Under the pieces are notes generated by a model. It saw only the letters and a program-made list of their open reading frames with translations, ran no database searches and had not been told where the DNA came from. A DNA stretch of 64,000 nucleotides from a bacterium (GTDB lineage: Bacteria > SAR324 > XYD2-FULL-50-16): contig JAHJTV010000103.1 of assembly GCA_018829445.1 (NCBI GenBank), positions 1 through 64,000 of the forward strand, written 5' to 3'. The translations under genes and the position numbers were made by a program. This document shows, in pieces, positions 1-64,000 of this stretch; positions within the stretch are counted from its first letter, which is position 1, and each line of letters starts with the position of its first letter.

Positions 1-255
1 CCCAAGCAGAAGCTTAATCTCTGCATCATATTTGAGAGTATCAACCGTACAGACAATCGCGACCAGTTTTGTTAAATCCCCTAATCCACACCAAATATCA
101 ATTTCACTGCCATCTCCACCTGATGTAGCTTCCAGGAATCCCATAATCTAAAGGATATACAATGCTTGGATATTTTGGATGCTTTGATCCTTTTGGTCTA
201 TCAATGACCGGTTTTGTGGAATTCAATAATTTGTCTAGTCTAGTCCAAAAATCCA
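1..255 (-). pseudogene. Inorganic pyrophosphatase-like cassette gene (5' part, frameshifted, runs off the left edge)
   Basis: The gene reads leftward from ATG at 255 and leaves the window. The first frame carries HPKYPSIVYPLDYG; after one shift the next frame continues FLEATSGGDGSEIDIW and then VCTVDTLKYDAEIKLLLG. Together these resemble the bacterial pyrophosphatase-like family that has a PLDYGYLEGTTSGDG...IDVW core and a VCTVDLLKRDAEIK tail, which would hydrolyse PPi in the cytoplasm. An extra base in the C run at 140-142 (plus strand) breaks the frame. Removing it restores GAT-TAT-GGA-TTC (DYGF). The ATG lies about 16 nt inside the attC core at 271, as expected for the first gene of an integron cassette. 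It could be a genuine pseudogene or a sequencing error; the family assignment is by recall of the motif. Confidence 0.6.
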
Positions 256-269
256 TTATTCGTTTGTAA

Positions 270-388
270 AGATAACGCCGCAATAAGCAGCCGCTGCAAG
301 TGTTTTGAATTAACTATAAACTTTCCAAAATTGATATATTAATCCGTACCGGGGGCTATTGCGGTCTGCCTTGATTGCTTTGTTAGAG
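270..388 (-). other. attC recombination site 1
   Basis: An imperfect palindrome of about 119 bp. The left core contains ATAACGCCGCAATA (from 272) and the right side contains TATTGCGG (358-365) followed by the GTTAGAG core at 382-388. The outer AAC/GTT boxes and the CCGCAATA/TATTGCGG arms pair. It lies directly after the stop codon of the gene at 401-1210 and before the next cassette start, in cassette orientation on the minus strand. Confidence 0.75.
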
Positions 389-400
389 AACCAATATTCC

Positions 401-1210
401 TCAGTCAAGCCCAGTTTCTGTGTCTGCCAGTATTTGGTATGATTTTTTCAAGTGTGAAAATATATTATTCATTAACTGGTCTCCACCAAATACTTGATCT
501 ACCAAGTGAGCACAAAATAAATAGTCAATGTCTTTTGAGTCATTAGGTAATGCGTTTTTCTTATATGATGTTTGAGTTGAACGATATTCAAAAATAGCTA
601 CATGACAAAAAGCTCTATTGTAAATGACAGTTGGTTGTTTGATGAATAACACTATTTCTTCATGTGAAAAATCATGTTTTTCCAAAAGACCAAAACAAAC
701 TGAAAGTGTTTCTTTAAACATTTCAAATGTTACTGTTTGATCAATTTTTTCAAATCCTTCTCGAAATTTTTGCCGATCATTAGCATTTTTAAATTTTCCA
801 AATTGTGATTTAAGCTTTGGTATCCAACCTTCTTCAGCAAGATCAGAATACCTCTCTTTAAAATTGTCTTTTGTGAATTCAAAAGCCAATTTGTCTCTTA
901 TATTAGTTATTGGATTTTCACTTTTTTTTAACGATTCTCGGATAAAAGCCGTATTTTCTAAATTAATAAAATCGCTTAAGTCCTTATGACTCTTTGATTC
1001 AATCTCCAGTTTCTCACAGGTTATGCTTTTGTTTGTTACTGTAATTTTGTCAACGATTTGCCGCAAAAACTGAATAAGAGTCTGTTCCCTTGAACTCTCA
1101 ATATTATTGAATAACTCCCAAAAAAACATTGGAGTAGTTATGAACTCATCAATATCTAATTGATCATTCAGATTTAATATCCCGTTTTGATCAAGTATTG
1201 CTGTGGTCAT
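401..1210 (-). CDS. Hypothetical cassette protein (269 aa)
   Basis: I do not recognise this protein. It is acidic and soluble-looking, with no signal peptide or membrane segment. A stretch near the C-terminus reads NDSKDIDYLFCAHLVDQVFGGDQ, an Asp-rich segment loosely like the final block of PIN-type nucleases, but the rest does not support that family. An upstream in-frame ATG exists at 1246, but the DNA from 1220 upward is attC 2, so I place the start at the ATG at 1210. This is 9-10 nt inside the GTTAGAG cassette boundary (minus strand), the usual position for cassette genes. It is a single-gene cassette, so its neighbours say nothing about its function. Confidence 0.75.
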   Translation of the reverse strand: MTTAILDQNGILNLNDQLDIDEFITTPMFFWELFNNIESSREQTLIQFLRQIVDKITVTNKSITCEKLEIESKSHKDLSDFINLENTAFIRESLKKSENPITNIRDKLAFEFTKDNFKERYSDLAEEGWIPKLKSQFGKFKNANDRQKFREGFEKIDQTVTFEMFKETLSVCFGLLEKHDFSHEEIVLFIKQPTVIYNRAFCHVAIFEYRSTQTSYKKNALPNDSKDIDYLFCAHLVDQVFGGDQLMNNIFSHLKKSYQILADTETGLD

Positions 1211-1219
1211 TATTTTTTC

Positions 1220-1341
1220 TCTAACACTTGGGTCAGTGGCGGCCAACCGAGGTGGTTGAATTAGGATGATCCTGATTCGGAGATTTGGGAAAAATCTCCA
1301 TCGAGGGCGCTATAGTCGTCCACTGCACCCTTTTGTTATAC
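1220..1341 (-). other. attC recombination site 2
   Basis: An imperfect palindrome of about 122 bp. The left arm CTAACACTTGGGTCAGTGG pairs with the right arm (reverse complement TAACAAAAGGGTGCAGTGG) ending in the GTTATAC core at 1335-1341. One unpaired G breaks the helix, the hallmark of attC strand asymmetry. It overlaps the last codons of the HNH cassette gene (stop at 1310-1312). Confidence 0.85.
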
Positions 1342-2860
1342 ATTTTAATTGCTTATCACCCAAAAAATGTAGTATTTTCTTATGTTTCATCATGTTTGAA
1401 GACAAATACTCGATATCTTGGAATAGCCTATAAAAACCTTTAATTTGGATAGATGAAAAAGATGCTACATTGAATAATCTTTGATCATCCTTTCTTAGGA
1501 TTATGTTTTCGCCTACCAATACCCCATCTGTAAATACTGTTTCGATATGAGTCACTTCATGCTCAAGTTCTGCAATGAGAATGGAACTGTATTCATGAAC
1601 ATTTATTTTAACCTCTTGAATTAAGTCAGGCGAATTTCTAAAAAGTTCTCCGAGGTATTCCCAATTTCCGTTTTTATTTTTGGCAAATAGATGAGGACAA
1701 CAACCGCACTCCCAATATCTGGAAATTAGCATCACACAAGATGGATCAAATTGTTTTGCCGGGATGATGATATCATTTTCATCATGGATCAATGTAATAT
1801 CTAAGATCTCCTCTGAAGGTCCTATACAACTCAGTTGGTCATGTAACGGTAGGTCAATTAACCTAATATCTTGAGCCTCCCCTGATTTAACATGTTGGTA
1901 TTTTATCACTTCTTTTGGTTCATAATCAGAACCACCTAGCGGAAATACAATGATCTTTATTGGAATAACTGCACATTCTCCCTTGTTTAATACTATTTCA
2001 GGAATATTTTTTTCTGATACCTTTCCCTTTTTGGAAAATGGTCTTGAAGATGTGTCTTCTATTGCTTCCAGTTTTAGCCCTTTCAGAAAAATCGGTTTTT
2101 CGCCATTGTTTTGAATACTCCAAAACAGGACTTTTGAATTTCGTATCTCAAAGGTTTCAAAAAAGTCATCTTCACATCCAGCAGGATGCAATATTACTTT
2201 TGAAATCTCACTGATATCCTCTCCAGATTCAAACAATACCCGTGATATTAAGTCCCATTCAAGTATCTTACTTCTTAATTCGTCTTCTGTAGGAATGCGT
2301 TCCCAATGGTCAGTCCATTTGCCTTTAACATTTTGTGCCTGGGGAAAACGGTTTTGGTATTCGTCTAAATCTTTGTACCTATTTCCATATATGTCTGTTT
2401 TTCTGCTTTGTTTCTTTAGGTGTTTTTTAATAATTTGGAGAAACGATAAAACTTCATTTTTGAGAAGTTTAACTTGATCAAGTGGAAAATCCTCAAAATT
2501 TCCTTCAACCATTTCCCATATTATTGGGAGTTCAGATGTTAAATAATATGATTGGACAACATCAATGGATGAATTTGTAAAGTTTCCCTTTTTAACAATT
2601 TCATACCAGATATCTCTATGACCTCTTAGTTCATCTTTTGAATATTTTGTTCCTCTAGGGTGGAATTTGTTATAGTGCCCCGCTTCTGAATGGCAATCAA
2701 AGCAGAGAGGGATTGCATTTTCGAATGTGTCTTCTCCTCCTTCTTTTTTCGGTATAATGTGGTGCACTTCAATATTTCTGCCCTTAAATTCCTTGCAAAC
2801 ACAACATCGACGTGCCGCAGATAATAGAGCCCTTTCTTTTATTTCTTTTGGGAATCCCAT
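1310..2860 (-). CDS. HNH endonuclease-domain cassette protein (516 aa)
   Basis: The N-terminal 60 residues form an HNH nuclease with a structural zinc ribbon: Cys19/Cys22 and Cys53/Cys56, His33-His34, Asn48 and His57. HNH domains cut DNA using a divalent metal. The remaining roughly 430 residues are not recognised; they include a Cys cluster CGCCP near residue 387 and a beta-rich central part with no membrane segment. The fusion of a nuclease head to a large unknown body is typical of defence or restriction effectors, but that role is inferred. The start at 2860 lies about 20 nt inside the attC 3 core. The last 10-11 codons are encoded inside attC 2, so the recombination site contributes the C-terminus. 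It is unusually long for a cassette gene. Confidence 0.8.
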   Translation of the reverse strand: MGFPKEIKERALLSAARRCCVCKEFKGRNIEVHHIIPKKEGGEDTFENAIPLCFDCHSEAGHYNKFHPRGTKYSKDELRGHRDIWYEIVKKGNFTNSSIDVVQSYYLTSELPIIWEMVEGNFEDFPLDQVKLLKNEVLSFLQIIKKHLKKQSRKTDIYGNRYKDLDEYQNRFPQAQNVKGKWTDHWERIPTEDELRSKILEWDLISRVLFESGEDISEISKVILHPAGCEDDFFETFEIRNSKVLFWSIQNNGEKPIFLKGLKLEAIEDTSSRPFSKKGKVSEKNIPEIVLNKGECAVIPIKIIVFPLGGSDYEPKEVIKYQHVKSGEAQDIRLIDLPLHDQLSCIGPSEEILDITLIHDENDIIIPAKQFDPSCVMLISRYWECGCCPHLFAKNKNGNWEYLGELFRNSPDLIQEVKINVHEYSSILIAELEHEVTHIETVFTDGVLVGENIILRKDDQRLFNVASFSSIQIKGFYRLFQDIEYLSSNMMKHKKILHFLGDKQLKCITKGCSGRL

Positions 2861-2881
2861 TTTAGACTATTTGTTTTTATG

Positions 2882-2999
2882 TATAACACCATTATAACCG
2901 GCCACTGCACCGGACTTTGATTCAAAATAATTTAGCAAAGACTACATAACTTCAGACCTGCAGCGGCGATATGTGGTCCGGTTGATAAATCTGTTATAT
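2882..2999 (-). other. attC recombination site 3
   Basis: A palindrome of about 118 bp. Left arm TATAACACC...AACCGGCCAC (2882-2904) pairs with the right side (reverse complement TATAACAGATTTATCAACCGGACCAC) with one extrahelical A between CCGG and CCAC. The right core GTTATATC starts at 2993. It is closely related in sequence to attC 5, sharing CCGGACC, CATATCGCCGC and the central spacer. Confidence 0.88.
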
Positions 3000-3002
3000 C
3001 TT

Positions 3003-3920
3003 TTAAATCTCTACTCGATTACTCGACCGTTGATCTTTAACTAGCGTGCCACTATGAAGAGTGCCTGATAAAGACCGATCACGCCAGGCAATAGTAGAAT
3101 CGTAAATTTCTGCTTTTGTATCGATTTGTGAAAGCAGTATGTCAGTGCTGTGACGTTCTAGTTTACCTGTTATTACACCGTCTGCCCTAACAAAAAAGCT
3201 ACCCCAGCAACTCTCTTTTGCTGAGGAATTTGGGCAACTAATCCACATATGACTACTTGCTGCCACTGCTATCATTGATGCTGGCATTGTAATGCTTGGA
3301 TAAGTTGTGCCCCAATTATACTTATGATTTTCAATTCCTGTTTCTGCTTCCATTTCTTTTAGTGCTGAAGGGCTAACATGTGCCGCATTAAAAGAATGGA
3401 AGATTAATTGTACACCTTTACGTTTGTACTCGCGGTACAACTCAGGATACCGATAATCATGGCATATCAAAGCACCACATCTGATTCCATTTATGTTGAA
3501 TACACTTAAATGGTCACCTGGTGTATAATGTGCCAAATCAGATGATGTCTCCTCTTTATTGCCTCCGCAAAAACACTTATCGTAACGATCAATTAGTTGG
3601 CCATTGTTATTTATGATGTACAGGCTATTATGAGGTTTGTGTGGTTTGTTTAATCTGTGAGTAGATCCTAGAATAATCCAAATATTAAGTTTACCTGCAA
3701 AATCAATCAGCTCAATTGTCAGTCTTGCAAGCTTTTGCCAATTTAATTCATTACATGACTCCATATCTGAGCCTGCATATCCTGAAAGGCAAGCTTCAGG
3801 GAAATGGGCAACAGCAGCCCCTTGTTCCCTTGCTTTCTTCATTAGATTGGACACATGTTGAAAATTGGAATCTATATTAGCACTGGTCGGAAATTGGCAT
3901 GTAGCAATTTTTAATTTCAT
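3003..3920 (-). CDS. Carbon-nitrogen hydrolase (nitrilase superfamily), cassette gene
   Basis: A 305-residue member of the nitrilase/amidase superfamily, which hydrolyses C-N bonds (amides, nitriles, carbamoyl groups) through a cysteine thiol. The full Glu-Lys-Cys triad is visible: Glu42 in FPEACLSGY, Lys115 in DRYDKCF, and Cys153 in ALICHDYRYPELY. Length is normal for the family. No signal peptide is present, so it should be cytoplasmic. The substrate cannot be told from sequence; the RYPELYRE context resembles aliphatic amidase/N-carbamoyl hydrolase-type branches. It is a single-gene cassette between attC 3 and attC 4, with its ATG roughly 30 nt from the cassette boundary. Metabolic enzymes are common integron cargo. 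Confidence 0.88.
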   Translation of the reverse strand: MKLKIATCQFPTSANIDSNFQHVSNLMKKAREQGAAVAHFPEACLSGYAGSDMESCNELNWQKLARLTIELIDFAGKLNIWIILGSTHRLNKPHKPHNSLYIINNNGQLIDRYDKCFCGGNKEETSSDLAHYTPGDHLSVFNINGIRCGALICHDYRYPELYREYKRKGVQLIFHSFNAAHVSPSALKEMEAETGIENHKYNWGTTYPSITMPASMIAVAASSHMWISCPNSSAKESCWGSFFVRADGVITGKLERHSTDILLSQIDTKAEIYDSTIAWRDRSLSGTLHSGTLVKDQRSSNRVEI

Positions 3921-3952
3921 TTAGCGAACTGAAAAATGGTCTCTATTGCCGA

Positions 3953-4071
3953 TATAACACTGAACTGAGCTGCGGCCGTGACTGACGTGGTGTAACCTAT
4001 GGCTTTGCGACAAACAGTGAATTTGAGGCTACCAAGGGCGCTATGCCGTCAGCTCTAGTTTTTTGTTAGCA
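3953..4071 (-). other. attC recombination site 4
   Basis: A palindrome of about 119 bp. Left arm TATAACACTGAACTGAGCTGCGGC pairs with the right arm (reverse complement TAACAAAAAACTAGAGCTGACGGC), leaving one extrahelical A; the right core GTTAGCA lies at 4065-4071. The central part shares the GGGCGCTAT block with attC 2. Confidence 0.85.
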
Positions 4072-4075
4072 AATA

Positions 4076-4519
4076 CTATTCTATATCTTTAATTTTGGAA
4101 TGATTCGAAAGCTTCAATAGGCCAATTGAAAACTTGGATAACTTCTCGTAACCTTTTGGTTCCGTACTCCACCAACTATATTTTGATTCATGCCCTTCAA
4201 TATTAAACTCAAGTATCCATTCGTCTCCATCACAGCCATCTTGATATTCTGGTATAATGGGAACATTCACGCCATGCAAAGTTGAGAACAATGAATTAAA
4301 AGCATCAGCTGTCAGAAAGACTCTCCATTGCTTAAATTTTCTTCTTTTCTTAATATTTTCAACAAATGGATTTGATTCGACATCATCCTGTCCTTGAAAC
4401 CTTTCTTGAGCGGTCTTTCTGCATATCAATTCGAAGTCCTCGTCTTTCTTGACAACTCGAATTGTGATTTTGTTATCCAAAGTCCAATTTGGAGAGACAG
4501 TAAGCTTTACTAATATCAT
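4076..4519 (-). CDS. Hypothetical cassette protein (147 aa)
   Basis: I do not recognise this protein. It is small and hydrophilic, with several Trp residues and an acidic C-terminal half (GCDGDEWILEFNIEGHESKYSWW), without a signal peptide or membrane helix. An alternative upstream in-frame ATG at 4552 falls within attC 5, so the start is set at 4519 (MILVKLTV), about 10 nt inside the GTTAGC boundary. The stop at 4076 lies a few bases before attC 4, giving a tightly packed cassette. Function is unknown. Confidence 0.75.
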   Translation of the reverse strand: MILVKLTVSPNWTLDNKITIRVVKKDEDFELICRKTAQERFQGQDDVESNPFVENIKKRRKFKQWRVFLTADAFNSLFSTLHGVNVPIIPEYQDGCDGDEWILEFNIEGHESKYSWWSTEPKGYEKLSKFSIGLLKLSNHSKIKDIE

Positions 4520-4528
4520 GGTTTTATT

Positions 4529-4646
4529 GCTAACGCCGGTTTCACCGGCCACTACGCCGATGGTTGATTAACGATGAATTTGCCAAGACCAAATAACTTG
4601 CTTCCTTTAGCGGCGATATGCGGTCCGGTGTAAACACTTGTTGTGC
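4529..4646 (-). other. attC recombination site 5
   Basis: A palindrome of about 118 bp. CTAACGCCGGTTTCACCGGCC on the left pairs with the right side (reverse complement AACAAGTGTTTACACCGGACC), again with one unpaired A. The right core GTTGTGC lies at 4640-4646. It is homologous over most of its length to attC 3, including the central spacer, whereas attC 1, 2 and 4 form a second group. Confidence 0.88.
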
Positions 4647-4659
4647 TTTGGATCTATAA

Positions 4660-5427
4660 TTACTTGGGTTTAAAGAAGTCTCCAGTTGGCATAATGCCTG
4701 CTCTAAACCCTTTATTCCATGCATCTATGAGTTGAAAAATATACTGGTAAAGAAATACTAAAACTAGTTTTCCTTGGGATGAAAAAAAGTGTTTACCTGG
4801 ATGGTTATTTGGATCTTGCAGCCAACCATCATTTCTTACAAAATCATACTCGCGATTAATAACTACAATCACTTGTGGACAGAATTCCTCAATTTCTAGC
4901 CTGTTCAGTTTTCTATATTCTTCGAGTTGTTTTAACAATGTATCTCTTTTAGGGCCTTTGAAAGCTACCAAAAAACAAGGTGTCTTTTTGAAATATATAA
5001 TGTTTTTTTTATCATCCCACCCTGAATAACCGTTTACCAAGACGTCTCTTTCAAGTGATTTAATTTTTCTAAATAGCTCAAGGGAGTTTATGAGATGTGT
5101 TTTATTCAAATTTGACTTAACTTCTATTGCCCCAAGCACATAATCATTGAATGAGATGTTAATGTTCCCAAATAACTTGATTTTTGGAGAAGTTGAAGAT
5201 TGAAGTATAATATCAACCTGACCGCTTCTAGTGTCGTTTTTATCGATAATCTCACCTGTCGCATACTCAAGAACTGAAGGCATTGTATCTTCAAGAAAGA
5301 GCTGCACAAAGCCTTCTCTAGCAGCTCCTTTAATGTCTCCATGTTTAGCAATCCCAGAATGCTCAAAATAAGCCTTGAGTTTATCAAGGGTTTTTTCAAA
5401 GTGATCAGAAAGAATTCGATTAGACAT
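4660..5427 (-). CDS. DUF6602-type PD-(D/E)XK nuclease-like cassette protein (255 aa)
   Basis: The sequence has the layout of the DUF6602 family: an N-terminal helical block with KGAAREGFVQLFLEDTMP, then TGEIID...SGQVDII (Asp72) and GAIEVKS (Glu102-x-Lys104). The D...ExK set is the PD-(D/E)XK nuclease signature, so a DNA-cleaving or DNA-binding role is plausible. No signal peptide is present. The frame is open to an ATG at 5511, but the integron boundary GTTGTGC lies at about 5460-5466, so I take the ATG at 5427 as the start. It is the first cassette of the visible array (highest coordinate). A defence-related function is inferred from the fold and setting, not demonstrated. Confidence 0.72.
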   Translation of the reverse strand: MSNRILSDHFEKTLDKLKAYFEHSGIAKHGDIKGAAREGFVQLFLEDTMPSVLEYATGEIIDKNDTRSGQVDIILQSSTSPKIKLFGNINISFNDYVLGAIEVKSNLNKTHLINSLELFRKIKSLERDVLVNGYSGWDDKKNIIYFKKTPCFLVAFKGPKRDTLLKQLEEYRKLNRLEIEEFCPQVIVVINREYDFVRNDGWLQDPNNHPGKHFFSSQGKLVLVFLYQYIFQLIDAWNKGFRAGIMPTGDFFKPK

Positions 5428-5466
5428 TGTTAATTTGAAAATTTTAATGGTGCGCAAATAGAAGCA

Positions 5467-6023
5467 CAACTTTTTATTACACCGGTGATCAACTACATTG
5501 ATAAGTGCCATGTCTTTCTGATTTGGTCAATCAAATATATGAATTCTAAGCTTATTTGTGTGGAATAGTGACTGTTTTGTTTTGAAAAAATATTGGCTAA
5601 TACCAGCATTTGAAAAGGAGATCCTTTTATTGCCGGGAATTGGCGATACTTCATTATATTAAGGGACTATCGCTGCTAAATGCAGACAATTGTCCGGTTA
5701 AACTACAAAAATGTTGGAAAAGAGCAACAATAAACCGGTGGAAGTAGATTTTGTCGGGAGGTTTTTCCTGATTGATCGTTTTTTCGATAATACCGTATAT
5801 TTTTGGTGCGCCTGATGTTTTCAAATGCTTGGCAAAGCCGTTTTAAATTAAAAAAAGAGCACATATACATCTCAGGAGTATTGATAGTGGACAAATCGGG
5901 TGTATTTTAACTCTGTAGGGGTGAAAAAACGCATCTGAAGTGTTCTACAAATAGATGGTTTAATTACAGAGTATTATCAGAATATTGGATAGTTTTTTTA
6001 TCGTGTAACAGGGGCACAGACTC
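5467..6023. other. Flank of the cassette array; no integrase found
   Basis: Beyond the last cassette boundary an attI site and a divergent integrase gene would be expected. Neither strand of this stretch encodes a tyrosine recombinase. A minus-strand frame without a start codon runs from about 5845 to 5670 (NGFAKHLKTSGAPKIYGIIE...) and looks protein-like, but I cannot assign it; it could be a gene remnant. No clear attC partner arm for the 5466 boundary is visible, so the site here is either attI-like or a degraded attC. Confidence 0.45.
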
Positions 6024-6911
6024 CTAATCCTCAACCAGAAACCGTTTCAGGGTTTTATTGCGCCATTGGCTGAAAACCTGCATTAATATGGCGTCTTCAT
6101 ACTCATTGCCAGGGAAAATATTAAAATATTTACTATATTTTATGTTCGGAGAAGATTCGAAAGCCTTTTTTGACTCATCCAAATCCTCTTGTGAAATACA
6201 TCCCTTTTTCAAAGCCAACTCCAGATATTTTTCATGGTCTTTAAACCAGGAGTCCTGATTGGGGCCCTCCTCTTTTTTTGCAAGGGGAAACTTCAGGAAT
6301 TCTTTAATGGTGATTCTGGGGGCACCCTGTTCAAATCCGATGGGAATAATCTCTTTATCAGCCAGATCGTTTTGGCCGGGTGTTGTTACCATCTCTGGCT
6401 GAACTGATGATTCTCTCTGCTGGCTTGGCTCTTCCGATTCTGCCAATTCAATTTGACTGGAGAAGTCTTTCGTTTCAGGGGAGGGGCCGGGGTGAGTCAT
6501 CTCTTTGAGGTGCCCTTCCGCCTGCTTTCTGACCTCTTTGGTATGAGCTTCTATATCACTCTCTGTTATGGTCTGTTTTGATCCGATATCAGTCAGAACA
6601 GGCTCTAGTTTCTCAGAAAAACTCTCTATCTTTTTTTGATCCATTGGTGAGCGAGAGAGAGTCTCGGAACCGACTCTGGCAAGATGGTTCAAGTAACGCT
6701 GTACCTTATCAAAGGTTAACGCTCCCTCTTTCCTGACTCTTTGATACTGGTTTTTTAACTGGGTTTCCAGGTGGCGGGATATTTGATCCTGGGTCATTCC
6801 CCGGTCATTCCCCATGCTGCGTAAACGGTTCCAGGCCATCTTACGTCGCGATGATCCCGAGGACAAAAGAATGTTGGAGGCTTTCTGCCGTTTAATTTTT
6901 TTCTCAGTCAC
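6024..6911 (-). CDS. Hypothetical protein, partner of the cNMP-binding-domain protein
   Basis: A 295-residue hydrophilic protein with no recognised domain. The first 30 residues are highly basic (KKIKRQKASN, SSRRKMAWNRL). A Glu/Gln/Pro/Ser-rich, probably disordered linker spans about 110-190. The C-terminal 100 residues look folded (ITIKEFLKFPLAKKEEG, YFNIFPGNEYEDAILMQVF). No signal peptide or membrane helix is present. The gene starts 20 bp after the end of the 879-residue protein upstream and in the same direction, so the two are almost certainly co-transcribed and probably act together. I do not recognise a function. Confidence 0.75.
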   Translation of the reverse strand: MTEKKIKRQKASNILLSSGSSRRKMAWNRLRSMGNDRGMTQDQISRHLETQLKNQYQRVRKEGALTFDKVQRYLNHLARVGSETLSRSPMDQKKIESFSEKLEPVLTDIGSKQTITESDIEAHTKEVRKQAEGHLKEMTHPGPSPETKDFSSQIELAESEEPSQQRESSVQPEMVTTPGQNDLADKEIIPIGFEQGAPRITIKEFLKFPLAKKEEGPNQDSWFKDHEKYLELALKKGCISQEDLDESKKAFESSPNIKYSKYFNIFPGNEYEDAILMQVFSQWRNKTLKRFLVED

Positions 6912-6931
6912 TGATCTACTTAGGATTTTAA

Positions 6932-9571
6932 TTATTGGTTAGGAGACTGTCCTGTTTTCACTTTGTCAGCGAGAGTCTTCTTCAATACGTATTGGAGTTT
7001 TGAAATGGCGTCTATGATTAATTTGGACTGAATCTCATTAACATCAAATTCAGTCTGGATAGCGCTGACCTGTTTGAGCCGCGCCTGATAGCCAAATGCT
7101 ATATCCACCAGTTTTTGAAAATGCTGCTCAACAATCTGCGAAACGCCAAGGGCTAATTCCAGGGTTTGATGAGTCAATAACTTCTGTTCAGGGTTCAACA
7201 TCTCTTTTAATCGAATATCTCCACCCTCATCGGTCAGTTCATAGCCGTTTTCCGGAAGTGTAACTCTTTTGTCCTCAAACAATGAACCAATCTCCTCCTT
7301 AATCTCAATAAAAACCGACCTGGGGGTCTCAATTTTTACTTTCTCTGCAAATTCATCAGCATATACCTTAGAGACAATTTCGCTTTGTATAAACCTCCAG
7401 AGAGTATAAGCTTTGTTACCCTGCTCTTCGACACTTAAGTTTGGAAAATCCTGCTTGGTCTGTTTTACGATATCGTTGTACAGCTGTTTGGAAAGCTTTT
7501 CGGAACTGATGGATTGTCGTTTTTCCAGTGAGATGCCCAGGTTTTCATAGATCAGTTTTAAGATCCGGCTATACTGCATTTCTTGAATCTTATTCTGGTT
7601 GCCTTCAAACTCCCGGACTTTTTTCTCCGTTACCACAACTTCGATCACCTGGGAGTATTTTTTGATGAGGGTGTCCCGCAGTTCCGAAACCATGGTTATA
7701 CTCATCAGGTTTTTATTGATCATCCACTGCAACAGAGGCAGATACACCCTTTCATACTCTTCCGGAATGGGTTCACTGTTGTACAACCACGGTATTCTTC
7801 TTTTGGGAATAACAAAAATGATAAACATGAAGTCTGGAGGCTGATCCGGCTTTTTCTTGGGCATGCAAAGGGACCATTCCTCAACTTCTTCCTTCTTTTC
7901 TTCATCTTGATTTTGCGCCCAGGAATTGCCACCAATCAGGGTTCCCGGTTTGATCTGTCCAAAGCTTTTTTTGCCTTTTCTCAGCGTTATCCCTTCGGAT
8001 ATGGGCATCCAGTAATGGGTAGTCAGCTGGCTTTCGGGAATGATATCTTCTGCCCCCCCCTGGCAAATGAAGAACTGGTCCTGCACCAACTCTTCGGGAA
8101 ACCCAGCAGGCTTCAACGCCAGCATATCCAGAACGCTTTTAAATGACTTAACGAGATTTTTTTTAAGCTGGTCGGAAGCACAGGTTTTGACGATATCGGT
8201 TAATAACGGCACCTTTGATTCGGCAAATCTGATAACACCTGCGTAGGTGTAAGTATGTCCAACAATACGACTGTTATAGGCTTTAAAACCCTGGTTAAAA
8301 ACTGTCACTACTTCATCCAGAGAATTCCTGAGTTTATCCTCCTCTGTTTCCTCCTCCTTGCTGACAATAGCCAGTTTTCTCACCTTTTCCAGGAACATCT
8401 GCATCCTGGAAACAGAAGCGTTAAACTCATTTTCACAAGTGGCAGACAGTTGGGCTGTCTGTTGTGCAACCTGGGACAAAATGCGATTGGGGTTTTTTAG
8501 CCGGAACATCTCGTTTAGCGTTTTTAGATATGCTTCCAGGTTAAATTCGTTTTCCGCTTTTTTATTGCTGAAAAAAATGCTGGCTTTCAATTTATCAGGA
8601 TCGTATATTTCCTCGCGCGGCTGGACCTTCTTGAACATGAACTTGCGCTGAATGGATACCAGAAGAGTATGCATTCGCATTTGATAGATCCTGGGATTAA
8701 ACAGTTCGATCTCACCTATATTAATCGGCAGCTGATCATTGGGTAGAACTCTGATCAGCAGTTCTGCCGTTGTCTCCAACCATCTTTTCCAGATCATCTG
8801 CTTCTGATAGGTAAAAGCCTGATCCGTTCCTTTGAACTTTGTCCTGGGCAGCTTCCTGTCCAGAATCGTCTTCAGAATGTCTATCAAGGTCTTGGTGCTG
8901 TACTGAACATTATTCGGCCAGGAGAATTTGTGGGCAGATTGCAGGTATTGATGAATGACCTGCCAGATTTTCGGTTCCCATTTCTTATCCTCCTGCTTGT
9001 TTAGAGAACCAGTTATTAGCTGTATGTTCAATAGTTTCAGCTGCTTGTTTACCTCATCCCATAACTTCTTTTGAACCTCGCTGTATTTAAACAAGCGATT
9101 CTGAATCTCCAGAAAGAGATTGTAATAGATCTGCTTCTCCTGTTCAAAACTGGCATCCTCTATCTCACTGATTTTAAAATCCCGCAAGAACTGGCCCATG
9201 GGGATCTTAATCACCAGTGATTGTCCGCCTTCCGCAATGCCAATCGTGGCGTTTCGGGTGGAGTTTCGGTCTATAATGGCTTTGTCTCCAAACAAAGCAG
9301 GTCCATCCATTTTAACAATCACTTTTCCAAAAACAATTACATCGGCTAAGTGATTACATAACAGGAAAAGATCTTTGCCCTGTTCACCCTGCGTAATGAT
9401 CTTAAAACCCGGATTAAAAAATCCAAACTCCAGGGTCTGCAGTAATCTTTTCCCTAAAATCTCAAGACATATCTTAGTTAACGGGTAGGATTTAAGCAGG
9501 GTTTCCGATGCCTGTACTACCTCTGATCCGAATGATGATATCTTATAATAAATATTGTTTTGAAATGCCAT
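6932..9571 (-). CDS. Large protein with N-terminal cyclic-nucleotide-binding domain (879 aa)
   Basis: Residues about 50-130 form a cyclic nucleotide-binding (CAP effector-type) fold: GFKIITQGEQGKDLFLL, then the phosphate-binding cassette FGDKAI at 94-99 and R106-N-A-T. The canonical FGE Glu is Asp here, so ligand binding is uncertain. The remaining 750 residues are mostly helical, rich in charged and Gln residues, and match no family I know; a second possible beta-rich stretch at about 500-610 (PISEGITLRKGKKSFGQIKPGTLIGG) could be a degenerate second cNMP-like domain. There is no DNA-binding helix-turn-helix and no membrane segment. It forms a two-gene unit with the gene at 6024. It could be a large cytoplasmic sensor or scaffold. 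Confidence 0.75.
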   Translation of the reverse strand: MAFQNNIYYKISSFGSEVVQASETLLKSYPLTKICLEILGKRLLQTLEFGFFNPGFKIITQGEQGKDLFLLCNHLADVIVFGKVIVKMDGPALFGDKAIIDRNSTRNATIGIAEGGQSLVIKIPMGQFLRDFKISEIEDASFEQEKQIYYNLFLEIQNRLFKYSEVQKKLWDEVNKQLKLLNIQLITGSLNKQEDKKWEPKIWQVIHQYLQSAHKFSWPNNVQYSTKTLIDILKTILDRKLPRTKFKGTDQAFTYQKQMIWKRWLETTAELLIRVLPNDQLPINIGEIELFNPRIYQMRMHTLLVSIQRKFMFKKVQPREEIYDPDKLKASIFFSNKKAENEFNLEAYLKTLNEMFRLKNPNRILSQVAQQTAQLSATCENEFNASVSRMQMFLEKVRKLAIVSKEEETEEDKLRNSLDEVVTVFNQGFKAYNSRIVGHTYTYAGVIRFAESKVPLLTDIVKTCASDQLKKNLVKSFKSVLDMLALKPAGFPEELVQDQFFICQGGAEDIIPESQLTTHYWMPISEGITLRKGKKSFGQIKPGTLIGGNSWAQNQDEEKKEEVEEWSLCMPKKKPDQPPDFMFIIFVIPKRRIPWLYNSEPIPEEYERVYLPLLQWMINKNLMSITMVSELRDTLIKKYSQVIEVVVTEKKVREFEGNQNKIQEMQYSRILKLIYENLGISLEKRQSISSEKLSKQLYNDIVKQTKQDFPNLSVEEQGNKAYTLWRFIQSEIVSKVYADEFAEKVKIETPRSVFIEIKEEIGSLFEDKRVTLPENGYELTDEGGDIRLKEMLNPEQKLLTHQTLELALGVSQIVEQHFQKLVDIAFGYQARLKQVSAIQTEFDVNEIQSKLIIDAISKLQYVLKKTLADKVKTGQSPNQ

Positions 9572-9664
9572 ATCCGTTAGATTTTTAATGTGAAATTCTT
9601 GATAATAATATCATCGTCTTGAGCTTTGTGCCACACTAAAATATATTTTAGAGAAGATATCATT

Positions 9665-10894
9665 CTAAGACTGTCCCTCCTTTCTCTTTTTTAGAGCAAG
9701 GGCTTCCTTTAAGCCTTTTTCTCTTATTACTTTGATTTTTAAACGGGTTTCATTCATTTTGAAAAAGCGTTGTCCATATTTCCTCAGCATCTTTTTATCA
9801 ATTTCAAATCCAAGACCGGGACGGGTAAATGGGGCTAACATTCCATTATTGTCAGGGATAATGGATTCGATGATACCATCCCGATATTCGGGTACCCAGG
9901 AAGGTTCTTCCAAGGGATATTCCAGCGGCAATGAGTTTTCCGGATCAGCAAGCACCATATTCCAGTTAACATGGAATCCGATTCCATTTGTCCATGTATG
10001 TGGCGTGAAGAGCCGTTTTCGTTCATGGCAGGTATCAATTACTTTTTTAACTTGGGCTATGCCCCCTGCAAAGGTTGCATCAGGTTGATACACGTCAAAA
10101 CAGTCTTTATCAAACATTATCTTGATCTCATCCCAGCCGTAATTAAGTTCGGCGCCGGAGATCTTTATTTTTGCAGCCTTTTTGAGTTTGGCATTTCCAT
10201 CATAATCCCTTGAATCCAAAGGCTCTTCCAACCATTCAATTTTATTATGATAACAGGCTTTTGCAAATGCCTTTGCGCGTTCGAAATCCCATGCCGGAAC
10301 CTTATCTACGATGGACACCAGCCAGCCCTGGTTAGCGTCTACGCCCAAAGTAAAACCGTCACCCATCCCCTTCCTCACCACTTCAATATGTCGGATATCC
10401 TCCTTCAGTTCAATATTCTTAACCCTCAACTTGGCTGTTTGATATCCCCGTTCTTTCATTGCCAGTAACTCATCTATTCTTTGCTCAGGATCATGCATCT
10501 CACCGGTTGAAAGGTAAACGGGGATTGTCCTTGCTTTACCACCCAACAGCTCATAAACGGGTTTATTTTCCAGCTTTCCTTTGATATCCCAACAGGCAGG
10601 TTCGATCCAGAAGTTACGCCAACCAAGATAACCGGCTTGTTTGAGCAGATCTTGCACACGATCAATATCTGTCGGATCAGCTCCCATCAAATACCCACCC
10701 AATAGATCTCCCAACCCCTGCCTTTCTTTTCCCATTGCAGATCCGGCAGCATAACCCTCAATCCCGTCATCTGTTACCAGTCGGATCAGCGTAAAACGAT
10801 TATGTGTCTGTGGATATCCGGGAATCCAGGTGGGCCAGAAAGTATGCTTCAAAGGAATTGAAACGTGATATAATTCTATGAGTTCTATTTTCAT
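9665..10894 (-). CDS. Mandelate racemase/muconate lactonizing enzyme family protein (enolase superfamily)
   Basis: A 409-residue enolase-superfamily enzyme, which abstracts a proton alpha to a carboxylate and stabilises the enolate on Mg2+. Metal ligands are visible: Asp186 (GVDANQGW), Glu223/224 (LEEP) and Glu249 (SGAE). A base lies in KLR at 155-157. A His299-Asp272 dyad (QPDATFAGG, TPHTW) has the same 27-residue spacing as in mandelate racemase, pointing to the MR subgroup (sugar-acid dehydratase or racemase). The substrate is probably an acid sugar or similar hydroxy acid, which cannot be read here. Cytoplasmic. It is in the same direction as the cNMP pair but separated by 93 bp; no sugar-acid transport genes are nearby. 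Confidence 0.88.
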   Translation of the reverse strand: MKIELIELYHVSIPLKHTFWPTWIPGYPQTHNRFTLIRLVTDDGIEGYAAGSAMGKERQGLGDLLGGYLMGADPTDIDRVQDLLKQAGYLGWRNFWIEPACWDIKGKLENKPVYELLGGKARTIPVYLSTGEMHDPEQRIDELLAMKERGYQTAKLRVKNIELKEDIRHIEVVRKGMGDGFTLGVDANQGWLVSIVDKVPAWDFERAKAFAKACYHNKIEWLEEPLDSRDYDGNAKLKKAAKIKISGAELNYGWDEIKIMFDKDCFDVYQPDATFAGGIAQVKKVIDTCHERKRLFTPHTWTNGIGFHVNWNMVLADPENSLPLEYPLEEPSWVPEYRDGIIESIIPDNNGMLAPFTRPGLGFEIDKKMLRKYGQRFFKMNETRLKIKVIREKGLKEALALKKRKEGQS

Positions 10895-11687
10895 GGAGAT
10901 CTCTTGTTTTTTAAGTTAGTTAAGGTCGATTATCCCACTGTTATTTTGCGATACAATATAAAAAAACGAGGAACTCGTCAATAAAACTTAAATATTCATC
11001 TTGGGTCAATACATTCTGAGGCTCAAAGGGTGGGTTCTTTTGGTCTGGAGTCTCAAATTCACTGTTGTCATGTCAGACTCGATCCCATAAGCGCTTACTT
11101 AAGAGCAAATGGAAAGAAGTTTCATTGATAATTAATTACTTCTTCATTTAAATCAGCTAATTATGCTGATGAGGCTTTTTCAAATAGTCAATAATCAATT
11201 GTTAATTAAAAACTACTAATGATTTTTCGTTTATGAAGCGCTCATGGGACTCGATCCGGCTTTCAGAAAGATGCTCCGTAATAACAATGGATTATGTGTT
11301 CAGCCCGGAATGCGGGTGAAATCGACATCGTTTTTAGTATTAGAGCTTTTTCGGCAAACCCTGGTATTTGGATTGGATGATCGGATTTAGGTTGGTAAAG
11401 ACTTTGCGGCGTGGAACAAAATCATTAAGTAAAGCTGCGTTTGACGGTTGCTGATTATCATCCCAATGTTTTACACTCATTATCAAAAGTTCAAATACTA
11501 TTGTCTACGACCACGTTAGTAGCGACACTAGGGTAGGCTTCACTTTTTAAAAGGGAAACTGTTTTTGAGGCTACCGACTTACTTTTGGATTAGATTCATG
11601 CTTGGTTAAAGACTGACACAGCCATTAAGACTTTGAGCCAAGCCATATTTACAATGCCAAACGTCATTTATCGTAACAACATTCTCA
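10895..11687. other. Intergenic region carrying a MITE-like element
   Basis: About 790 bp between divergent genes. The only structure I can support is the repeat-bounded element at 11076-11257 (separate entry) and a small hairpin TCAGC-taattat-GCTGA inside it near 11153-11169. No open frame looks like a gene, and I see no clear promoter in front of the sigma-like gene at 11688. Confidence 0.5.
11076..11257. mobile_element. MITE-like element: inverted repeats inside short direct repeats
   Basis: TCCCATAAGCGCTT (11083-11096) is repeated in inverted orientation as AAGCGCTCATGGGA (11236-11249), 13 of 14 positions pairing. Both ends also carry the direct repeat GACTCGATCC (11076-11085 and 11248-11257). 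The interior of about 140 bp is very AT-rich and non-coding. This is the architecture of a non-autonomous transposable element, though a long regulatory hairpin is possible. Confidence 0.4.
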
Positions 11688-12791
11688 ATGACTATTCAAA
11701 AAATATTTGAAAAGTATATTAGTCAGATAGATATCATTATTGCGACGACGTGCAGAAAGAAAAATATTACCGGAGTACTGGCCGGAGATTTTGGGTCTTA
11801 TGTTTACGAAAAACTGCTGGAGAACAATGGAAAGCGATTATTGGATTTTCAGGGCGATTATGGTGCTTCCTGGGGAGGTTACCTCTCCATCGTTATAACC
11901 CGTTTAGCGATAGATTTCACTAAAAAGCACTGGGGAAGATGGGAAAACTCAACCGCGGCAAGAATGCTGGGTGAAGCTTCAATGAGGTTTGAAGCGCTTA
12001 TCTATCGGGATAAGTATTCTTTTTCCGAGGCTTCCCAAACGATGCTGGATAATCCGAGTTATAGAGTTTTCTACCGGATTTCAATCAAAGAGCTCACCAC
12101 ACTATCAAGCGTTCTAGAAAAACCGATTCTAAAAAAACTGGAGGAGATTGCAAAAGTAACCCTTTATAACAGGGTTGAGTTTCTGGCCATCCTTGAGGAA
12201 GTGCTGAATGATGAGGAGATTAAGAGGGTAAAAAACCATCTTGGTGATTTTGAAGTCCTGTTGAGTATTCAGCTTCTGGAAGAATGGGATCTGCTTTTTC
12301 AGGGCAGGCTTCTACCTCTTCGTCCGGTTCCCGTGAACATAGGAATATATAAGGATGAGGATCATGATGACGAACTTGACGTTCTTGAGAATATCGAGGA
12401 CGGTTCAAAGCAGGGGCCTTTGGAGCAATTATTAGACAAGGAGATGAAATCCCAATTAGAATCAAAAATTGGAGATTTGATGGAAGACATTGGGGATAGG
12501 GATTGGATGATATTGATATTCTATCTGGTTGACAACCTGAGAATCTCTGAAATAGCCCGAATCATGGATGACGAAACAACTTACACGGCCAGTAAGAAGA
12601 GAGAAAAAATACCGGTTTCCTCCAAAAGCTGGAAATATGTCAATAGACGCATACAGTTTTTTACGGATCAATTGAAGACCAGTATTGAAATGATGAATAT
12701 CGATCGTGAAGATTGGGAAGCAGTCGCGCAGTATTGTTTGTATTTGATATCAAAAAAATTACAAAAAAAGAAACTTCCGTCGTCGATCTAA
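11688..12791 (+). CDS. Divergent sigma-70 family RNA polymerase sigma factor
   Basis: A 367-residue protein with a region 2-like segment (FGSYVYEKLLENNGKRLLDF, then YLSIVITRLAIDFTKKHWGRW). It is followed by the block WENSTAARMLG...FEALIYRDKYSFSEA, which I recall from a large-bodied class of ECF-like sigma factors, and a region 4-like helical part near 265-335 (LMEDIGDRDWMILIFYLVDNLRISEIARIM). Sigma factors direct RNA polymerase to specific promoters. It is about twice the length of a usual ECF factor. It is followed after 82 bp by a zinc-finger anti-sigma-like gene in the same direction, which supports the call. The start is the first ATG; no strong ribosome site is visible. Confidence 0.7.
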   Translation: MTIQKIFEKYISQIDIIIATTCRKKNITGVLAGDFGSYVYEKLLENNGKRLLDFQGDYGASWGGYLSIVITRLAIDFTKKHWGRWENSTAARMLGEASMRFEALIYRDKYSFSEASQTMLDNPSYRVFYRISIKELTTLSSVLEKPILKKLEEIAKVTLYNRVEFLAILEEVLNDEEIKRVKNHLGDFEVLLSIQLLEEWDLLFQGRLLPLRPVPVNIGIYKDEDHDDELDVLENIEDGSKQGPLEQLLDKEMKSQLESKIGDLMEDIGDRDWMILIFYLVDNLRISEIARIMDDETTYTASKKREKIPVSSKSWKYVNRRIQFFTDQLKTSIEMMNIDREDWEAVAQYCLYLISKKLQKKKLPSSI

Positions 12792-12873
12792 CTAAGTATG
12801 TATATTAAATCCAATCAAATCCACGAAAATCGTAAGACTTATGCTCCTAATACGTTAACTGTAAGATATTACC

Positions 12874-13839
12874 ATGCAATCTAATAACAGAGATCACCAG
12901 ATTGATTGCCCTGATGCGCAAGAACTTACCGCGTTCGTTGAGGGGAAGCTAAATTTACAGCAACAATCCAGGATTCTGCAGCATATCAGGACATGTAGTG
13001 ACTGTCATCAATTGGCTGTAGATGTGGTAAATATAAAGCGGGATCTTCCCGATAGTATTCTTAATATGGAAGCTGATCATCTGAATCAACGTCCTATCAC
13101 CAAGGTGCAGAATAGAATTAAACCTGCCTGGATGAATAGAATTCGAGGATTCAGGGCGGCAACCTTCGCGTTGCCTTTTGCTGCCGTATTTTTGTTTATT
13201 ACCCTGTTATCGCCGGAATCGGATTGGTCATCCGAACAGATTCTCCATCCTTTAAAAAAGAAAGCAGAGATTCAAAAAATCATTCAATCTATCACATTGG
13301 ATAACACCCCATCGGTTGCATTGAGTTTCAGCAATGGAACAACAAACCAGAAAATGGCGTTTAAGGCTGGAATTCTGCTAAGTCGTTTAGAGATCTGCCG
13401 GAAGGCAAAGGATTATAAGACAGGTAAACATCTTTCAGAAAACCTGGTCAATCTTTTAAACAGTGTTTCTATTGAGAGTCCTTCCAAAAATCTGATTGAC
13501 GAAATTGCAGCAAACAGCTCTCAACTGAACAGTGAGGATCAGCTAACAGCGGTCATCAAATCTACTGAAAGAATTTTCCTGGAGACGCCCATTGATTATT
13601 ATTTAAGACTAGGTTTGGTTGTTGAAACTGCAAAAGCATTCTCCTTGATTGGTAAATCGGAAATTTTCGATAAAGACTATTTTGTGTTCATTGTAACCCA
13701 ACCGGATTTTCAAAATCTCCCCCCTGGTGTAATCCGCAGATTAAAAGAGGTTAACGCATTACTGGCCAATAATTCTATTGCACGAGATTCAGAAATCATA
13801 TACAACCTCTTACAAGAAACAGAAGATATTTTGTTATAA
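12874..13839 (+). CDS. Zinc-finger (zf-HC2-type) membrane anti-sigma-like protein
   Basis: A 321-residue protein. Residues 12-44 carry Cys12, His37, Cys41 and Cys44 (CPDAQELTAF...HIRTCSDC), the zinc-binding anti-sigma domain that grips a cognate sigma factor in the cytoplasm. A basic stretch precedes one hydrophobic segment at about 92-112 (ATFALPFAAVFLFITLL), leaving about 210 residues on the other side of the membrane as a sensor of unknown type. The gene lies between the sigma-like gene and the exported protease gene, so it most likely holds the sigma factor inactive until an envelope signal arrives. The partner relationship is inferred from order and domain type. Confidence 0.78.
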   Translation: MQSNNRDHQIDCPDAQELTAFVEGKLNLQQQSRILQHIRTCSDCHQLAVDVVNIKRDLPDSILNMEADHLNQRPITKVQNRIKPAWMNRIRGFRAATFALPFAAVFLFITLLSPESDWSSEQILHPLKKKAEIQKIIQSITLDNTPSVALSFSNGTTNQKMAFKAGILLSRLEICRKAKDYKTGKHLSENLVNLLNSVSIESPSKNLIDEIAANSSQLNSEDQLTAVIKSTERIFLETPIDYYLRLGLVVETAKAFSLIGKSEIFDKDYFVFIVTQPDFQNLPPGVIRRLKEVNALLANNSIARDSEIIYNLLQETEDILL

Positions 13840-13918
13840 AATCAACGAATCATTGCCGTCTTTCTTGTAAAATCCTCCTTCCAAATTTGTATCTAAAGCT
13901 CGATGGATTTTTTATAGG

Positions 13919-16480
13919 ATGGGTCAACTTTTGAACTTTAAATGGTTTCAAGCTGTATGCACCCTATATATCGTAGTTTTACTATTTCCTTTCATTTTGA
14001 ATGCTGCAACAGATGAAAAAGGAACCGGTGAATTCTACATAAGGGAATACGGAATCCTCAGTTCAAACCAGAATCCAACGGTTGAGCAAGCCCAGCTTGT
14101 CTTCAGGCGACTGCTAAAATCCGCCAACGCCAAGCAGAATAATCAATATCGGCTTATTATTCTTCCCAAAAGTGCAGCAAACTGGTTAAATTGGGCGATG
14201 TGCCTGCCCGATGGGAGTGTGATCCTGGTTGAAAATATCCTGGATCTGTGTTTTGAGAATCACACGAAAATAACCGAAAAAGGGAGGGCACGGCTCGCGT
14301 TTATACTTGCCCATGAGATTTCTCATCTGCTTGATAATCATCATACCCATCTCAATCGCGGAACTATCCTGCATTTTCAAGAGGGTAGTCAGTCAAATAT
14401 TGAAGCGAATATTCGAAAAATTGAATCCCAGGCCGATTATTCCGGCTTAATTCTCATGACCCTGGCAGATTATGAACCGCGGTTCTTAATAGATCAATCC
14501 AATTTCTTTCAGGAATATTTAACAAAAGTAAGGTCTAATAACAATTTTGATGATCATTTTCCGCCGCAAAAAAGAAAAGATAATCTCAAAGAAAACCTTG
14601 AACCCCTGATTGATGAACTACCCCTCTTTGCAAGTGGGGTCCGTTACTTGAAAAAACAGGAATATGGCCCGGCTATCGAGAGTTTTACACAATTTGCAGA
14701 GATGTTTCCCGGCAGAGAGGTCTATAATAACATTGGCCTCTCCTACTATCAAATGGCTTTGAAGGATCAATCCAAGATCAATCCAAAAACACTGTTTCGT
14801 TTCATGCTGTCAACCGTGGTTGACAGCAATACGCTCGCTATCAAACTGGCTCCGGACGATCTCGGAGCTCCCAGGAGTCTAAAACAACAATTTAAAAAAA
14901 ATCTAGAAAAATCGAAAGAAAGCCTGAAGGTTGCCATCCACAAGGACCCAGACTATGCTCCTGCAAAAATAAACCTGTCATCTGTTTACATTACAGAACA
15001 ACGGTTTGAGGAAGCCTCCAAACTTGTGGATGAAGTGCTCCGACAACAGCCAGCGAATTCCGATGCCATTAACAATAAAGCCGTTGCCTTGTACCTGTCC
15101 AATCCTGAAAAAAACGCAGCAAAAGCGTTAACACTTCTGAATAATGTGGAGGAGATGCCCATGGGTTACTCCTTCCGCTATTCAAATTACAACAAATCCA
15201 GAATTCGCTTTGAGCAACTGGATTGTCTTCTGAACAGCAACCAAACCCTGGATATGGAATGCCTGTCAATTGCCAGAAAATCATGGAATCCCTTTCTGAG
15301 CATTGAAGACAATACGCATTATGCCCGACTGGTGAAATCGGAACTTGGTGGTAATAAACAAAAACAGACGAGGTTGCCGGAAAAAAATCGGGTGGCGCTG
15401 GTATTTGGAAACAGTTCCTATAAAAAAGCGCCGCTGCTTAATCCGTTAAATGACGCCAGTGCAATGAAAGATACACTGGAAGATTTGGGCTTTAAAGTCG
15501 TGCTGGGCCTGGATCTTACCCGTCAGGAGATGCTCAGGGAAATCAAACTGTTTGAAAAATTATTGACCACAGACAGCACCGGCTTGATCTACTATTCCGG
15601 GCATGGGTTACAGGTCAAGGGCGAGAACTTTCTGCTGCCAATCGGTGTTGAATCCGAGACGATTAGTTTTGATCTTCGTCCGGAAAGGCTGGAGGAAACA
15701 ATTAGAGAAGTAGCCATTAGTCTGAATACCGTACTGGAGATCCTGGCAAGAGTTGACAATGTGCAGAATATCATAATCCTGGATGCCTGCAGAGATAACC
15801 CCCTGCCAGGGATCAGCAGCGAATTCCAGGGCTTTGATGAAATGAATGCACCTCCCCGAACCTATATTGCCTATTCCACCTCTCCCGGTAAAGTTGCATG
15901 GGACGGCTTGGATGGTAATTATGGGGTCTTTACCCGTTCCCTGCTTAATCATATCAAACGCCCCAACGTAGATGTTAAGGATCTTTTTCAAATCGTTCGC
16001 AAGGAAGTGGCAGGCAAAACAGGTGATTACCAAATCACCTGGGATGTTTCCACTCTCGATGAGCAATACTATTTTAATCCGCCAAAACCCCAGGACTGGA
16101 CCTGGCATATTACTGCCGGGGTTTTAATGACGGTTGCTGCCTGGCAATCGAGAGAAGAAGCAAAAAAATATCGTGAACTGAATGAAGAAAACGACTATCT
16201 GAAGAAACAATACGACGATTCCCTTAATCTGGAAGAATATATCGACATTCGTGAGCGCTATTATATAAACCAGGAAAAAATGAAGACCCATAAAAAGAAT
16301 TACGAACAACTCGATATTATTACAATGGCTGCGTTGGCCTGGGAAGCGTATCTTCTGATCTTTGAGACCTATGACGAAGGTGTGTATGATAGCGCGAAAT
16401 CCATCTCTTCACCCAATGTAGTCTTAATGCCTACTCCCCAATTTAATGCTTTGGGGCTAACTTTACAATGGCAGTGGTAA
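13919..16480 (+). CDS. Exported M48-type peptidase / TPR-like / caspase (C14) fusion protein
   Basis: An 853-residue multidomain protein. Residues 8-28 form a signal peptide or anchor. At about 130 the HEISH zinc motif appears, with ESQAD near 169 supplying the third ligand, as in M48 peptidases. TPR-like helices follow at about 235-430 (YLKKQEYGPAIESFTQF, DPDYAPAKINLSSVYI). A caspase p20-like domain spans about 485-720: RVALVFGNSSYKKAPLLNP, the catalytic His in YYSGHG near 558 and the catalytic Cys in LDACRDNP near 621. The C-terminus has a hydrophobic segment, a coiled coil (about 745-790) and another hydrophobic segment. Two intact protease centres in one exported chain is rare. Its place behind a sigma/anti-sigma pair suggests it senses or executes an envelope-stress response. 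Confidence 0.88.
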   Translation: MGQLLNFKWFQAVCTLYIVVLLFPFILNAATDEKGTGEFYIREYGILSSNQNPTVEQAQLVFRRLLKSANAKQNNQYRLIILPKSAANWLNWAMCLPDGSVILVENILDLCFENHTKITEKGRARLAFILAHEISHLLDNHHTHLNRGTILHFQEGSQSNIEANIRKIESQADYSGLILMTLADYEPRFLIDQSNFFQEYLTKVRSNNNFDDHFPPQKRKDNLKENLEPLIDELPLFASGVRYLKKQEYGPAIESFTQFAEMFPGREVYNNIGLSYYQMALKDQSKINPKTLFRFMLSTVVDSNTLAIKLAPDDLGAPRSLKQQFKKNLEKSKESLKVAIHKDPDYAPAKINLSSVYITEQRFEEASKLVDEVLRQQPANSDAINNKAVALYLSNPEKNAAKALTLLNNVEEMPMGYSFRYSNYNKSRIRFEQLDCLLNSNQTLDMECLSIARKSWNPFLSIEDNTHYARLVKSELGGNKQKQTRLPEKNRVALVFGNSSYKKAPLLNPLNDASAMKDTLEDLGFKVVLGLDLTRQEMLREIKLFEKLLTTDSTGLIYYSGHGLQVKGENFLLPIGVESETISFDLRPERLEETIREVAISLNTVLEILARVDNVQNIIILDACRDNPLPGISSEFQGFDEMNAPPRTYIAYSTSPGKVAWDGLDGNYGVFTRSLLNHIKRPNVDVKDLFQIVRKEVAGKTGDYQITWDVSTLDEQYYFNPPKPQDWTWHITAGVLMTVAAWQSREEAKKYRELNEENDYLKKQYDDSLNLEEYIDIRERYYINQEKMKTHKKNYEQLDIITMAALAWEAYLLIFETYDEGVYDSAKSISSPNVVLMPTPQFNALGLTLQWQW

Positions 16481-17436
16481 GAATCTTGTCCCTATTAAAA
16501 CAGATCTTCAGATGCACGTTTCCCACCCTGGTGATTGTCTGTCTAATTGCCTGCGGATCACTGGAAAACTCTGACCTGCCTTCGGATGCGGAAGAGGAAG
16601 ATCTTGGAGACCGCACCAAGGTGACCGAGATAAACTTCGCTGATGCGGCCCTGGAAAAATGTATTCAGCAATACAGTGTTACCTATGCCTTCGAACTGCA
16701 AACCCTGGCCTGCAATCAGAAAGGAATTGTCAATATCTCCGGGTTGGAACATTTCACCGAATTGGTTCACCTGGAACTGGATGACAATTCCATTGAAGAT
16801 ATCAGCCCCATCAGTGGTTTAAAAAAACTGACGGCATTATACCTGAATAACAATCATATAACCGATATTGGCCCTGTCAGCGAATTGGTGAATGTAATCA
16901 ATTTAGACCTCAATCAAAATGAGATAGAAGATATTAGTTTTTTAATAAAACTTAAAAATATAAGCTACTTGGGTCTTTTTAGGAATAATATCGTAGATAT
17001 CTCATCCCTGGCCGGTTTAACCAAAATGATAAGCGTAAATATTGGAGATAACAATATCGTTGACGTTTCACCATTGGAAGGATTGCCAGAACTCAATTAT
17101 TTATATCTCAGCCATAATTCCATAAACAGAGTTGCACCTTTACGCACGCTGACCAACCTGGTTTTCCTTGCTCTGGATAATAACGAAATTACGTCAGCCT
17201 GTTATTTGGATACTCTGACAGAACTTATCGGTTTGCATCTGCATGGAAATGATGTTCAAGATGAGGTATCCTGTTTAGGCACATTGACAAAAATAATGAA
17301 TGTCAACGATCTCCAGATAAATCTTGAAGGCAATTTCAGTTTGCATTGTGCAGAGCTTGATGAACTTGAAGCTTCATACCCTATTCCTGGTACTGGGGAA
17401 GAATGTTATGTGCTACGTCCCGCCACCTGTTTATAG
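16468..17436 (+). CDS. Leucine-rich-repeat lipoprotein (SDS22/internalin-like)
   Basis: A 322-residue protein. The N-terminus is a lipoprotein signal ending in the lipobox LIAC (Cys near 29), followed by an acidic linker. From about residue 85 there are eight tandem 22-residue leucine-rich repeats of the pattern LxxLxLxxNxIxDIxPLxxL, closed by a Cys-containing cap (SCLGTLTK...CAELDELEASYPIPGTGEEC). Such repeats form a curved binding surface. The protein should be anchored in the periplasm or outer membrane. The start overlaps the preceding protease gene by 13 bp, so the two are translationally linked; it may recruit the ligand or substrate for the protease. Confidence 0.88.
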   Translation: MAVVRILSLLKQIFRCTFPTLVIVCLIACGSLENSDLPSDAEEEDLGDRTKVTEINFADAALEKCIQQYSVTYAFELQTLACNQKGIVNISGLEHFTELVHLELDDNSIEDISPISGLKKLTALYLNNNHITDIGPVSELVNVINLDLNQNEIEDISFLIKLKNISYLGLFRNNIVDISSLAGLTKMISVNIGDNNIVDVSPLEGLPELNYLYLSHNSINRVAPLRTLTNLVFLALDNNEITSACYLDTLTELIGLHLHGNDVQDEVSCLGTLTKIMNVNDLQINLEGNFSLHCAELDELEASYPIPGTGEECYVLRPATCL

Positions 17437-17639
17437 CTACTGTAGAGAATCTAACCTGATTTTTACTGATCAATTCCCGCTACAGAAATTGTCACACACG
17501 AGTTCCCGTTTAATCTGGTCTGTTATCTGAAAGTAAATTATTTATATTTTGTACGAAAAAAGCAGATCAAATGTCGTCTAGATAAACAAGATGTCTCACA
17601 ATTCAAAAAAACCTTCATACTTATAAAAGGGAGTCAGCC

Positions 17640-17828
17640 ATGAAAAAATTAGTTTTGTTTATAAGCACTGCAATTTTGATGTTGAGTCTAGGAAGCGTTC
17701 AGGCTTCAGAGAATAGTGAAGCTATTAATATCTATGTGAATTACAATATTATTACTGCAGAAATCCAGTTTGTTGATCAGGTCTATCCCTGCCAATACAG
17801 CTGGCAGATCCCACCATCTTGCAGATAA
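17640..17828 (+). CDS. Small secreted peptide (62 aa) with signal peptide and two cysteines
   Basis: A Shine-Dalgarno AAGGGAG lies about 7 nt before the ATG. The first 23 residues are a textbook Sec signal ending in VQASE, leaving a mature peptide of about 39 residues. The C-terminal 12 residues hold two Cys (PCQYSWQIPPSC) that could form a disulfide in the periplasm. No family is recognised. It lies between the LRR lipoprotein and the kinase-like gene and may be a signal or accessory peptide of this locus; that is inference from position only. Confidence 0.65.
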   Translation: MKKLVLFISTAILMLSLGSVQASENSEAINIYVNYNIITAEIQFVDQVYPCQYSWQIPPSCR

Positions 17829-17902
17829 TCAACAAATCCCGGTTTTGGTGATGGAAAACCGGATCATTGATTTTTTCGACAGTAAAGAAAAAATGACCAA
17901 CT

Positions 17903-19075
17903 GTGATGAAGATAAAAGATCTCGTCCGAACCGATTATGAGGTAGTTTCAGCACAAATCAAAATCTCTGAGATTTCGGAGCGATTGGCAGAGCTTTACTA
18001 TCTTGTAGTCAAAGACGAGGGTGAGTATGTTGGGATCTTATCTTCATCGCAATTTCCCAACCAGGGCGATCTTCGAGTAGCTGATTGTCTGGTCAGTACA
18101 CCAGTCATCGATTATGAATCGGATTTGGAAGAGATTAACGATCAGCTGCAAGGCTGCAAGCAGAACGCCTTGCCTGTATTCGCTCACGGAATCTTCAAAG
18201 GTGTTCTTCTTCAAAGTGATATTCTGAAGTTCATGGTAAATCACACCGGCAAGATGGGGCAGAAGATTTTTTCAGTCGAAGACAACCAAGCAGATTACTC
18301 TAAAGGTCTGGAAGGAGAGTTGGAAAAATCGCAGGGACTTTTAGACACTTATTCCCAGTACAGTCAAATCATAGAAAAGGTTCTCAAGGCTAAATCCGAT
18401 CTGTTAACCGACGTAAGCCAGGAACTCAGAAATCATCTTCACATCATTCTCAGCTACGTTGAGCAAGGTCTTAAGCAATCCAGCCCCTTGTCCCAGGAAA
18501 AATTCTATCGTTATTTTACCCGAATTCACGATAACAGTGAGAAAATGCTGAATCTGGTAACTGATCTTCTTGATCTGTCAAAACTGGATGCCGGAAAATC
18601 AGACTATAAACTTCAATCGCATAGTCTTTCCGATCTGATTGATGCTGTACTGGCTGAATACAATCCCCTGTTTACCTCCAAAAAGATATCCGTAGATTTT
18701 CTGAGACCGACCTGGTCGGATGTTATTTTGATGGATAAAAACAGGATTTCTCAGGTGATTCAAAGTTTTATTTCTAACGCATATAAGTTTTCTCAGGAAA
18801 ACAACAGAATTCGTATTGAGCTTAAACATCTGGAAAATGAGATATCACTTTCAATTACCGACTGGGGATGCGGAATTTCCCAGGAGGAGTTTGATACTCT
18901 GTTTGAAAAATATAACAGGACCAGCCTGGCAAGACAGGGAATAAAAGGCTCCGGCTTAGGGCTTCCCATAGCCTATAAAATAGTGAGCGATCATAAGGGT
19001 AAAATCTCTGCAAAAGCAAACCCTGAAGGAGGAGCCATCTTCTCCTTTACCCTCCCCATTTCCAGTACAACTTAA
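17903..19075 (+). CDS. CBS-domain histidine-kinase-like protein lacking the H-box histidine
   Basis: A 390-residue soluble protein. Residues 1-115 resemble a CBS pair (DLVRTDYEVVS, VADCLVSTPVIDYESDLEEI, ALPVFAHGIFKGVLLQSDI), which usually binds adenosyl ligands. A HisKA-like dimerisation helix spans 160-235, and an HATPase domain spans about 240-388 with Asn292, the D320-x-G-x-G box and GSGLGL at 349-354. The H-box reads VSQELRNHLHII at 171-182: the phospho-accepting His of S-H-E-L-R is Gln173. ATP binding should survive, but canonical autophosphorylation should not. No response regulator is adjacent. The start could be GTG 17903 or ATG 17906; no good ribosome site is seen. Confidence 0.85.
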   Translation: MMKIKDLVRTDYEVVSAQIKISEISERLAELYYLVVKDEGEYVGILSSSQFPNQGDLRVADCLVSTPVIDYESDLEEINDQLQGCKQNALPVFAHGIFKGVLLQSDILKFMVNHTGKMGQKIFSVEDNQADYSKGLEGELEKSQGLLDTYSQYSQIIEKVLKAKSDLLTDVSQELRNHLHIILSYVEQGLKQSSPLSQEKFYRYFTRIHDNSEKMLNLVTDLLDLSKLDAGKSDYKLQSHSLSDLIDAVLAEYNPLFTSKKISVDFLRPTWSDVILMDKNRISQVIQSFISNAYKFSQENNRIRIELKHLENEISLSITDWGCGISQEEFDTLFEKYNRTSLARQGIKGSGLGLPIAYKIVSDHKGKISAKANPEGGAIFSFTLPISSTT

Positions 19076-19327
19076 CCTATTTAAACCGGGTAAGTTCCTC
19101 ATAAAAATCAGCTTGAATAATAAAAAGCACGGACAGATTAAACCAGGGGAGATACAACTGTTGCCTTGAGCTTATTCAATCTCCACGGTTTTTGCCCTTT
19201 TAGCCTTGAAACTCTCAGAAAGAAGATACAAAATGAACGGCATATTGAAGATTGTTGAGACCGGCATTACATTCAAACAGAATAAAATTATAATATTTTT
19301 TAGCGTCCGTTAAGATGGAGTTGACTT

Positions 19328-19972
19328 ATGGATAAAGACTATCAATCCTGGCTATGGCAGAAAACGGGTGAAAAGACCGTTAAAAACCTGGAAAAACATG
19401 GTATTAATGCTTGTCTGGTTGAGACTGTAGAGGAAGCGGCACAATATGTGACGGAGATGATCAGCGGTTACCTGAGCTTCGGTTTTGCTGGTTCGGATAC
19501 CACCCGTGAGCTTGGGCTGCCCCAAAAACTGAAAGAATTGGGGAAAACAGTCTATGATCACTGGGAGCCAGGACTTTCAAGTGAGGAGAGCCTGGAAATC
19601 AGGAAAAAACAGTCCCAGGCTGAATGCTTTTTATGTAGCGCCAATGCCATTGCCATGACTGGAGAAATCATCAATGTGGATGGCGTTGGAAATCGAACCA
19701 ATGGGATGTCATTTGGACCGAAAAAAGTGGTGATCATTGCCGGAATGAACAAAGTCACAAAAGATCTGGATTCGGCGTTGAAGAGAGTTCATGAAATCGC
19801 AGCTCCAATGCGCTCCAAAAGCCTTGACATGGATACGCCTTGCGCTAAAACAGGGATCTGTGCTGATTGTAACTCTCCACAGAGGATTTGTCGGATCACC
19901 ACTATTATCCATCGCCAACCTATGCTGACAGATATGTCTGTCGTTCTAATTAAGCAGGCTTTGGGGTTTTAA
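19328..19972 (+). CDS. LUD-domain (LutC/YkgG-like) protein
   Basis: A 214-residue single-domain LUD (formerly DUF162) protein. It shows the FGFAGSDTTRELGLPQ segment, SANAIAMTGEIINVDGVGNR and the terminal Cys motif CAKTGICADCNSPQRICR near 176-193. LUD proteins include LutB/LutC of lactate utilisation, but stand-alone members such as this have no defined role; the four Cys could bind a metal or cluster. A good start is at 19328. No lactate-utilisation partner genes are adjacent, so I do not assign lutC. Confidence 0.85.
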   Translation: MDKDYQSWLWQKTGEKTVKNLEKHGINACLVETVEEAAQYVTEMISGYLSFGFAGSDTTRELGLPQKLKELGKTVYDHWEPGLSSEESLEIRKKQSQAECFLCSANAIAMTGEIINVDGVGNRTNGMSFGPKKVVIIAGMNKVTKDLDSALKRVHEIAAPMRSKSLDMDTPCAKTGICADCNSPQRICRITTIIHRQPMLTDMSVVLIKQALGF

Positions 19973-20113
19973 TGATTTCCCCGGGTGCCTTGAAACAGGG
20001 CAGAACCAGCGGGCTCTTGTGCAAATGCGACAAATTAAAGAATAAACCCGCCATTGCAAGCCTTGTTCGGAAAGCTGACATTGACAGGTTTTGTATCTCA
20101 TTTGGAGTTTGGT

Positions 20114-20432
20114 CTATCTAAACTGAATCCTGATCTCTTTTTTATTGATCCTACAACACTGGTCTTGGCAACGTCGTCCACAAAGGCAACCTTGCTGGGA
20201 ACTCCGTACTTGGGTATCTGATCGCATTCTACATATTTGGGAAACTACATTGTTATGTCATCTGTTACTTTTTCCTTAAAATCAGCTATTAGAACGATTA
20301 GCACCATAGGGCGTTCTCCCCATTTCTCATCGGCAAACCCGACAACGGCAGCTTAACTGGCGGTATCTTCCAGTTCAAGTAATGATAACCATTCACCCTC
20401 CTGTTTTAATCACGATACGAGATCGATTGATG
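20114..20432 (-). pseudogene. Decayed C-terminal fragment of an acyl-CoA ligase (AMP-binding enzyme)
   Basis: Reading leftward in mixed frames, the DNA encodes RSRIVIKTGG, then EWLSLLELEDTAS, a stop, AAVVGFADEKWGERPMVLIV, another stop, then FPKYVECDQIPKYGVPSKVAFVDDVAKTSV and a shifted KKEIR end. This is the C-terminal domain of fatty-acyl-CoA/AMP ligases (usual motif KTSVGKIDKK). At least two frameshifts and two in-frame stops are present and the N-terminal about 400 residues are missing. It is a remnant, not related by position to the intact ligase at 22740. Confidence 0.8.
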
Positions 20433-20745
20433 GGAGATAGAGACAGTGGGGGTTTAAGAGTGTTTTTTATCAAAAGCGGAGTAGAATGAGCGGAAGGTGT
20501 TCGTTAGATAGGAAACCATGTTGACCGGTGTTTATCAATGAGGGTTATCTCCCCAAAAAAAGTGATTAAGTCCCCAATTTATAAAAAGAGGCAAATTGAA
20601 AAGGTTTTCGCTCTGAAAAGGGCAGATTAATTGCATTTTCCGGATGAAACCTCTAAAATCAAGGTTTGAAGCGAAGATGCAGAATAACAAAGTGGCATAA
20701 ACAAAAATTGGAATTTAGGCAGGCTCTATTCTCAGTATTGGAAAG
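20433..20745. other. Non-coding stretch before the HD-GYP gene
   Basis: About 310 bp. I see no gene, hairpin with a T run or convincing promoter. It presumably carries the promoter of the gene at 20746. Confidence 0.4.
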
Positions 20746-22470
20746 ATGAAAAAAAAGAAAAGCAATACCAGTCAATCAAATGAAGAACTGGCCGTTTTAA
20801 AGCAAAAATATGCGGACTTAAAAAAGAAATATCAGGAAAAAGTCAGGCAGGTAAGTCTTTTTAAAACATTGGAGTATATTAATAGTGAAGGATTCCGTCT
20901 GGATCTTTTTCTTGATCGAATCATTGACTGGGTTTTGGGTGCGACACAAACCGAATCTGCAGCACTATTGATGTTGGATGAGAACGAAGGACGCCTTGAA
21001 TTCATGGTGGCAAAAGGACCAAGCTCGGAAAAGTTGAAAGGACTTTCAGTTCAAATTGATGAAGGAATTGCAGGAAAAACACTTTCTACAAACCAGCCCT
21101 ATATTTCTCAGAATGTAACACAGGATTCTACCTGGAGTCCCAGAATTGCAGAGGATCTTAAGTATAATACGGTCAATCTGCTGGCTGTTCCACTCAGAAT
21201 CAGGGGCAAAGCCAAGGGGGTTATTGAAATTATCAATAAAAAAAGCGGAGATCCGTTTGTTAAAGACGACATCAAATTGATGGAAGGACTGTCGAATGAA
21301 ATTGCTCTGGCTTTGGAAAACGGTCGTTTGCTGGATTCGGCCAGGTATAAGGCGGAGAGTTTTAGTAAGTTGGCAAGATTATCCGCCATTCTGAACTCAA
21401 GCCTGGACCATCAAACTGTCCGTATCAGGGCATTGGAATCTGTTGTTGAGCTGATGGAATGCGAAACCGGATCGCTATACCTGATAGATGAAGAAAAAGA
21501 TGAACTCTACTTTGAAGTGGCCCTGGGTGAGAAAGGGAAAGCCGTTAAAGAGATCCGATTAAAAATGGGCGAGGGGATCGCAGGTTGGGTGGCTCAAAAG
21601 GGTGAGAGTGACCTGGTTCCGGATACTGCAGAAGATCCCAGGTGGGCAAAAAGAGTTGATCAAAAATCAGACTTTGTCACAAATAATATGATTACTGTTC
21701 CGGTAAAGTCCAAGCATAAAGTCATTGGTGTCTTGCAGGCAATCAATAAACTCAATGGGAGAAAACCTAACCAGGCTGATTTGAAACTGATGGAGAATCT
21801 ATCCGATCAGGTTGCAATAGCTCTGGAAAACGCCAGACTGTATGAGGAGCAAAAGGAAATGTTCTTTGAGACAGCAGAAGCCCTGGCAACAGCAATTGAA
21901 AAACGTGATCCATACACTGGTGGTCATACAAGAAGAGTACGTGAGTTCAGCCTGGCGATTGGACGCCAGCTTGATCTCACCGATGACTTACTTGAACTAT
22001 TAGAGATTACAGCGATTCTGCATGATATTGGAAAAATCGGAGTGGATGACGCTGTTTTAAGAAAACCGGGAAAACTGAATGATGAAGAATATGAAAAAAT
22101 GAAGCTTCATACCAGCTACGGATACGAGATCTTGAATCATGTAAAAAAACTGGGCCCTGCCATTCCCGGCATGCGCCATCATCACGAACGCATGGATGGT
22201 AAAGGGTATCCACTTGGATTAAAGGGGAATGAGATTCCACTGCTGGCCAGAATAATCTGTGTGGCTGACACCTGGGATGCCATGACCTCCAATCGCCCCT
22301 ACCGAAAAGGCTTGTCCGATCAAATCGCCTATGAGGAATTAAAAGAGAACAAAAACAAACAGTTTGATCTGAAGGTAATTAACGCATTTCTCAGGGCTTA
22401 TAATAATGGCGAAATTATCTCTCAACAGAAAGAGGAAAGAATAAAAGCAAAAAAAAAGCTAAAAAAGTAA
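20746..22470 (+). CDS. GAF-GAF-HD-GYP protein (c-di-GMP phosphodiesterase-like)
   Basis: A 574-residue cytoplasmic protein: a Lys-rich N-terminal coiled coil (1-40), two GAF domains (about 45-200 and 215-365), and an HD-GYP domain (about 375-560). The phosphodiesterase motifs are intact: GGHTRRV, LHDIGK near 425, HHHERMDGKGYP near 480-490 and CVADTWDAMTSNRPYR. HD-GYP enzymes hydrolyse cyclic di-GMP to pGpG or GMP. The tandem GAF domains probably gate activity through a small ligand or redox signal. There is no receiver or membrane domain. It is flanked by non-coding DNA on both sides and is probably transcribed alone. Confidence 0.92.
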   Translation: MKKKKSNTSQSNEELAVLKQKYADLKKKYQEKVRQVSLFKTLEYINSEGFRLDLFLDRIIDWVLGATQTESAALLMLDENEGRLEFMVAKGPSSEKLKGLSVQIDEGIAGKTLSTNQPYISQNVTQDSTWSPRIAEDLKYNTVNLLAVPLRIRGKAKGVIEIINKKSGDPFVKDDIKLMEGLSNEIALALENGRLLDSARYKAESFSKLARLSAILNSSLDHQTVRIRALESVVELMECETGSLYLIDEEKDELYFEVALGEKGKAVKEIRLKMGEGIAGWVAQKGESDLVPDTAEDPRWAKRVDQKSDFVTNNMITVPVKSKHKVIGVLQAINKLNGRKPNQADLKLMENLSDQVAIALENARLYEEQKEMFFETAEALATAIEKRDPYTGGHTRRVREFSLAIGRQLDLTDDLLELLEITAILHDIGKIGVDDAVLRKPGKLNDEEYEKMKLHTSYGYEILNHVKKLGPAIPGMRHHHERMDGKGYPLGLKGNEIPLLARIICVADTWDAMTSNRPYRKGLSDQIAYEELKENKNKQFDLKVINAFLRAYNNGEIISQQKEERIKAKKKLKK

Positions 22471-22739
22471 CTATTCATTTAACGACTGATCCCCTGGATT
22501 CACGCTTGTAAATCCGATTTTAATCCGGGGCGCTATCTCCAATATGGTTACCGGCCTGTCCTGCAGATGTTATCTGCTTCTCTCCACTTCAACAAAATCG
22601 CCAATCAACCGTGTGTCTCTTTTTCTCTCTTATCCACTTGTAATTAAACAGAAACATGCTAGTGTACCTCTGTCAGTTATTTTTTTGAGAGATACAGCCG
22701 CTTTTATGGATATCTATAAACTCAAAGGAGAGAAAAGAC

Positions 22740-24530
22740 ATGGAAGACCTGTCGATGATGGTTAGAGATCGCTGTCAGAAGGATACTGAAAAAACTGCAT
22801 TTTTATTTAAAGAAAAAGATAAATGGAATGGGGTGACATGGGGAGAGGTTGATACAAGGGTTGAACAGATTGCAGCCGGGTTGATTGAGACTGGAGTGCA
22901 TCCTGGAGATCGTGTTGCCATTATTGGGAATACAAGGTTGGAATGGACTCTTTGTGATCTGGCCATAATCAGGATAGGGGCTGTAACGGTTGGTATTTAT
23001 CAGACCCTATCCGGTGAACAGTGTAAGTATATATTAAGTGATTCTGCTGCAACTGTCCTGTTTGTGGAAGATCAGACGCAGTATTACAAGATTGAACCGC
23101 TGCTATCCGAGTTGCCTGGACTAAAATCGATTATTTTTTGGGATATCGAGGATGGAAAGGGGGCCCTTTCCAGTTTGGAGGATCTGGCAATCAAAGGAAA
23201 AGAATCAATAACCCTGAATCCGAATCTGGTTGAACAATATGAGAGCCGGATCAAACCGGATGATATGGCGCTTATTATATATACCTCTGGAACCACAGGC
23301 CCTCCAAAGGGTGCCTGCCTATCCCATAAAAATATCCTGGCAGAGTTGCATCTGATAGAAAGGTTGATAAAAAAGGAGGATATTGGCGATATCATGATGT
23401 TCTTCTTGCCGCTTTCGCATGTCGGAGAACGAGTGCCGGGTCAGTTTATGCGTATCAGTAGGGGAATAACTGCGGCCTATGTCAAAGATATCAATAAAAT
23501 TCTGGAAGATATCGAAGAAATTCGACCGACTTTTTTTGGGAGTGTTCCACGCATTTTTGAAAAGGTCTATGCAAAGATCCAATCCGAAGTAGCCAATGCT
23601 TCAGCTTCAAAACAGAAAGTTTTCACCTGGGCTGAAAAAACAGGAAGGGAATACAGTAAACTGGTGCAGCTTAACCGGCCAATTCCATTTTTTTTGCAGC
23701 TGAAATATAAGATCGCCGATAAACTGGTTTTCCACAAAATAAGACAAATATTTGGTGGCAGGGTTCGATATTTCCTTTCCTCATCCGCTCCCATAGCTCA
23801 GGAAATCATCGAGTTTTTTCATGCCTGCGGCATGTTGATATTGGAGGCCTATGGACAGACGGAAGTCTCCTGCTTTTGCACGCTTTGTACTCCTGACGCT
23901 TATCGATTCGGCTCCGTTGGTAGAGTGCTTCCGGAAACGGAAATTAAGATCGCCAACGACGGTGAGATATTGGTGAAAGGAGATATTGTGTTTAAAGGTT
24001 ATCTCAATCAATCGGAGTTAACTGAAAAAACATTGACCTCCGACGGCTGGATTTATACAGGGGATGTCGGAAAAATAGATGAAGATGGCTACCTGTGGAT
24101 AACCGGTAGAAAAAAAGAGATCATTGTAACTTCAGGTGGCAAAAACGTCACGCCTTCCAATATAGAGCATCTGTTGATGAATCACCCCTTGGTTGAATTA
24201 GCCATGGTGCATGGAGATCGAAGAAACTTTCTGACAGCCTTGATCTCGTTATCCCCTGAAAACATTCTGATTTGGGGGGAGAATAATGGATATCCCGATC
24301 TTGATTATTCGGAATACACCAGACTGGAGGCAGTGATTGCAGAGGTCCAAAAAATCGTGGATCAGGCTAATTCAAAACTGGCACGATTCGAAACCATCAA
24401 AAAGTTTGCCATCCTGCCCCAGTCCCTGCAGGTAGAAACAGGTGAACTGACACCAACCATGAAGATCAGGAGAAAAATTGTGGAAGATAAGTACAGACCG
24501 CTGCTCGATGCGTTCTACACGGCTGGTTGA
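22740..24530 (+). CDS. Long-chain fatty acyl-CoA ligase (AMP-forming)
   Basis: A 596-residue AMP-binding enzyme that activates fatty acids to acyl-CoA via an acyl-adenylate. Motifs: the P-loop IYTSGTTGPPKGACLSH near 180, YGQTEVSC near 375, and the hinge/C-terminal block YTGDVGKIDEDGYLWITGRKKEIIV near 445. The closing region (LTPTMKIRRKIVEDKY) is the form typical of FadD15-like long-chain ligases. The start has a strong AAAGGAG ribosome site 8-9 nt upstream. Soluble or peripherally membrane-bound. It is convergent with the ThiF/MoeB-like gene, and no beta-oxidation genes are adjacent. Confidence 0.93.
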   Translation: MEDLSMMVRDRCQKDTEKTAFLFKEKDKWNGVTWGEVDTRVEQIAAGLIETGVHPGDRVAIIGNTRLEWTLCDLAIIRIGAVTVGIYQTLSGEQCKYILSDSAATVLFVEDQTQYYKIEPLLSELPGLKSIIFWDIEDGKGALSSLEDLAIKGKESITLNPNLVEQYESRIKPDDMALIIYTSGTTGPPKGACLSHKNILAELHLIERLIKKEDIGDIMMFFLPLSHVGERVPGQFMRISRGITAAYVKDINKILEDIEEIRPTFFGSVPRIFEKVYAKIQSEVANASASKQKVFTWAEKTGREYSKLVQLNRPIPFFLQLKYKIADKLVFHKIRQIFGGRVRYFLSSSAPIAQEIIEFFHACGMLILEAYGQTEVSCFCTLCTPDAYRFGSVGRVLPETEIKIANDGEILVKGDIVFKGYLNQSELTEKTLTSDGWIYTGDVGKIDEDGYLWITGRKKEIIVTSGGKNVTPSNIEHLLMNHPLVELAMVHGDRRNFLTALISLSPENILIWGENNGYPDLDYSEYTRLEAVIAEVQKIVDQANSKLARFETIKKFAILPQSLQVETGELTPTMKIRRKIVEDKYRPLLDAFYTAG

Positions 24531-24570
24531 CCTTTTTGGAAGAGTTATTGAGGATATAAGTTTAAGGATC

Positions 24571-25419
24571 TTAAAGGTCAAATAGCTCGAAAACGTTGTC
24601 ATACAAATCTATCAGGAGAATGCGGTTTCTCAGATTGGTTCCCTTTTTCAGAATGATCTTAATTGCTTCAGAGGCTTCGAGAGCAGCGATTGTATATACG
24701 GCCTGAGGTAAACAGCTTGGCGGAGGTTCTTCTTTTTGGGAATTATCAGCTTGGAATGAGCTGAATACCTGTTTTAAACCCTTATCATCAGGAAATACAG
24801 TTGTTATATGACCCGAAAATCCGGAAATTGCACCCGAAACCAGTGGGATTCGAAGCAGTTTGACGGCTGCTTCCAATTCCATCCTGCTGGAAACGGAATC
24901 CAGGCAATCGATCACGACATGATGGTCCTTTATGAGAGCATTTGCATTGTCTTTTGAGAGTCTGACATTAACGGTTTGAACCTGAACCGATGGATTGATG
25001 CTCTCAACTCTTTTTTGGGCAACATCGGTTTTTTTCATTTTCAGCACATTACCATCGCTGAGAAGTTGACGATTCAAATTACTGTCATCGAATCTATCCT
25101 GATCGATAACTGTCAATGCTCCTACGCCATGGCGAGCCAATGTTTCGATGACCAGCCCACCTAGTCCCCCCAATCCCACAACGCATACTTTCGATTGTAA
25201 GAGAATGATCTGATCTTCAATGGATATGGAAGGAAAGTTACGCAGATATCGTTCAGGAACAATCCGCTGTTTGAGAGCTTCTATCTCAACTGATTGTATG
25301 TTAAGACCAAAGTCTGCTGCGATCAGGTTAACGCCGGATACTGAAATAGTACCCAAGGTTTGGAATTCCACATTGGGAAGATTTTTTACCCTCTCTCGGA
25401 TTGCCGCTGAAAGCTCCAT
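24571..25419 (-). CDS. ThiF/MoeB/HesA-type E1-like adenylyltransferase
   Basis: A 282-residue E1-like protein. Residues 77-90 hold the nucleotide-binding GxGGxG loop (VVGLGGLGG), with Asp106 (TVIDQDRFDDSNLNRQ, Arg117) and DCLDS near 172. These enzymes adenylate the C-terminal Gly of a ubiquitin-like sulfur carrier. The first 60 residues are an extra, unassigned N-terminal segment. The two CxxC zinc motifs typical of MoeB are absent; the C-terminal region only has SCLPQAVYTIAALEASEAIK. The gene lies 7 bp after a MoaD/ThiS gene and downstream of the AOR gene, so it most likely activates that carrier for tungsto/molybdopterin assembly. Confidence 0.87.
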   Translation of the reverse strand: MELSAAIRERVKNLPNVEFQTLGTISVSGVNLIAADFGLNIQSVEIEALKQRIVPERYLRNFPSISIEDQIILLQSKVCVVGLGGLGGLVIETLARHGVGALTVIDQDRFDDSNLNRQLLSDGNVLKMKKTDVAQKRVESINPSVQVQTVNVRLSKDNANALIKDHHVVIDCLDSVSSRMELEAAVKLLRIPLVSGAISGFSGHITTVFPDDKGLKQVFSSFQADNSQKEEPPPSCLPQAVYTIAALEASEAIKIILKKGTNLRNRILLIDLYDNVFELFDL

Positions 25420-25426
25420 CTTGATT

Positions 25427-25660
25427 TTAACCTCCTCTCATGGGGGGAAATACCTTGATGATTTCACCCCCCTCAAGTTTCGCAGAGAGGGTACTGCGAT
25501 TTCCGGCGACAAAAATCAAAAGAGGTTTCTCCGAAGGGATTCCGAGTGAGATCATTAATTCCTGAACGGTAATACCGGATTGAATAGGGTGATTATCGGC
25601 GGATTCCGGGATGAATTTTCTTAATCCTGCATAAAGCTTAAGGGTGACGGTTGTTTCCAT
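25427..25660 (-). CDS. MoaD/ThiS-family ubiquitin-like sulfur carrier
   Basis: A 77-residue beta-grasp protein ending in the required Gly-Gly (PPMRGG). It has the usual MoaD features: VTLKLYAGLRKFIP at the start, ITVQELMISLGIP, and the EGGEIIKVFPP run before the tail. After adenylation by the neighbouring ThiF/MoeB-like enzyme the C-terminal Gly would carry a thiocarboxylate used to build the dithiolene of the pterin cofactor. Position behind the AOR gene suggests a carrier dedicated to the tungsten enzyme, as seen in other AOR operons. Confidence 0.9.
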   Translation of the reverse strand: METTVTLKLYAGLRKFIPESADNHPIQSGITVQELMISLGIPSEKPLLIFVAGNRSTLSAKLEGGEIIKVFPPMRGG

Positions 25661-25702
25661 GAATGGCTGGATCGATGGGCTGACTGATATGTTAATACTT
25701 TA

Positions 25703-25726
25703 TGCCCCCGGCGAATGCAGGGGGCA
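25703..25726 (-). promoter_or_regulatory. Intercistronic hairpin between AOR and MoaD genes
   Basis: TGCCCCC (25703-25709) and GGGGGCA (25720-25726) form a perfect seven-pair GC-rich stem with a 10-base loop. There is no T run, so it is more likely an mRNA stabiliser or partial attenuator after the AOR reading frame than a full terminator. Confidence 0.5.
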
Positions 25727-25747
25727 GGTTGAAGATAACATTTTCAA

Positions 25748-27559
25748 TTAACTCTCCAGATAATCCCTGTAAGAGTCAATGAACTTCTCTTCGAATCCCA
25801 ATATTTTCAGCTTTTCCAGTCGTGGTTTGCCTTTGGAATCCCAATCCCGGAGTGTATAGTATGCAGCCATTGCATGCTTATGGGCTTCTTTGGTCATGGA
25901 GATACCTTTTGGCGGTCCTGCTTTGAGCTGCTCATTATAGAACCGATCCGGCAACAAATCCGAATCAGCGTCGAAACCCGCCATGACATTAAAAATACGC
26001 TGCAAATTAAAAACCCGTTCTCCCATCTCCACCACCTGTTCAGCTGTCCAACTCCCGCCGTATGTTACCTCGTACGCCTTTGCCAGGGTTTCGGCGGATA
26101 TAGGCCAGAAATCGCAGACTCCCATGGAAAATTTTGCAAACTGGGTGTTTTGAAGACCAACGACCAGTTTTGATTTACCTTCGTAGGTGAATGGATCCAA
26201 ATCTCCCCAGGCTTCAGCTTCGATGGGATAAGCGCTCATATGGCAGCCACCTCTGGGAGCACTGACGTATGCAATTCCCATAGCCCATGATCCCCTTGGG
26301 TCGTATCCGGGCAGTTCCAATCCTTTCACCTGGATTGCATAATCAGATCCACCATATTTATCTGCCAGGGCTTTGGTTCCCAGTCCGGCATCCACTCCAA
26401 TCTCCTGTTGATAAGCAATTTTACTGAGCATCTCAATAGCCTTATCCGTTTCTCCAAAGCGAATTCCAAAATCATGCAGCCCCTTTTCAGTGGCTTCCAT
26501 CATGTATGCGATGACTGCACCCGCTGAAATTGTATCCAATCCAAAATCATCACAGATGGAGTTCATTTCAACAATTTTCTCTTTGTCATTGTTCATGATA
26601 CTGGAACCACAAAGAGCAATGGTTTCGTATTCCGGGCCTTCCACTTCCGATGTTTTTCCCTTCAAATAATTACCACAGGCGATAGCACAGGAAAAGCAAG
26701 CTTTTTTGGCAATTCTAATGGATTTCATCGAAGCGGAATTGATTTTCTCGAAATCGTCGTAGGTCCCCTCCTGAAAATTAGCTGTCGGCAGCAAACCAGA
26801 CGCCTGGGAAAAATCCACCAGCATGGGTGTACCATCGGTATAAATTTGATATTCCGGGCTTACAATCCCATCCTGTTGGTGAATCTCTTTTGCCAATTCC
26901 ATACATTTTTTGATATCCGGGACTTGCACATCAAGCCAGCCTTTAATAGCTACTGCCTTAAGGTTTTTGCTGCCCATAACCGCTCCGATTCCACCGCGGC
27001 CTAGCTGGCGATATCTTTCCGTTGAGATGCAAGAGTAGCGAACCAGGTTTTCCCCGGCGGGGCCGATAGCCATCACCTTGACAGTGTCATCTTTAACCAT
27101 CTCTTTGATCTTTTTTTCCGTTTCAAATGTCCCCATGCCCTTAAGTTCGGAAACAGGGCGAATCTCTGCCTTATCCGGATCTAAATAGAGATAGGACAAT
27201 GTGGCAGCCTTCCCTTTGATGCAGATTGCATCGTATCCGGCGTACTTCAACTCTGCCCCGATATGCCCTCCCATGGAACCGTCAGTAATTGTGCCGGTCA
27301 GGGGTGACTTGGTTGTAACTGCCAGCTTGGCAGAACAGGAGATAATGGTACCAGCCATCACGGATGCGGTTAGCACTATTTTATTATCGGGAGAAAGCGG
27401 ATCAACGAGAGGATCAAATTCATCCATTAGAATGCGAGTTCCCATTCCTTTTTGTCCACCATACATTTCAGCCCATTGATTGGGGATTGTTTTTGTCTCG
27501 ATTTTACCGCTGGAAAGATCCACCACCAGCATTTTTCCCATGAAACTATTCATTTGCAC
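25748..27559 (-). CDS. Aldehyde:ferredoxin oxidoreductase (tungsten-type)
   Basis: A 603-residue member of the AOR family, which oxidises aldehydes to acids (or the reverse) on a tungsto-bispterin, passing electrons to ferredoxin. The [4Fe-4S] ligands are CFSCAIAC at about 287-294 with a fourth Cys in GVCDFWP near 485. Cofactor-binding segments are conserved (RYRQLGRGGIGAVMGSKNLKA; DFGLDTISAG; GYDPRGSWAMGIAYVSAPRGG). Length is normal. Its start overlaps the end of the ferredoxin gene by 14 bp; ATG 27553 is an alternative. The operon order ferredoxin, AOR, MoaD, ThiF supplies the electron carrier and cofactor sulfur insertion. The aldehyde substrate is not evident. Confidence 0.95.
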   Translation of the reverse strand: MQMNSFMGKMLVVDLSSGKIETKTIPNQWAEMYGGQKGMGTRILMDEFDPLVDPLSPDNKIVLTASVMAGTIISCSAKLAVTTKSPLTGTITDGSMGGHIGAELKYAGYDAICIKGKAATLSYLYLDPDKAEIRPVSELKGMGTFETEKKIKEMVKDDTVKVMAIGPAGENLVRYSCISTERYRQLGRGGIGAVMGSKNLKAVAIKGWLDVQVPDIKKCMELAKEIHQQDGIVSPEYQIYTDGTPMLVDFSQASGLLPTANFQEGTYDDFEKINSASMKSIRIAKKACFSCAIACGNYLKGKTSEVEGPEYETIALCGSSIMNNDKEKIVEMNSICDDFGLDTISAGAVIAYMMEATEKGLHDFGIRFGETDKAIEMLSKIAYQQEIGVDAGLGTKALADKYGGSDYAIQVKGLELPGYDPRGSWAMGIAYVSAPRGGCHMSAYPIEAEAWGDLDPFTYEGKSKLVVGLQNTQFAKFSMGVCDFWPISAETLAKAYEVTYGGSWTAEQVVEMGERVFNLQRIFNVMAGFDADSDLLPDRFYNEQLKAGPPKGISMTKEAHKHAMAAYYTLRDWDSKGKPRLEKLKILGFEEKFIDSYRDYLES

Positions 27560-27971
27560 TCCTCCCCGGTTGAGTTTTTTTTGCCTTTATGAAGATGACA
27601 TCTTTGGGACACCACTGGACACATTGGGGATCACCCTCACAAAAATCACAAATAACAGATTTTTTTTCTTCATTATAGTGAACAGCATCCAAAGGACAGG
27701 TTTCAGCGCAGGTGCCGCAACTGATACACACTTCATGATCCACCATCATCCACTTGCCATTATTGGAAATGGCGCCCGACGGACAGGTAGCTTCACATTT
27801 TAAACAAAGATTGCAATAGTGAGCACCGATTGAAATCCCGGTATCCTTATATTCATGGTCAAACCGTATCCTGGCTTTTAAGGGATTAAATACTCCTTCA
27901 TGATGCCCGGAACAGGCCAGTTCACATAGCTTACAACCGGTACAACCAGATTTTTTAACACGTAGCGGCAT
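27546..27971 (-). CDS. Four-cluster 4Fe-4S ferredoxin, AOR electron partner
   Basis: A 141-residue protein with four Cys motifs for [4Fe-4S] clusters: CTGCKLCELAC near 10-20, CNLCLKCEATCP near 53-64, CISCGTCAETCP near 83-94 and CDFCEGDPQCVQWCP near 109-123. It resembles the small electron-transfer subunits paired with AOR and BamB-type enzymes. No Tat or Sec signal is present, so it is cytoplasmic. It is the first gene of the minus-strand operon and overlaps the AOR gene. Confidence 0.93.
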   Translation of the reverse strand: MPLRVKKSGCTGCKLCELACSGHHEGVFNPLKARIRFDHEYKDTGISIGAHYCNLCLKCEATCPSGAISNNGKWMMVDHEVCISCGTCAETCPLDAVHYNEEKKSVICDFCEGDPQCVQWCPKDVIFIKAKKTQPGRSANE

Positions 27972-28158
27972 TGTAATTCTCCAGTATTCGTTTGGTAATA
28001 ACTATCAATAAAACAGATCAGAGTATAGTATCATGAATAGCGAATAATAATGTGAACCGTAAAAGATGTCAATGTAACTGTGCGAAAAATAGAATTTTAA
28101 TGGCTATACTATGCATATCTTGTAAGAATTTATGAACTATTTTATCCGAAAAAGAGAA

Positions 28159-28195
28159 TCTGGATATTTCCAAACATGGCAAAGGAATATCCAGA
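28159..28195. promoter_or_regulatory. Inverted repeat between divergent operons
   Basis: TCTGGATATT (28159-28168) pairs perfectly with AATATCCAGA (28186-28195). It lies about 190 bp upstream of the ferredoxin start and about 380 bp upstream of patA. With no T run it is better read as a protein-binding site or structured leader than as a terminator. Confidence 0.4.
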
Positions 28196-28438
28196 CTAAA
28201 AAACGAAATTAGTGGAAATATTGAAAATTTTCGCTAAAAACGACTAAAAATATTCATAAATCGACAGATTGCACAAAATTATGATCTTCAGCCACAAGTT
28301 GATCCGATAACTTCTTAAAAATAGATGGCAAGAAGATGACTAATCCTGTGAAATTGATGTTATTGCTAAAACAAAAGTGAAAAGACGTCAAGAATCGACG
28401 AAAAATAAGAGAAAATTTATAATTATCGTTTGCTGTAC

Positions 28439-28467
28439 TTGACTTAGCGAGCTTGCATCAGTATAAA
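28439..28467 (+). promoter_or_regulatory. Sigma-70 promoter for patA-speB
   Basis: TTGACT (28439-28444) and TATAAA (28462-28467) are separated by exactly 17 bp. Transcription would start near 28474, giving a leader of about 100 nt before the patA ATG. Confidence 0.7.
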
Positions 28468-28575
28468 CAAAGCTAAGAGAAATAATAGTGACCTGACCAA
28501 TTCTGTTGTTGCCTTTGACCATTGGTAAGACGACAGTAACACAGGTTTTAATTTTTACTATATGAGGTTAATTAC

Positions 28576-29937
28576 ATGACAAAAGATAAATCAAAAGCCC
28601 TGCAAGAGGCAACACGCATCTTGGATTATATTTTAAAGGACAAACTGGAAGATGAGGAAAAGGACCGGATTGTCAAGGATTCCATAGAAAATTTTAATAC
28701 AAACGTTAATCCCGGTTGGTTGATTTATCGGAAATCGGTTTCCACAGATGAATCTTTTGTTGAATGGGAAGACTCGGATGAAACGTTCAGGGATCTTTAT
28801 GGGAAAGAGTTTATTGATTGCCTGGGAGGATTTGGCGTTTATACTGCAGGACATCGAAACCCTGAAATTGTAAAAGCTGTTCAGGCACAACTGAATCGCT
28901 ATGCGCTTCATAGCCAGGAATTAGTAGACCCATTGCGCGGCTATCTGGCAAAACTGGTGGCCATGATCACGCCTGGTGATCTGCAGTATGCCTTTTTCAC
29001 TAATGGTGGAGCAGAAGCCGTGGAAATGGCTTTAAAATTGGCCAGGCTGGCTTCGGGCAAGCGCTATATTATCTCTACAGTCAGTGGATTCCACGGCAAG
29101 TCAATGGGAGCGGTGTCCGTCACTGGTAAGGCAACGTTCCGCAAGCCCTATTTACCACTTATACAGGGCGTTCAACATGTGGAATTTGGAAATGCCAAAG
29201 CCGCTGAAACAGCCATTGAAAACCTGATAGCAGTTGGTGAAACAGTTGCCGCCATGATTGTTGAGCCGGTGCAGGGAGAAGCAGGCATTATATTGCCTCC
29301 TGATGGCTATCTTAAAGAGCTGAGGGAAATTTGTGATAGACATGACGTGTTTCTGATTTTTGATGAGATCCAAACCGGCATGGGGCGTATTGGTGCCATG
29401 TGGGGAGCCGAATATTACGATGTAGTACCGGATATTCTAACCTACGGGAAGGCTTTTGGGGGTGGCGTCATGCCGATCACAGGAATTATAGCCAGACCTC
29501 ATCTTTGGATTGACGAGTTGAAGGAGAATCCCTGGATTTTAGGATCACCTACCTTCGGCGGAAACCCGTTGGCATGCTCTGCTGCCATCGCTGCCATCAA
29601 GTTTACCCTGGAAAATGATCTTCCGGGTCAGATTGCAAAGAAGGGAAAATACCTTTTGGAGAATCTTAGAGCCCTTCAGGATAAATATGATATTCTGGTT
29701 GACGTTAGAGGAATCGGCTTTTTAATCGGTTTGGAATACCCCACTGAAGAGATTGGTTGGGCCGTCTCAAAAGGATTGTTTAAAAGAGGGGTAATGACCG
29801 GAGGAACCTTGAATAATGCAAAGGTGAACCGGATTGAACCTCCGGGTATTCTGAAATATGAAACAATGGATATAATCGTACAAAGACTCGATGAAACCCT
29901 GAAAGAGGTTCAGGAAAAATTTAAAGGGCAGTATTAA
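28576..29937 (+). CDS. patA: Putrescine aminotransferase-like class III aminotransferase
   Basis: A 453-residue PLP enzyme that closely follows E. coli PatA/YgjG throughout: NVNPGWLIYRKSV, EFIDCLGGFGVYTAGHRNP, LHSQELVDPLRG, FFTNGGAEAVE, GFHGKSMGAVSVTGKATFRKP, the Schiff-base Lys in TYGKAFGGGVMP near 291, and TLNNAKVNRIEPP near the end. PatA transfers the amino group of putrescine to 2-oxoglutarate, giving 4-aminobutanal. The start has a GAGG ribosome site. The stop overlaps the speB start (TAATG), so the two are translationally coupled. Cytoplasmic. Other diamine substrates such as cadaverine remain possible. Confidence 0.93.
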   Translation: MTKDKSKALQEATRILDYILKDKLEDEEKDRIVKDSIENFNTNVNPGWLIYRKSVSTDESFVEWEDSDETFRDLYGKEFIDCLGGFGVYTAGHRNPEIVKAVQAQLNRYALHSQELVDPLRGYLAKLVAMITPGDLQYAFFTNGGAEAVEMALKLARLASGKRYIISTVSGFHGKSMGAVSVTGKATFRKPYLPLIQGVQHVEFGNAKAAETAIENLIAVGETVAAMIVEPVQGEAGIILPPDGYLKELREICDRHDVFLIFDEIQTGMGRIGAMWGAEYYDVVPDILTYGKAFGGGVMPITGIIARPHLWIDELKENPWILGSPTFGGNPLACSAAIAAIKFTLENDLPGQIAKKGKYLLENLRALQDKYDILVDVRGIGFLIGLEYPTEEIGWAVSKGLFKRGVMTGGTLNNAKVNRIEPPGILKYETMDIIVQRLDETLKEVQEKFKGQY

Positions 29938-30887
29938 TGAAACCCGATATTGACAATGCGGTTACCGGGAACAAGATTCATGAGATTTCCGAGGAACCAA
30001 CCTATTCTGGTATCAATAGCTTTTACAGGCGAAAGTACACCAAGGATTTAAAGGAGGTTGATATCGCTATTACAGGCGTTCCTCTCGATTTGACAGTGAC
30101 ACACAGACCAGGAACCAGATTTGGACCCCAGGCGATTCGCCAGGCTTCCGCTATCATGGCTTGGGAGATTCCCTGGCCATGGACATTCAACCCATTCAAA
30201 GAGTTAACGGTTATCGACTACGGAGATTGTTATTTCGATCCGGGAAAACCGGATACTATCTGTCAGTCAATTGAGGATCATGCTGCCACCATCTTAAAGA
30301 GTGGTGCGTCTGTCCTTACTCTGGGTGGAGATCATTATATTTCGTATCCTTTATTAAAGGCTCATGCCAAGGTGCATGGTCCACTCTCCCTGATACATTT
30401 TGATGCGCATTCGGACACATGGGCGGAAGAGGAGAAGAGAATGGATCATGGCTCCATGTTTTATCATGCGGCTAAAGAGGGCTTGATTGTCCCTTGGCGT
30501 TCTGCACAGATTGGCCTTCGTACTCAGAATGATGAGACTCATGGCCTCAATATTATCAATGCACGCATGGTGCATGCAATGGGACCAAAAGCGGTAGCAG
30601 AAGAAATCAAAAGGATTGTTGGAGATCACAAGGTATATTTGACGTTTGATATTGATTGTCTTGATCCGGCTTTTGCACCTGGGACCGGGACTCCTGTTAT
30701 CGGTGGATTATCCTCATTCCAGGCTTTGGAAATCATTAGAGCTCTGCCGGGGATTAATCTGGTGGGAATGGATGTTGTAGAAGTTTCTCCACCTTATGAT
30801 GTGGGGGCGATTACGGCATTGGCGGCGGCTACCATAGCAGCTGAACTGCTCTGCCTGAAAGTAGCATCTAAGGATGCAGATGATTAG
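29937..30887 (+). CDS. speB: Agmatinase
   Basis: A 316-residue ureohydrolase, which cleaves agmatine to putrescine and urea. Binuclear Mn ligands are intact in LGGDHYIS, HFDAHSDTW and TFDIDCLDPAFAPGTGTP. Long blocks match E. coli SpeB (RPGTRFGPQAIRQ; DHGSMFYHAAKEGLI; MDVVEVSPPYD, where E. coli has AP). It starts at the TAATG overlap with patA. A putrescine-forming enzyme coupled to a putrescine-degrading aminotransferase implies a catabolic route from agmatine to 4-aminobutanal. Cytoplasmic. Confidence 0.95.
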   Translation: MKPDIDNAVTGNKIHEISEEPTYSGINSFYRRKYTKDLKEVDIAITGVPLDLTVTHRPGTRFGPQAIRQASAIMAWEIPWPWTFNPFKELTVIDYGDCYFDPGKPDTICQSIEDHAATILKSGASVLTLGGDHYISYPLLKAHAKVHGPLSLIHFDAHSDTWAEEEKRMDHGSMFYHAAKEGLIVPWRSAQIGLRTQNDETHGLNIINARMVHAMGPKAVAEEIKRIVGDHKVYLTFDIDCLDPAFAPGTGTPVIGGLSSFQALEIIRALPGINLVGMDVVEVSPPYDVGAITALAAATIAAELLCLKVASKDADD

Positions 30888-30908
30888 CAGTTTGTTTTTT
30901 GCGTTTGG

Positions 30909-30945
30909 TTGGCGGATAACTTATTTCATCGCAGTTAACCGCCAA
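30909..30945. terminator. Hairpin between convergent speB and dehydrogenase genes
   Basis: TTGGCGG-a-TAAC (from 30909) pairs with GTTA-a-CCGCCAA (to 30945) with one mismatch and a loop of about 13. It sits between two converging genes and could stop transcription from both sides, although T runs are short. Confidence 0.5.
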
Positions 30946-30952
30946 TTGCTGA

Positions 30953-32233
30953 TCATTTAAATCCAACCTTAAGTGCCATTTCATCCTGACTGCTTCTGAA
31001 TTCAGAATCCTTCTCGATCATTCCCGGTTTAAAACCATATTTTTCCATACGTTCCATAAATGGTTCGGCAGGGAAGTATTCAGGTCCAATAACACCATTC
31101 CCGGTCCACAGCTTTTTTGCCAACAATTCCATCATAATCACCGGATTGAAAGCTGTTTGAGCAACAACAGCCTGTGAGCCCAGTCGCTTCATGCATTCTA
31201 TATTATCTGCAACCTGGTAAATGTAAACACTTCGTTGTTTTCCGTTTTTGATACCCTTAATCCATACCCCGGCGGCCGTTTTACCGGTCATCATATTACC
31301 TATTTGGGCCGGGTCGGGTGCTGCTGCAGCCACCACATCCCGGGGAGATACTTTTGCTTTACCAACTGATATGGGATCGGTCTTATGAAGACCGAATGCC
31401 TGCAGTACCTTCATTGCCTGAATAAAATCTCTTCCCAGTCCGAATTTAAAGGTGGATTTTTTCAGTCCTTTGTCGGAAAAATATCGAGGAAACATTATTA
31501 CTTCTTCATGTTCAACGTTAACCATTTCAACGGGCCCGATACCTTCCGGCAACTCGAAGATCTCAGGTTCCGAAAAGGGTTCTGTTGTATACCAGCCTTT
31601 ATCTTTTTCCCATACAATCGGAGGATTTAAACACTCTTCGATGGTCGTCCAGATAGAAAAACCAAACACATATTCACGTCCTTCTATACTCAAATTGCCG
31701 CCATCTCTCACATGGAGTTCATGAATCTCATCGAAAAGGTGATCCTGAGCGTAGCGGGCAAAGACATTGACCATACCCGGTTCAACTCCTGATCCAACAA
31801 TCGCCAGGTTTCCTTTCTTTTGCCAATCCGCATGGCGGGAATACTGTTGATCTCCCAGTTTAACATGTATTTTACTGTAGGGCTCAGTCGCATGAGCCTC
31901 GGACAGGCTCATTGCCATGTCAATATAATGGCGGTTGGCCTCAAAGGCTGCATTAAATATCGGCATATTAAACCTGGGATCGCAGGCATTAAGGATCAGA
32001 TCAACATCATACTTCTTCGCAATTTTAATGATATCATTCGTTTGCGCCGCATCGATCTGAACAGGAATAAACCTGTCAGAGTCATTTGTCTGTTTGGCTA
32101 CCTCAACTGCCCGGTCCTCATCGAAATCTCCAACCACCAGTCTTTTGAGCCATTCCCCCTTTGAATCATATTTGTTTATGAGTGTGACAATTGCCTCTCC
32201 TACTCCTCCTGCCCCGACTAGAAAGACTTTCAT
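30953..32233 (-). CDS. Saccharopine/carboxynorspermidine dehydrogenase-like protein
   Basis: A 426-residue NAD(P)-dependent dehydrogenase of the saccharopine dehydrogenase family. The Rossmann loop is at the N-terminus (VFLVGAGGVGEAIV), with DLILNACDPRFNMPIF, GSGVEPGMVNVFARYAQDHLFDEI and WIKGIKNGKQRSVYIYQ. The latter segments recall carboxynorspermidine dehydrogenase (HLFDEID, GKKDGKERSVFIYN), and the neighbours are polyamine genes, so a polyamine substrate is attractive. Lysine-type saccharopine metabolism cannot be excluded. The frame is open to ATG 32272, but ATG 32233 has an AGGA ribosome site and begins right at the Rossmann strand, so I prefer it. Confidence 0.8.
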   Translation of the reverse strand: MKVFLVGAGGVGEAIVTLINKYDSKGEWLKRLVVGDFDEDRAVEVAKQTNDSDRFIPVQIDAAQTNDIIKIAKKYDVDLILNACDPRFNMPIFNAAFEANRHYIDMAMSLSEAHATEPYSKIHVKLGDQQYSRHADWQKKGNLAIVGSGVEPGMVNVFARYAQDHLFDEIHELHVRDGGNLSIEGREYVFGFSIWTTIEECLNPPIVWEKDKGWYTTEPFSEPEIFELPEGIGPVEMVNVEHEEVIMFPRYFSDKGLKKSTFKFGLGRDFIQAMKVLQAFGLHKTDPISVGKAKVSPRDVVAAAAPDPAQIGNMMTGKTAAGVWIKGIKNGKQRSVYIYQVADNIECMKRLGSQAVVAQTAFNPVIMMELLAKKLWTGNGVIGPEYFPAEPFMERMEKYGFKPGMIEKDSEFRSSQDEMALKVGFK

Positions 32234-32344
32234 ATCTTTTCCTGTGAAATTTATAATAGTGAAATTAGTCAATTAACGTAAAACTCAACTAAATTAGCAA
32301 ATAAATAAAATAATTGTTTTACAAACAGACAATAATAACGTTAT

Positions 32345-32355
32345 AAACGACTAAA
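32345..32355. promoter_or_regulatory. 11-mer shared with the patA upstream region
   Basis: AAACGACTAAA occurs here, upstream of both the dehydrogenase-like gene (minus) and potF (plus), and at 28238-28248 upstream of patA. It is a candidate shared operator half-site for the polyamine genes; chance in AT-rich DNA is possible. Confidence 0.25.
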
Positions 32356-32388
32356 TTCGCAAGGTCAATAAAAAACGACTTTCAAAGC

Positions 32389-32409
32389 CCACCTGAATTT
32401 GTCAGGTGG
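32389..32409. other. Perfect 8-bp hairpin in the potF upstream region
   Basis: CCACCTGA-atttg-TCAGGTGG. There is no T run after it in either direction, so it is a structured leader or a protein site rather than an evident terminator. Confidence 0.4.
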
Positions 32410-32555
32410 ATATCAAGTTGGCTTTTGTTGTTATAAAGGAAAGAGCCCTAAAAAACGAATAGACCTATTTATTTAGTAAAGATTCTTTTTCTTTAAACTG
32501 GAATCGTTTTTTGCCCGGAGAATTATAATGTTTTTCGTTTAAAAGAAGGACGTCT

Positions 32556-32681
32556 ATGATCATATTAGAAATAAAGGTTGCATTTTTGCTGGTTTTGTTT
32601 TATTTCTTACTTCGTCGTGATGTTTTTCTAAGAATATATTTAGGTTTGTTTTTGTTTAAACGGGAAGATTGTCTGGATTAA
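32556..32681 (+). CDS. Small hydrophobic membrane peptide upstream of potF (41 aa)
   Basis: An ATG at 32556 is preceded by AAGAAGGA about 6 nt upstream and opens a 41-codon frame ending at TAA 32681, just ahead of the potF ribosome site. The peptide is almost entirely one hydrophobic helix (VAFLLVLFYFLL), then RRD, then another hydrophobic run (LGLFLF) and a charged tail. It could be a small membrane protein associated with the Pot transporter or a translated leader. No family is recognised. Confidence 0.45.
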   Translation: MIILEIKVAFLLVLFYFLLRRDVFLRIYLGLFLFKREDCLD

Positions 32682-32709
32682 TAACTGTTAATATTTAGGA
32701 GGAGAGCAT

Positions 32710-33816
32710 ATGTTTCGCAAACTGATGAAAAAGACCCTGTTAAGTGTTTTGGCCGTTTTTATCGCTTCAGGAATGGTTATGGCTGAAGAAAAGATAGTAT
32801 ATGTTTACAACTGGTCCGATTATATTGCAGAAGATACACTGGCAAATTTTACCAAAGAGACCGGTATTAAGGTCGTTTATGATGTTTTTGATGGTAATGA
32901 AGTGCTGGAGACCAAACTACTGGCTGGTAGAACCGGATTTGATATAGTGGTTCCCTCCAACTCCTTTCTGGCCCGACAGATAAAAGCCGGAGTCTTTCAA
33001 AAGATGGATAGAAGTAAGCTGACCAATTTTGATAATCTTGATAAATCTCTTTTAAAAACACTGGAAACCAATGATCCAGGTAATCAATATGCAGTTCCTT
33101 ACCTTTGGGGTACAACCGGCCTCGGAATGAATATAGATAAGGTACAAGCTGCTTTGGGGAAAGATGTTCCCTTAAATACTTGGGAACTCGTATTTAATCC
33201 TGAATACATTTCAAAATTAAAGTCCTGTGGTGTATCTTTTCTGGATGCGCCATCAGAGATACCGGCTTCTGCATTGCTTTATCTTGGTTTGAATCCTAAC
33301 AGTCTTAATCCCTCAGATTATTCGGATCATGCAGAACCCCTGTTAATGAAAATCAGGGAATATGTCACCTATTTTCATTCATCGAAGTATATCAATGATC
33401 TGGCAAACGGTGATATCTGTCTGGCTATTGGCTGGTCCGGTGATGTGGTTCAGGCAGCAACCCGGGCTGAAGAAGCCGGAAACGGCGTAAATGTGAAATA
33501 CGTTATTCCCAAAGAGGGTGCGGGTTTGTGGTTTGATATGCTGGCCATACCGGCAGATGCGAAAAATGTTGAAAATGCGCATATTTTTATCAATTATCTG
33601 CTCAGGCCTGACGTGATTGCCGAAATCACAAACTACGTCTGGTATGCAAACCCGAACAGTGCTTCGACTTCCCTGGTTAACGAAGAGATCACCAGTGATA
33701 CCAGCATTTATCCTGATGCGGAAACCAAAAAGAATCTTTTTACCTTTGACGTCATGCCGCCGAAAATCGACAGGATTCAGAACAGACTCATGACAAGAAT
33801 GAGGACAGGACAATAG
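32710..33816 (+). CDS. potF: Putrescine-binding periplasmic protein
   Basis: A 368-residue solute-binding protein with a Sec signal (about 1-25, ending GMVMAEE). The mature part follows E. coli PotF closely: YVYNWSDYIAEDTLANF, KVVYDVFDGNEVLETKL, GFDIVVPS, LKSCGVSFLDAP, YFHSSKYINDLANGDIC, GWSGDV and IPKEGA. PotF rather than PotD is favoured by the putrescine-site segments and by the PotFGHI gene order. It captures putrescine in the periplasm for the PotGHI permease. A GGAGGAG-type ribosome site precedes the ATG. A hairpin after the gene separates it from potG, which would favour higher expression of the binding protein. Confidence 0.94.
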   Translation: MFRKLMKKTLLSVLAVFIASGMVMAEEKIVYVYNWSDYIAEDTLANFTKETGIKVVYDVFDGNEVLETKLLAGRTGFDIVVPSNSFLARQIKAGVFQKMDRSKLTNFDNLDKSLLKTLETNDPGNQYAVPYLWGTTGLGMNIDKVQAALGKDVPLNTWELVFNPEYISKLKSCGVSFLDAPSEIPASALLYLGLNPNSLNPSDYSDHAEPLLMKIREYVTYFHSSKYINDLANGDICLAIGWSGDVVQAATRAEEAGNGVNVKYVIPKEGAGLWFDMLAIPADAKNVENAHIFINYLLRPDVIAEITNYVWYANPNSASTSLVNEEITSDTSIYPDAETKKNLFTFDVMPPKIDRIQNRLMTRMRTGQ

Positions 33817-33836
33817 AACTGGTAAGTGGTGACGGT

Positions 33837-33863
33837 CTGCCTGGTTGTCTTTCAGCCAGGCAG
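33837..33863 (+). promoter_or_regulatory. Intercistronic stem-loop between potF and potG
   Basis: CTGCCTGG (33837-33844) and CCAGGCAG (33856-33863) form a perfect stem, extended by TTG/CA. Partial termination or 3'-end protection here would leave potF mRNA in excess over the permease genes, a common arrangement in binding-protein operons. Confidence 0.55.
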
Positions 33864-34025
33864 CGCCTTTCAGTTATCTTTTCAAACAGGGATTCAATCT
33901 CTTCAGCGAATGCGTAAACTAAAGCAACCTACCCCTGATTTTTTTTTTGATGAAAGGATGATCTCAGAAGGTAGAAAATGGTCAAGCATTTATTCCATTA
34001 AGTAACACAAACCAATATAATCCAG

Positions 34026-35156
34026 ATGACCCGGAAAGAAGAAAAATCTGAAAAAAAAGCTGCTAATCGGAAACCATATGTCGAAATCAGGAAACTAACC
34101 AAGAAATTCGACACAATTGTTGCTGTAGATGAGGTTAATCTAACCGTTCATAAGGGTGAGATCTTTGCACTTCTCGGGAGTTCCGGCTGTGGAAAGTCAA
34201 CGCTTTTGAGGATGCTGGCCGGATTAGAAACGCCGACATCGGGCCATATTTTTATTGACGATAAAGAGATGAGCGGTATCCCGCCCTTTAAACGTCCAGT
34301 CAATATGATGTTTCAGTCATATGCCCTTTTCCCTCACATGACCGTGGAACAAAATGTTGCATTCGGATTAAAACAGGATAAGGTTCCCAAAGACCAGATA
34401 AGGGACAGGGTGATGGAAGTGTTAAAGCTGGTGGAGATGGGCACATACGCCAGAAGAAAAAGCCACCAACTCTCCGGAGGACAGATGCAACGGGTTGCCC
34501 TCGCACGGATTCTGGTAAAAAGCCCGAAACTGCTGTTGCTCGATGAACCGATGGCTGCGCTGGATAAAAAACTTCGTACCCAGATGCAGATCGAACTGGT
34601 CGATATCCTGGAAAAAGTGGAGGCCACCTGCATCATGGTGACTCATGACCAGGAAGAAGCTATGACCATGGCCTCCCGAATTGCTGTGATGGATGACGGA
34701 CATATCATGCAGATAGGACCTCCTTCAGAAGTATATGAGTATCCAAATTGCCGGTTCAGTGCCGAGTTTATCGGTTCTGTCAACCTGATTGATGGTAACG
34801 TCAAGGAGGTCAATAAAGACCATATCATCGTAGAGACCGATGTTCACGAGAATAATGTGCAAGTTGCCCACGGCTTGGATTGTTCGATCGGAATGAATGT
34901 CTCAGTTGCTATCCGACCTGAGAAAATATTAGTTAGTAAAGTCAAGCCTGAAGGCAATCTGAACTGGTTTAAGGGAGAAGTGGAAGATATTGTCTACCTT
35001 GGGGGGTCTTCTACTTATTATGTGAGACTGCCGAGTGGAAAAAAGATTATAGCCATGCAAGCCAATTTAAAAAGAACCATTCATGAAAGGCCGACTTGGG
35101 AGGAGCAGATCTATTTAAGTTGGCTGCCACACAGCGGAGTAATCTTAACATCATGA
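34026..35156 (+). CDS. potG: Putrescine ABC transporter ATPase
   Basis: A 376-residue importer ATPase. Walker A is GSSGCGKST at 51-59, the Q-loop is FQSYALFPHMT, the signature is LSGGQMQR near 150, Walker B is LLLLDEPMAALD, and the H-loop is VTHDQEEAM. The last 110 residues are a TOBE-type regulatory domain (VAIRPEKI, DIVYLGGSSTYYVRLPSG), as in PotA/PotG. It powers putrescine import at the inner face of the membrane. No strong ribosome site is evident. Its stop overlaps the potH start by 4 bp. Confidence 0.95.
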   Translation: MTRKEEKSEKKAANRKPYVEIRKLTKKFDTIVAVDEVNLTVHKGEIFALLGSSGCGKSTLLRMLAGLETPTSGHIFIDDKEMSGIPPFKRPVNMMFQSYALFPHMTVEQNVAFGLKQDKVPKDQIRDRVMEVLKLVEMGTYARRKSHQLSGGQMQRVALARILVKSPKLLLLDEPMAALDKKLRTQMQIELVDILEKVEATCIMVTHDQEEAMTMASRIAVMDDGHIMQIGPPSEVYEYPNCRFSAEFIGSVNLIDGNVKEVNKDHIIVETDVHENNVQVAHGLDCSIGMNVSVAIRPEKILVSKVKPEGNLNWFKGEVEDIVYLGGSSTYYVRLPSGKKIIAMQANLKRTIHERPTWEEQIYLSWLPHSGVILTS

Positions 35157-36049
35157 TAAAACGACTTAAAAGCCTGCAGCCCAGCGGAAGAGCCATAGTG
35201 ATAGCGATTCCCTTTACCTGGATGATACTGTTCTTTTTAATTCCCTTTGCCTTGGTATTTAAGATCAGTTTCGCTGAACTGCAACTGGCAATTCCTCCTT
35301 TTACGGACTTGACACGGTACGTAGATGAAGCACTGTTTATAAAACTGAATCTTGGCAACTACCTTTTTCTATTGCAAGATCCGCTTTATACAAGTGCTTA
35401 TCTCAGTTCGGTGAAGTTTGCTCTGGTATCGACGTTTTTGTGTTTGTTGATTGGCTATCCGATGGCTTATGCAATCGCAAAATCCAATCCCAATATCAGG
35501 AACATCCTATTGATGCTCATTGTTCTGCCTTCCTGGACCGAGTTTCTGATTCGGATTTACGCCTGGATAGGTATTCTGAAAAACAATGGTTTGTTAAACA
35601 ATTTTCTGATTTGGTTGGGGTTGATTAAAGAACCCCTTATGATTCTTAATACCAATACTGCCGTTTACATTGGAATTGTTTATGGATATCTGCCATTTAT
35701 GATTTTACCATTGTATACCAACCTGGTAAAACACGATGATACGCTTCTGGAAGCAGCATACGATCTGGGGTGTCCTCCCTGGAAAAGCTTTCTAACCATT
35801 ACGTTGCCGCTGTCTTTTGCTGGAGTTATAGCCGGCTGTATGCTGGTTTTTATCCCGGCAGTGGGTGAATTTGTTATCCCTGATCTACTGGGTGGCTCTG
35901 ATACTCTGATGATTGGTAAAGTACTGTGGCAGGAGTTTTTTAATAACCGGGACTGGCCTGTGGCATCTGCTGTTGCCATTATCATGCTGCTGATATTGGC
36001 ATTGCCGCTGGCAGTTTTCCATCATTACCAGGCTGAGGAGACACTATGA
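35153..36049 (+). CDS. potH: Putrescine ABC transporter permease 1
   Basis: A 298-residue inner-membrane permease with six predicted helices. The EAA coupling loop is EAAYDLGCPPWKSFLTITLPLS near 200-220, and PAVGEFVIPDLLGG is typical of PotB/PotH. The true start is the ATG overlapping the potG stop (ATGA at 35153-35156), giving MIKRLKSLQ; upstream in-frame codons belong to the potG coding region. The end overlaps the potI start by 4 bp. Confidence 0.94.
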   Translation: MIKRLKSLQPSGRAIVIAIPFTWMILFFLIPFALVFKISFAELQLAIPPFTDLTRYVDEALFIKLNLGNYLFLLQDPLYTSAYLSSVKFALVSTFLCLLIGYPMAYAIAKSNPNIRNILLMLIVLPSWTEFLIRIYAWIGILKNNGLLNNFLIWLGLIKEPLMILNTNTAVYIGIVYGYLPFMILPLYTNLVKHDDTLLEAAYDLGCPPWKSFLTITLPLSFAGVIAGCMLVFIPAVGEFVIPDLLGGSDTLMIGKVLWQEFFNNRDWPVASAVAIIMLLILALPLAVFHHYQAEETL

Positions 36050-36894
36050 ATAAGTCATTATCACGCCGGCTTATATTTTTCCTGAGCTTTGGCTATGCTT
36101 TTTTATATATTCCCATATTCATCCTTGTCATCTATTCCTTTAACGAATCCAGATTGGTGACGGTTTGGGGAGGATTCTCAACCAAATGGTATGGAGAGCT
36201 GTTAAAAGACCAAGGTATTCTGGATGCCGCCTGGATGAGCGTGAGAATCGCTTTTTTTACAGCCTGGGCCGCTACTTTTTTAGGAACAGTGGCCGGGTTT
36301 GTCATGGCACGGTTTGGTCGGTTCAGGTTTCATTCAGGATTCGCCAGCACCATTACCGCTCCGCTGGTTATGCCCGAGGTAATCACCGGATTGTCACTAC
36401 TGCTGCTGTTTGTTTCCATGGAACGCGTACTAGGCTGGCCGGAAGGAAGAGGAATGCTGACCATCTGGCTCTCCCATGTAACGTTTGCCACCGCTTTTGT
36501 CGCTGTCATTGTCTCTTCACGGCTGCGTGAAATGGATATTTCCATAGAGGAAGCGGCCATGGATCTGGGAGCCCCTCCTCTTAAGGTCTTTTTTGTGATC
36601 ACCATTCCCATTATTATCCCGGCATTGATCTCAGGCTGGTTATTGTCTTTTACCCTGTCCATGGATGATCTGGTAATCACCAGTTTCGTAGCGGGGCCGT
36701 CGTCCACAACCCTGCCGATGAAAGTGTTTTCCAGTGTAAGAATGGGCGTTAGTCCAAAAATCAATGCGGTTGCCACCTTTATCGTGATGTTTGCCACCGT
36801 GATTGTGGTAGGCTCCAGTATATTTGCAATCAGACAGGATAAAAAGAAGTACAGGGAAATGCAGGCAGCGATCCAGGAAAACCTGGGGCAATAA
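36046..36894 (+). CDS. potI: Putrescine ABC transporter permease 2
   Basis: A 282-residue permease, the same length as E. coli PotI. It has six hydrophobic segments and the EAA loop IEEAAMDLGAPPLKVFFVIT near 167-186; the end reads LSFTLSMDDLVITSFVAGP as in PotC/PotI. It forms the heterodimeric channel with PotH and is the last gene of potFGHI. The start overlaps potH (ATGA). Confidence 0.94.
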   Translation: MNKSLSRRLIFFLSFGYAFLYIPIFILVIYSFNESRLVTVWGGFSTKWYGELLKDQGILDAAWMSVRIAFFTAWAATFLGTVAGFVMARFGRFRFHSGFASTITAPLVMPEVITGLSLLLLFVSMERVLGWPEGRGMLTIWLSHVTFATAFVAVIVSSRLREMDISIEEAAMDLGAPPLKVFFVITIPIIIPALISGWLLSFTLSMDDLVITSFVAGPSSTTLPMKVFSSVRMGVSPKINAVATFIVMFATVIVVGSSIFAIRQDKKKYREMQAAIQENLGQ

Positions 36895-37054
36895 GGGGTA
36901 ATCCGGAATTTGCTAACACCGCTCCGGAATAACGGAATGGGAGATTATAGCAAAAAAGTGTAATCGGATCTCAAAGAGGCAGATTTGCTGTAACAGAGAC
37001 AAATAACCGACACCGAACACCAGTTTTAACAGGCTGTTATCAGTAACTGAAAAG

Positions 37055-37076
37055 ACTGGTCAGATTCATGACCAGT
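37055..37076. terminator. Hairpin downstream of potI
   Basis: ACTGGTCA-gattca-TGACCAGT is a perfect 8-pair stem about 160 bp after the potI stop. It lacks an immediate T run, so it may protect the 3' end rather than terminate by itself. Confidence 0.4.
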
Positions 37077-37109
37077 AACGCCAATCAGGTGCAGTAAAAC
37101 AGCCGGTTT

Positions 37110-37217
37110 TTAAAAAAGAGTCACCAATTGCTTGGCCATCTCTTCAGTAATTTTACCCTCGTTCAACCAATCAAGAATTTCCTGTAAAGATTCGATTGTG
37201 TTTTGGATCTCTTCCAT
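37110..37217 (-). CDS. Putative 35-aa small protein
   Basis: A minus-strand frame from ATG 37217 to TAA 37110 encodes a regular amphipathic helical peptide (IESLQEILDWLNEGKITEE). An AAAGG sequence lies about 7 nt before the ATG. The heptad-like pattern and ribosome site make it more credible than a random frame, but no family is recognised. It lies in an otherwise empty 690 bp gap between potI and the lipoprotein gene. Confidence 0.35.
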   Translation of the reverse strand: MEEIQNTIESLQEILDWLNEGKITEEMAKQLVTLF

Positions 37218-37514
37218 ATTGACCTTTTTTATGAATTCGTTTTGAAATCTTAAAAAGAAGATGTTTGAAGAGTATATTCACCCTACGAATATTTTAGAAA
37301 AAGAGTAGTTGATTGAAGAAACTCGTAGGGTGATTTAACTCTTTGAAACAATTGCAAGGGAAAATGCACAAAGCAAACCAAAGAAAGAAAATTGAATTAT
37401 ATTTGCTAATGTGACTTTATCCGACAGGATGTTAATACATTTGGTTAGGCAGAAATAGCAAGAGATGACCGGGAGCTTAAAGGGGGCTGCGAAAGTCTAA
37501 ATCGGAATTTGCCA

Positions 37515-37559
37515 CCGTAATTCCTGCCACAGTTCGACATTCTGCGGTGGGAATTACGG
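37515..37559. terminator. Long hairpin at the 3' side of the lipoprotein gene
   Basis: CCGTAATTCC (37515-37524) pairs with GGAATTACGG (37550-37559), extended inward by CC and CAG pairs around a short loop. It begins about 20 bp beyond the stop of the minus-strand lipoprotein gene. A second perfect hairpin (CCACCGTA/TACGGTGG, 37591-37614) lies inside the last codons of that gene. The shared CCACCGTAA word suggests related repeats. Confidence 0.45.
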
Positions 37560-37579
37560 CGAAGGAGTTAAATGCAAAA

Positions 37580-38896
37580 TTACAGAAAGTCCACCGTAAG
37601 GTCTCGTACGGTGGCTGGAGCAACAACATCGTCAGCTACAGTACCGATGTTGAGGTCGTCGTAACCAGTGGGAACAGTTGCTCTTGTCCCCTGGTCGCAG
37701 GTTCCGTCACTGCTGGCATCATAACAGGTCGCAACAAAACCGGTTGAATCAAAATAGGCCGGGTTCACCATCTTGGTGACAAAGATGAGGTCGTCCAGGG
37801 AATCCCCGGTTCCGTCATTGGCAGAAGCCCATTCCAGAACGTTGATGACATCATTATATGTATAATCAACTATGGAGGTTGCTGATGTGTTCAGACCGGT
37901 CCAGAGATCGATAGTGGTATCAGTCAGTCCCATATCGATCCAAACCTCTTTAATTTTATCCACAAAAACCGCACTGACACTATAATCGGTCCACATGCCT
38001 GTCGTGGTGGTTACGCTGGACAGGGGAAGAGACAGGTTTAAAATGGCTTTGTTCTTATTTACAGCACTCTGCCCTGTTTCATCATATCCGGTGGCAGCGA
38101 AGACATAATTCCTGTCCTGTGCGGTATCTCCCGTAGTATCTTCAAACATATCCATGTTTTGAAAATAGTAGTTGCCCCAGAGGGTAATCACATGATTACT
38201 GCTTTGGGTTACCTTAAGCTGTGCGTTTTTAGGGCCGCTTGCATCGGAGCTGAACATATCGGTGATCTTCATCTCCATCATTTTGGGAGAGGTGCTGGAA
38301 TCAAAAATAAACTGAATCTTTGAAGTGGCGCTTGAGCCGTCCGAGGTAGGAACAACACTCAAATCCCAGGTATAGATTCCTCTGGCTGTCTCAGCTGCTT
38401 CATTAACTGACAAGTATGCTTCAAATCCTTTTACTCCTGAAAAATAGAGCTCCATTTTATGGTCATATCCGAAAACGGTATCGGGTCCCCAGACGATACG
38501 ACCCGGATCATCGGCATCTTCGGAATTATTACTCCAGTCGCCACTACTGGCTCTACCGACAATTGAATAGATAGATATTGTCAGTTCCTCAATCATTGCG
38601 GTCCACTGTTCCAGTGCACCCACGTTTTGTCTAATTCCCTCGTATACACCCCAGACGGGTTGGTCTTCCGTTGTAGGGGCTGTACTTTGCACCTTGAGAG
38701 ATTTTGAATATAAACCCGAGGCGGAACTGGATGAGGAGGAGCTGATGGCGGATGGAATATCAATCAATGATGCGCTGACGATATCCGCTCTGGTATCGTT
38801 ATCAGCCACGGAAACACCACCATCGTCTTCACTGGCACAACCGATAATCATGGTCAAGAAGACAATTATAAGAAGAAATATGAATAACTTTTTCAT
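37580..38896 (-). CDS. Surface or periplasmic lipoprotein of unknown function
   Basis: A 438-residue lipoprotein. The start at 38896 (MKKLFIFLLI) has a perfect AGGAGG ribosome site; an earlier in-frame ATG at 38938 is rejected because it adds a hydrophilic extension before the signal. The lipobox is MIIGC (Cys20), followed by an acidic and then Ser-rich linker. The mature part is rich in Ser, Thr, Asp and aromatic residues with beta-type periodicity (WGPDTVFGYDHKMELYFSG; SNHVITLWGNYYFQN). There are few Cys, with one pair near the C-terminus (FVATCYDASSDGTCDQG). I do not recognise the family. It appears to be transcribed alone. Confidence 0.82.
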   Translation of the reverse strand: MKKLFIFLLIIVFLTMIIGCASEDDGGVSVADNDTRADIVSASLIDIPSAISSSSSSSASGLYSKSLKVQSTAPTTEDQPVWGVYEGIRQNVGALEQWTAMIEELTISIYSIVGRASSGDWSNNSEDADDPGRIVWGPDTVFGYDHKMELYFSGVKGFEAYLSVNEAAETARGIYTWDLSVVPTSDGSSATSKIQFIFDSSTSPKMMEMKITDMFSSDASGPKNAQLKVTQSSNHVITLWGNYYFQNMDMFEDTTGDTAQDRNYVFAATGYDETGQSAVNKNKAILNLSLPLSSVTTTTGMWTDYSVSAVFVDKIKEVWIDMGLTDTTIDLWTGLNTSATSIVDYTYNDVINVLEWASANDGTGDSLDDLIFVTKMVNPAYFDSTGFVATCYDASSDGTCDQGTRATVPTGYDDLNIGTVADDVVAPATVRDLTVDFL

Positions 38897-39318
38897 TTTA
38901 ACCTCCTGAAACAAATATAACTGCGAAGTTTTTTCCAATTGTTCTGCATGAATCAGTTTTCAATTTCAATATGCCCATTGCTTCAATTTTTGAGCCAAAG
39001 GATTCAATACTCTTCAAATAATATATAAAGGCTTATAAAATCAGATAATAATACACTTGATTATGACGAAAAAGATCAACCTTATCATATCATCAAGGTT
39101 CAATTTTGACGGTTAAATACGATGATACAAACAAAATTGTAAGTCTGGCAAAAGCAAATCTACTTTTTCCCCCGATTTTCTATCTTTTTCAGGTTGCTGT
39201 TACTCTTCCCTGATTTTTAAAACCGAACCAGGTTGAAAATAGGGGGTTACAATGTCCGTAGTGGAGAGGTAAGCTGAAGCGATAAAAGTATAACAAATCA
39301 AGGATACCAGGAGGGTTT
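38897..39318. other. Divergent intergenic region
   Basis: About 420 bp between the minus-strand lipoprotein gene and the plus-strand FAH-like gene. It is AT-rich with no gene. I see the ribosome sites at both ends but no promoter I would defend. Confidence 0.4.
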
Positions 39319-40152
39319 ATGGTTAAATGCTTAGTCTCTTTTACCATGATTTTACTGTTTTCGGGAGTCGTATCAGGAGAGAATGCTATTAAGAGATTTG
39401 CCCGTTTTGAATACCAGGGATCGACCTTTTTTGGATTGGTGGTCAATGATATTGAGATTCAGAAAATTGAGGGAGATATTTTTTCTGATTACCGGATAAC
39501 GGAAGAGATAATCAGAATAAAGGATGTTCGGATTCTGCCGCCTGTAACTCCATCGAAAATCATTGCGATTGGGCTGAATTATCGCAGTCATTCCGGAATG
39601 ACGAGCACGGGAGAACCGGGATTGTTCTCCAAACTCCCCAGCTCTTTGGCGGGACAGGATGACCCTATCTGGATCTATGCTGATTCGGAGAATCTTCATT
39701 ATGAAGGGGAGATGGTTTTGGTGATTGGAAAAGAAGTCCGAAACATATCCGAGTCGAAAGCTGAAGAGGTGATTTTCGGGGTTACTGCAGGAAATGATGT
39801 CAGCGAGCGTGGCTGGCAACTTTCAGATCTTCAATGGATCAGGGCCAAGGGAGCCGACAGCTTTTCTCCGGTGGGACCCTGGATCGTAACCGGATTGAAT
39901 TATAATGACCTGAAGATACAAACCCGGGTCAACGGGTTTGTCAGGCAAAACGAAAGAACAAAAAACCTGATCCATTCAGTCGGCAGAATTATCAGTTACA
40001 TCAGTCACTATTTTACCCTAATGCCCGGGGATTTGATTTTTACCGGAACACCGGGCAGCACCCAGGCAATGAAAAACGGTGATATTGTCGAAGTGGAGAT
40101 CGAAGGCGTAGGTATACTGAGAAACAAAGTGATGAAAAAGCCGGTTCAATAA
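39319..40152 (+). CDS. Exported fumarylacetoacetate hydrolase-family protein
   Basis: A 277-residue FAH-fold protein. The C-terminal domain has the metal-site segments HYEGEMVLVIGKEV (normally HxExExxxV), TAGNDVSERGWQ, GADSFSPVGPW and FTGTPGSTQAMKNGD. FAH-family enzymes hydrolyse or decarboxylate 1,3-dicarbonyl acids and are normally cytoplasmic. Here residues 1-21 form a convincing signal peptide (LVSFTMILLFSGVVSGE) before the usual first residues RFARFEYQG. The ATG has a strong AGGAGGG ribosome site, so the extension is really translated. An internal AGGAG before a possible AUU start just ahead of KRFARF could allow a second, cytoplasmic form. No pathway partners are nearby. Confidence 0.85.
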   Translation: MVKCLVSFTMILLFSGVVSGENAIKRFARFEYQGSTFFGLVVNDIEIQKIEGDIFSDYRITEEIIRIKDVRILPPVTPSKIIAIGLNYRSHSGMTSTGEPGLFSKLPSSLAGQDDPIWIYADSENLHYEGEMVLVIGKEVRNISESKAEEVIFGVTAGNDVSERGWQLSDLQWIRAKGADSFSPVGPWIVTGLNYNDLKIQTRVNGFVRQNERTKNLIHSVGRIISYISHYFTLMPGDLIFTGTPGSTQAMKNGDIVEVEIEGVGILRNKVMKKPVQ

Positions 40153-40291
40153 ACCCGTGTTGTAACTCCTGCCAGCTGTTTTAGAAGGGGCTTACCCGCC
40201 CCGTGTCTCTTTCTTTGGCTTTGGTGCCTGCTTTTCCTATCACAACTTTTATTCCTGATATCCTGCATGCTTGCTGATATCCTTTTAAAAC

Positions 40292-40963
40292 TCAGGCTGG
40301 CAGACTCATCGAGTGAGTACTGAGAGCAATCAACAATTGCCCGGCAAAATAAAAAGCCAGACTGATCCTGTTGTACTTAAAAGGTAATCTGAATTTGTTG
40401 ACGGCAAGAATGATATCGGAGATGTAAAACAGAGCGGCTCCGATGGCCAGTAGCCAAGCCTGGGTTTCATTGAAAAAACCGGATTGAAAGGTCAACAGGG
40501 CAGCATTCAACATGATCGAGATGACAATAATATAAAAGAGTACTGGCACCTTCATTTCCTTCAAACCGGGAAAGAGATATCTGAATACCAGCAAGCTGAC
40601 AAATAAAACCGACAGACTGGGAAGAGGTTCAAAAAATGTGACATCGTTAAATGCCAAGAGTGTTGCGGCGTAAAAAATATGACCGATAAGAAAAAGCACC
40701 AATCCTGCTTTAAATGCCTTGGAGGAATCAAACATCAGCGCGACATCGCCCCCCAGGCAAAATAGCATTCCCAGTAGGATCGTAGTTTTAAACGCCGTGG
40801 AGTCGCCCTTTAAGAAAAAAGAGATGACTATTGTGGCAACAATTAAAAGCGAGGCAGTCGGCTTCAGGAAATAAACCTGCTTTTTGTTCGCTCTAAATTC
40901 CGCTCGAATCAGATACGTAACGATAATAATTAAACATCCTGTTATGATTGAAGTTATGCCCAT
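40292..40963 (-). CDS. YhhN/TMEM86-family integral membrane protein
   Basis: A 223-residue protein with about eight hydrophobic segments. The family's conserved parts are visible: KPTASLLIVATIV near 35, GMLFCLGGDVALMF, FLIGHIFYAATLLAF, and GAALFYISDIILAVNKF near 180. Eukaryotic relatives (TMEM86) are lysoplasmalogenases, and bacterial YhhN is poorly characterised. It sits in the inner membrane. It is apparently transcribed alone, convergent with the FAH-like gene. Confidence 0.85.
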   Translation of the reverse strand: MGITSIITGCLIIIVTYLIRAEFRANKKQVYFLKPTASLLIVATIVISFFLKGDSTAFKTTILLGMLFCLGGDVALMFDSSKAFKAGLVLFLIGHIFYAATLLAFNDVTFFEPLPSLSVLFVSLLVFRYLFPGLKEMKVPVLFYIIVISIMLNAALLTFQSGFFNETQAWLLAIGAALFYISDIILAVNKFRLPFKYNRISLAFYFAGQLLIALSTHSMSLPA

Positions 40964-41231
40964 CTTTACCCTGGTGAGTGTTTGTGAGAAGATTGTTTTT
41001 AAAATGTACCTAATTTGTAAAGGGAGCCGGTTTGTATGTCAATTTATGTTTTGGAATTTGTTATTTAAAAGAATATCTTATGAACCTTGACTTTTTATTT
41101 GTCTTATCGCTAGGCTTGATAACGCTTGGTTTTCCAGCCTGATGATGACAACTCTCTTTGATTACCGACGTAAAACCGAATTTCCAAAAATGCCTGAACA
41201 ATTATCTGCAATATTGAATGAAAGGAATTGA

Positions 41232-43172
41232 ATGGATGTAAACTGGAAAAAAACAACCCCTTCTCGAATCATGAAGAAGATATTCAAGAGTATTATTATC
41301 GTTGCTTTTTCAGCATCCATCTCTTTTTCTTCTGTTTACGGGGGAAACAGTCAATCCAGAAAACCGAATTTTGTGTATATCCTGGCGGATGATGCCGGTA
41401 TCGGTGATTTTGGAGCCTATGGTCAGCAGGAGATTCAAACCCCCAACCTGGAAAGAATGGCAAAAGAGGGGATTGTCTTTACCAATCATTATGCCGGATC
41501 AACTGTTTGCGCTCCGTCAAGATCAAGTCTTCTGACAGGCCAACATACCGGCCATACCTATATTCGCGGCAATGCGGAGATTTTTCCTGAAGGGCAACTT
41601 CCCTTGTCACCAGAGACCACTACCGTAGCAGAAGTACTGCAACAGGCGGGAATGAAAACGGGGATTATAGGCAAATGGGGGCTTGGCGGACCCGGTTCGG
41701 AGGGAATGCCCAATAAGCATGGTTTTGATTACTGGTTTGGTTATCTTTGCCAGCGACAGGCGCACAGTTATTATCCCGATCATCTCTGGAGAAACGACGA
41801 AAAAGTGGAACTCAATGGAGATCAGTATACCCATGATATGTTTACAGAAGAAGCACTGGATTTTATTCGTCAAAATCATGAAAATCCCTTTTTTCTCTAC
41901 CTGCCGTATACCATTCCCCATGCCAAACTCCAGGTTCCGGATTTGGAGCCCTATAAAAACAGGGATTGGAGCGAAAACAAAAAGAAGTATGCTGCCATGA
42001 TTACACGAATGGATTCTGATATTGGAAGAATCCTGGCTTTGTTAAAAAGACTGGAGATAGACAGCAATACGCTGGTGATGTTTTCCAGTGACAACGGTCC
42101 GCATGCGGAGGGAGGCGCAGACCCGGAATTCTTCAATAGCTCCGGTCCATTCAGAGGGAAAAAAAGAGATCTCTATGAGGGGGGAATCAGAATTCCATTG
42201 ATTGCCAGGTGGCCGGGAAAAATTAAGGAGGGTTCTCGGTCGGATCATGTCTCTGCTTTTTGGGATATTCTTCCCACATTGGCAGATTTGGCGGAAACAC
42301 CTCTTCCCAATGGTATTGATGGCATATCAATGGTACCCACCCTTCTGGGAAACCCTCAGAACCAAAAGCAGCACCCCTATCTCTACTGGGAGTTTCACGA
42401 GTTGGAAGGATCACAAGCAGTACGGCTGGGAAACTGGAAGGGAGTCAGGCACAATGTCCGCAGCAATCCGGAAAATGATATTGAACTCTACGATCTTTCG
42501 CTTGATCCGAGTGAATCCAGGAATATTGCTGAGGCAAATAAGGAAATAGTTGAGACCATATCAAAAATAATGGTTGAGGCGCGAACCCAGTCCAAAGAGT
42601 TTCCATTGATTGGCAAGCAACCTTTACGGAGATTCGGACCTTATAACGCATGGTTGTTCTCAATCGTTTTACTGGCAATCAGTAGCCTACTGTTTTTGAT
42701 TGCCAGACATGGCAATAGAAAAGAGATGCTGATGACATTTAAAGCCGGAACTTTTTTCGAAAAATTGATGAGTCTGTTTTCTTGGCTCTTTTCAGCTTTT
42801 TTATACTCATTCTCGGCTTTTTTGCCCTTGTGGGGAGAATCCATCTATTTCAGCATTGGTTTATACCTTTCAATAATCGGTCTGACCGGCTATACCATCT
42901 GCCAGACGCAATTTTATTTCAAAAAACCGGGCAGTTTAATGACAAAAGGCTTTTATCACTTTTCCAGAAATCCCAAGGAGATCTTTACTCTTGTTTTCTG
43001 GTCAGGAGTGGCAGTTGCAACCAAAACCCCTTCGCTCTTTTGGGTTTTGGTTTGTCTGGCGATCACCCGCTATTTTGTCATTCGCCTTGAAGAAAGAGTA
43101 AACTTAAGACATTTTGAGGAGGAGTACCACTCCTACAAAAACAAGGTTTCCAGATACCTGTTTGGCCTGTGA
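41232..43172 (+). CDS. Sulfatase fused to a PEMT/ICMT-like membrane methyltransferase domain
   Basis: A 646-residue fusion. Residues 14-38 are a signal peptide or anchor. Residues 44-450 are an arylsulfatase: metal Asp pair LADDAGIGDFG near 53, the formylglycine site C93-x-P-S-R (CAPSRSSLLTG), GKWGLGG, PYTIPHA and FSSDNGPH. Residues about 470-646 contain several hydrophobic helices and end with the phospholipid/isoprenylcysteine methyltransferase pattern: KGFYHFSRNPKEIFTL near 575 and RLEERVNLRHFEEEYHSYKN near 620, equivalent to SRNPMYLG and EE...RFGEEYRxY. Sulfatases release sulfate from sugars or aryl esters outside the cytoplasm after Cys-to-formylglycine conversion. The start has AAAGGA 5 nt upstream; ATG 41271 is a possible alternative. 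Confidence 0.88.
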   Translation: MDVNWKKTTPSRIMKKIFKSIIIVAFSASISFSSVYGGNSQSRKPNFVYILADDAGIGDFGAYGQQEIQTPNLERMAKEGIVFTNHYAGSTVCAPSRSSLLTGQHTGHTYIRGNAEIFPEGQLPLSPETTTVAEVLQQAGMKTGIIGKWGLGGPGSEGMPNKHGFDYWFGYLCQRQAHSYYPDHLWRNDEKVELNGDQYTHDMFTEEALDFIRQNHENPFFLYLPYTIPHAKLQVPDLEPYKNRDWSENKKKYAAMITRMDSDIGRILALLKRLEIDSNTLVMFSSDNGPHAEGGADPEFFNSSGPFRGKKRDLYEGGIRIPLIARWPGKIKEGSRSDHVSAFWDILPTLADLAETPLPNGIDGISMVPTLLGNPQNQKQHPYLYWEFHELEGSQAVRLGNWKGVRHNVRSNPENDIELYDLSLDPSESRNIAEANKEIVETISKIMVEARTQSKEFPLIGKQPLRRFGPYNAWLFSIVLLAISSLLFLIARHGNRKEMLMTFKAGTFFEKLMSLFSWLFSAFLYSFSAFLPLWGESIYFSIGLYLSIIGLTGYTICQTQFYFKKPGSLMTKGFYHFSRNPKEIFTLVFWSGVAVATKTPSLFWVLVCLAITRYFVIRLEERVNLRHFEEEYHSYKNKVSRYLFGL

Positions 43173-43196
43173 TTTTGCTCAACCAAAAAATCTGTT

Positions 43197-44636
43197 TCAG
43201 CTGTAAATGGATGCGATCTCTTTAGCCTGTGCAATCCTTTTCTCAAGGTCATAAAGAGTTCGTATCACAACCTTGTTGGTTTCCGGAGAACCGGCGGCGT
43301 TAATGGTATAGCCCAGGAGGATTCCGGTTAACCTTGAGGAGGCCAGATCCTGTACAAGTTGAATTGCTCTCAGCCTCTCTTCGGTTGTATAGGCGGGATT
43401 TCCTCTTAAAGCCGGTTCCAGGTACTCCCGTAATTGAAGGTTATCCCAATCAGCTTCCGTTGGCATTGTGACAATTAGACCGCCAGCAATATCGTGAAGG
43501 ATTTCAATATGTTTGCCGATGGTTGAGCGGATAGTGTGTAAACCGGCATTGGCTGTCAAGGCATCGGGAAAGCAGACACCGCTGGGGTGCTTTCCCGCCC
43601 TGGAAACAGCACCCAGAGCACAACCAAAACCGGTTTCCGCTGCAATCATCATGTCGGTAATCTTATCCCTGATATGGGAAACATTCATGCTGAGCCCGTT
43701 TACTTCAGCACATAAAGCTGCGGCACCTGCAAACAGGTCACAATGTCCGGCGCTGCAGGCACATTTGGATTGCCGATGGAGAGAAGCAAAATAGAATGGC
43801 AGATTCATCGCCTGCTGCCACTCACCACACATGAATATGTTTTCCTCCGGAACAAAAACCTCATCAAAAATGGTAGTGGCTTCCACTCCTAAAAACCGTG
43901 AACTGATAGGGCTCTCCATATTGGTCTCATGGGTCGGTCCGGGTGACGGGCGGGCAATCATTTTAATGCCCTTTGTATCAATGGGTAACGCAAAGGACAC
44001 GGCAAAATCCTTATCCTCTTCATTCAATGCCCTGCAGGGAACAACCAGAACTTGATGAACACCGGGACCAAAAGTAGTGTGGAGTTTGGTACCGCTGACC
44101 ACAATTCCGTTTGCCTTGCGTTTCACAATGCGAAGATCAGTGGGCTGAGGCTGCTGTGAAGGAGACAGGGATCTGTCTCCCTTTGGGTCCATCATACACC
44201 AGGCAATACGCTCGTCGCTCTTCTGCAGCCTGGTCACAAAACTCGTAAAGCGGGGAAAATAGTCGGTGCCGTGGTTGGCATCCAAATCATGAATCAAGGC
44301 CCAGGTCACCGAAAGCATATTGGACATACAGCCGACACAAATTCTCCTGCTACTGATCTCCCGAGTTAATTCCGCTTTGATAAGTAGATCCTCTTCACTT
44401 TGCTGGATATGAAGCTGCAATCTGGGAATCGGTTCTCCGGTTAAAGGAGAGACGACCATCGCCCGATCCCTGAACTCGGGACTATTCATCAAATCGTATC
44501 CGGAGGCAATGTGATTAAGGGTTTGGCGCATCAGCGGATGCGTTGTCACATGATCAATCCTTTCTCCCCTGATATAAACTTCCGGTGTGTATTTCCTTAA
44601 ACTCTCAAGATAATCCTTTCCTGACATGATAGTCAT
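43197..44636 (-). CDS. 4-hydroxyphenylacetate 3-monooxygenase / 4-hydroxybutyryl-CoA dehydratase family protein
   Basis: A 479-residue HpaB/AbfD-family flavoprotein. The N-terminus (MSGKDYLESLRKYTPEVYIRGER) and the dehydrogenase-like body (KANGIVVSGTKLHTTFGPGVHQ) are typical. Cys100 and Cys103, and His287 with Cys294 (HRQSKCAC), lie where 4-hydroxybutyryl-CoA dehydratase binds its [4Fe-4S] cluster (C99, C103, H292, C299). The His-Cys spacing of 7 agrees, but the first Cys pair is one residue closer. So it could be an Fe-S radical-type dehydratase relative rather than an O2-dependent hydroxylase. It starts 11 bp after the companion gene and forms an operon with it. Confidence 0.87.
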   Translation of the reverse strand: MTIMSGKDYLESLRKYTPEVYIRGERIDHVTTHPLMRQTLNHIASGYDLMNSPEFRDRAMVVSPLTGEPIPRLQLHIQQSEEDLLIKAELTREISSRRICVGCMSNMLSVTWALIHDLDANHGTDYFPRFTSFVTRLQKSDERIAWCMMDPKGDRSLSPSQQPQPTDLRIVKRKANGIVVSGTKLHTTFGPGVHQVLVVPCRALNEEDKDFAVSFALPIDTKGIKMIARPSPGPTHETNMESPISSRFLGVEATTIFDEVFVPEENIFMCGEWQQAMNLPFYFASLHRQSKCACSAGHCDLFAGAAALCAEVNGLSMNVSHIRDKITDMMIAAETGFGCALGAVSRAGKHPSGVCFPDALTANAGLHTIRSTIGKHIEILHDIAGGLIVTMPTEADWDNLQLREYLEPALRGNPAYTTEERLRAIQLVQDLASSRLTGILLGYTINAAGSPETNKVVIRTLYDLEKRIAQAKEIASIYS

Positions 44637-44646
44637 AGTTTTTCCT

Positions 44647-45351
44647 TTAGTTGTTCTCTTTTTTGGCTATTTCCAGTGCCTTTTTCTCAATAAATTCCGT
44701 ATATTCCGCCCATTTACGCGCCTGTTCCGGATCTCCATGCTGAATCTGGAAAAAGCAGGTCTCTTCGCCCGAAGGGATTGTGGTGCGGAAGGCAACATCC
44801 CAGATATCCTCCCTTCCCTGGCTCTTGACGAAATCCATGGCAGCATCAATCATTCCTTGAACAAAGTAACGTTGCACACGACAATCCATTGCCTGATAAT
44901 GATCCTGGTGGGGACACCAGTCAATGTGAAAATCAGCATCCTTCTCATCTCTGATCCGGGCTGTTTCCAGAGATGCATAGGCGATTCTGTTGATTACAGT
45001 GGCATAAAAGCTTGTCCATTCTGCATTCGTCATCTCCTTTGGGATGGTGGTTCCCTCGGTAACCTGCCTGCCGATGTCATAGCCAACCCGCGTCAGGCTC
45101 TTGTTGATAATTTGCTGCCCCTCCTGTCCAAAATGCTTCTCAACTGACTTTAGAATATCGATTACCGCCATCGCTTGCATGGTTCCCCATTGCCACAATG
45201 TGGCAGGATCGAAGTTTGTCTTGGCCAGGACTTGATCGTTTAACCGTGTTAATCCTTTTGAGTAAGGCTGGTTGAATTGGAATTGCTTCCAATTTTTCTC
45301 CTCTCGCTTTTCCCAGTGTTTGTGTGTTGTATCATCGTGCTGAGACTTCAT
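44647..45351 (-). CDS. Conserved protein, possibly of the ATC-hydrolase-like family, co-transcribed with the HpaB-like gene
   Basis: A 234-residue soluble protein. The start at 45351 (MKSQHDDTT) is chosen for its AAGGAGAG ribosome site; the ATG at 45435 has none. The middle and C-terminal parts (NRIAYASLETARI, HIDWCPHQDHYQAMDCRV, VAFRTTIPSGEETCFFQIQ) resemble the L-2-amino-thiazoline-4-carboxylate hydrolase family in layout (CP..., ...GD..C.F.I), but the match is by memory and weak. Three Cys (in WCPH, DCRV, ETCFF) could be functional. Being the upstream gene of a two-gene operon, it likely handles a related substrate or forms a complex with the HpaB-like enzyme. Confidence 0.55.
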   Translation of the reverse strand: MKSQHDDTTHKHWEKREEKNWKQFQFNQPYSKGLTRLNDQVLAKTNFDPATLWQWGTMQAMAVIDILKSVEKHFGQEGQQIINKSLTRVGYDIGRQVTEGTTIPKEMTNAEWTSFYATVINRIAYASLETARIRDEKDADFHIDWCPHQDHYQAMDCRVQRYFVQGMIDAAMDFVKSQGREDIWDVAFRTTIPSGEETCFFQIQHGDPEQARKWAEYTEFIEKKALEIAKKENN

Positions 45352-45490
45352 TAGGCTCTCTCCTTTTGAATGTTTACAGGTTATATCAGGATTAAACAGG
45401 GTGGTGTCCTTTACAAAGGCGTCGAGCATACTCAACTGCCGTCACAGGATCAATCTGGAGTACTATTGAAAAGAATCGAGATATTCTGGA

Positions 45491-45604
45491 ATTTAAGACT
45501 CGATAGCATCATACAAATCTGCTGGAATCTTATATCAACACGGAATGTATGGAAAGAGTTAAATCCTAAGTATAATATAATTATACTTATGGTATAAATT
45601 ATAT
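45491..45604 (+). repeat. Direct repeat copy 1 (with palindrome at 45568-45588)
   Basis: This segment aligns with 46041-46151: the first 40 bases match at 33 positions without gaps (including ATTTAAGACT and GCTGGAATCT), and the AAGT...TAATAT...TTATAC...GGTA...TATC end also aligns. It includes a perfect palindrome AAGTATAAT-ATA-ATTATACTT. It lies about 140 bp upstream of the minus-strand HpaB-like operon. Confidence 0.7.
45568..45588. promoter_or_regulatory. Perfect palindromic operator candidate
   Basis: AAGTATAAT and ATTATACTT flank ATA. A degenerate copy lies at the matching place in the second repeat (from 46115), just before the XRE regulator gene, so that regulator is the natural candidate to bind both. 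Confidence 0.5.
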
Positions 45605-45607
45605 CTC

Positions 45608-46037
45608 CTGATCCTTCCGGGTTTCAATCACTCGCATCGATCGTCATTGCCCTCCCAGGAACCGGAAAAAGAAAATGAAGGCGATCAAAATTATAAAGGC
45701 CGAAGCAAAAATCCAGCTGACGTATAGACCCGATTAAAAACGCAACAGCCAGATAAGTTGGGATAATCATTACAAAAACAGAACAGAGCAGGCTGGTTAT
45801 TATCACAAACCGAATATCCCTTGCACTATTCAGCCCGGAAGCAAAAATTAAGGTGAGGGTATCAAATAGAGAATAAACAGCCTCAAATCTTGGCAATATG
45901 ACCGTCATGGTATAGATTCCGCTGAAATCACCTGCATTTGCCTCAGACATATAAGGGTATATACACAGGTCCTGTATAATCAGAAAAGAGATTGCGATGA
46001 TGTTATATACAACTCTTGAATTGAATCGAAGCATCAT
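45608..46037 (-). pseudogene. Truncated, frameshifted MATE efflux pump remnant
   Basis: From 46037 leftward the DNA encodes MATE-type helices (VILPRFEAVYSLFDTLTLIF, SGLNSARDIRFVIITSLL, MIIPTYLAVAFLIG). Near 45730 the frame shifts, and the next frame continues GLYVSWIFASAFIILIAF and FFFRFLGGQ, a TGA in place of a Trp, then RSMRVIE, the usual MATE C-terminus. About the first 300 residues are missing. Only the C-terminal third survives, lying between two direct repeats. Confidence 0.78.
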
Positions 46038-46040
46038 AAA

Positions 46041-46151
46041 ATTTAAGACTTGATAACACGATTTAAATTTGCTGGAATCTAATATTAAAAGTGTAAGATG
46101 AAATAAACAGAAAAAAGTCTAATATGTTTATACCTGGGGGTAAAGTCGTAT
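46041..46151 (+). repeat. Direct repeat copy 2 (promoter region of the XRE gene)
   Basis: Second copy of the 45491-45604 segment, ending 3 bp before the ATG of the XRE regulator gene. It therefore contains that gene's leader, and the imperfect palindrome AAGTCTAAT-ATG-TTTATACCT. Confidence 0.7.
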
Positions 46152-46154
46152 CGC

Positions 46155-46895
46155 ATGAAACAGACCGAAGAATTACTCATAACCTTGAAAAGATATCTAA
46201 GGGCTAAAGGAATTACCTATAAAGAGTTATCTCAAAAACTCGGGCTTGGTGAGCCCAGCATAAAAAGATTGTTCTCCAAGAATATCATCTCCCTGGATCG
46301 ATTGGAAAAGATCTGTGATTGTCTCGACATCGATTTTTACGATCTGGTGTTGATGATGAGACAGGATCGACAGAAATCCTCTTCTATACTTACAATGGAA
46401 CAAGAGCAGATATTTGCATCGGATCCCAAGCTGGTGATGTTTTTTTATTTCCTGGTTAACGGATGGCCTTTATCCTTAATCATTGAAGACTATGACATAT
46501 CGGAAAATGAGGCGATTCTCATGCTTGCCAAACTGGATGAAATGGGACTGGTAGAGTTTACAACCATCAATCAATATCGATTACTGGTTTCAAAGAACAT
46601 CTTCTGGCAGAAGAAGGGACCGTTATGGAAGCTCTACATAAACAGAATGTTAACTCATTTTTTAAATGATGATTTTGATCGGCCCAATGATCGTTTGTCC
46701 TTTAACCCCGGACAGCTTTCCGTTGCTTCCTTGAAAACAATTCAGAAAAAGATAGACGGTCTGGTGAAACAATTCAACGAACTGGCTGAAATGGATTCAG
46801 CCTTAACTCCCAAAGACAGGTATAGCAGCGGTTTGATTGTTGGATTCAGGCACTGGGTTTTTCCGATGATCTCAGATTTTAAGAGGAAGCAATAG
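46155..46895 (+). CDS. XRE-family transcriptional regulator
   Basis: A 246-residue protein with an N-terminal Cro/CI helix-turn-helix (about 6-63: YLRAKGITYKELSQKLGLGE, SIKRLFSKNIISLDRLEKIC). The remaining 180 residues include a second winged-helix-like part (LSLIIEDYDISENEAILMLA, LDEMGLVEFT) and a helical C-terminus, a layout seen in other stand-alone XRE proteins of proteobacteria. It binds DNA and probably senses a ligand through the C-terminus. A duplicated upstream segment with palindromes suggests autoregulation and control of the divergent HpaB-like operon. Confidence 0.88.
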   Translation: MKQTEELLITLKRYLRAKGITYKELSQKLGLGEPSIKRLFSKNIISLDRLEKICDCLDIDFYDLVLMMRQDRQKSSSILTMEQEQIFASDPKLVMFFYFLVNGWPLSLIIEDYDISENEAILMLAKLDEMGLVEFTTINQYRLLVSKNIFWQKKGPLWKLYINRMLTHFLNDDFDRPNDRLSFNPGQLSVASLKTIQKKIDGLVKQFNELAEMDSALTPKDRYSSGLIVGFRHWVFPMISDFKRKQ

Positions 46896-47101
46896 AGCTT
46901 ATAGAGATTAATCAGAAACCGTATTGCCAAAAAAAATGATACAAATCAGTTTAATCAACCGAGAGCAAGGATTATGGCAGGGTGGTGTTACAACCCATAA
47001 GCTGATCAAATAAACCCTTTTATAGAATTTGAAGATATACTGAATAGTTGCACAATATTGCATATACATCATTCAACGAACCCTTAAAATAGAGATCCAA
47101 T

Positions 47102-49063
47102 ATGGGAATAGCCGGAGACATAGTTATTATTGTTGTTGCAGCTTTGATGGGGGCTCTGATCGCCCAGAAGCTCAAACAACCGTTGATTCTGGGGTACATC
47201 ATCGCCGGGATTGTTATCGGACCCTATTCTGGCGGTGCCACGGTATCCGGGGTACATGAAATTGAGATGTTGGCGGAGATAGGGGTTGCGCTTTTATTGT
47301 TCGCTCTGGGGTTAGAGTTTTCGTTCAGCGAATTGAAGCCGGTTTGGAAAGTTGCACTCATCGGTACTCCAATTCAAATTATGCTGACGTTGGGCTTTGG
47401 ATATTTTATTGGCCGCTGGATGGGTTGGGAGTTCATCCCTTCCCTTTGGTTTGGCGCTCTGATCTCGTTTTCCAGTACCATGGTAATATTAAAAACATTG
47501 ATGAACCAGGGTTGGATTGGAACACTCTCCAGTAAAGTGATGATAGGAATGCTGATTATCCAGGATCTGATTGTGGTGCCTGCCATGATAATCATGCCTC
47601 TGCTTCGAGACCCGAAAGCCGGATTACCTCTGCTTGGTCTGGCTGCATTAAAATCGGCATTGTTTCTCATTACCATGGTTGTTCTGGGAACAAAACTGAT
47701 TCCAAAACTACTCTCAATTATTGCTGGCTGGGATTCAAGGGAACTTTTTCTATTAACCATCACGGCAATTGCCTTAGGAGTTGGATATATCACTCATCTG
47801 GTCGGGTTGTCTTTTGCATTGGGAGCTTTCGTTGCCGGTATGGTCATTAGTGAATCCGAGTACAGTCACAAAGCCTTGAGTGATATTGTTTCAATTCGGG
47901 ACATTTTTGGGCTTCTGTTTTTTACCTCGGTGGGAATGTTGCTTGATCCGCATTTTGTAATGCAAAACTGGTCTAAAATCCTGCTGATTGTTCTCCTGGT
48001 TAGTCTTGGAAAAGGAATGATTTTCGGCCTGATTGTTAGAGGATTTGGCTACGGAAAGGTTGTTCCTTTAGCTGTGGCTTTTGGTTTGTTTCAGATTGGA
48101 GAGTTTTCATTTGTCTTGGCTCGGGTCGGTTTAGATACCCAATCGATAGACAATGAAGTCTATTCGTTTGTCCTGGCAACAGCAATTATCAGCATGGTGC
48201 TGACCCCTATAATCTCGGGAGTTACAGAGCCACTGTATTCTTTTTCCAAACGGTTTTTTAAGGCAGAATCATTGAAGACTTTTGATGTGAAAGAGGAGAG
48301 GCTAAAGGATCATGTTATTATCGCGGGAGGCGGTCGCGTAGGTCAGCACATCGCCAATATATTGAAGTTGTTAAGCGTTGAATTTGTGATCATCGAATTG
48401 AATTTCAGGCGGTTTGAACAATGTAAACTGGCTGGATTCCCGGCTATTTATGGGGATGTCTGCCATGAGTTGGTACTTGATGTGGCTAAAATCAAGCAGG
48501 CAAACCTGATGTTGATAACCACACCCAATACGGTGATTTCTCAATCCGTAGTTGAAAAGGCAAGGCTGGTCAATGATAAACTGCATATGGTGATAAGGGC
48601 AGAAGGAACTGAGCAGATGAAGAGTCTCTACGAAAAGGGAGCTTATATGGTTGTACTCCCGGAACTTGAAGCCGGATTGGAAATAGCTCGGCAGGCATTG
48701 TTACACTTGAATATCCCTGCTGTCATTATCCAGAATTATATTGATTCCATCAGACAAAAACACTATTCATCGGCCCATTACTCTCAAAAACCAAGCAACA
48801 CATTGATGCAGCTAAAAAATGCACAAAATCTCATTGAAATTACATGGACCCAGATTGAAAAAAGCAGCCCGTTTTTAGAAAAATCTCTCAGGGATCTTAA
48901 AATCAGGGAGAAAACAGGTGTGTCAATAGTGGGGGTGATTCGCAATGATATCTTTCGCTCTAACCCAAACGCCGAATATAGGTTTTTAAACGGCGATCTG
49001 GTTGCTATAATGGGAAACGCCGAGGAGAGGGAAATATTCCTTAAGTCCGCTGTTGCCCTTTGA
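47102..49063 (+). CDS. CPA2 monovalent cation:proton antiporter with RCK domain (KefB/KefC-like)
   Basis: A 653-residue inner-membrane protein. Residues 1-390 form about 12-13 helices of the Na+/H+ exchanger fold ([50 protein letters not shown]). Residues about 398-515 are an RCK/TrkA-N Rossmann domain ([19 protein letters not shown]), and 570-650 a TrkA-C domain ([19 protein letters not shown]). Such proteins exchange K+ or Na+ for H+ under nucleotide control. No KefF/KefG partner is adjacent, so glutathione-gated Kef function is not implied. Confidence 0.93.
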
Positions 49064-49086
49064 TCCCTGGCCGAACAGTCTGAACG

Positions 49087-49473
49087 TTAATTAATGACCT
49101 TGGTTGTAGCAGGGACCAAGGTATGCAAAAAACCCAAGAGAGAATACAGCGCTATTTTATAGAGAGGCCAGCAGAAGATAACAAATGACAGGCGATAGAG
49201 GAAGAACTGTTTATCAGAAAAGTATTTTCTCTTAATGAAGACCCTAAAGGTTCTTTCCACTTGTTCCTCGTTTTCGCGTATCTCTTTTGTTGCTTGTCGA
49301 AAAAGAAGATAGGCAATAACAAAAAAAGAGATGGTAAAGGATAAGTCGTCAAAAAAGTTTAAAAACTTGGTAAGTAGGTCTATTAAAATTGGAATGGCAT
49401 CCATATTTGTCTTAAGATTAAAGAATTTAAAATAATGATCTGATTTTAGTACATTATAGACTATTTTCTGCAT
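49087..49473 (-). CDS. Small membrane protein of unknown function
   Basis: A protein of up to 128 residues with two or three hydrophobic segments (LSFTISFFVIAYLLF near 44; LYRLSFVIFCWPLYKIALYS near 92) around a charged loop (KEIRENEEQVERTFRVFIKRK). I do not recognise it. ATG 49404 (MDAIPILIDLL) is an alternative start that removes a hydrophilic leader; neither has a good ribosome site. It ends convergently with the antiporter gene. Confidence 0.55.
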   Translation of the reverse strand: MQKIVYNVLKSDHYFKFFNLKTNMDAIPILIDLLTKFLNFFDDLSFTISFFVIAYLLFRQATKEIRENEEQVERTFRVFIKRKYFSDKQFFLYRLSFVIFCWPLYKIALYSLLGFLHTLVPATTKVIN

Positions 49474-49527
49474 TTTCCTGGCAGGAAATAGTTTTTAGGA
49501 CGCTTATCCAGTTTATCCGGGTTAGTA

Positions 49528-49908
49528 TTACTCCTTTATCTCCGCAATGCATTCAATTTCCACCAAGGCGTCCAGGGGATTCTGTTTAATGGAGACCGTT
49601 GTTCGGCTGGGGGTGTGTCCTTTGAAAAACTCAGCATAGACCTTGTTCATACCTTGAAAATCAGACATGTTTTTTAAAAAAACCGTTGTTTTAACAACAC
49701 TGTGAAGAGTCAGACCAACACCGGACAGCACAATAGATATATTCTCCAATACCCGGGTCGTTTGCTCTTCGATGGTGTCACCCACTATTTTTTTGGTATC
49801 GGGATCAAGAGGAGTCTGCCCCGAACAGAACAGTAAATTGCCGACTTTCATGGCATGACAGTACGGGCCTATGGCATCAGGTGCATCTTTGACATTTATT
49901 ACTTCCAT
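49528..49908 (-). CDS. ridA: RidA family reactive enamine/imine deaminase
   Basis: A 126-residue YjgF/YER057c/UK114 protein. Key features are intact: GPYCHAMKVGNLLFCSGQTPLDP, Arg102 in TPSRTTV (the substrate carboxylate-binding Arg) and Glu118 in LVEIECIAEI. RidA hydrolyses 2-aminoacrylate and related enamines produced by PLP enzymes, protecting aminotransferases. It forms cytoplasmic trimers. PLP enzymes elsewhere in the window (PatA) could benefit, but there is no operon link. Confidence 0.93.
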   Translation of the reverse strand: MEVINVKDAPDAIGPYCHAMKVGNLLFCSGQTPLDPDTKKIVGDTIEEQTTRVLENISIVLSGVGLTLHSVVKTTVFLKNMSDFQGMNKVYAEFFKGHTPSRTTVSIKQNPLDALVEIECIAEIKE

Positions 49909-50073
49909 AATTGATAACTCGGTTTAATTGATTATTTTGAATAAAGGTGACCATTTGGCATAATCCCTTTATTTTATCCGCTTTACCAAAAAACGATAAC
50001 CTTAACCCTGTAATACCATAAGCCCTAGCAAATGACCGGATCTAAAGCAAGGTGTATTGCTGCGATTCCGATC

Positions 50074-50709
50074 TCAAACTATAGCAACAGCCCTGATCGG
50101 TGATCCGTCAGCATCCTCTATTTTTAAGGGGAAACAGGAAAGGGTAAAACGATTGCCCGGAATCAAGTCCAGGTTGGTCAGGTTCTCAAGAATGAGCGTC
50201 CCTTTTTGTAGAAATACTTTGTGAATAGGGAGCTCATGCGAACTGATCTCATCAATTGAAATCATATCCAGTCCAATTCCTTTGAAGTTAAACCGGGTAA
50301 GCCATTCTGCCGCTGCAAGGGAAAAAACCGGGTAATCGGAAAAGTATTGATCCGATCGCCAGTATTGGCTCCATCCTGTATTAACCACCAGAAAATCCAC
50401 CTGATTAAACTGGTCTGTATGAGGTTTTAGCTCTTCAATACCGATGATTTTGCTTTTGCTATCCTCAAGTTTGAGCAGAAATGCACTGCCATAAAACTGA
50501 TCAAGGGGAAGCTGGTCCAGCATTTTACCGCCTATCAGCAGGTGTGAAGGGGCATCCATGTGGGTTCCCGTATGAGAAAACATGGTGATCTTTTTTTCCA
50601 GAAATCCATCCACCTCAACGGAACAACCGGAAACCAGCTTAGGAGATTCTGTGCCGGGATAAACCGGCATATTTTCTGAAATAAAATGGGATAAATCGAT
50701 GAGTTTCAT
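50074..50709 (-). CDS. Cyclase-family (KynB-like) metal-dependent hydrolase
   Basis: A 211-residue protein from ATG 50709 (MKLIDLSHFISENMPVYPG), the normal family start; the ATG at 50757 would add an unlikely leader. The metal-binding signature HTGTHMDAPSH is intact near 62, with SIDEISSHELPIHKVFL near 160. The family includes kynurenine formamidase and related amide/ester hydrolases. No other tryptophan-degradation genes are nearby, so the substrate is open. Cytoplasmic. Confidence 0.88.
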   Translation of the reverse strand: MKLIDLSHFISENMPVYPGTESPKLVSGCSVEVDGFLEKKITMFSHTGTHMDAPSHLLIGGKMLDQLPLDQFYGSAFLLKLEDSKSKIIGIEELKPHTDQFNQVDFLVVNTGWSQYWRSDQYFSDYPVFSLAAAEWLTRFNFKGIGLDMISIDEISSHELPIHKVFLQKGTLILENLTNLDLIPGNRFTLSCFPLKIEDADGSPIRAVAIV

Positions 50710-50842
50710 ATGTAAAATAAAAATCAAAAAGCCGGTTCTGTTGAAACAGATCTTCATTTGGGAATGCAGAAATCAAAAACCATCATTTTTTCTGCTGTGA
50801 AGCAACGGGTTTGAAAGCGTAAAAAACCACTATGAACCTTAA

Positions 50843-52870
50843 CTATTGCGCTGACAATGCCCTGGCCGATTTCGCCAATCGAATCAGGTTGATAAACTCA
50901 TTTCTGAGGCCAAAAGGATCGTCCCCACGAGCTGATAAAGCCAGTCTGATAACATCATCATACGTATAGTCCTTAATATATGAGTCTTGTCGTAGGAGTT
51001 GCCCATAGGCGGCCACCGCTGATGCGAAACGAATGTCCGGTGATACTTTTTTTAATGAATCAAATTCATGTGTAGATGTGATCGGTGTTGTCATCAGCGA
51101 ACTTTGATCAGAATCCGTGTTTTTATATCGAATCTTTAAAAACGCATACTCCTGGTTCACAGTTTTACTGTCTTGTATTGCTGCTTTGCTATTGGAATAT
51201 CTCAATTTATCCAGCAGTTGTCCTTTGCTTCCCGGGGCTGAAAACTCATAAATGGCGGTAACCCGATGACCCGAACCGATATCCCCGGCGTCGACCTGGT
51301 CGTTGTTAAAATCCTCGCGTTTCAGGAGTCTTGTTTCGTACCCGATCAAACGGTATTCTGCTACCCTGGCAGGATTAAACTCTACCTGAATTTTGACATC
51401 TCTGGCTATGGCAAACAGTGTGGCACTTGCTTCCTGTACCAATACTTTGCGAGCTTCATTCAGGTTGTCGATGTAACTGGCGTTTCCATTGCCATTTTGA
51501 GCTAGTTTCTGCATGAGGGCATCATTATAATTTCCCTGCCCAAAACCGATGACTGATAGAAAGATTCCCGTTTTACGTTTTCTTTCAACAAATCCCTTGA
51601 GTTCCTCCATGTTGGTAATGCCGACATTAAAATCACCATCAGTTGCCAGTATTACTCTGTTAACTCCATTGTCATCATGGTTGGCCTCAGCCAGGGCATA
51701 TGCCTGACGAATACCTTCGCCACCTGCTGTCGACCCTCCTGCATTGAGGCTTTCCAGCGCAGACAGAATCTTTCCCTTTTCCGCAACTCTGGTCGGCTCC
51801 AATACAGTTCCGGCGGCACCTGCATATACTACTATCGAAACCGTATCCGATTTCTCCAGGGTATTAACCAGCATCCTGAATGCATTCTTTAGCAAGGGAA
51901 GCTTATCAGGTTGCTCCATAGATCCCGAGACATCAATCAAAAATACAAGATTGGTTTTCGGTTTTTTATCCGGTTGAATACCATACCCACGGATGCCGAT
52001 GTGCAGCAATTTTGTGTCCGGATTCCAGGGGGTTGGATAGACTGCAACAGTCGGTAAGAAAGGCTTGGTTTTATCAACAGGCAATGGGTAGTCATAGTCA
52101 AAATAATTGACCAGCTCTTCAATTCTGACAGCATCTTTTGGCGGCAGGGTACCCCGATTCAACATTTTTCTGACAAAGGCATAGGATGCCGTATCAACAT
52201 CAACAGAAAAGGTTGAAATCGGTTCCTCAACAACCCGTTTTACAGGATTGGTATCAACTTCTTCAAATTTATCCTGACCGACATAGTGTGACGGCAAATT
52301 TGATGGTTCATCCATCATGGGTGCTTGCTGAAAACCCATCAATTTGCCTTTATCTGTGGTTTGCTGACTCATTTGCGAAAGGTTTCTCGCAACCGATGGC
52401 TTTGCTGCTTTTTTATTATTATCGGCGTGACCATATTCTTTTTCCTTTCTGACAACAAACGTTTGTGGAGCAGGGGCTGATTCGTCCACTTCCGGGACTG
52501 TAAACTCCTCCTCAGCTTTTTCCCCGGTGAATATCAGGGGAGTTTCAGCTATATTACCTGACTGTTCCATCAGCAGATTACTATCCATCAATTGTGAAAC
52601 TCCAAAAACAAGCACAACCAAACATGCCGTCACAGCGCTTGGGATAACATATCGTCTTTTCATGGTACTTTCTCCTAAATAGGTTAAGAATGATTTTAAA
52701 GTACTCATTAGACGATTCGACTTCTCCTTTCCTTTGATTTTTTTTGTGGAAGTTACTTTCTGTTTGGAAAACTCGGCCATTACAGTGGCAATCATTGTTT
52801 CTTTAACTGTTTCATCAGGCTCCGGAATTGTGTTGTCGGCGAGTATCTTTTTTATATCGCTTTCTTTCAT
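50843..52870 (-). CDS. YfbK-like von Willebrand A domain protein with anti-sigma-like N-terminus
   Basis: A 675-residue protein. Residues 1-70 are cytoplasmic (KKILADNTIPEPDETVKETM), then one membrane helix at about 75-95 (VIPSAVTACLVVLVFGVS). A low-complexity linker and a conserved domain (EEPISTFSVDVDTASYAFVRK, RIEELVNYFDYDYP) precede the VWA domain, which has an intact MIDAS (DVSGSM near 313) and ATDGDFN near 410. The C-terminal DUF3520-like part ends with YDDVIRLALSARGDDPFGLR. Its start overlaps the ECF sigma gene by 4 bp (ATGA). Short N-terminus plus membrane helix is the layout of an anti-sigma factor, so this may be the sigma partner; that is inference. Confidence 0.88.
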   Translation of the reverse strand: MKESDIKKILADNTIPEPDETVKETMIATVMAEFSKQKVTSTKKIKGKEKSNRLMSTLKSFLTYLGESTMKRRYVIPSAVTACLVVLVFGVSQLMDSNLLMEQSGNIAETPLIFTGEKAEEEFTVPEVDESAPAPQTFVVRKEKEYGHADNNKKAAKPSVARNLSQMSQQTTDKGKLMGFQQAPMMDEPSNLPSHYVGQDKFEEVDTNPVKRVVEEPISTFSVDVDTASYAFVRKMLNRGTLPPKDAVRIEELVNYFDYDYPLPVDKTKPFLPTVAVYPTPWNPDTKLLHIGIRGYGIQPDKKPKTNLVFLIDVSGSMEQPDKLPLLKNAFRMLVNTLEKSDTVSIVVYAGAAGTVLEPTRVAEKGKILSALESLNAGGSTAGGEGIRQAYALAEANHDDNGVNRVILATDGDFNVGITNMEELKGFVERKRKTGIFLSVIGFGQGNYNDALMQKLAQNGNGNASYIDNLNEARKVLVQEASATLFAIARDVKIQVEFNPARVAEYRLIGYETRLLKREDFNNDQVDAGDIGSGHRVTAIYEFSAPGSKGQLLDKLRYSNSKAAIQDSKTVNQEYAFLKIRYKNTDSDQSSLMTTPITSTHEFDSLKKVSPDIRFASAVAAYGQLLRQDSYIKDYTYDDVIRLALSARGDDPFGLRNEFINLIRLAKSARALSAQ

Positions 52871-53409
52871 ATTAACTCTCCGCTCTTTAATGATATTTTT
52901 AGTTTTTTCTTAACCTGAAATAGTCTCCATGAGACGGTTGTTTCTGCGCAGTCCAATATGCCTGCAGCTTCCTTGTGACTCAACCCTTCACTGTATACCA
53001 GCAAAGCTGCATCTTTAAGCTTTTGCGGTAGTGATTCTATAAGTGATATTAGCTTGTCTGCCATTGCGGCTTCCCTGTCAACATGCCCGGATTTTTCTTT
53101 TTCTGCTTCCAGATAGGCAGATTCGTTTTTTAGAGCGCGCTGTTTTTTAATCATCAGATCTTTTGCCGTATTGATGGTAATGCGATAAAGCCAGGTTTTG
53201 AAAGCTGAAGACTGCTTAAAATCCATAATATTACGCGCAAGTTTTATAAAAACCTCCTGGGTAATATCTTCCGCATCCTCCTTAAGGCGGCACCACTTAA
53301 ACGCTACCTTGTAGACAAAGGTATAATGCTGCCTCACCAGCACCTCAAAGGCAGTGGAACTCCCTGCTTTCGCCTGATTTATCAACTCAATCTCATCCGG
53401 TTCAGTCAT
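52867..53409 (-). CDS. ECF-type RNA polymerase sigma factor
   Basis: A 180-residue sigma factor of normal ECF length. Region 2 is at about 20-90 (FEVLVRQHYTFVYKVAFKWC, EDAEDITQEVFIKLARN, FKTWLYRITINTAKDLMIKK) and region 4 at about 118-172 (LPQKLKDAALLVYSEGLSHK, AAGILDCAETTVSWRLFQVK). It overlaps the VWA gene by 4 bp, so the two are coupled. A perfect hairpin GTGACTC/GAGTCAC (53441-53459) lies about 30 bp before the start and may be a regulatory site. Confidence 0.94.
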   Translation of the reverse strand: MTEPDEIELINQAKAGSSTAFEVLVRQHYTFVYKVAFKWCRLKEDAEDITQEVFIKLARNIMDFKQSSAFKTWLYRITINTAKDLMIKKQRALKNESAYLEAEKEKSGHVDREAAMADKLISLIESLPQKLKDAALLVYSEGLSHKEAAGILDCAETTVSWRLFQVKKKLKISLKSGELI

Positions 53410-54102
53410 GGGTTGTTTCAGTCAATCCGTTTTTTTTGGAGTGACTCCATTTGAGTCACAATAAAGGGAAAAAGCCCTGCTTCGCGCTGTAACGATCAGT
53501 TGGACGAACATCGTATATTCCTGGTTACTACTTAGACGATTTTAAATGCCAAAAGCTTTGAATATAGTATTGGCTCCATTCTTTTGATAAAAAATATCTC
53601 AATTTGACATGATTTGTGAAAACAAATGTTTTGCAGGAGATAGACATGGTTATATATGGTTTTTGATGTGTACCACAAAGCTAATCTATTGAACCTAACC
53701 AAAATGCAACCTTACGTAAATAACTGATAATCTGTTAAAAATGTAACAGGTTGTTATCATGTGGTTAATTATACGGAATGATTTGAAACTCCTCTTTCTG
53801 TCTGATGTGCATGTTGAAATTCTGGAAAAAGAGTCATGCTTGACATCACTACAGCGCCTTTTTATAGTGATCATGAAACTCAATGTAATAATATAAACTC
53901 TAATATAGAAAACAGATGATGAATTGTGGAGGATATGTTTTCTTCCCGCCAGTTTGTATCTCGCTTCCTGTTTCACCTTTGGAAATGATGCTTGAACTGT
54001 TACCCATTATCAGTTTCAGCCAGGATCATTATCCGGCTTGTTGCCGGAAGAGTGAGGCAACCATAATTACTACAAGTTTTATCGATTAAGGACGTGCCCA
54101 AA
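53410..54102. other. Divergent intergenic region
   Basis: About 690 bp between the ECF sigma gene (minus) and the phosphoesterase gene (plus). It contains the GTGACTC-cattt-GAGTCAC hairpin at 53441-53459. Small frames here have no ribosome site and atypical composition, and I do not call them. Confidence 0.45.
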
Positions 54103-54855
54103 ATGAGGAGAGAGATAGACAGGATAGCCGTTATTTCGGATATTCATGGTAATATTCCTGCCCTGGAAGCAGTCTTGGCCGATATTGATCAACGAGGAAT
54201 CGATACGATTTATTGTCTTGGTGATATTGTCGGCAAGGGACCGAACTCTGCACTGGCTCTCGATATTTGCCGTGAGCGATGCCTGAGCATTGTATCAGGT
54301 AATTGGGATGACGCCATAATTGGCGATGCTGATCAGGAATTATTCGTTTGGCACCGTGAACGCCTGGGTACGGAACGTTTAAACTACTTGAAGAATCTAC
54401 CCAACACCGTAGACTTTACAATGAGTGGTCGGCGGATCAGGCTTTTCCACGCATCAAATCAGGGCGTTCATCATCGTGTTTTTCCCTATAAAGAATATGA
54501 AATACTAATGGAGATGTTTGTTAACACGGAGTTCACCGGCTTTAATACTCATGAACCTGATATAGTCGGTTATGGCGATATCCATGTGGCTTATTACTTG
54601 GGATTTTTTACCAATCGAAAAAAGATATTTAATGCCGGTAGCGTTGGCTGTCCGTTAGATGAACCGCAAGCAACCTATACCATTCTCGAGGGATATAAAG
54701 ACGAAAAGATTCAATCCCACTTTTCCATCACTCAATTAAGAATACCCTATGATGTTGAGTTAGCCGTTACCCAAGCCAAACAAGCTGACATACCTGAATT
54801 GGAATCTTATATTGTTGAGCTGAGGACAGCAGAGTACCGGGGATTACAGAAATAA
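54103..54855 (+). CDS. Calcineurin-like metallophosphoesterase
   Basis: A 250-residue phosphoesterase with the dinuclear metal motifs SDIHGN near 11, LGDIVGKGP near 40, SGNWDD near 68, and GYGDIHVAYYLGF near 155 followed by NAGSVGCPLDEPQATYTIL. It belongs to the YfcE/MJ0936-type diesterases that may cleave phosphodiesters or nucleotides. The ATG at 54103 has AAGGA at a proper distance of 10 nt; a GTG at 54094 is too close to it. Cytoplasmic and apparently monocistronic. Confidence 0.88.
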   Translation: MRREIDRIAVISDIHGNIPALEAVLADIDQRGIDTIYCLGDIVGKGPNSALALDICRERCLSIVSGNWDDAIIGDADQELFVWHRERLGTERLNYLKNLPNTVDFTMSGRRIRLFHASNQGVHHRVFPYKEYEILMEMFVNTEFTGFNTHEPDIVGYGDIHVAYYLGFFTNRKKIFNAGSVGCPLDEPQATYTILEGYKDEKIQSHFSITQLRIPYDVELAVTQAKQADIPELESYIVELRTAEYRGLQK

Positions 54856-55051
54856 TATCCAGTCTATAAGGACTATCATTGACTGTTGCCCATGCCCTGT
54901 ATCTGTTGATTTTATAAGATTAGAGAAACTTATTTCCGATACCCGGCTCTGAAAAAGAGCTAAAAAACCGATAAAACGCAGTGCAAAAAACGGTTGAGAG
55001 GTTTAAACTATTCTTTTAACCGCAACAGATTTTTACAGTTAAAGGAGTATT

Positions 55052-55783
55052 GTGAATCAGGTAATTAATAAATCCAGGAAGGTAAGCAAAAGGGAAAACC
55101 CGCTCATCAGTATCCTGATCAATATTGTGATTCCGGCGGTTATATTGGTTTATCTGGCAAAAGAGAGTTATCTTGGGCCAAAAGTTGGTTTCATCGTCGC
55201 TTTTTCTTTTCCCTTGGGCTACGGAATACTGGATTTTTTTAAGCACAGGAAATTCAACCTGATTTCCGTTCTGGGAGTGATCAACGTATTGCTGAGCGGT
55301 GGGATCGGATTATTAAAGATCGATAATCACTGGTTTGCTGTTAAGGAAGCAGCCATCCCCGGAATCATCGGCCTGATGGCCTTGGGCTCCTTAAAAACAA
55401 GATTCCCTCTAATCAGAACACTGCTTTACAACAAGATGATCATTAATACAGGGAGAGTGGACGCGGAACTGCAAACCAGGCAAAACGTGGAAAAATTTAA
55501 CTCACTTTTATACAAGTCAACCCTGTTCATCTCCGGCTCATTTTTTCTGTCTTCGATTTTGAACTACGTCTTGGCAAAAGCAATCGTTGTAAGTCAGCCT
55601 GGTACAGCGGCTTACAACCAGGAACTCGGTAAGATGACCTTACTGAGTTACCCCGTCATTGTTGTTCCCTCAATGATCATCATGGGTTTTACTATCTGGT
55701 TTCTTCTCCGTGGAATCAAGGATTTAACCGATTTAAAGCTCGAAAATATTCTAGTTAGCGGTTCCAAAACAGTTGAACTTTAG
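55052..55783 (+). CDS. VC0807-like integral membrane protein
   Basis: A 243-residue membrane protein with about six hydrophobic segments. It has the VC0807-type blocks NPLISILINIVIPAVILVYL, AFSFPLGYGILDFFKHRKFN, GVINVLLSGGIGLLKI and KEAAIPGIIGLMALGS. Function is unknown; such proteins resemble septation/transport-type membrane proteins. The start is a GTG with AAAGGAG 4-5 nt upstream. It is apparently transcribed alone. Confidence 0.8.
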   Translation: MNQVINKSRKVSKRENPLISILINIVIPAVILVYLAKESYLGPKVGFIVAFSFPLGYGILDFFKHRKFNLISVLGVINVLLSGGIGLLKIDNHWFAVKEAAIPGIIGLMALGSLKTRFPLIRTLLYNKMIINTGRVDAELQTRQNVEKFNSLLYKSTLFISGSFFLSSILNYVLAKAIVVSQPGTAAYNQELGKMTLLSYPVIVVPSMIIMGFTIWFLLRGIKDLTDLKLENILVSGSKTVEL

Positions 55784-56282
55784 AATTGACCTGCTCCTGC
55801 CCGGTTAACTGACAGACGGCCATGATAGAGACAGCTATTAGCTGATTAATATTGGTTGAACATTCCATACAATGTCATGCCCCCCCCCCTAATTTTTACC
55901 ACTTCCAAAGGTGCAAACAGCCTCTGTCGCCTTCATCACAGTATGGTTCATTCCTGCTGCGAGACTACAGGCATCCCTTCATGAAAGAGAATTCCTCACG
56001 GATTATAGAATCGGTTATGCCTAATAAAGAGACTGGCGGTATGAGCGGGTTGACCTAATAGATATGATTTGCGTCAATATATTTAATTAAAAAACATTTA
56101 TTGGCTAACATTTCTCCATTTTCTTTTGCTATGATCGCCTTTTCGAGTCGGGCAATGTCTGACTTAAGAGGTTTGTACGGATTTTTTTAATCCGGTTTTA
56201 TGTTCTGATTGAAAGTACCATTTGTCATATAAGTGGATGCTGGCAGTTAGTATAACAATCTTTAATTTAACGGAGTATCCAC
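55784..56282. other. Intergenic region with probable csp leader
   Basis: About 500 bp. A C10 homopolymer lies near 55880. An extended -10 element TGC-TATGAT (56127-56135) is about 145 bp before the cold-shock gene, which would give the long structured leader typical of csp genes. No gene is called. Confidence 0.4.
56127..56135 (+). promoter_or_regulatory. Extended -10 promoter candidate for the cold-shock gene
   Basis: The sequence TGC-TATGAT matches an extended -10 element (TGn plus TATAAT-like). The -35 region is weak, as extended -10 promoters allow. Transcription would give a leader of about 140 nt. Confidence 0.35.
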
Positions 56283-56483
56283 ATGGTTAATGGAACTGTT
56301 AAGTGGTTTAATGATAGTAAAGGTTATGGTTTTATCGAGCAGGAAAACGGTGATGACGTATTTGTTCATTACACAGCAATAAGTGGGAACGGTTTTAGAT
56401 CTCTGCAGGAAGGTGACAAGGTTACCTTTGAAATCGAACAAGGACAAAAAGGCCCATCTGCTGTAAACGTGACAATCAAGTAA
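56283..56483 (+). CDS. Cold-shock protein (CspA family)
   Basis: A 66-residue single cold-shock domain. Both RNA-binding motifs are intact: KGYGFIEQ (RNP1) and VFVHYTAI (RNP2), preceded by [10 protein letters not shown]. It binds single-stranded RNA and melts secondary structure. A long leader and a strong terminator at 56559-56592 suggest a monocistronic unit with post-transcriptional control. Confidence 0.96.
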
Positions 56484-56558
56484 TAATAGAACTTGACTCG
56501 GTCATGTCAGGCAAAATCCGACTTGACTGAATAGATCTTAAAAAAAAGAGATTCCTTT

Positions 56559-56592
56559 ACAAAAGCCTCCTTCAAGAGGCTTTTGTGTTTTT
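56559..56592 (+). terminator. Rho-independent terminator after the cold-shock gene
   Basis: ACAAAAGCCTC and GAGGCTTTTGT form a perfect 11-pair stem around CTTCAA, followed by GTTTTT. Confidence 0.88.
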
Positions 56593-56830
56593 ACAGTGAA
56601 AATTCATCAAGCCGTTGCCATCCTTCCAGCGCTCCTAAGATTACAAGGCAACTCGTCTCTCTAAATAATTTCCCATATTTTCCCTCCGATCCAGCCATTT
56701 GTAGAAATCCTTCCGGGGTAATATCCACAAAATGAAGAAAAATAAAGAAACATATTGGTGAAAACTGTCCGATTGGCTTCTATATATTGTTCTATAGTTA
56801 TAATGGACTAATATCAGCGCTAAATACCCA

Positions 56831-56859
56831 TTGACAGGTAGTTTTTATTCACTTATATT
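56831..56859 (+). promoter_or_regulatory. Consensus sigma-70 promoter of the feo operon
   Basis: TTGACA (56831-56836), 17 bp, TATATT (56854-56859). It is the best promoter match I found in the window. Transcription would start near 56866, inside the palindrome at 56864-56879, leaving a leader of about 105 nt before feoA. Confidence 0.75.
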
Positions 56860-56863
56860 AAAG

Positions 56864-56879
56864 TTTCGCATATACGAAA
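56864..56879. promoter_or_regulatory. Palindromic operator candidate at the feo transcription start
   Basis: TTTCG-CATATA-CGAAA is centred at about +5 to +6 of the predicted transcript, where a bound repressor would block initiation. It is not a standard Fur box (GATAATGATAATCATTATC). A DtxR/MntR-type or other iron regulator is possible. Confidence 0.5.
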
Positions 56880-56972
56880 TACTTCTTGTTTTTAATGCAA
56901 GTCCAAAAACAAAGGTTTATTTCAAGGATCAATGCACCATTATACAGACAATCTGCAAGTATGAGGTAACGA

Positions 56973-57206
56973 ATGGCAATAATTAATCTGCGTGAAATGA
57001 AAGTAAATCAAACCGGCAAAATTACATCTGTCAGAGTAGCTGGTGAGTTGGGTCGCCGAATTCGCGATATGGGGCTGATTACGGGAACGGAAATTACCGT
57101 TCAGGGGCGTGCCCCTTTATATGATCCGGTTGCTTTGAGGGTAAGGGGATTTACTTTGAGTTTGAGAAACAGTGAAGCCGATCACATAGATGTGGAGGTA
57201 ATTTGA
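56973..57206 (+). CDS. feoA: Ferrous iron transport protein A
   Basis: A 77-residue SH3-like cytoplasmic protein typical of FeoA: NLREMKVNQTGKITSVRVAG, RRIRDMGLITGTEITVQGRAP, DPVALRVRGFTLSLRNSEAD. FeoA associates with FeoB and supports Fe2+ uptake. It is the first gene of the feo operon and abuts feoB, with a GGAGG site in its last codons serving feoB. Confidence 0.95.
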   Translation: MAIINLREMKVNQTGKITSVRVAGELGRRIRDMGLITGTEITVQGRAPLYDPVALRVRGFTLSLRNSEADHIDVEVI

Positions 57207-57208
57207 TT

Positions 57209-59452
57209 ATGGGAAAGCCGTTGGAGCTTAAAACAATTGCCCTGGGAGGTAATCCCAATTCAGGAAAAACTACGCTTTTTAATGCGCTGACCGGATCACG
57301 GCAACATGTCGGTAATTACCCGGGTGTGACAGTCGAAAAGAAAGAGGGGTACACCTCTCTGGATGGTACTGAACTTCACATTGTCGATCTTCCCGGAACT
57401 TACTCTTTGACTGCTTATTCGCAAGATGAAGTTGTTGCCAGGAATTTTCTTACAGAATCCAAGCCCCAGGCAGTCATTAATATTGTGGATGCTTCCAATC
57501 TGGAAAGAAATCTCTATTTGACTGTTCAGTTGCTGGAGCTAGGAATTCCGGTTTGTATTGCTCTTAATATGGTTGATGCTGCCAAGAAAAGAGGGATTAC
57601 CATCGATGCGGAGAAGCTGTCATCATTAATGCGGGTTCCTGTTGTTGCGACGATTGCCAGAACAGGAAAAGGAAAAAACGAAGTTATCAAGGAAGTCATT
57701 AAACTGGCAGAGGAGACCAAGGGAGTTTATAAGTTCAATATCTCCTATGGTGAAGATCTTGATCTTGTTTTAAAGGATATGGAGAAAATCATTATTGAGA
57801 ACTCTTTCTTGACAGATCTGTATCCTCCTCGTTGGGTTGGCATTAAATATCTCGAAAATGATTCCCAGGTGATTGCCAAAGGGGATCAATGTGAGCAATC
57901 GATTTCTCAGAAACTCTTATCCATTGTTGAGCGTGTCAGTAAACACTTGGAGTCTACTTTAAATACGTATCCCGAAGCCTTGATCGCAGATTATCGTTAT
58001 GGCTACATCGCCTCAATACTGAAACAAAATGTCATTCAGCGGCAGTATGACATCAACCGCCTGGAGCTTTCCGATAAGATCGACAGAATCGTCACCAACC
58101 GGTTTGTTGGACCCCTGCTCATGATGGCAATCATTTATGGGCTATATCAGTTTACTTTTTCCTATAGTGAAATTCCGGTTGGCTGGTTTGAAGCGTTTTT
58201 TGGTTGGTTGAGCGATTTTATGTCTGGACGTCTGCCAGATGGACTACTGAGATCTTTGATTGTATCGGGAATTATTGATGGAGTCGGAGGTGTTCTGGGG
58301 TTTGTGCCGCTGATCATGTTCATGTTTTTTGGGATCTCAGTTTTGGAAGACAGCGGCTACCTGGCCAGAGTTGCTTATATGCTTGATAAGGTATTCAGTA
58401 TCTTTGGCTTGCATGGCAATTCGGTGATGGCATTTATTGTATCGGGAGGAATTGCCGGAGGATGTGCAGTTCCAGGCGTGATGGCCACCAGAACCTTAAA
58501 ATCGAGACGAGAAAAGCTGGCCACCCTGCTTACGGTGCCCTTCATGAATTGTGGTGCTAAGCTGCCGATCATGGCGCTTTTGGTGGGGACGTTCTTCGGA
58601 GAAAACAAGGCTATGATGATGTTTATGATAACATTGATTGCCTGGGGAGGAGCCCTGCTGACTGCCAAATTATTGAGGATGACTATTATCAGAGGTCCGG
58701 CTACACCCTTTGTGATGGAGTTGCCTCCCTACCGTCTCCCAACCTTAAAAGGTCTTTTTATTCATACCTGGGAAAGAACCTGGCAATACATCAAAAAAGC
58801 AGGAACAGTTATTCTGGGCATCTCCATTCTGCTCTGGGCTATGATGACATTTCCAGGCCTTCCGGAGTCGGAGAAAGTGAGATTTGAAAACATGCGCCAA
58901 TTTGAGGAGAAATCTGCACTGCCCAGTCACCTCCAAGAACTTAAATCTGCAGAAGACGGGACAACTAGTGTGCTATCTCCGACTGCAAAACTGTTGAAAC
59001 AGAGACTGGCTAAAATTGACGGACAGGAGGCAGAACAAGCCCTTGGACATTCCGTCGCCGGTTCCATTGGCATTTTCCTTGAACCCATCTCTCGCCATGC
59101 CGGTTTTGATTGGAGGACGAATATTGCACTAGTCGGTGGGTTTGCCGCTAAAGAGGTGGTTGTTTCCACATTGGGAACCGCTTACTCACTGGGAGAGGTT
59201 GATCCTGAAAACACCGATTCCCTGGGTGAAACTCTGAAAAAATCAGCCGGTTGGAGCCCTTTAGTAGCGTTGAGTCTTATTATCTTCACCATTTTTTACG
59301 CACCCTGTTTTGTCACGGTTGTAGCTATTGCCAGGGAATCAGGTTCCTGGAAATGGTCTGCTTTCTCTGTTCTCTTCAATACGATGCTTGCTTTTTCCCT
59401 GGCAACCCTTGTTTATCAAATTGGCTCCTTCACCGGATTTTTAGCAGGATAA
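57209..59452 (+). CDS. feoB: Ferrous iron transport protein B
   Basis: A 747-residue Fe2+ transporter. The N-terminal G domain has G1 GNPNSGKTT (14-22), DLPGTYSL and NMVD. The membrane part carries the two gate regions, GCAVPGVMATRTLKSRREKL and PCFVTVVAIARESGSWKWS. An in-frame TTG at 57203 overlaps the feoA stop, but ATG 57209 lies 10 nt after GGAGG and is preferred. It imports Fe2+ across the inner membrane, mostly under low-oxygen conditions. Confidence 0.96.
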   Translation: MGKPLELKTIALGGNPNSGKTTLFNALTGSRQHVGNYPGVTVEKKEGYTSLDGTELHIVDLPGTYSLTAYSQDEVVARNFLTESKPQAVINIVDASNLERNLYLTVQLLELGIPVCIALNMVDAAKKRGITIDAEKLSSLMRVPVVATIARTGKGKNEVIKEVIKLAEETKGVYKFNISYGEDLDLVLKDMEKIIIENSFLTDLYPPRWVGIKYLENDSQVIAKGDQCEQSISQKLLSIVERVSKHLESTLNTYPEALIADYRYGYIASILKQNVIQRQYDINRLELSDKIDRIVTNRFVGPLLMMAIIYGLYQFTFSYSEIPVGWFEAFFGWLSDFMSGRLPDGLLRSLIVSGIIDGVGGVLGFVPLIMFMFFGISVLEDSGYLARVAYMLDKVFSIFGLHGNSVMAFIVSGGIAGGCAVPGVMATRTLKSRREKLATLLTVPFMNCGAKLPIMALLVGTFFGENKAMMMFMITLIAWGGALLTAKLLRMTIIRGPATPFVMELPPYRLPTLKGLFIHTWERTWQYIKKAGTVILGISILLWAMMTFPGLPESEKVRFENMRQFEEKSALPSHLQELKSAEDGTTSVLSPTAKLLKQRLAKIDGQEAEQALGHSVAGSIGIFLEPISRHAGFDWRTNIALVGGFAAKEVVVSTLGTAYSLGEVDPENTDSLGETLKKSAGWSPLVALSLIIFTIFYAPCFVTVVAIARESGSWKWSAFSVLFNTMLAFSLATLVYQIGSFTGFLAG

Positions 59453-59454
59453 TT

Positions 59455-59637
59455 ATGGAAACACTCATTGTAATTTTTATCGTCATTTTGGCTGCGGCCT
59501 ATGTCGGCTATACCTTCTACAGGCAGTATAAAGGAAAAGGAGGCTGTTCTTCAGGCTGTTCCTGCACGCCGGAGATCAAACATTACTGCAATGGAATGCC
59601 AGACTCACTGAATCCTGATCAATTCAATAATAAGTAA
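59455..59637 (+). CDS. FeoB-associated Cys-rich small membrane protein
   Basis: A 60-residue protein starting 2 bp after the feoB stop. It has one N-terminal membrane helix (LIVIFIVILAAAYVGYTFY), a basic stretch, then the Cys-rich tail GCSSGCSCTPEIKHYC. This is the FeoB-associated Cys-rich family, often found in place of FeoC. The Cys residues may bind iron or a cluster at the cytoplasmic face. It is in the feo operon and closed by the hairpin at 59647. Confidence 0.88.
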   Translation: METLIVIFIVILAAAYVGYTFYRQYKGKGGCSSGCSCTPEIKHYCNGMPDSLNPDQFNNK

Positions 59638-59646
59638 CTCTCCATG

Positions 59647-59686
59647 GGTTCAGAGGTTATAGGAGTACTCCTTTAACCTCTGAACC
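59647..59686 (+). terminator. Strong hairpin at the end of the feo operon
   Basis: GGTTCAGAGGTTA (59647-59659) pairs perfectly with TAACCTCTGAACC (59674-59686), and the loop holds a second palindrome AGGAGTACTCCT. No T run follows, so it may act as a 3' stabiliser or a protein-binding site as well as a stop. Confidence 0.55.
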
Positions 59687-59947
59687 ACTCGTCAAAAAGC
59701 CAACTCCCGTCCGATTTCTTCTGTCTTTTTCTGAATCGTTTATCATCTACATTGAAATAACTGTTTTTCCTGAACTGTGCCAAAATTAAATCATTACAAT
59801 ATCTTAGATTTTCATGATCAGCTATGGGTAAAAAGAAGGAAAAAAAGTAGTTTGACTTTAAAGTGAATTAGCTATAGAATAAAATTGCAATTATGCAAAA
59901 TATATAGAACAGGATTTACTTTAAATGGAAAACTTGAGGAGGAAAAA

Positions 59948-60340
59948 ATGAAACTATTGTTAAGGATTGGAGGTATCTTGAATCTTTTTCTGGCGATTTT
60001 TCACTTTATGTTCTGGAAACTGTTCGACTGGCCGAACAGTCTGAGTTGTTTGGCAGAGACACAACAGGCTATCATGCAGGTTTTAAATATACACTTGGGT
60101 CTGGTGGTAGCTTTTTTCGGTTATGTGTCCCTGTTTTTTCCCGACGACTTACTCAATTCAAAAATCGGGAAACAGCTGCTTTTACTTATCTCCTTCTTCT
60201 ATCTGGTACGTGTGATCAACGAGGGTGTCTTCTTTGGCATATCTCATCCGGCTTCGATTGGTACAATTATCGTGCTGGCACTAGTTAGTTTGTTGTATTT
60301 TGCTGTGTGGAGATCTGCAGATCTGGTAAAAAACCAGTGA
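59948..60340 (+). CDS. Small four-helix membrane protein of unknown function
   Basis: A 130-residue protein; the start at 59948 (MKLLLRIGG) has a perfect GAGGAGG site. Four hydrophobic helices are visible (GILNLFLAIFHFMFWKLF; LGLVVAFFGYVSLFF; LLLLISFFYLVRVI; GTIIVLALVSLLYFAVW). I do not recognise a family by name. It is followed 27 bp later by another small membrane protein of similar layout. Confidence 0.75.
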   Translation: MKLLLRIGGILNLFLAIFHFMFWKLFDWPNSLSCLAETQQAIMQVLNIHLGLVVAFFGYVSLFFPDDLLNSKIGKQLLLLISFFYLVRVINEGVFFGISHPASIGTIIVLALVSLLYFAVWRSADLVKNQ

Positions 60341-60367
60341 CATCAAATCCTTTTTTTGGAGAATTTT

Positions 60368-60727
60368 ATGAAGCGAAAACTCGATTTCGGTGTGACATTT
60401 CTGTTGATAGTCCTGGGGATAGGTCACACCGTTTTAGCTCCCCTGTTCTATTCCGAATTTAATATGGATTATCTCTGGTTCACCGGTACCGGCTTGGGAT
60501 TTGTTTTTCTAGGATGTCTCAATTTGTCGCGGGTGATGACAAACCAAGGCATTATCAATACGATGACTTCCCTCTGCAATCTGCTGGCACTGATTTTTAT
60601 CTGCTGTTTTATCTGGTTGGAAGGCTCCTTGGCGCCCCAGGGTTTGCTGAGCCTGATCGTCCTATTGATGTTATTACTCTTTTCTTTAACCAGTCTTGCC
60701 AGACCTGTGAAATCCACCTCGAAATAA
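60368..60727 (+). CDS. Second small four-helix membrane protein
   Basis: A 119-residue protein starting at ATG 60368 behind GGAG. It has four hydrophobic segments (FGVTFLLIVLGIGHTVLAPL; DYLWFTGTGLGFVFLGCLN; MTSLCNLLALIFICCFIW; LLSLIVLLMLLLFSL). The LGIGHTVLAPLFY segment recalls small DoxX-like or phosphotransfer-free membrane families, but I make no call. It is co-transcribed with the preceding gene and ended by a GC-rich hairpin (60733-60755). Confidence 0.72.
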   Translation: MKRKLDFGVTFLLIVLGIGHTVLAPLFYSEFNMDYLWFTGTGLGFVFLGCLNLSRVMTNQGIINTMTSLCNLLALIFICCFIWLEGSLAPQGLLSLIVLLMLLLFSLTSLARPVKSTSK

Positions 60728-60732
60728 CAAAT

Positions 60733-60755
60733 GGAAGCCCCCATTGGGGCTTTCC
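60733..60755 (+). terminator. Hairpin terminator after the small membrane protein genes
   Basis: GGAA-GCCCC (60733-60741), loop CATT, GGGGC-TTTCC, then TTTA. The stem has one bulged base and a short T run. Confidence 0.55.
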
Positions 60756-60925
60756 TTTAGATTTAAAAAAATCGATTAACTTCCCTGGATGATACCCAAA
60801 CCAAGTGTCTTTGCTTTGATTTTAAAAAGAAGTAGGCTATAATCAAGCTTGTTGGGGTTAAATATACTTTTAGCCTTGGGTTTTCAGCCATCAGAAGAAC
60901 AAACCACTTATCCCTTAACCTGCAC

Positions 60926-61318
60926 ATGACCCAGACATTTTTAGAGACTAATGCCAAGAATCCTGATGTGGCAACAACCGCATCCGGTTTGCAATATTGT
61001 GTTTTAAAAAAAGGAAAGGGGAAGTCTCCCCGATCTACTGACACCGTGGTAGTACATTATGAGGGCAGACTGACTGACGGAACTGTTTTTGATTCCAGCT
61101 ACAAACGAGGGAAACCTGCAAAATTTAAGGTCAATGGTGTTATCAAGGGTTGGAGTGAAGCTTTGATAATGATGAAGAAGGGCAGCCAATGGGAGTTATT
61201 TATCCCACCCGAACTGGGCTACGGAGTAAAAGGAGTACCGGGTGTGATCCCGCCAAATGCCGTGCTGGTTTTTAAAGTGGAACTGATCAAACCAAAAGCA
61301 TCCATTTTTGGATTTTGA
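60926..61318 (+). CDS. FKBP-type peptidyl-prolyl cis-trans isomerase
   Basis: A 130-residue single-domain FKBP without a signal peptide. The fold's motifs are clear: ASGLQYCVLKKGKGKSP, DTVVVHYEGRLTDGTVFDSS, VIKGWSEALIMMKKGSQWEL, IPPELGYG and IPPNAVLVFKVELI. It speeds proline isomerisation in protein folding. The start shown is the first ATG; no strong ribosome site is visible. It is monocistronic. Confidence 0.95.
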   Translation: MTQTFLETNAKNPDVATTASGLQYCVLKKGKGKSPRSTDTVVVHYEGRLTDGTVFDSSYKRGKPAKFKVNGVIKGWSEALIMMKKGSQWELFIPPELGYGVKGVPGVIPPNAVLVFKVELIKPKASIFGF

Positions 61319-61506
61319 ATCTGCCATACATTTCCTTGTCAAAGATCATGGTTGACATCCCTGTAGACTGTCAGACTGTATTATGCAGGGAGAGTCTCAA
61401 GGCTGGGTTTAAAAAAACCAAGCGGCACTTGACAAAATCATCCGATTCAGATTCTTCGTAATAGCTGCATTCAAGTTTTCTAAACACTTTTTTCAACACC
61501 CGGGAT

Positions 61507-62664
61507 ATGGAAGAGAAGAACAGGTTTCAGTCTATCAATGCCGTCACCATCTCCATCGCACATCTACTCCATGATATCTATTCCTCTTTTTTAGCTCCTA
61601 TCCTGCCGCTGTTGATCGAAAAACTGAGTATTTCCTACGCTTCGGCAGGTTTTTTGACAGTAGCCCAACGCTTGCCGTCCCTTTTGAATCCCGTTATCGG
61701 CCTGGTCGCGGACAAATTTAGTGTCCGTTATTTTATCATTGTAACACCGTCAATCACTGCCATCAGTATGAGTCTACTGGGGGTTGCTCCCAATTATTAT
61801 GTGCTGGTTGGTTTGCTTTTTATCATGGGAATCAGTGCAACATTGTTTCATGTTCCGGCACCGGTTATGATGAAACGGGTCTCCGGTAATCGCATTGGGA
61901 TGGGGATGAGCTTTTTCATGTTTGCCGGGGAGTCGGCCCGCACGATAGGCCCGCTTATTATCCTGGGAGCAGTTTCCCTGTGGGGATTGGAGGGAACCTA
62001 TAAACTGATACCCATCGGACTGGCCTGTTCTCTGATTCTTTTTGTAAGAATCAGAAACATTCGGATTTCAGATGAATTCAATCGGGAAAGCTCGGAGATT
62101 AGTATTACATCGACAATGAAAAAGGTAATGCCGACCTTCAAGACGCTGGCAGCTTTTACCTTTTCCAGGGCATTAATGAGGGGGGCACTGACCATATTCT
62201 TGCCTGTATATATGAGCAGCAAGGGTGCCAGTATCTGGATGGCGGGAGTCTCCCTGTCGGTTGTCCAACTTTCCGGAGCTGCAGGAACGATTTTTTCCGG
62301 TACTATCTCCGATAGAATAGGCAGGAAAACAACCCTGATGGTGACCGCCATATTCTCCCCGGTCTTGATGTGGCTGTTTATGATGGTTGAAGGGGTACTC
62401 CTCTTTCCACTGTTGCTCATCATGGGGCTGTTTCTCCTGGCCCCCATGCCGGTTATGCTGGCTACGGTCAATGAATTAAAAAATGAGCACCCGGCATTTG
62501 TGAATGGGATCTATATGATGATTAATTTTGTCATCAATTCTGCAGCCATCATGCTGATTGGATTCATGGGGGATAAAATCGGGCTGGAAATAACCTACAA
62601 GATTTCGGCCATTGTGGCTTTATCAGCCATTCCCATTATCCTGAGAATGAAACCTGAGCTGTAA
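61507..62664 (+). CDS. MFS transporter, fosmidomycin-resistance (Fsr)-like
   Basis: A 385-residue major facilitator with 12 hydrophobic segments. The start HLLHDIYSSFLAPILPLLIEK, the A-type loop GLVADKFSVRY between helices 2 and 3, and SDRIGRKTTLM in the second half are typical. FHVPAPVMMKRVSGNRIGMG resembles the FHPxGxxL region of Fsr-type exporters. Substrate unknown; efflux is likely. It appears to be transcribed alone and converges with the phosphatase gene. Confidence 0.88.
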   Translation: MEEKNRFQSINAVTISIAHLLHDIYSSFLAPILPLLIEKLSISYASAGFLTVAQRLPSLLNPVIGLVADKFSVRYFIIVTPSITAISMSLLGVAPNYYVLVGLLFIMGISATLFHVPAPVMMKRVSGNRIGMGMSFFMFAGESARTIGPLIILGAVSLWGLEGTYKLIPIGLACSLILFVRIRNIRISDEFNRESSEISITSTMKKVMPTFKTLAAFTFSRALMRGALTIFLPVYMSSKGASIWMAGVSLSVVQLSGAAGTIFSGTISDRIGRKTTLMVTAIFSPVLMWLFMMVEGVLLFPLLLIMGLFLLAPMPVMLATVNELKNEHPAFVNGIYMMINFVINSAAIMLIGFMGDKIGLEITYKISAIVALSAIPIILRMKPEL

Positions 62665-62716
62665 AAGAATTTTCCTAACAGATCACTCTTCCTCTCCTGT
62701 CAGTCGGTGAGAGAGC

Positions 62717-63391
62717 TTATTCAGCCGGGATATTCTGCGATTGAAGAAAAGAAGCCAATTGTGTCATCGAATCAAAAATCATATCCGGGTCTGAAGATGA
62801 TATCTCCTCTCTCGACCCATAACCGTAACTTACTGCAGCTGTTCTGAGACTGTTCTTTTTGCCTCCGATAATATCATGACAGCGATCACCAACCATAAGG
62901 GTATCACCAGAGTCCAGTTTTTCCGTGGCCAGGATATGGGCAATCAACTCACCTTTATCTGATCGGCGGCCATCCAGCTCACTGCCGTAGATCCCGTCAA
63001 AAAATCGGCTGAGATTGAAATGATCGAGTATCTTTTTGGCAAACACTCCGGGTTTGGAGGTAGCCAGAAAAATTTTAAAACCTGCGATCTTGATCTTTTG
63101 CAGGGAGTCTTCGCAGTCAGGGTAGACGGTGTTTTCAAACAGACCCACATCTGCAAATCGCTTGCGATAATGTGTAAGTGCCTGATTAAGCCGGGCATCG
63201 TCGCGGCTGTTTAAAATAGTTGCAAAAAAATCCAGCAAAGGAGGCCCGATACACCAGGTAAGCTCATCGGCTGCGGGTACTGGCTCATTGAGCTGTTCCA
63301 GAGCATATTGAATGGAACGAGTAATACCCACTTTGGGGTCGGTGAGGGTTCCATCCAGATCAAACAGGATGTTGGCAAATGACGTTATCAT
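62717..63391 (-). CDS. HAD-family phosphatase (phosphoglycolate phosphatase-like)
   Basis: A 224-residue HAD hydrolase. Motif I is FDLDGTLTD near 10-18, motif II is LATSKP near 108, motif III Lys is near 123 (KILDHF), and motif IV is MVGDRCHDIIGG near 165. The cap insertion and length fit Gph-like enzymes, which dephosphorylate 2-phosphoglycolate or similar small phosphates. It lies 5 bp after the acyltransferase gene and is likely co-transcribed with it. Confidence 0.9.
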   Translation of the reverse strand: MITSFANILFDLDGTLTDPKVGITRSIQYALEQLNEPVPAADELTWCIGPPLLDFFATILNSRDDARLNQALTHYRKRFADVGLFENTVYPDCEDSLQKIKIAGFKIFLATSKPGVFAKKILDHFNLSRFFDGIYGSELDGRRSDKGELIAHILATEKLDSGDTLMVGDRCHDIIGGKKNSLRTAAVSYGYGSREEISSSDPDMIFDSMTQLASFLQSQNIPAE

Positions 63392-63396
63392 AGCAG

Positions 63397-64000
63397 TTAA
63401 TTGGATTTTAGGTCGATGGCGGGTGTTCTCCAGTGATTAATTGAGTTGGCGTAATAGTTTAATATATCTATCATTTCAGGATTAGTTTTCAACAGATTGT
63501 CTGATTCCAAAACCATATGGCGGATTTTAAGCATCTCCAAGGCCGTTTCCGTATACTTCTCGAAATTATGTTTGGGATAGTAAATCAGGGCTCCGTTGGA
63601 CTTTAACTCCTCAATTAAGCGATCAATACCGGCTTTAATTTCGAACAGTGAAACCGCTTTTTCATGAAAATCTATCATAACTGCTGAAACCAGGGCAACG
63701 GGAAGGACCGGGATCACATTCTCAATGGATTTCATCAAATAAAAACACAATTCCTCGATTCTTACAAACCGCTCCTCTTTGGAAAGTGTTTTAAAATCGA
63801 AGTTTCTTTCAACAATATAGTCTTTTACAGAGATCGGATCACCAAAATTCACACAGGCATAACCGAACCGTTTCCACCGTCCCAAAGCCATTTGAAAAAA
63901 ATTGCGAATGATAAACCCCAGGGTTGTTTTTATGACAAATGCTAAACTTCGTTTTTCTGTTTCCGGTTTTAATCCCCTTAGAAGACTCCTGTCCTCTAAG
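63397..64000 (-). CDS. PlsB-like glycerol-3-phosphate acyltransferase, C-terminal part (runs off the right edge)
   Basis: The frame stays open to the window end (LEDRSLLRGLKPETEKRSL... before the Met at 63891), so this is a partial gene of at least 200 codons. The visible part has LGRWKRFGYACVNFGDPISV, the block that follows the acyltransferase core in PlsB-type enzymes, and a helical C-terminal region ending NHWRTPAIDLKSN. The catalytic HxxxxD motif would lie outside the window. These enzymes acylate glycerol-3-phosphate at the membrane to start phospholipid synthesis. It is upstream of, and close to, the HAD phosphatase gene. Confidence 0.72.
   Translation of the reverse strand, partial: LEDRSLLRGLKPETEKRSLAFVIKTTLGFIIRNFFQMALGRWKRFGYACVNFGDPISVKDYIVERNFDFKTLSKEERFVRIEELCFYLMKSIENVIPVLPVALVSAVMIDFHEKAVSLFEIKAGIDRLIEELKSNGALIYYPKHNFEKYTETALEMLKIRHMVLESDNLLKTNPEMIDILNYYANSINHWRTPAIDLKSN

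Follow-up and report, generated by a model that had tools for sequence, protein, structure and literature searches.

A three-gene core, encoding a sigma factor, a zinc-finger membrane anti-sigma factor and an M48-TPR protease, is conserved across at least six major bacterial groups, and none of the open papers searched was found to describe it. It came to light in the genome of an uncultured marine SAR324 bacterium, within a window of 64,000 nucleotides in which six open reading frames between positions 11688 and 19075 were verified, all in one direction, as the initial annotation had listed them; the window gave no match when scanned for Rfam families or for tRNAs. That annotation saw in the six genes a coherent sensor-to-transcription layout without an exact counterpart among described systems. 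The layout is indeed conserved, with the protease at its centre, but the conserved unit is the trio rather than the full set. The features of the locus are as follows.

11688..12791, + strand: sigma factor, ECF-like, 367 aa, with a long insertion separating sigma region 2 from region 4
12763..12787, + strand: ECF-type promoter-like element 5' of the anti-sigma gene, A-tract and CGTCGTCGAT, overlapping the sigma 3' end
12874..13839, + strand: membrane anti-sigma factor with a zf-HC2 zinc finger, one transmembrane helix and an all-helical periplasmic domain
13919..16480, + strand: exported double protease with a signal segment, M48 domain (HEISH), TPRs, C14 caspase domain (SGHG/DACR) and C-terminal hydrophobic helices
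16468..17436, + strand: LRR lipoprotein, 322 aa, with a 13-bp overlap with the protease gene
17555..17581, + strand: ECF-type promoter-like element 5' of the peptide gene, GAAAAAAGCAGATCAAATGTCGTCTA
17640..17828, + strand: small secreted peptide, 62 aa, with a signal peptide and a C-terminal Cys loop, PC-x3-WQ-x-PP-x-C
17903..19075, + strand: kinase-like protein, accessory, with CBS, HisKA and HATPase domains and Gln in place of the phospho-acceptor His

Conservation of the core

Both other members of the genus keep the first five genes in the same order, from the sigma factor to the secreted Cys-loop peptide and including the overlap of the LRR gene (27-58% protein identity), which is more than chance would give. 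Beyond the genus, 77 loci were collected by similarity to the M48-TPR protease alone. An anti-sigma gene lies immediately upstream of the protease in 54 of these, with a median gap of 17 bp and often a 4-bp overlap, and a recognisable sigma gene precedes the anti-sigma gene in at least 40; approximately 17 have no anti-sigma gene nearby, some of them at contig ends. The loci are spread over SAR324, Desulfobacterota, Gammaproteobacteria, Magnetococcales, Acidobacteriota/Aminicenantes, Nitrospirae and one Planctomycetota MAG. Since Desulfamplus magnetovallimortis (L088) and other named isolates or enrichments carry the trio, its function may be testable.

A caspase-fold protease of the C14 or CHAT type is a frequent partner, fused or nearby in about 33 of 79 loci. 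Around 23 C14/CHAT matches fall within 34 loci, compared with fewer than one expected from genome density (228 in approximately 140 Mb), and in some 12 genomes the sole C14 or sole CHAT gene sits at this locus. Of the caspase-M48 protease first proposed, it is the M48-TPR part that belongs to the core; fusion to the caspase, considered as a general feature, was rejected, as it occurs in this genus only and the two are separate elsewhere. The main text of a 2012 survey of prokaryotic caspase operons leaves metallopeptidases and anti-sigma factors unmentioned.

The protease, the anti-sigma factor and the sigma factor

The window protease contains C14 (E=4.8e-34) and M48 (E=1.2e-7) domains together with TPRs, with a hydrophobic signal at the N terminus and another hydrophobic segment at the C terminus. 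The HEISH motif, a downstream E-x2-AD and the SGHG and DACR motifs of the C14 His-Cys catalytic dyad are all present, and H132, E133, H136, E169 and H213 of the M48 domain are invariant in nine sequences. Judged by sequence position, H213 would correspond to the known His of the BepA HP-plug (PMC7950410), completing with HExxH and the third ligand the set of BepA-type residues. A Foldseek search with the structure model (pLDDT 69.7, with the caspase part of low confidence) returned the BepA structures 6ait and 6sar at a probability of 1.00 and E of about 1e-5, with a low TM-score for this multidomain chain, and the model also matches the fold of the paracaspase MALT1. The window protein resembles E. 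coli BepA/YfgC in being an exported M48 protease that has TPRs, HExxH, a third-ligand Glu and a conserved His where the HP-plug residue is presumed to lie. However, its TPRs are arranged differently, a caspase domain and hydrophobic C-terminal helices are part of the same chain, and sigma and anti-sigma genes of its own accompany it.

The only family matched by the anti-sigma factor is zf-HC2 (E=5.8e-4, slightly under the cut-off), and the H-x3-C-x2-C zinc-finger motif is invariant in the anti-sigma factors of nine relatives. A single transmembrane segment (residues 90-116) is followed by the all-helical periplasmic domain, for which neither a Pfam family nor a PDB fold was matched. Fold searches with the anti-sigma factor gave nothing under E=0.001; the best PDB matches of its profile were to the DdvA-related entries 8rot, 8rw5 and 8rlz, while the zinc-finger part matched RsiW and 3hug. 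The periplasmic domain is also found as a secreted protein free of the zinc finger, adjoining genes for an HtrA-like protease and an M48-TPR protease (L091, L095 and L121), and hence pairs with M48-TPR even where the sigma factor and zinc finger are missing. This arrangement suggests direct contact between the two rather than co-regulation alone.

The sigma factor contains regions 2 and 4, as in other ECF sigma/zinc-finger anti-sigma pairs. The window member is itself a weak family match (TIGR02937, E=3.8e-5, under the curated cut-off), but TIGR02937 is matched by all seven aligned members, the relatives having been aligned to the window sigma, with a best value of 3.3e-20. Its orthologues in the genus share 52% (G002) and about 43% (G001) identity.

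Promoter-like elements

GTCGTC is invariant 5' of all five peptide genes in the three genus genomes, within promoter-like elements of the form GAAAAA-N11-12-GTCGTC, and a promoter model trained on the peptide promoters only also finds matches 5' of the anti-sigma gene in all three. The window anti-sigma element has P=7.5e-4 against random windows; its counterparts in both relatives occupy the orthologous place (P<5e-5 each), where the sequence is in another reading frame or non-coding. On the basis of these matches, the anti-sigma-protease-LRR genes may have a promoter of the same type as the peptide gene and, because the element lies between the sigma and anti-sigma genes, may be transcribed apart from sigma. 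No such element was found 5' of the sigma gene itself, nor convincingly in the sister SAR324 trio loci. Genome-wide, a strict form of the pattern gave 18 matches in the three genomes, among which the clear promoter positions are those of this locus; a wider regulon was rejected, as most other matches lie inside ORFs or have no nearby gene start.

A possible envelope-signalling relay

We give about even chances to an envelope-signalling relay in which the M48-TPR protease, here with its caspase domain, acts through the anti-sigma factor to free sigma. The zinc-finger anti-sigma factor would hold sigma at the inner membrane, while its helical periplasmic domain would partner the exported BepA-like protease in docking or sensing. 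An envelope signal would alter this contact; it might come from misfolding of an outer-membrane protein, or from a ligand that the TPRs, the LRR lipoprotein or the peptide detect. One or both protease activities would then cut the anti-sigma factor on its periplasmic side, after which sigma would be freed by general site-2 proteolysis. Feedback would follow, with sigma in turn transcribing both the peptide gene and the operon of anti-sigma, protease and LRR genes. More tentatively, and with less assurance than for the bare relay, we suggest that the BepA-like metalloprotease and the caspase-fold protease jointly read the envelope via a new anti-sigma periplasmic domain to release an ECF sigma factor, in a widespread and undescribed system, and that in this genus sigma also drives the secreted Cys-loop peptide and the LRR lipoprotein, which may feed back as ligand and receptor.

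To our knowledge, few types of site-1 protease serve regulated anti-sigma proteolysis; DegS, PrsW and Prc are site-1 proteases of anti-sigma factors. If the relay is correct, the trio may be a widespread, unrecognised route from outside signal to gene expression that adds a new class of protease to anti-sigma proteolysis, brings in a new sensor domain and gives bacterial caspases a part in regulation instead of killing. It would also point to how envelope stress is coupled to M48-TPR proteases beyond E. coli.

Gene association gives no direction, and the M48-TPR protease could therefore be output only. The sigma/anti-sigma pair would then sense envelope stress via generic DegS/RseP-type proteolysis and switch on the BepA-like and caspase-fold proteases for clean-up, which we consider possible but doubtful. 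BepA degrades stalled outer-membrane proteins in E. coli (PMC7950410), and such a role is consistent with an element 5' of the anti-sigma gene that would drive the protease and LRR genes as well. An HtrA-like protease is present at some loci, although only at the three variant ones; the window locus itself lacks both PrsW and a DegS-type PDZ serine protease. Against an output role, the periplasmic domain and M48-TPR remain paired where sigma and zinc finger are gone. Furthermore, a conserved three-gene operon that includes the output protease is not known to be usual for RseA/DegS-type pairs. The locus shares with the RseA/DegS, RsiW/PrsW and RslA type an ECF-like sigma gene adjoining that of a zf-HC2 anti-sigma factor with one transmembrane helix, but departs from it in the unmatched periplasmic domain and in the BepA-like protease as a constant third gene.

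Other systems display individual features of the proposed relay. In DdvS/DdvA of Myxococcus xanthus, for which the inactivating signal is reported as unknown (PMC4374960), an anti-sigma zinc finger is likewise linked to a caspase-fold domain. In DdvA, however, a CHAT domain lies within the anti-sigma chain, whereas the window anti-sigma chain has none, the caspase-fold protease is distinct from it and M48-TPR is present as well. The CRISPR proteases Csx29 and CalpL also act in anti-sigma proteolysis: the inhibitor of an ECF sigma factor is cut by the caspase-fold protease in the Type III-E Craspase (Csx29-Csx30-CASP-sigma) and by Lon in CalpL of CalpL/CalpT/CalpS (PMC10028731, PMC11417357), much as an anti-sigma factor would be cut here. 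These systems are triggered by target RNA or a cyclic nucleotide, whereas the inhibitor here sits in the membrane and has a domain in the periplasm, and no cas or SAVED genes are among those annotated around the locus. Finally, ECF54-type sigma factors, whose neighbours are CHAT, subtilase or carboxypeptidase genes, have a CHAT protease in a conserved context and proteolytic control has been proposed for them (PMC8999054). They are proposed to work without an anti-sigma factor, whereas the constant partners here are the anti-sigma factor and M48-TPR.

Known death and immunity systems include caspase C14 and CHAT proteases, and programmed death was among the roles first suggested for this locus. 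A phage or envelope-attack signal would activate the caspase domain and kill the cell, the sigma operon acting as a control and arming circuit, with Craspase and CalpL/T/S as antiviral precedents for protease control of an ECF sigma factor (PMC10028731, PMC11417357). We regard this as unlikely, and the suggestion found no direct support. None of the identified neighbours encodes a toxic effector, an NTPase or a Cas protein; no PADLOC system was matched, the hits being a generic caspase model (E=1e-10) and weak partial matches, and the EACC1-associated caspase model NF047832 scored 42.5 bits against a cut-off of 140. Moreover, the export signals place the proteases outside the cytoplasm, and the trio occurs in many phyla in assembled genomes, usually keeping one M48-TPR.

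Genus-level and accessory genes

The LRR lipoprotein (LRR_4, E=3e-33, with a lipobox) and the peptide are probably genus-level additions and, being missing from most loci, neither can be the general sensor of the proposed relay. The 13-bp overlap of the LRR and protease genes is identical in all three genus members. The peptide genes, present in 1, 1 and 3 copies in these genomes, are restricted to the locus, and the peptide as a general signal was rejected, as a search of 58 genomes gave no convincing copy elsewhere (best off-locus E=0.005). Folding of a terminator-like hairpin between the peptide and kinase genes was not significant (z=-0.9).

The kinase, with CBS, HisKA and HATPase_c domains, is accessory, and was rejected as a core part, being missing from G001. 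Its lack of the phospho-acceptor His, noted at the outset, holds for the window protein (SQELR) but is a lineage-specific loss, as the intact relative in G002 reads SHEIR. A chance juxtaposition, in which an ordinary sigma/anti-sigma pair has protease, LRR, peptide and kinase genes beside it that are unrelated to it, would accommodate this lineage-specific gene, and probably the LRR and peptide genes, but is very improbable as an account of the locus. Conservation across the major groups contradicts it for the trio, the five-gene order of the genus also speaks against it, and it holds for the kinase only. In G002, 246-nt repeats hold the 5' part of the kinase gene together with its promoter, a remnant of the kinase after duplication.

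Five of the six genes are conserved within the genus

The six genes proposed in the initial annotation as a sensor-to-transcription system are present as described, on a single strand (11688-19075, +). By Pfam, the 853-aa protein contains C14 caspase, M48 and TPR domains, the lipoprotein LRRs, and the kinase HisKA, HATPase_c and CBS domains; the anti-sigma has a weak zf-HC2 match, and the sigma factor and secreted peptide match no family. The sigma factor has a weak NCBIfam match (TIGR02937), and its aligned relatives reach 3e-20. The host belongs to a signalling-rich SAR324 lineage with 7-8 Mb genomes (here 7.67 Mb); its own genome yields at least 50 histidine-kinase matches.

The proposed co-occurrence holds for five genes: sigma, anti-sigma, M48-TPR-caspase, LRR lipoprotein and peptide recur in the same order in two further genomes of the genus, G002 and G001, with respective identities to the window of 52% and about 43% (sigma), 36% and 27% (anti-sigma) and 58% and 55% (protease). 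In genus members the first 13 bp of the lipoprotein gene overlap the end of the protease gene. The three loci also share their flanks, a divergent cyclic-nucleotide-binding-like protein on one side and a LUD gene downstream. The kinase, however, is accessory, with no orthologue in G001. Its reported lack of the phospho-acceptor His applies to the window (SQELR) but not as a shared trait, as G002 keeps the residue (SHEIR); the degeneration is a lineage-specific event. In G002 the peptide gene stands three times in tandem. This genome also carries a pair of 246-nt repeats, and the one that covers the start of its kinase gene is a remnant of a duplicated peptide-kinase unit.

Features at and beside the genus loci
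Window 6932-9571 (-): divergent gene, 879 aa, conserved next to the locus in each of the three genus members at 63-66% identity
Window 9665-10894 (-): MR/MLE gene (enolase superfamily) lying between sigma and the divergent cyclic-nucleotide-binding-like gene
L028:11024-13245: tandem peptide triplication in G002, the copies separated by kinase 5' remnants and each unit preceded by an ECF-type element

The 879-aa protein has no Pfam match; PADLOC TIR-effector models give a weak match to residues about 40-128, probably through the cyclic-nucleotide-binding region of those models. The MR/MLE gene occupies its place in the window genome only, and is missing there from G001 and G002.

A sigma/anti-sigma/M48-TPR trio across bacteria

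The sigma factor, anti-sigma and M48-TPR stay linked in more distant SAR324 loci, where the caspase is a separate protein or missing. Scanning 84,980 species genomes with the M48-TPR profile as sole query returned 79 loci, whose flanking genes were then matched with profiles rebuilt on the trio. The gene directly before M48-TPR encodes the anti-sigma in 54 of 77 loci (median gap 17 bp), preceded in at least 40 of the 77 by sigma, and an anti-sigma lies within 4 kb in 60, the loci having been selected by M48-TPR similarity rather than sigma presence, albeit with a profile itself built from trio loci. Besides SAR324, carriers include Desulfobacterota, Gammaproteobacteria, Magnetococcales, Acidobacteriota/Aminicenantes, Nitrospirae and one Planctomycetota MAG.

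Caspase-fold proteins are a recurrent partner, and in the window genus C14 is fused to M48-TPR. Of 117 proteins flanking trios, 11 carry C14 and 9 carry CHAT. About 23 caspase-fold (C14/CHAT) proteins were observed at the 34 loci tested versus fewer than one expected from the density in 33 host genomes (127 CHAT and 101 C14 matches in about 140 Mb). In about 12 genomes the sole C14 or sole CHAT gene is the one at the trio locus, as judged by agreement of contig, position and frame length.

The anti-sigma periplasmic domain

The predicted anti-sigma structure (pLDDT 84) comprises zinc-finger helices, which match DdvA, RsiW and 3hug, one transmembrane helix and an all-helical periplasmic domain for which we found neither a Pfam family nor a PDB fold match below E=0.001. 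This domain also occurs apart from the zinc finger.

Periplasmic domain in other contexts
L091:7034-7942: secreted, zinc-finger-free, between HtrA-like protease gene and M48-TPR
L095:7073-7867: as L091
L121:4968-5729: as L091
L075:8814-9635: secreted, zinc-finger-free extra copy downstream of M48-TPR
L133:354-1985; L144:1830-3386; L143; L149; L150: joined to a cytoplasmic part (Thiomargarita, Parabeggiatoa)

The zinc-finger-free copies provide the best sequence evidence that the periplasmic domain and M48-TPR may work together independently of sigma. No zinc finger is recognisable in the cytoplasmic parts from Thiomargarita and Parabeggiatoa, which in L133 and L144 consist of a long uncharacterised region.

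A putative proteolytic relay

In fold the protease matches both BepA and the paracaspase MALT1, and the M48 zinc ligands and presumed plug His are conserved. Export signals and the C-terminal hydrophobic segment predict a non-cytoplasmic location for both protease domains, on the side of the membrane to which the anti-sigma presents its new domain. On the strength of this placement, the BepA-like fold and the conserved M48 residues, we favour a relay in which M48-TPR, together with the caspase-fold protease where present, would act on the anti-sigma and free sigma, which would in turn boost the anti-sigma-protease-LRR operon and the peptide. The leading alternative, also plausible on the sequence evidence, is that the proteases are solely an output of the sigma circuit. 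The operon is expected under both readings, but only the relay predicts that protease deletion abolishes anti-sigma processing.

Protease control of an ECF sigma factor is known from RseA/DegS. It is also described for Craspase (PMC10028731) and CalpL (PMC11417357); DdvA is a known anti-sigma bearing a CHAT domain, and ECF54 sigma factors have been noted with CHAT neighbours (PMC8999054). In the open literature, ECF classification tables apart, we found no published account of the trio or of the periplasmic domain.

A promoter-like element

Each of the five peptide genes has the same GTCGTC upstream, and the A-tract before it is spaced as ECF promoters allow. When a model trained on those five sites was run over the 150 bp leading up to the anti-sigma start, it matched in the window (P=7.5e-4) and in G002 and G001 (each P<5e-5). 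The G002 kinase also has a match upstream (P=7.5e-4), whereas sigma has none. As the pattern derives from the peptide sites, the anti-sigma and kinase matches are the only independent ones. In the window and G001 the anti-sigma motif overlaps the 3' end of sigma, each time in a different reading frame, and in G002 it lies outside coding sequence; its conservation is therefore at the DNA level. From its position, we infer that the element is used by this locus's sigma. A strict pattern gave 18 matches in the three genomes, against 40 for a reverse-pattern control; the clear promoter positions among the 18 lie at this locus.

Follow-up and report, generated by a model that had tools for sequence, protein, structure and literature searches.

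A histidine kinase that carries glutamine where its H-box should hold the phospho-accepting histidine raises the question of whether the substitution defines a dedicated switch working without phosphotransfer, or marks a conventional kinase that has changed within one lineage. The answer depends on which catalytic residues have been altered, on whether relatives share the change, and on how the protein compares with known systems that signal without this histidine.

Architecture and altered catalytic residues

The window analysed here, a 64,000-nucleotide stretch of a SAR324 contig (JAHJTV010000103.1), encodes the kinase at 17903–19075 on the forward strand, where an intact open frame runs for 390 codons from a GTG at 17903. 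Translation probably begins instead at the ATG at 17906 (389 residues, with the glutamine then at position 172), since the orthologue described below begins MKI, the same as there; residues are numbered here from the GTG. The reading frame, Pfam, the start and alignment of the orthologue and an AlphaFold2 model (mean pLDDT 79.9) describe a soluble, cytoplasmic CBS-CBS-HisKA-HATPase_c protein that we assign as a probable orphan pseudo-histidine kinase. The CBS pair, a Bateman module at residues about 4–115 (17912–18250, forward strand), matches Pfam CBS in two stretches at 34.4 bits and is folded in the model as two CBS-like β/α units, and both lines of evidence support its presence as the likely input. 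HisKA (residues 163–231, 46.8 bits, E 3e-12) and HATPase_c (residues 278–386, 18734–19060 on the forward strand, 82.1 bits, E 5e-23) follow in the canonical order, both over Pfam cut-offs, and in the predicted structure the CBS pair is followed by an extended DHp hairpin and a CA domain, both of normal fold.

The H-box (18416–18439, forward strand) reads SQELRNHL, where the usual HisKA H-box is SHE[LI]R[TN]P[LM]. Codon 173, within DVSQELRNHLHIIL, is CAG and codon 178 is CAT, so that the protein has Gln173 where the phospho-accepting His is expected and His178 at the position of the H-box Pro. In an alignment of 74 cores, comprising HisKA kinases from the same genome and the orthologue, the phospho-acceptor position is His in all but this one (73/74), the Pro position is likewise occupied by Pro in 73/74 with His in this kinase alone, and the first N-box position is Asn in 69/74 and Ser here (Ser288, codon 18764–18766). 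The same alignment shows that both fixed residues of the ExxN motif, Glu174 and Asn177, are retained, and a survey of conserved columns finds N292, D320, G322, G324, F334, G351, G353 and G377 unchanged. As such, the original prediction was right that Gln stands in for His in an intact frame and that no phosphotransfer proceeds from this H-box, which has no His at the site; its description of the ATPase boxes as intact holds for the D and G boxes and Asn292 but not for the first N-box Asn (N288S). ATP binding is plausible from the retained residues, with an altered N-box. The domains of a canonical HisKA kinase are thus present, while the His, the H-box Pro and the full pair of N-box Asn residues are absent. 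By sequence, this combination places the protein among the pseudo-histidine kinases, a class defined by a HisKA fold without the residues for a kinase function, notably the His (PMC12632262).

A syntenic orthologue retains the histidine

The sole full-length orthologue found belongs to the SAR324 metagenome-assembled genome PL25a_bin.53 (G002; JANQLH010000095.1), of the same genus. It is 43% identical overall, with 59% identity in the DHp, 52% in the CA domain and 30% in the CBS part, where its Pfam score is 26.6 bits against 34.4 bits for the kinase of the window. Its CBS-HisKA-HATPase_c architecture and gene neighbours match those of the kinase, but it has the His and Pro of the H-box, which reads SHEIRNPM, and it keeps the N-box Asn. 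The original prediction had specified beforehand that an orthologue with His at residue 173 would count against it, and the syntenic gene is such an orthologue; the substitution is no conserved design. Among the genomes compared, sequence indicates that only this lineage has lost the His and that the change does not characterise the family, since the syntenic orthologue keeps the residue. A scan of genome contigs with the single sequence found no relative of the kinase, and a scan with two sequences returned the same orthologue and only weak generic kinases. A class-wide search with an N-terminal profile gave no further clear orthologues; it did return a single paralogue from this genome (L039), whose H-box is SHEIRTPM.

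The third genus member (G001) has the same gene order, though its small-peptide and LUD genes are not separated by a kinase, and the rest of its genome yielded nothing homologous to the N-terminal half. The kinase is therefore dispensable in that species, as the gene is absent there. All three genus members share one gene order: sigma-like, zf-HC2-like, M48/TPR/caspase and LRR proteins, one or more small secreted peptides, the kinase where present, and a LUD-domain protein. In the window, the upstream cluster of sigma-like, zf-HC2-like, M48/TPR/caspase and LRR proteins, supported by its ORFs, Pfam and the shared order, occupies 11688–17436 on the forward strand; its sigma-like member has no Pfam hit and is named by inference, and the zf-HC2 likeness of the neighbour is weak. 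The LUD-domain gene lies downstream at 19328–19972 (forward strand, Pfam E 5e-47) and is followed, both in the window and in G001, by genes for a GAF-HD-GYP protein and an AMP-binding ligase; the G002 contig stops after the LUD gene. The kinase appears orphan because a Pfam scan of neighbouring genes reveals no receiver domain, and the gene neighbourhood points to no partner. At the G002 locus the 5′ part of the kinase gene also occurs a second time in broken form (L031:7790–7900), nearly identical to the beginning of the intact gene and located between two small-peptide genes, and kinase genes therefore turn over at this locus.

Rarity of the substitution among HisKA kinases

The genome is rich in kinases, with 150 HATPase_c hits scored. 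In a looser survey of genome stretches spanning most of these hits, His is present in 118 of 119 distinct H-boxes and Gln in the remaining one. HisKA domains without His make up 0.9% of those catalogued (722/76,471; PMC12632262), so that about one such case is expected among the 100-plus kinases of the genome; the single instance here is real yet statistically unsurprising. A limited literature search found no published HisKA protein in which a CBS input accompanies a natural change of His to Gln. The protein nonetheless belongs to an established class, the pseudo-histidine kinases, and presents no new mechanism. The paralogue closest to its core is the second core of a 1088-residue protein (L032:1887–5153), in which a kinase core and a receiver domain precede this second core at the C-terminus. 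Elsewhere in the genome some kinases look broken, as three HATPase_c matches contain an internal TGA or TAA stop (G000:C40:126871–127200, C26:40963–41283 and C62:187264–187590).

Comparison with known systems

SpoIIAB and RsbW resemble the kinase in their distantly related GHKL ATPase fold, and Spo0B resembles it in its DHp-like dimer; a Spo0B-like or anti-sigma-like switch had accordingly been proposed for this protein. Spo0B keeps its phospho-accepting His and is without ATPase activity, whereas the kinase has no His at the site, and a Spo0B-like phosphotransferase, which requires a His on its DHp-like dimer, was rejected. An anti-sigma factor of the SpoIIAB/RsbW type was also rejected: the ATPase domain is of the kinase type (HATPase_c, E 5e-23), while the HATPase_c_2 model stays under its cut-off (E 0.065; 13.7 bits against 27.4), and HisKA is present. 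The cluster already carries a separate, weakly zf-HC2-like protein beside the sigma-like protein, which argues against an anti-sigma role for the kinase.

The best PDB matches to the model, identified with Foldseek, include HK853 of Thermotoga (E 3e-19) and DivL of Caulobacter (PDB 4q20; E 2.5e-17). HK853 shares the DHp-CA fold, the ExxN motif and most ATP-box residues, and differs in possessing the phospho-accepting His, the H-box Pro and the first N-box Asn, which is Ser in the kinase. DivL is similar in fold, with HisKA and HATPase_c and a residue other than His at the phospho-acceptor site. In DivL this residue is Tyr550, conserved across alphaproteobacteria, the input is provided by PAS domains, Pro555 is kept, and the partner is DivK~P (PMC4211667); the kinase, in contrast, has Gln, a CBS input, no H-box Pro and a distribution limited to a single lineage. 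Membership of the DivL family was rejected: identity across the aligned fold is about 20%, the residue is Gln rather than Tyr, and the nearest relatives are kinases from genomes of the same class.

Probable role and origin of the altered kinase

We favour, at a probability of about 0.6, the reading that the protein is a lineage-specific orphan pseudo-histidine kinase that has lost autophosphorylation and serves a non-catalytic or phosphatase-type role. The ancestor would have been an orphan HisKA kinase of the cytoplasm with a CBS sensor, a form that the sister species retains in its canonical state. In this species Gln would have replaced the phospho-accepting His, His the H-box Pro and Ser the first N-box Asn, and to judge from these residues and established HisKA chemistry the protein would thereby have lost autophosphorylation and phosphate donation. 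Left over would be a DHp dimer that is regulated by its CBS pair and carries an ATP-binding-like domain; its likeliest surviving role may be to bind or dephosphorylate a response regulator or to form heterodimers with some other kinase among the 100-plus of the genome. Binding of a response regulator would resemble the binding of DivK~P by DivL, which signals without kinase or phosphatase activity by binding the phosphorylated response regulator (PMC4211667). Dephosphorylation is chemically possible, because Glu174 and Asn177 (the HisKA phosphatase position) are kept, and is probably reduced, because the H-box Pro is lost. The precedent is CrdS of Myxococcus, in which H371A abolishes kinase activity while phosphatase activity remains, the half-life of CrdA~P being 2.6 min with the H371A protein and 53.5 min alone; the phosphatase reaction strictly requires N375, the counterpart of Asn177, and both kinase and phosphatase activities fall in P376A, a change at the H-box Pro position (PMC3510030).

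The strongest competitor, to which we give clearly less weight than to a pseudokinase role, is that decay is starting: the kinase would be dispensable in this lineage and its catalytic residues would be drifting ahead of frameshifts and stops, with no function that requires the loss of His. The gene is intact in one sister and missing in the other, kinase-relevant positions 173, 178 and 288 are altered together, and the broken 5′ copy in G002 is consistent with turnover. On the other hand, all 390 codons remain open, the G1, F and G2 boxes and Asn292 are intact, and the CBS pair scores over its cut-off and above that of the orthologue. At otherwise conserved core positions 16 changes fall on this lineage and 8 on that of the orthologue, which fits a relaxed constraint here, though relative-rate tests between the two lineages are not significant (p 0.06–1.0).

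A recent switch under selection, in which H173Q, P178H and N288S would have converted a phosphotransfer kinase into a phosphatase-only or response regulator-sequestering sensor, is an unlikely special case, and selection on the altered form is not demonstrable with one other family sequence only. If true, it would provide a matched kinase and pseudokinase orthologue pair at the same locus, beside a genus-specific secreted peptide. Should selection act on the altered form, this locus and its SAR324 sister would capture the states before and after a natural conversion of kinase to pseudokinase, in a protein whose input is a CBS pair where DivL has PAS domains. Otherwise the gene is one among the roughly 0.9% of HisKA domains without His.

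A consensus error in the metagenome-assembled genome, with a true codon 173 of CAT or CAC, is improbable. The observation comes from a single genome with an estimated contamination of 5.35%, and one base is enough to restore His, but separate substitutions at three conserved sites (codons 173, 178 and 288) would all have to be errors, and the neighbouring ORFs are intact. Least credible of all, and rejected, is a phospho-acceptor moved to His178 or His180: a His is new at the lost Pro position, five residues off, but it would lie about 140 degrees round the helix from position 173, His180 is not compensatory because it is present in the canonical orthologue and common in the canonical paralogues of the genome (RTPMH...), and we know of no case of a phospho-acceptor moved within the H-box.

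A genus-limited secreted peptide beside the kinase

Directly upstream of the kinase, at 17640–17828 on the forward strand, lies a gene for a 62-residue predicted secreted peptide ending YPCQYSWQIPPSCR, with homologues in both other genus members. G002 has three copies of these peptides of about 62 residues (L031:7283–7468, 8110–8298 and 8716–8904) and G001 has one, on the reverse strand of L048 (8486–8677 of the reverse complement). The genes thus occur in one to three copies per genus member, always between the LRR and kinase/LUD genes. No clear match to the family was found elsewhere in the class, and this genus-limited peptide may merit further attention. Its members end in [YWF]PCxxxWQxPPxC, with the core PCxxxWQxPPxC.
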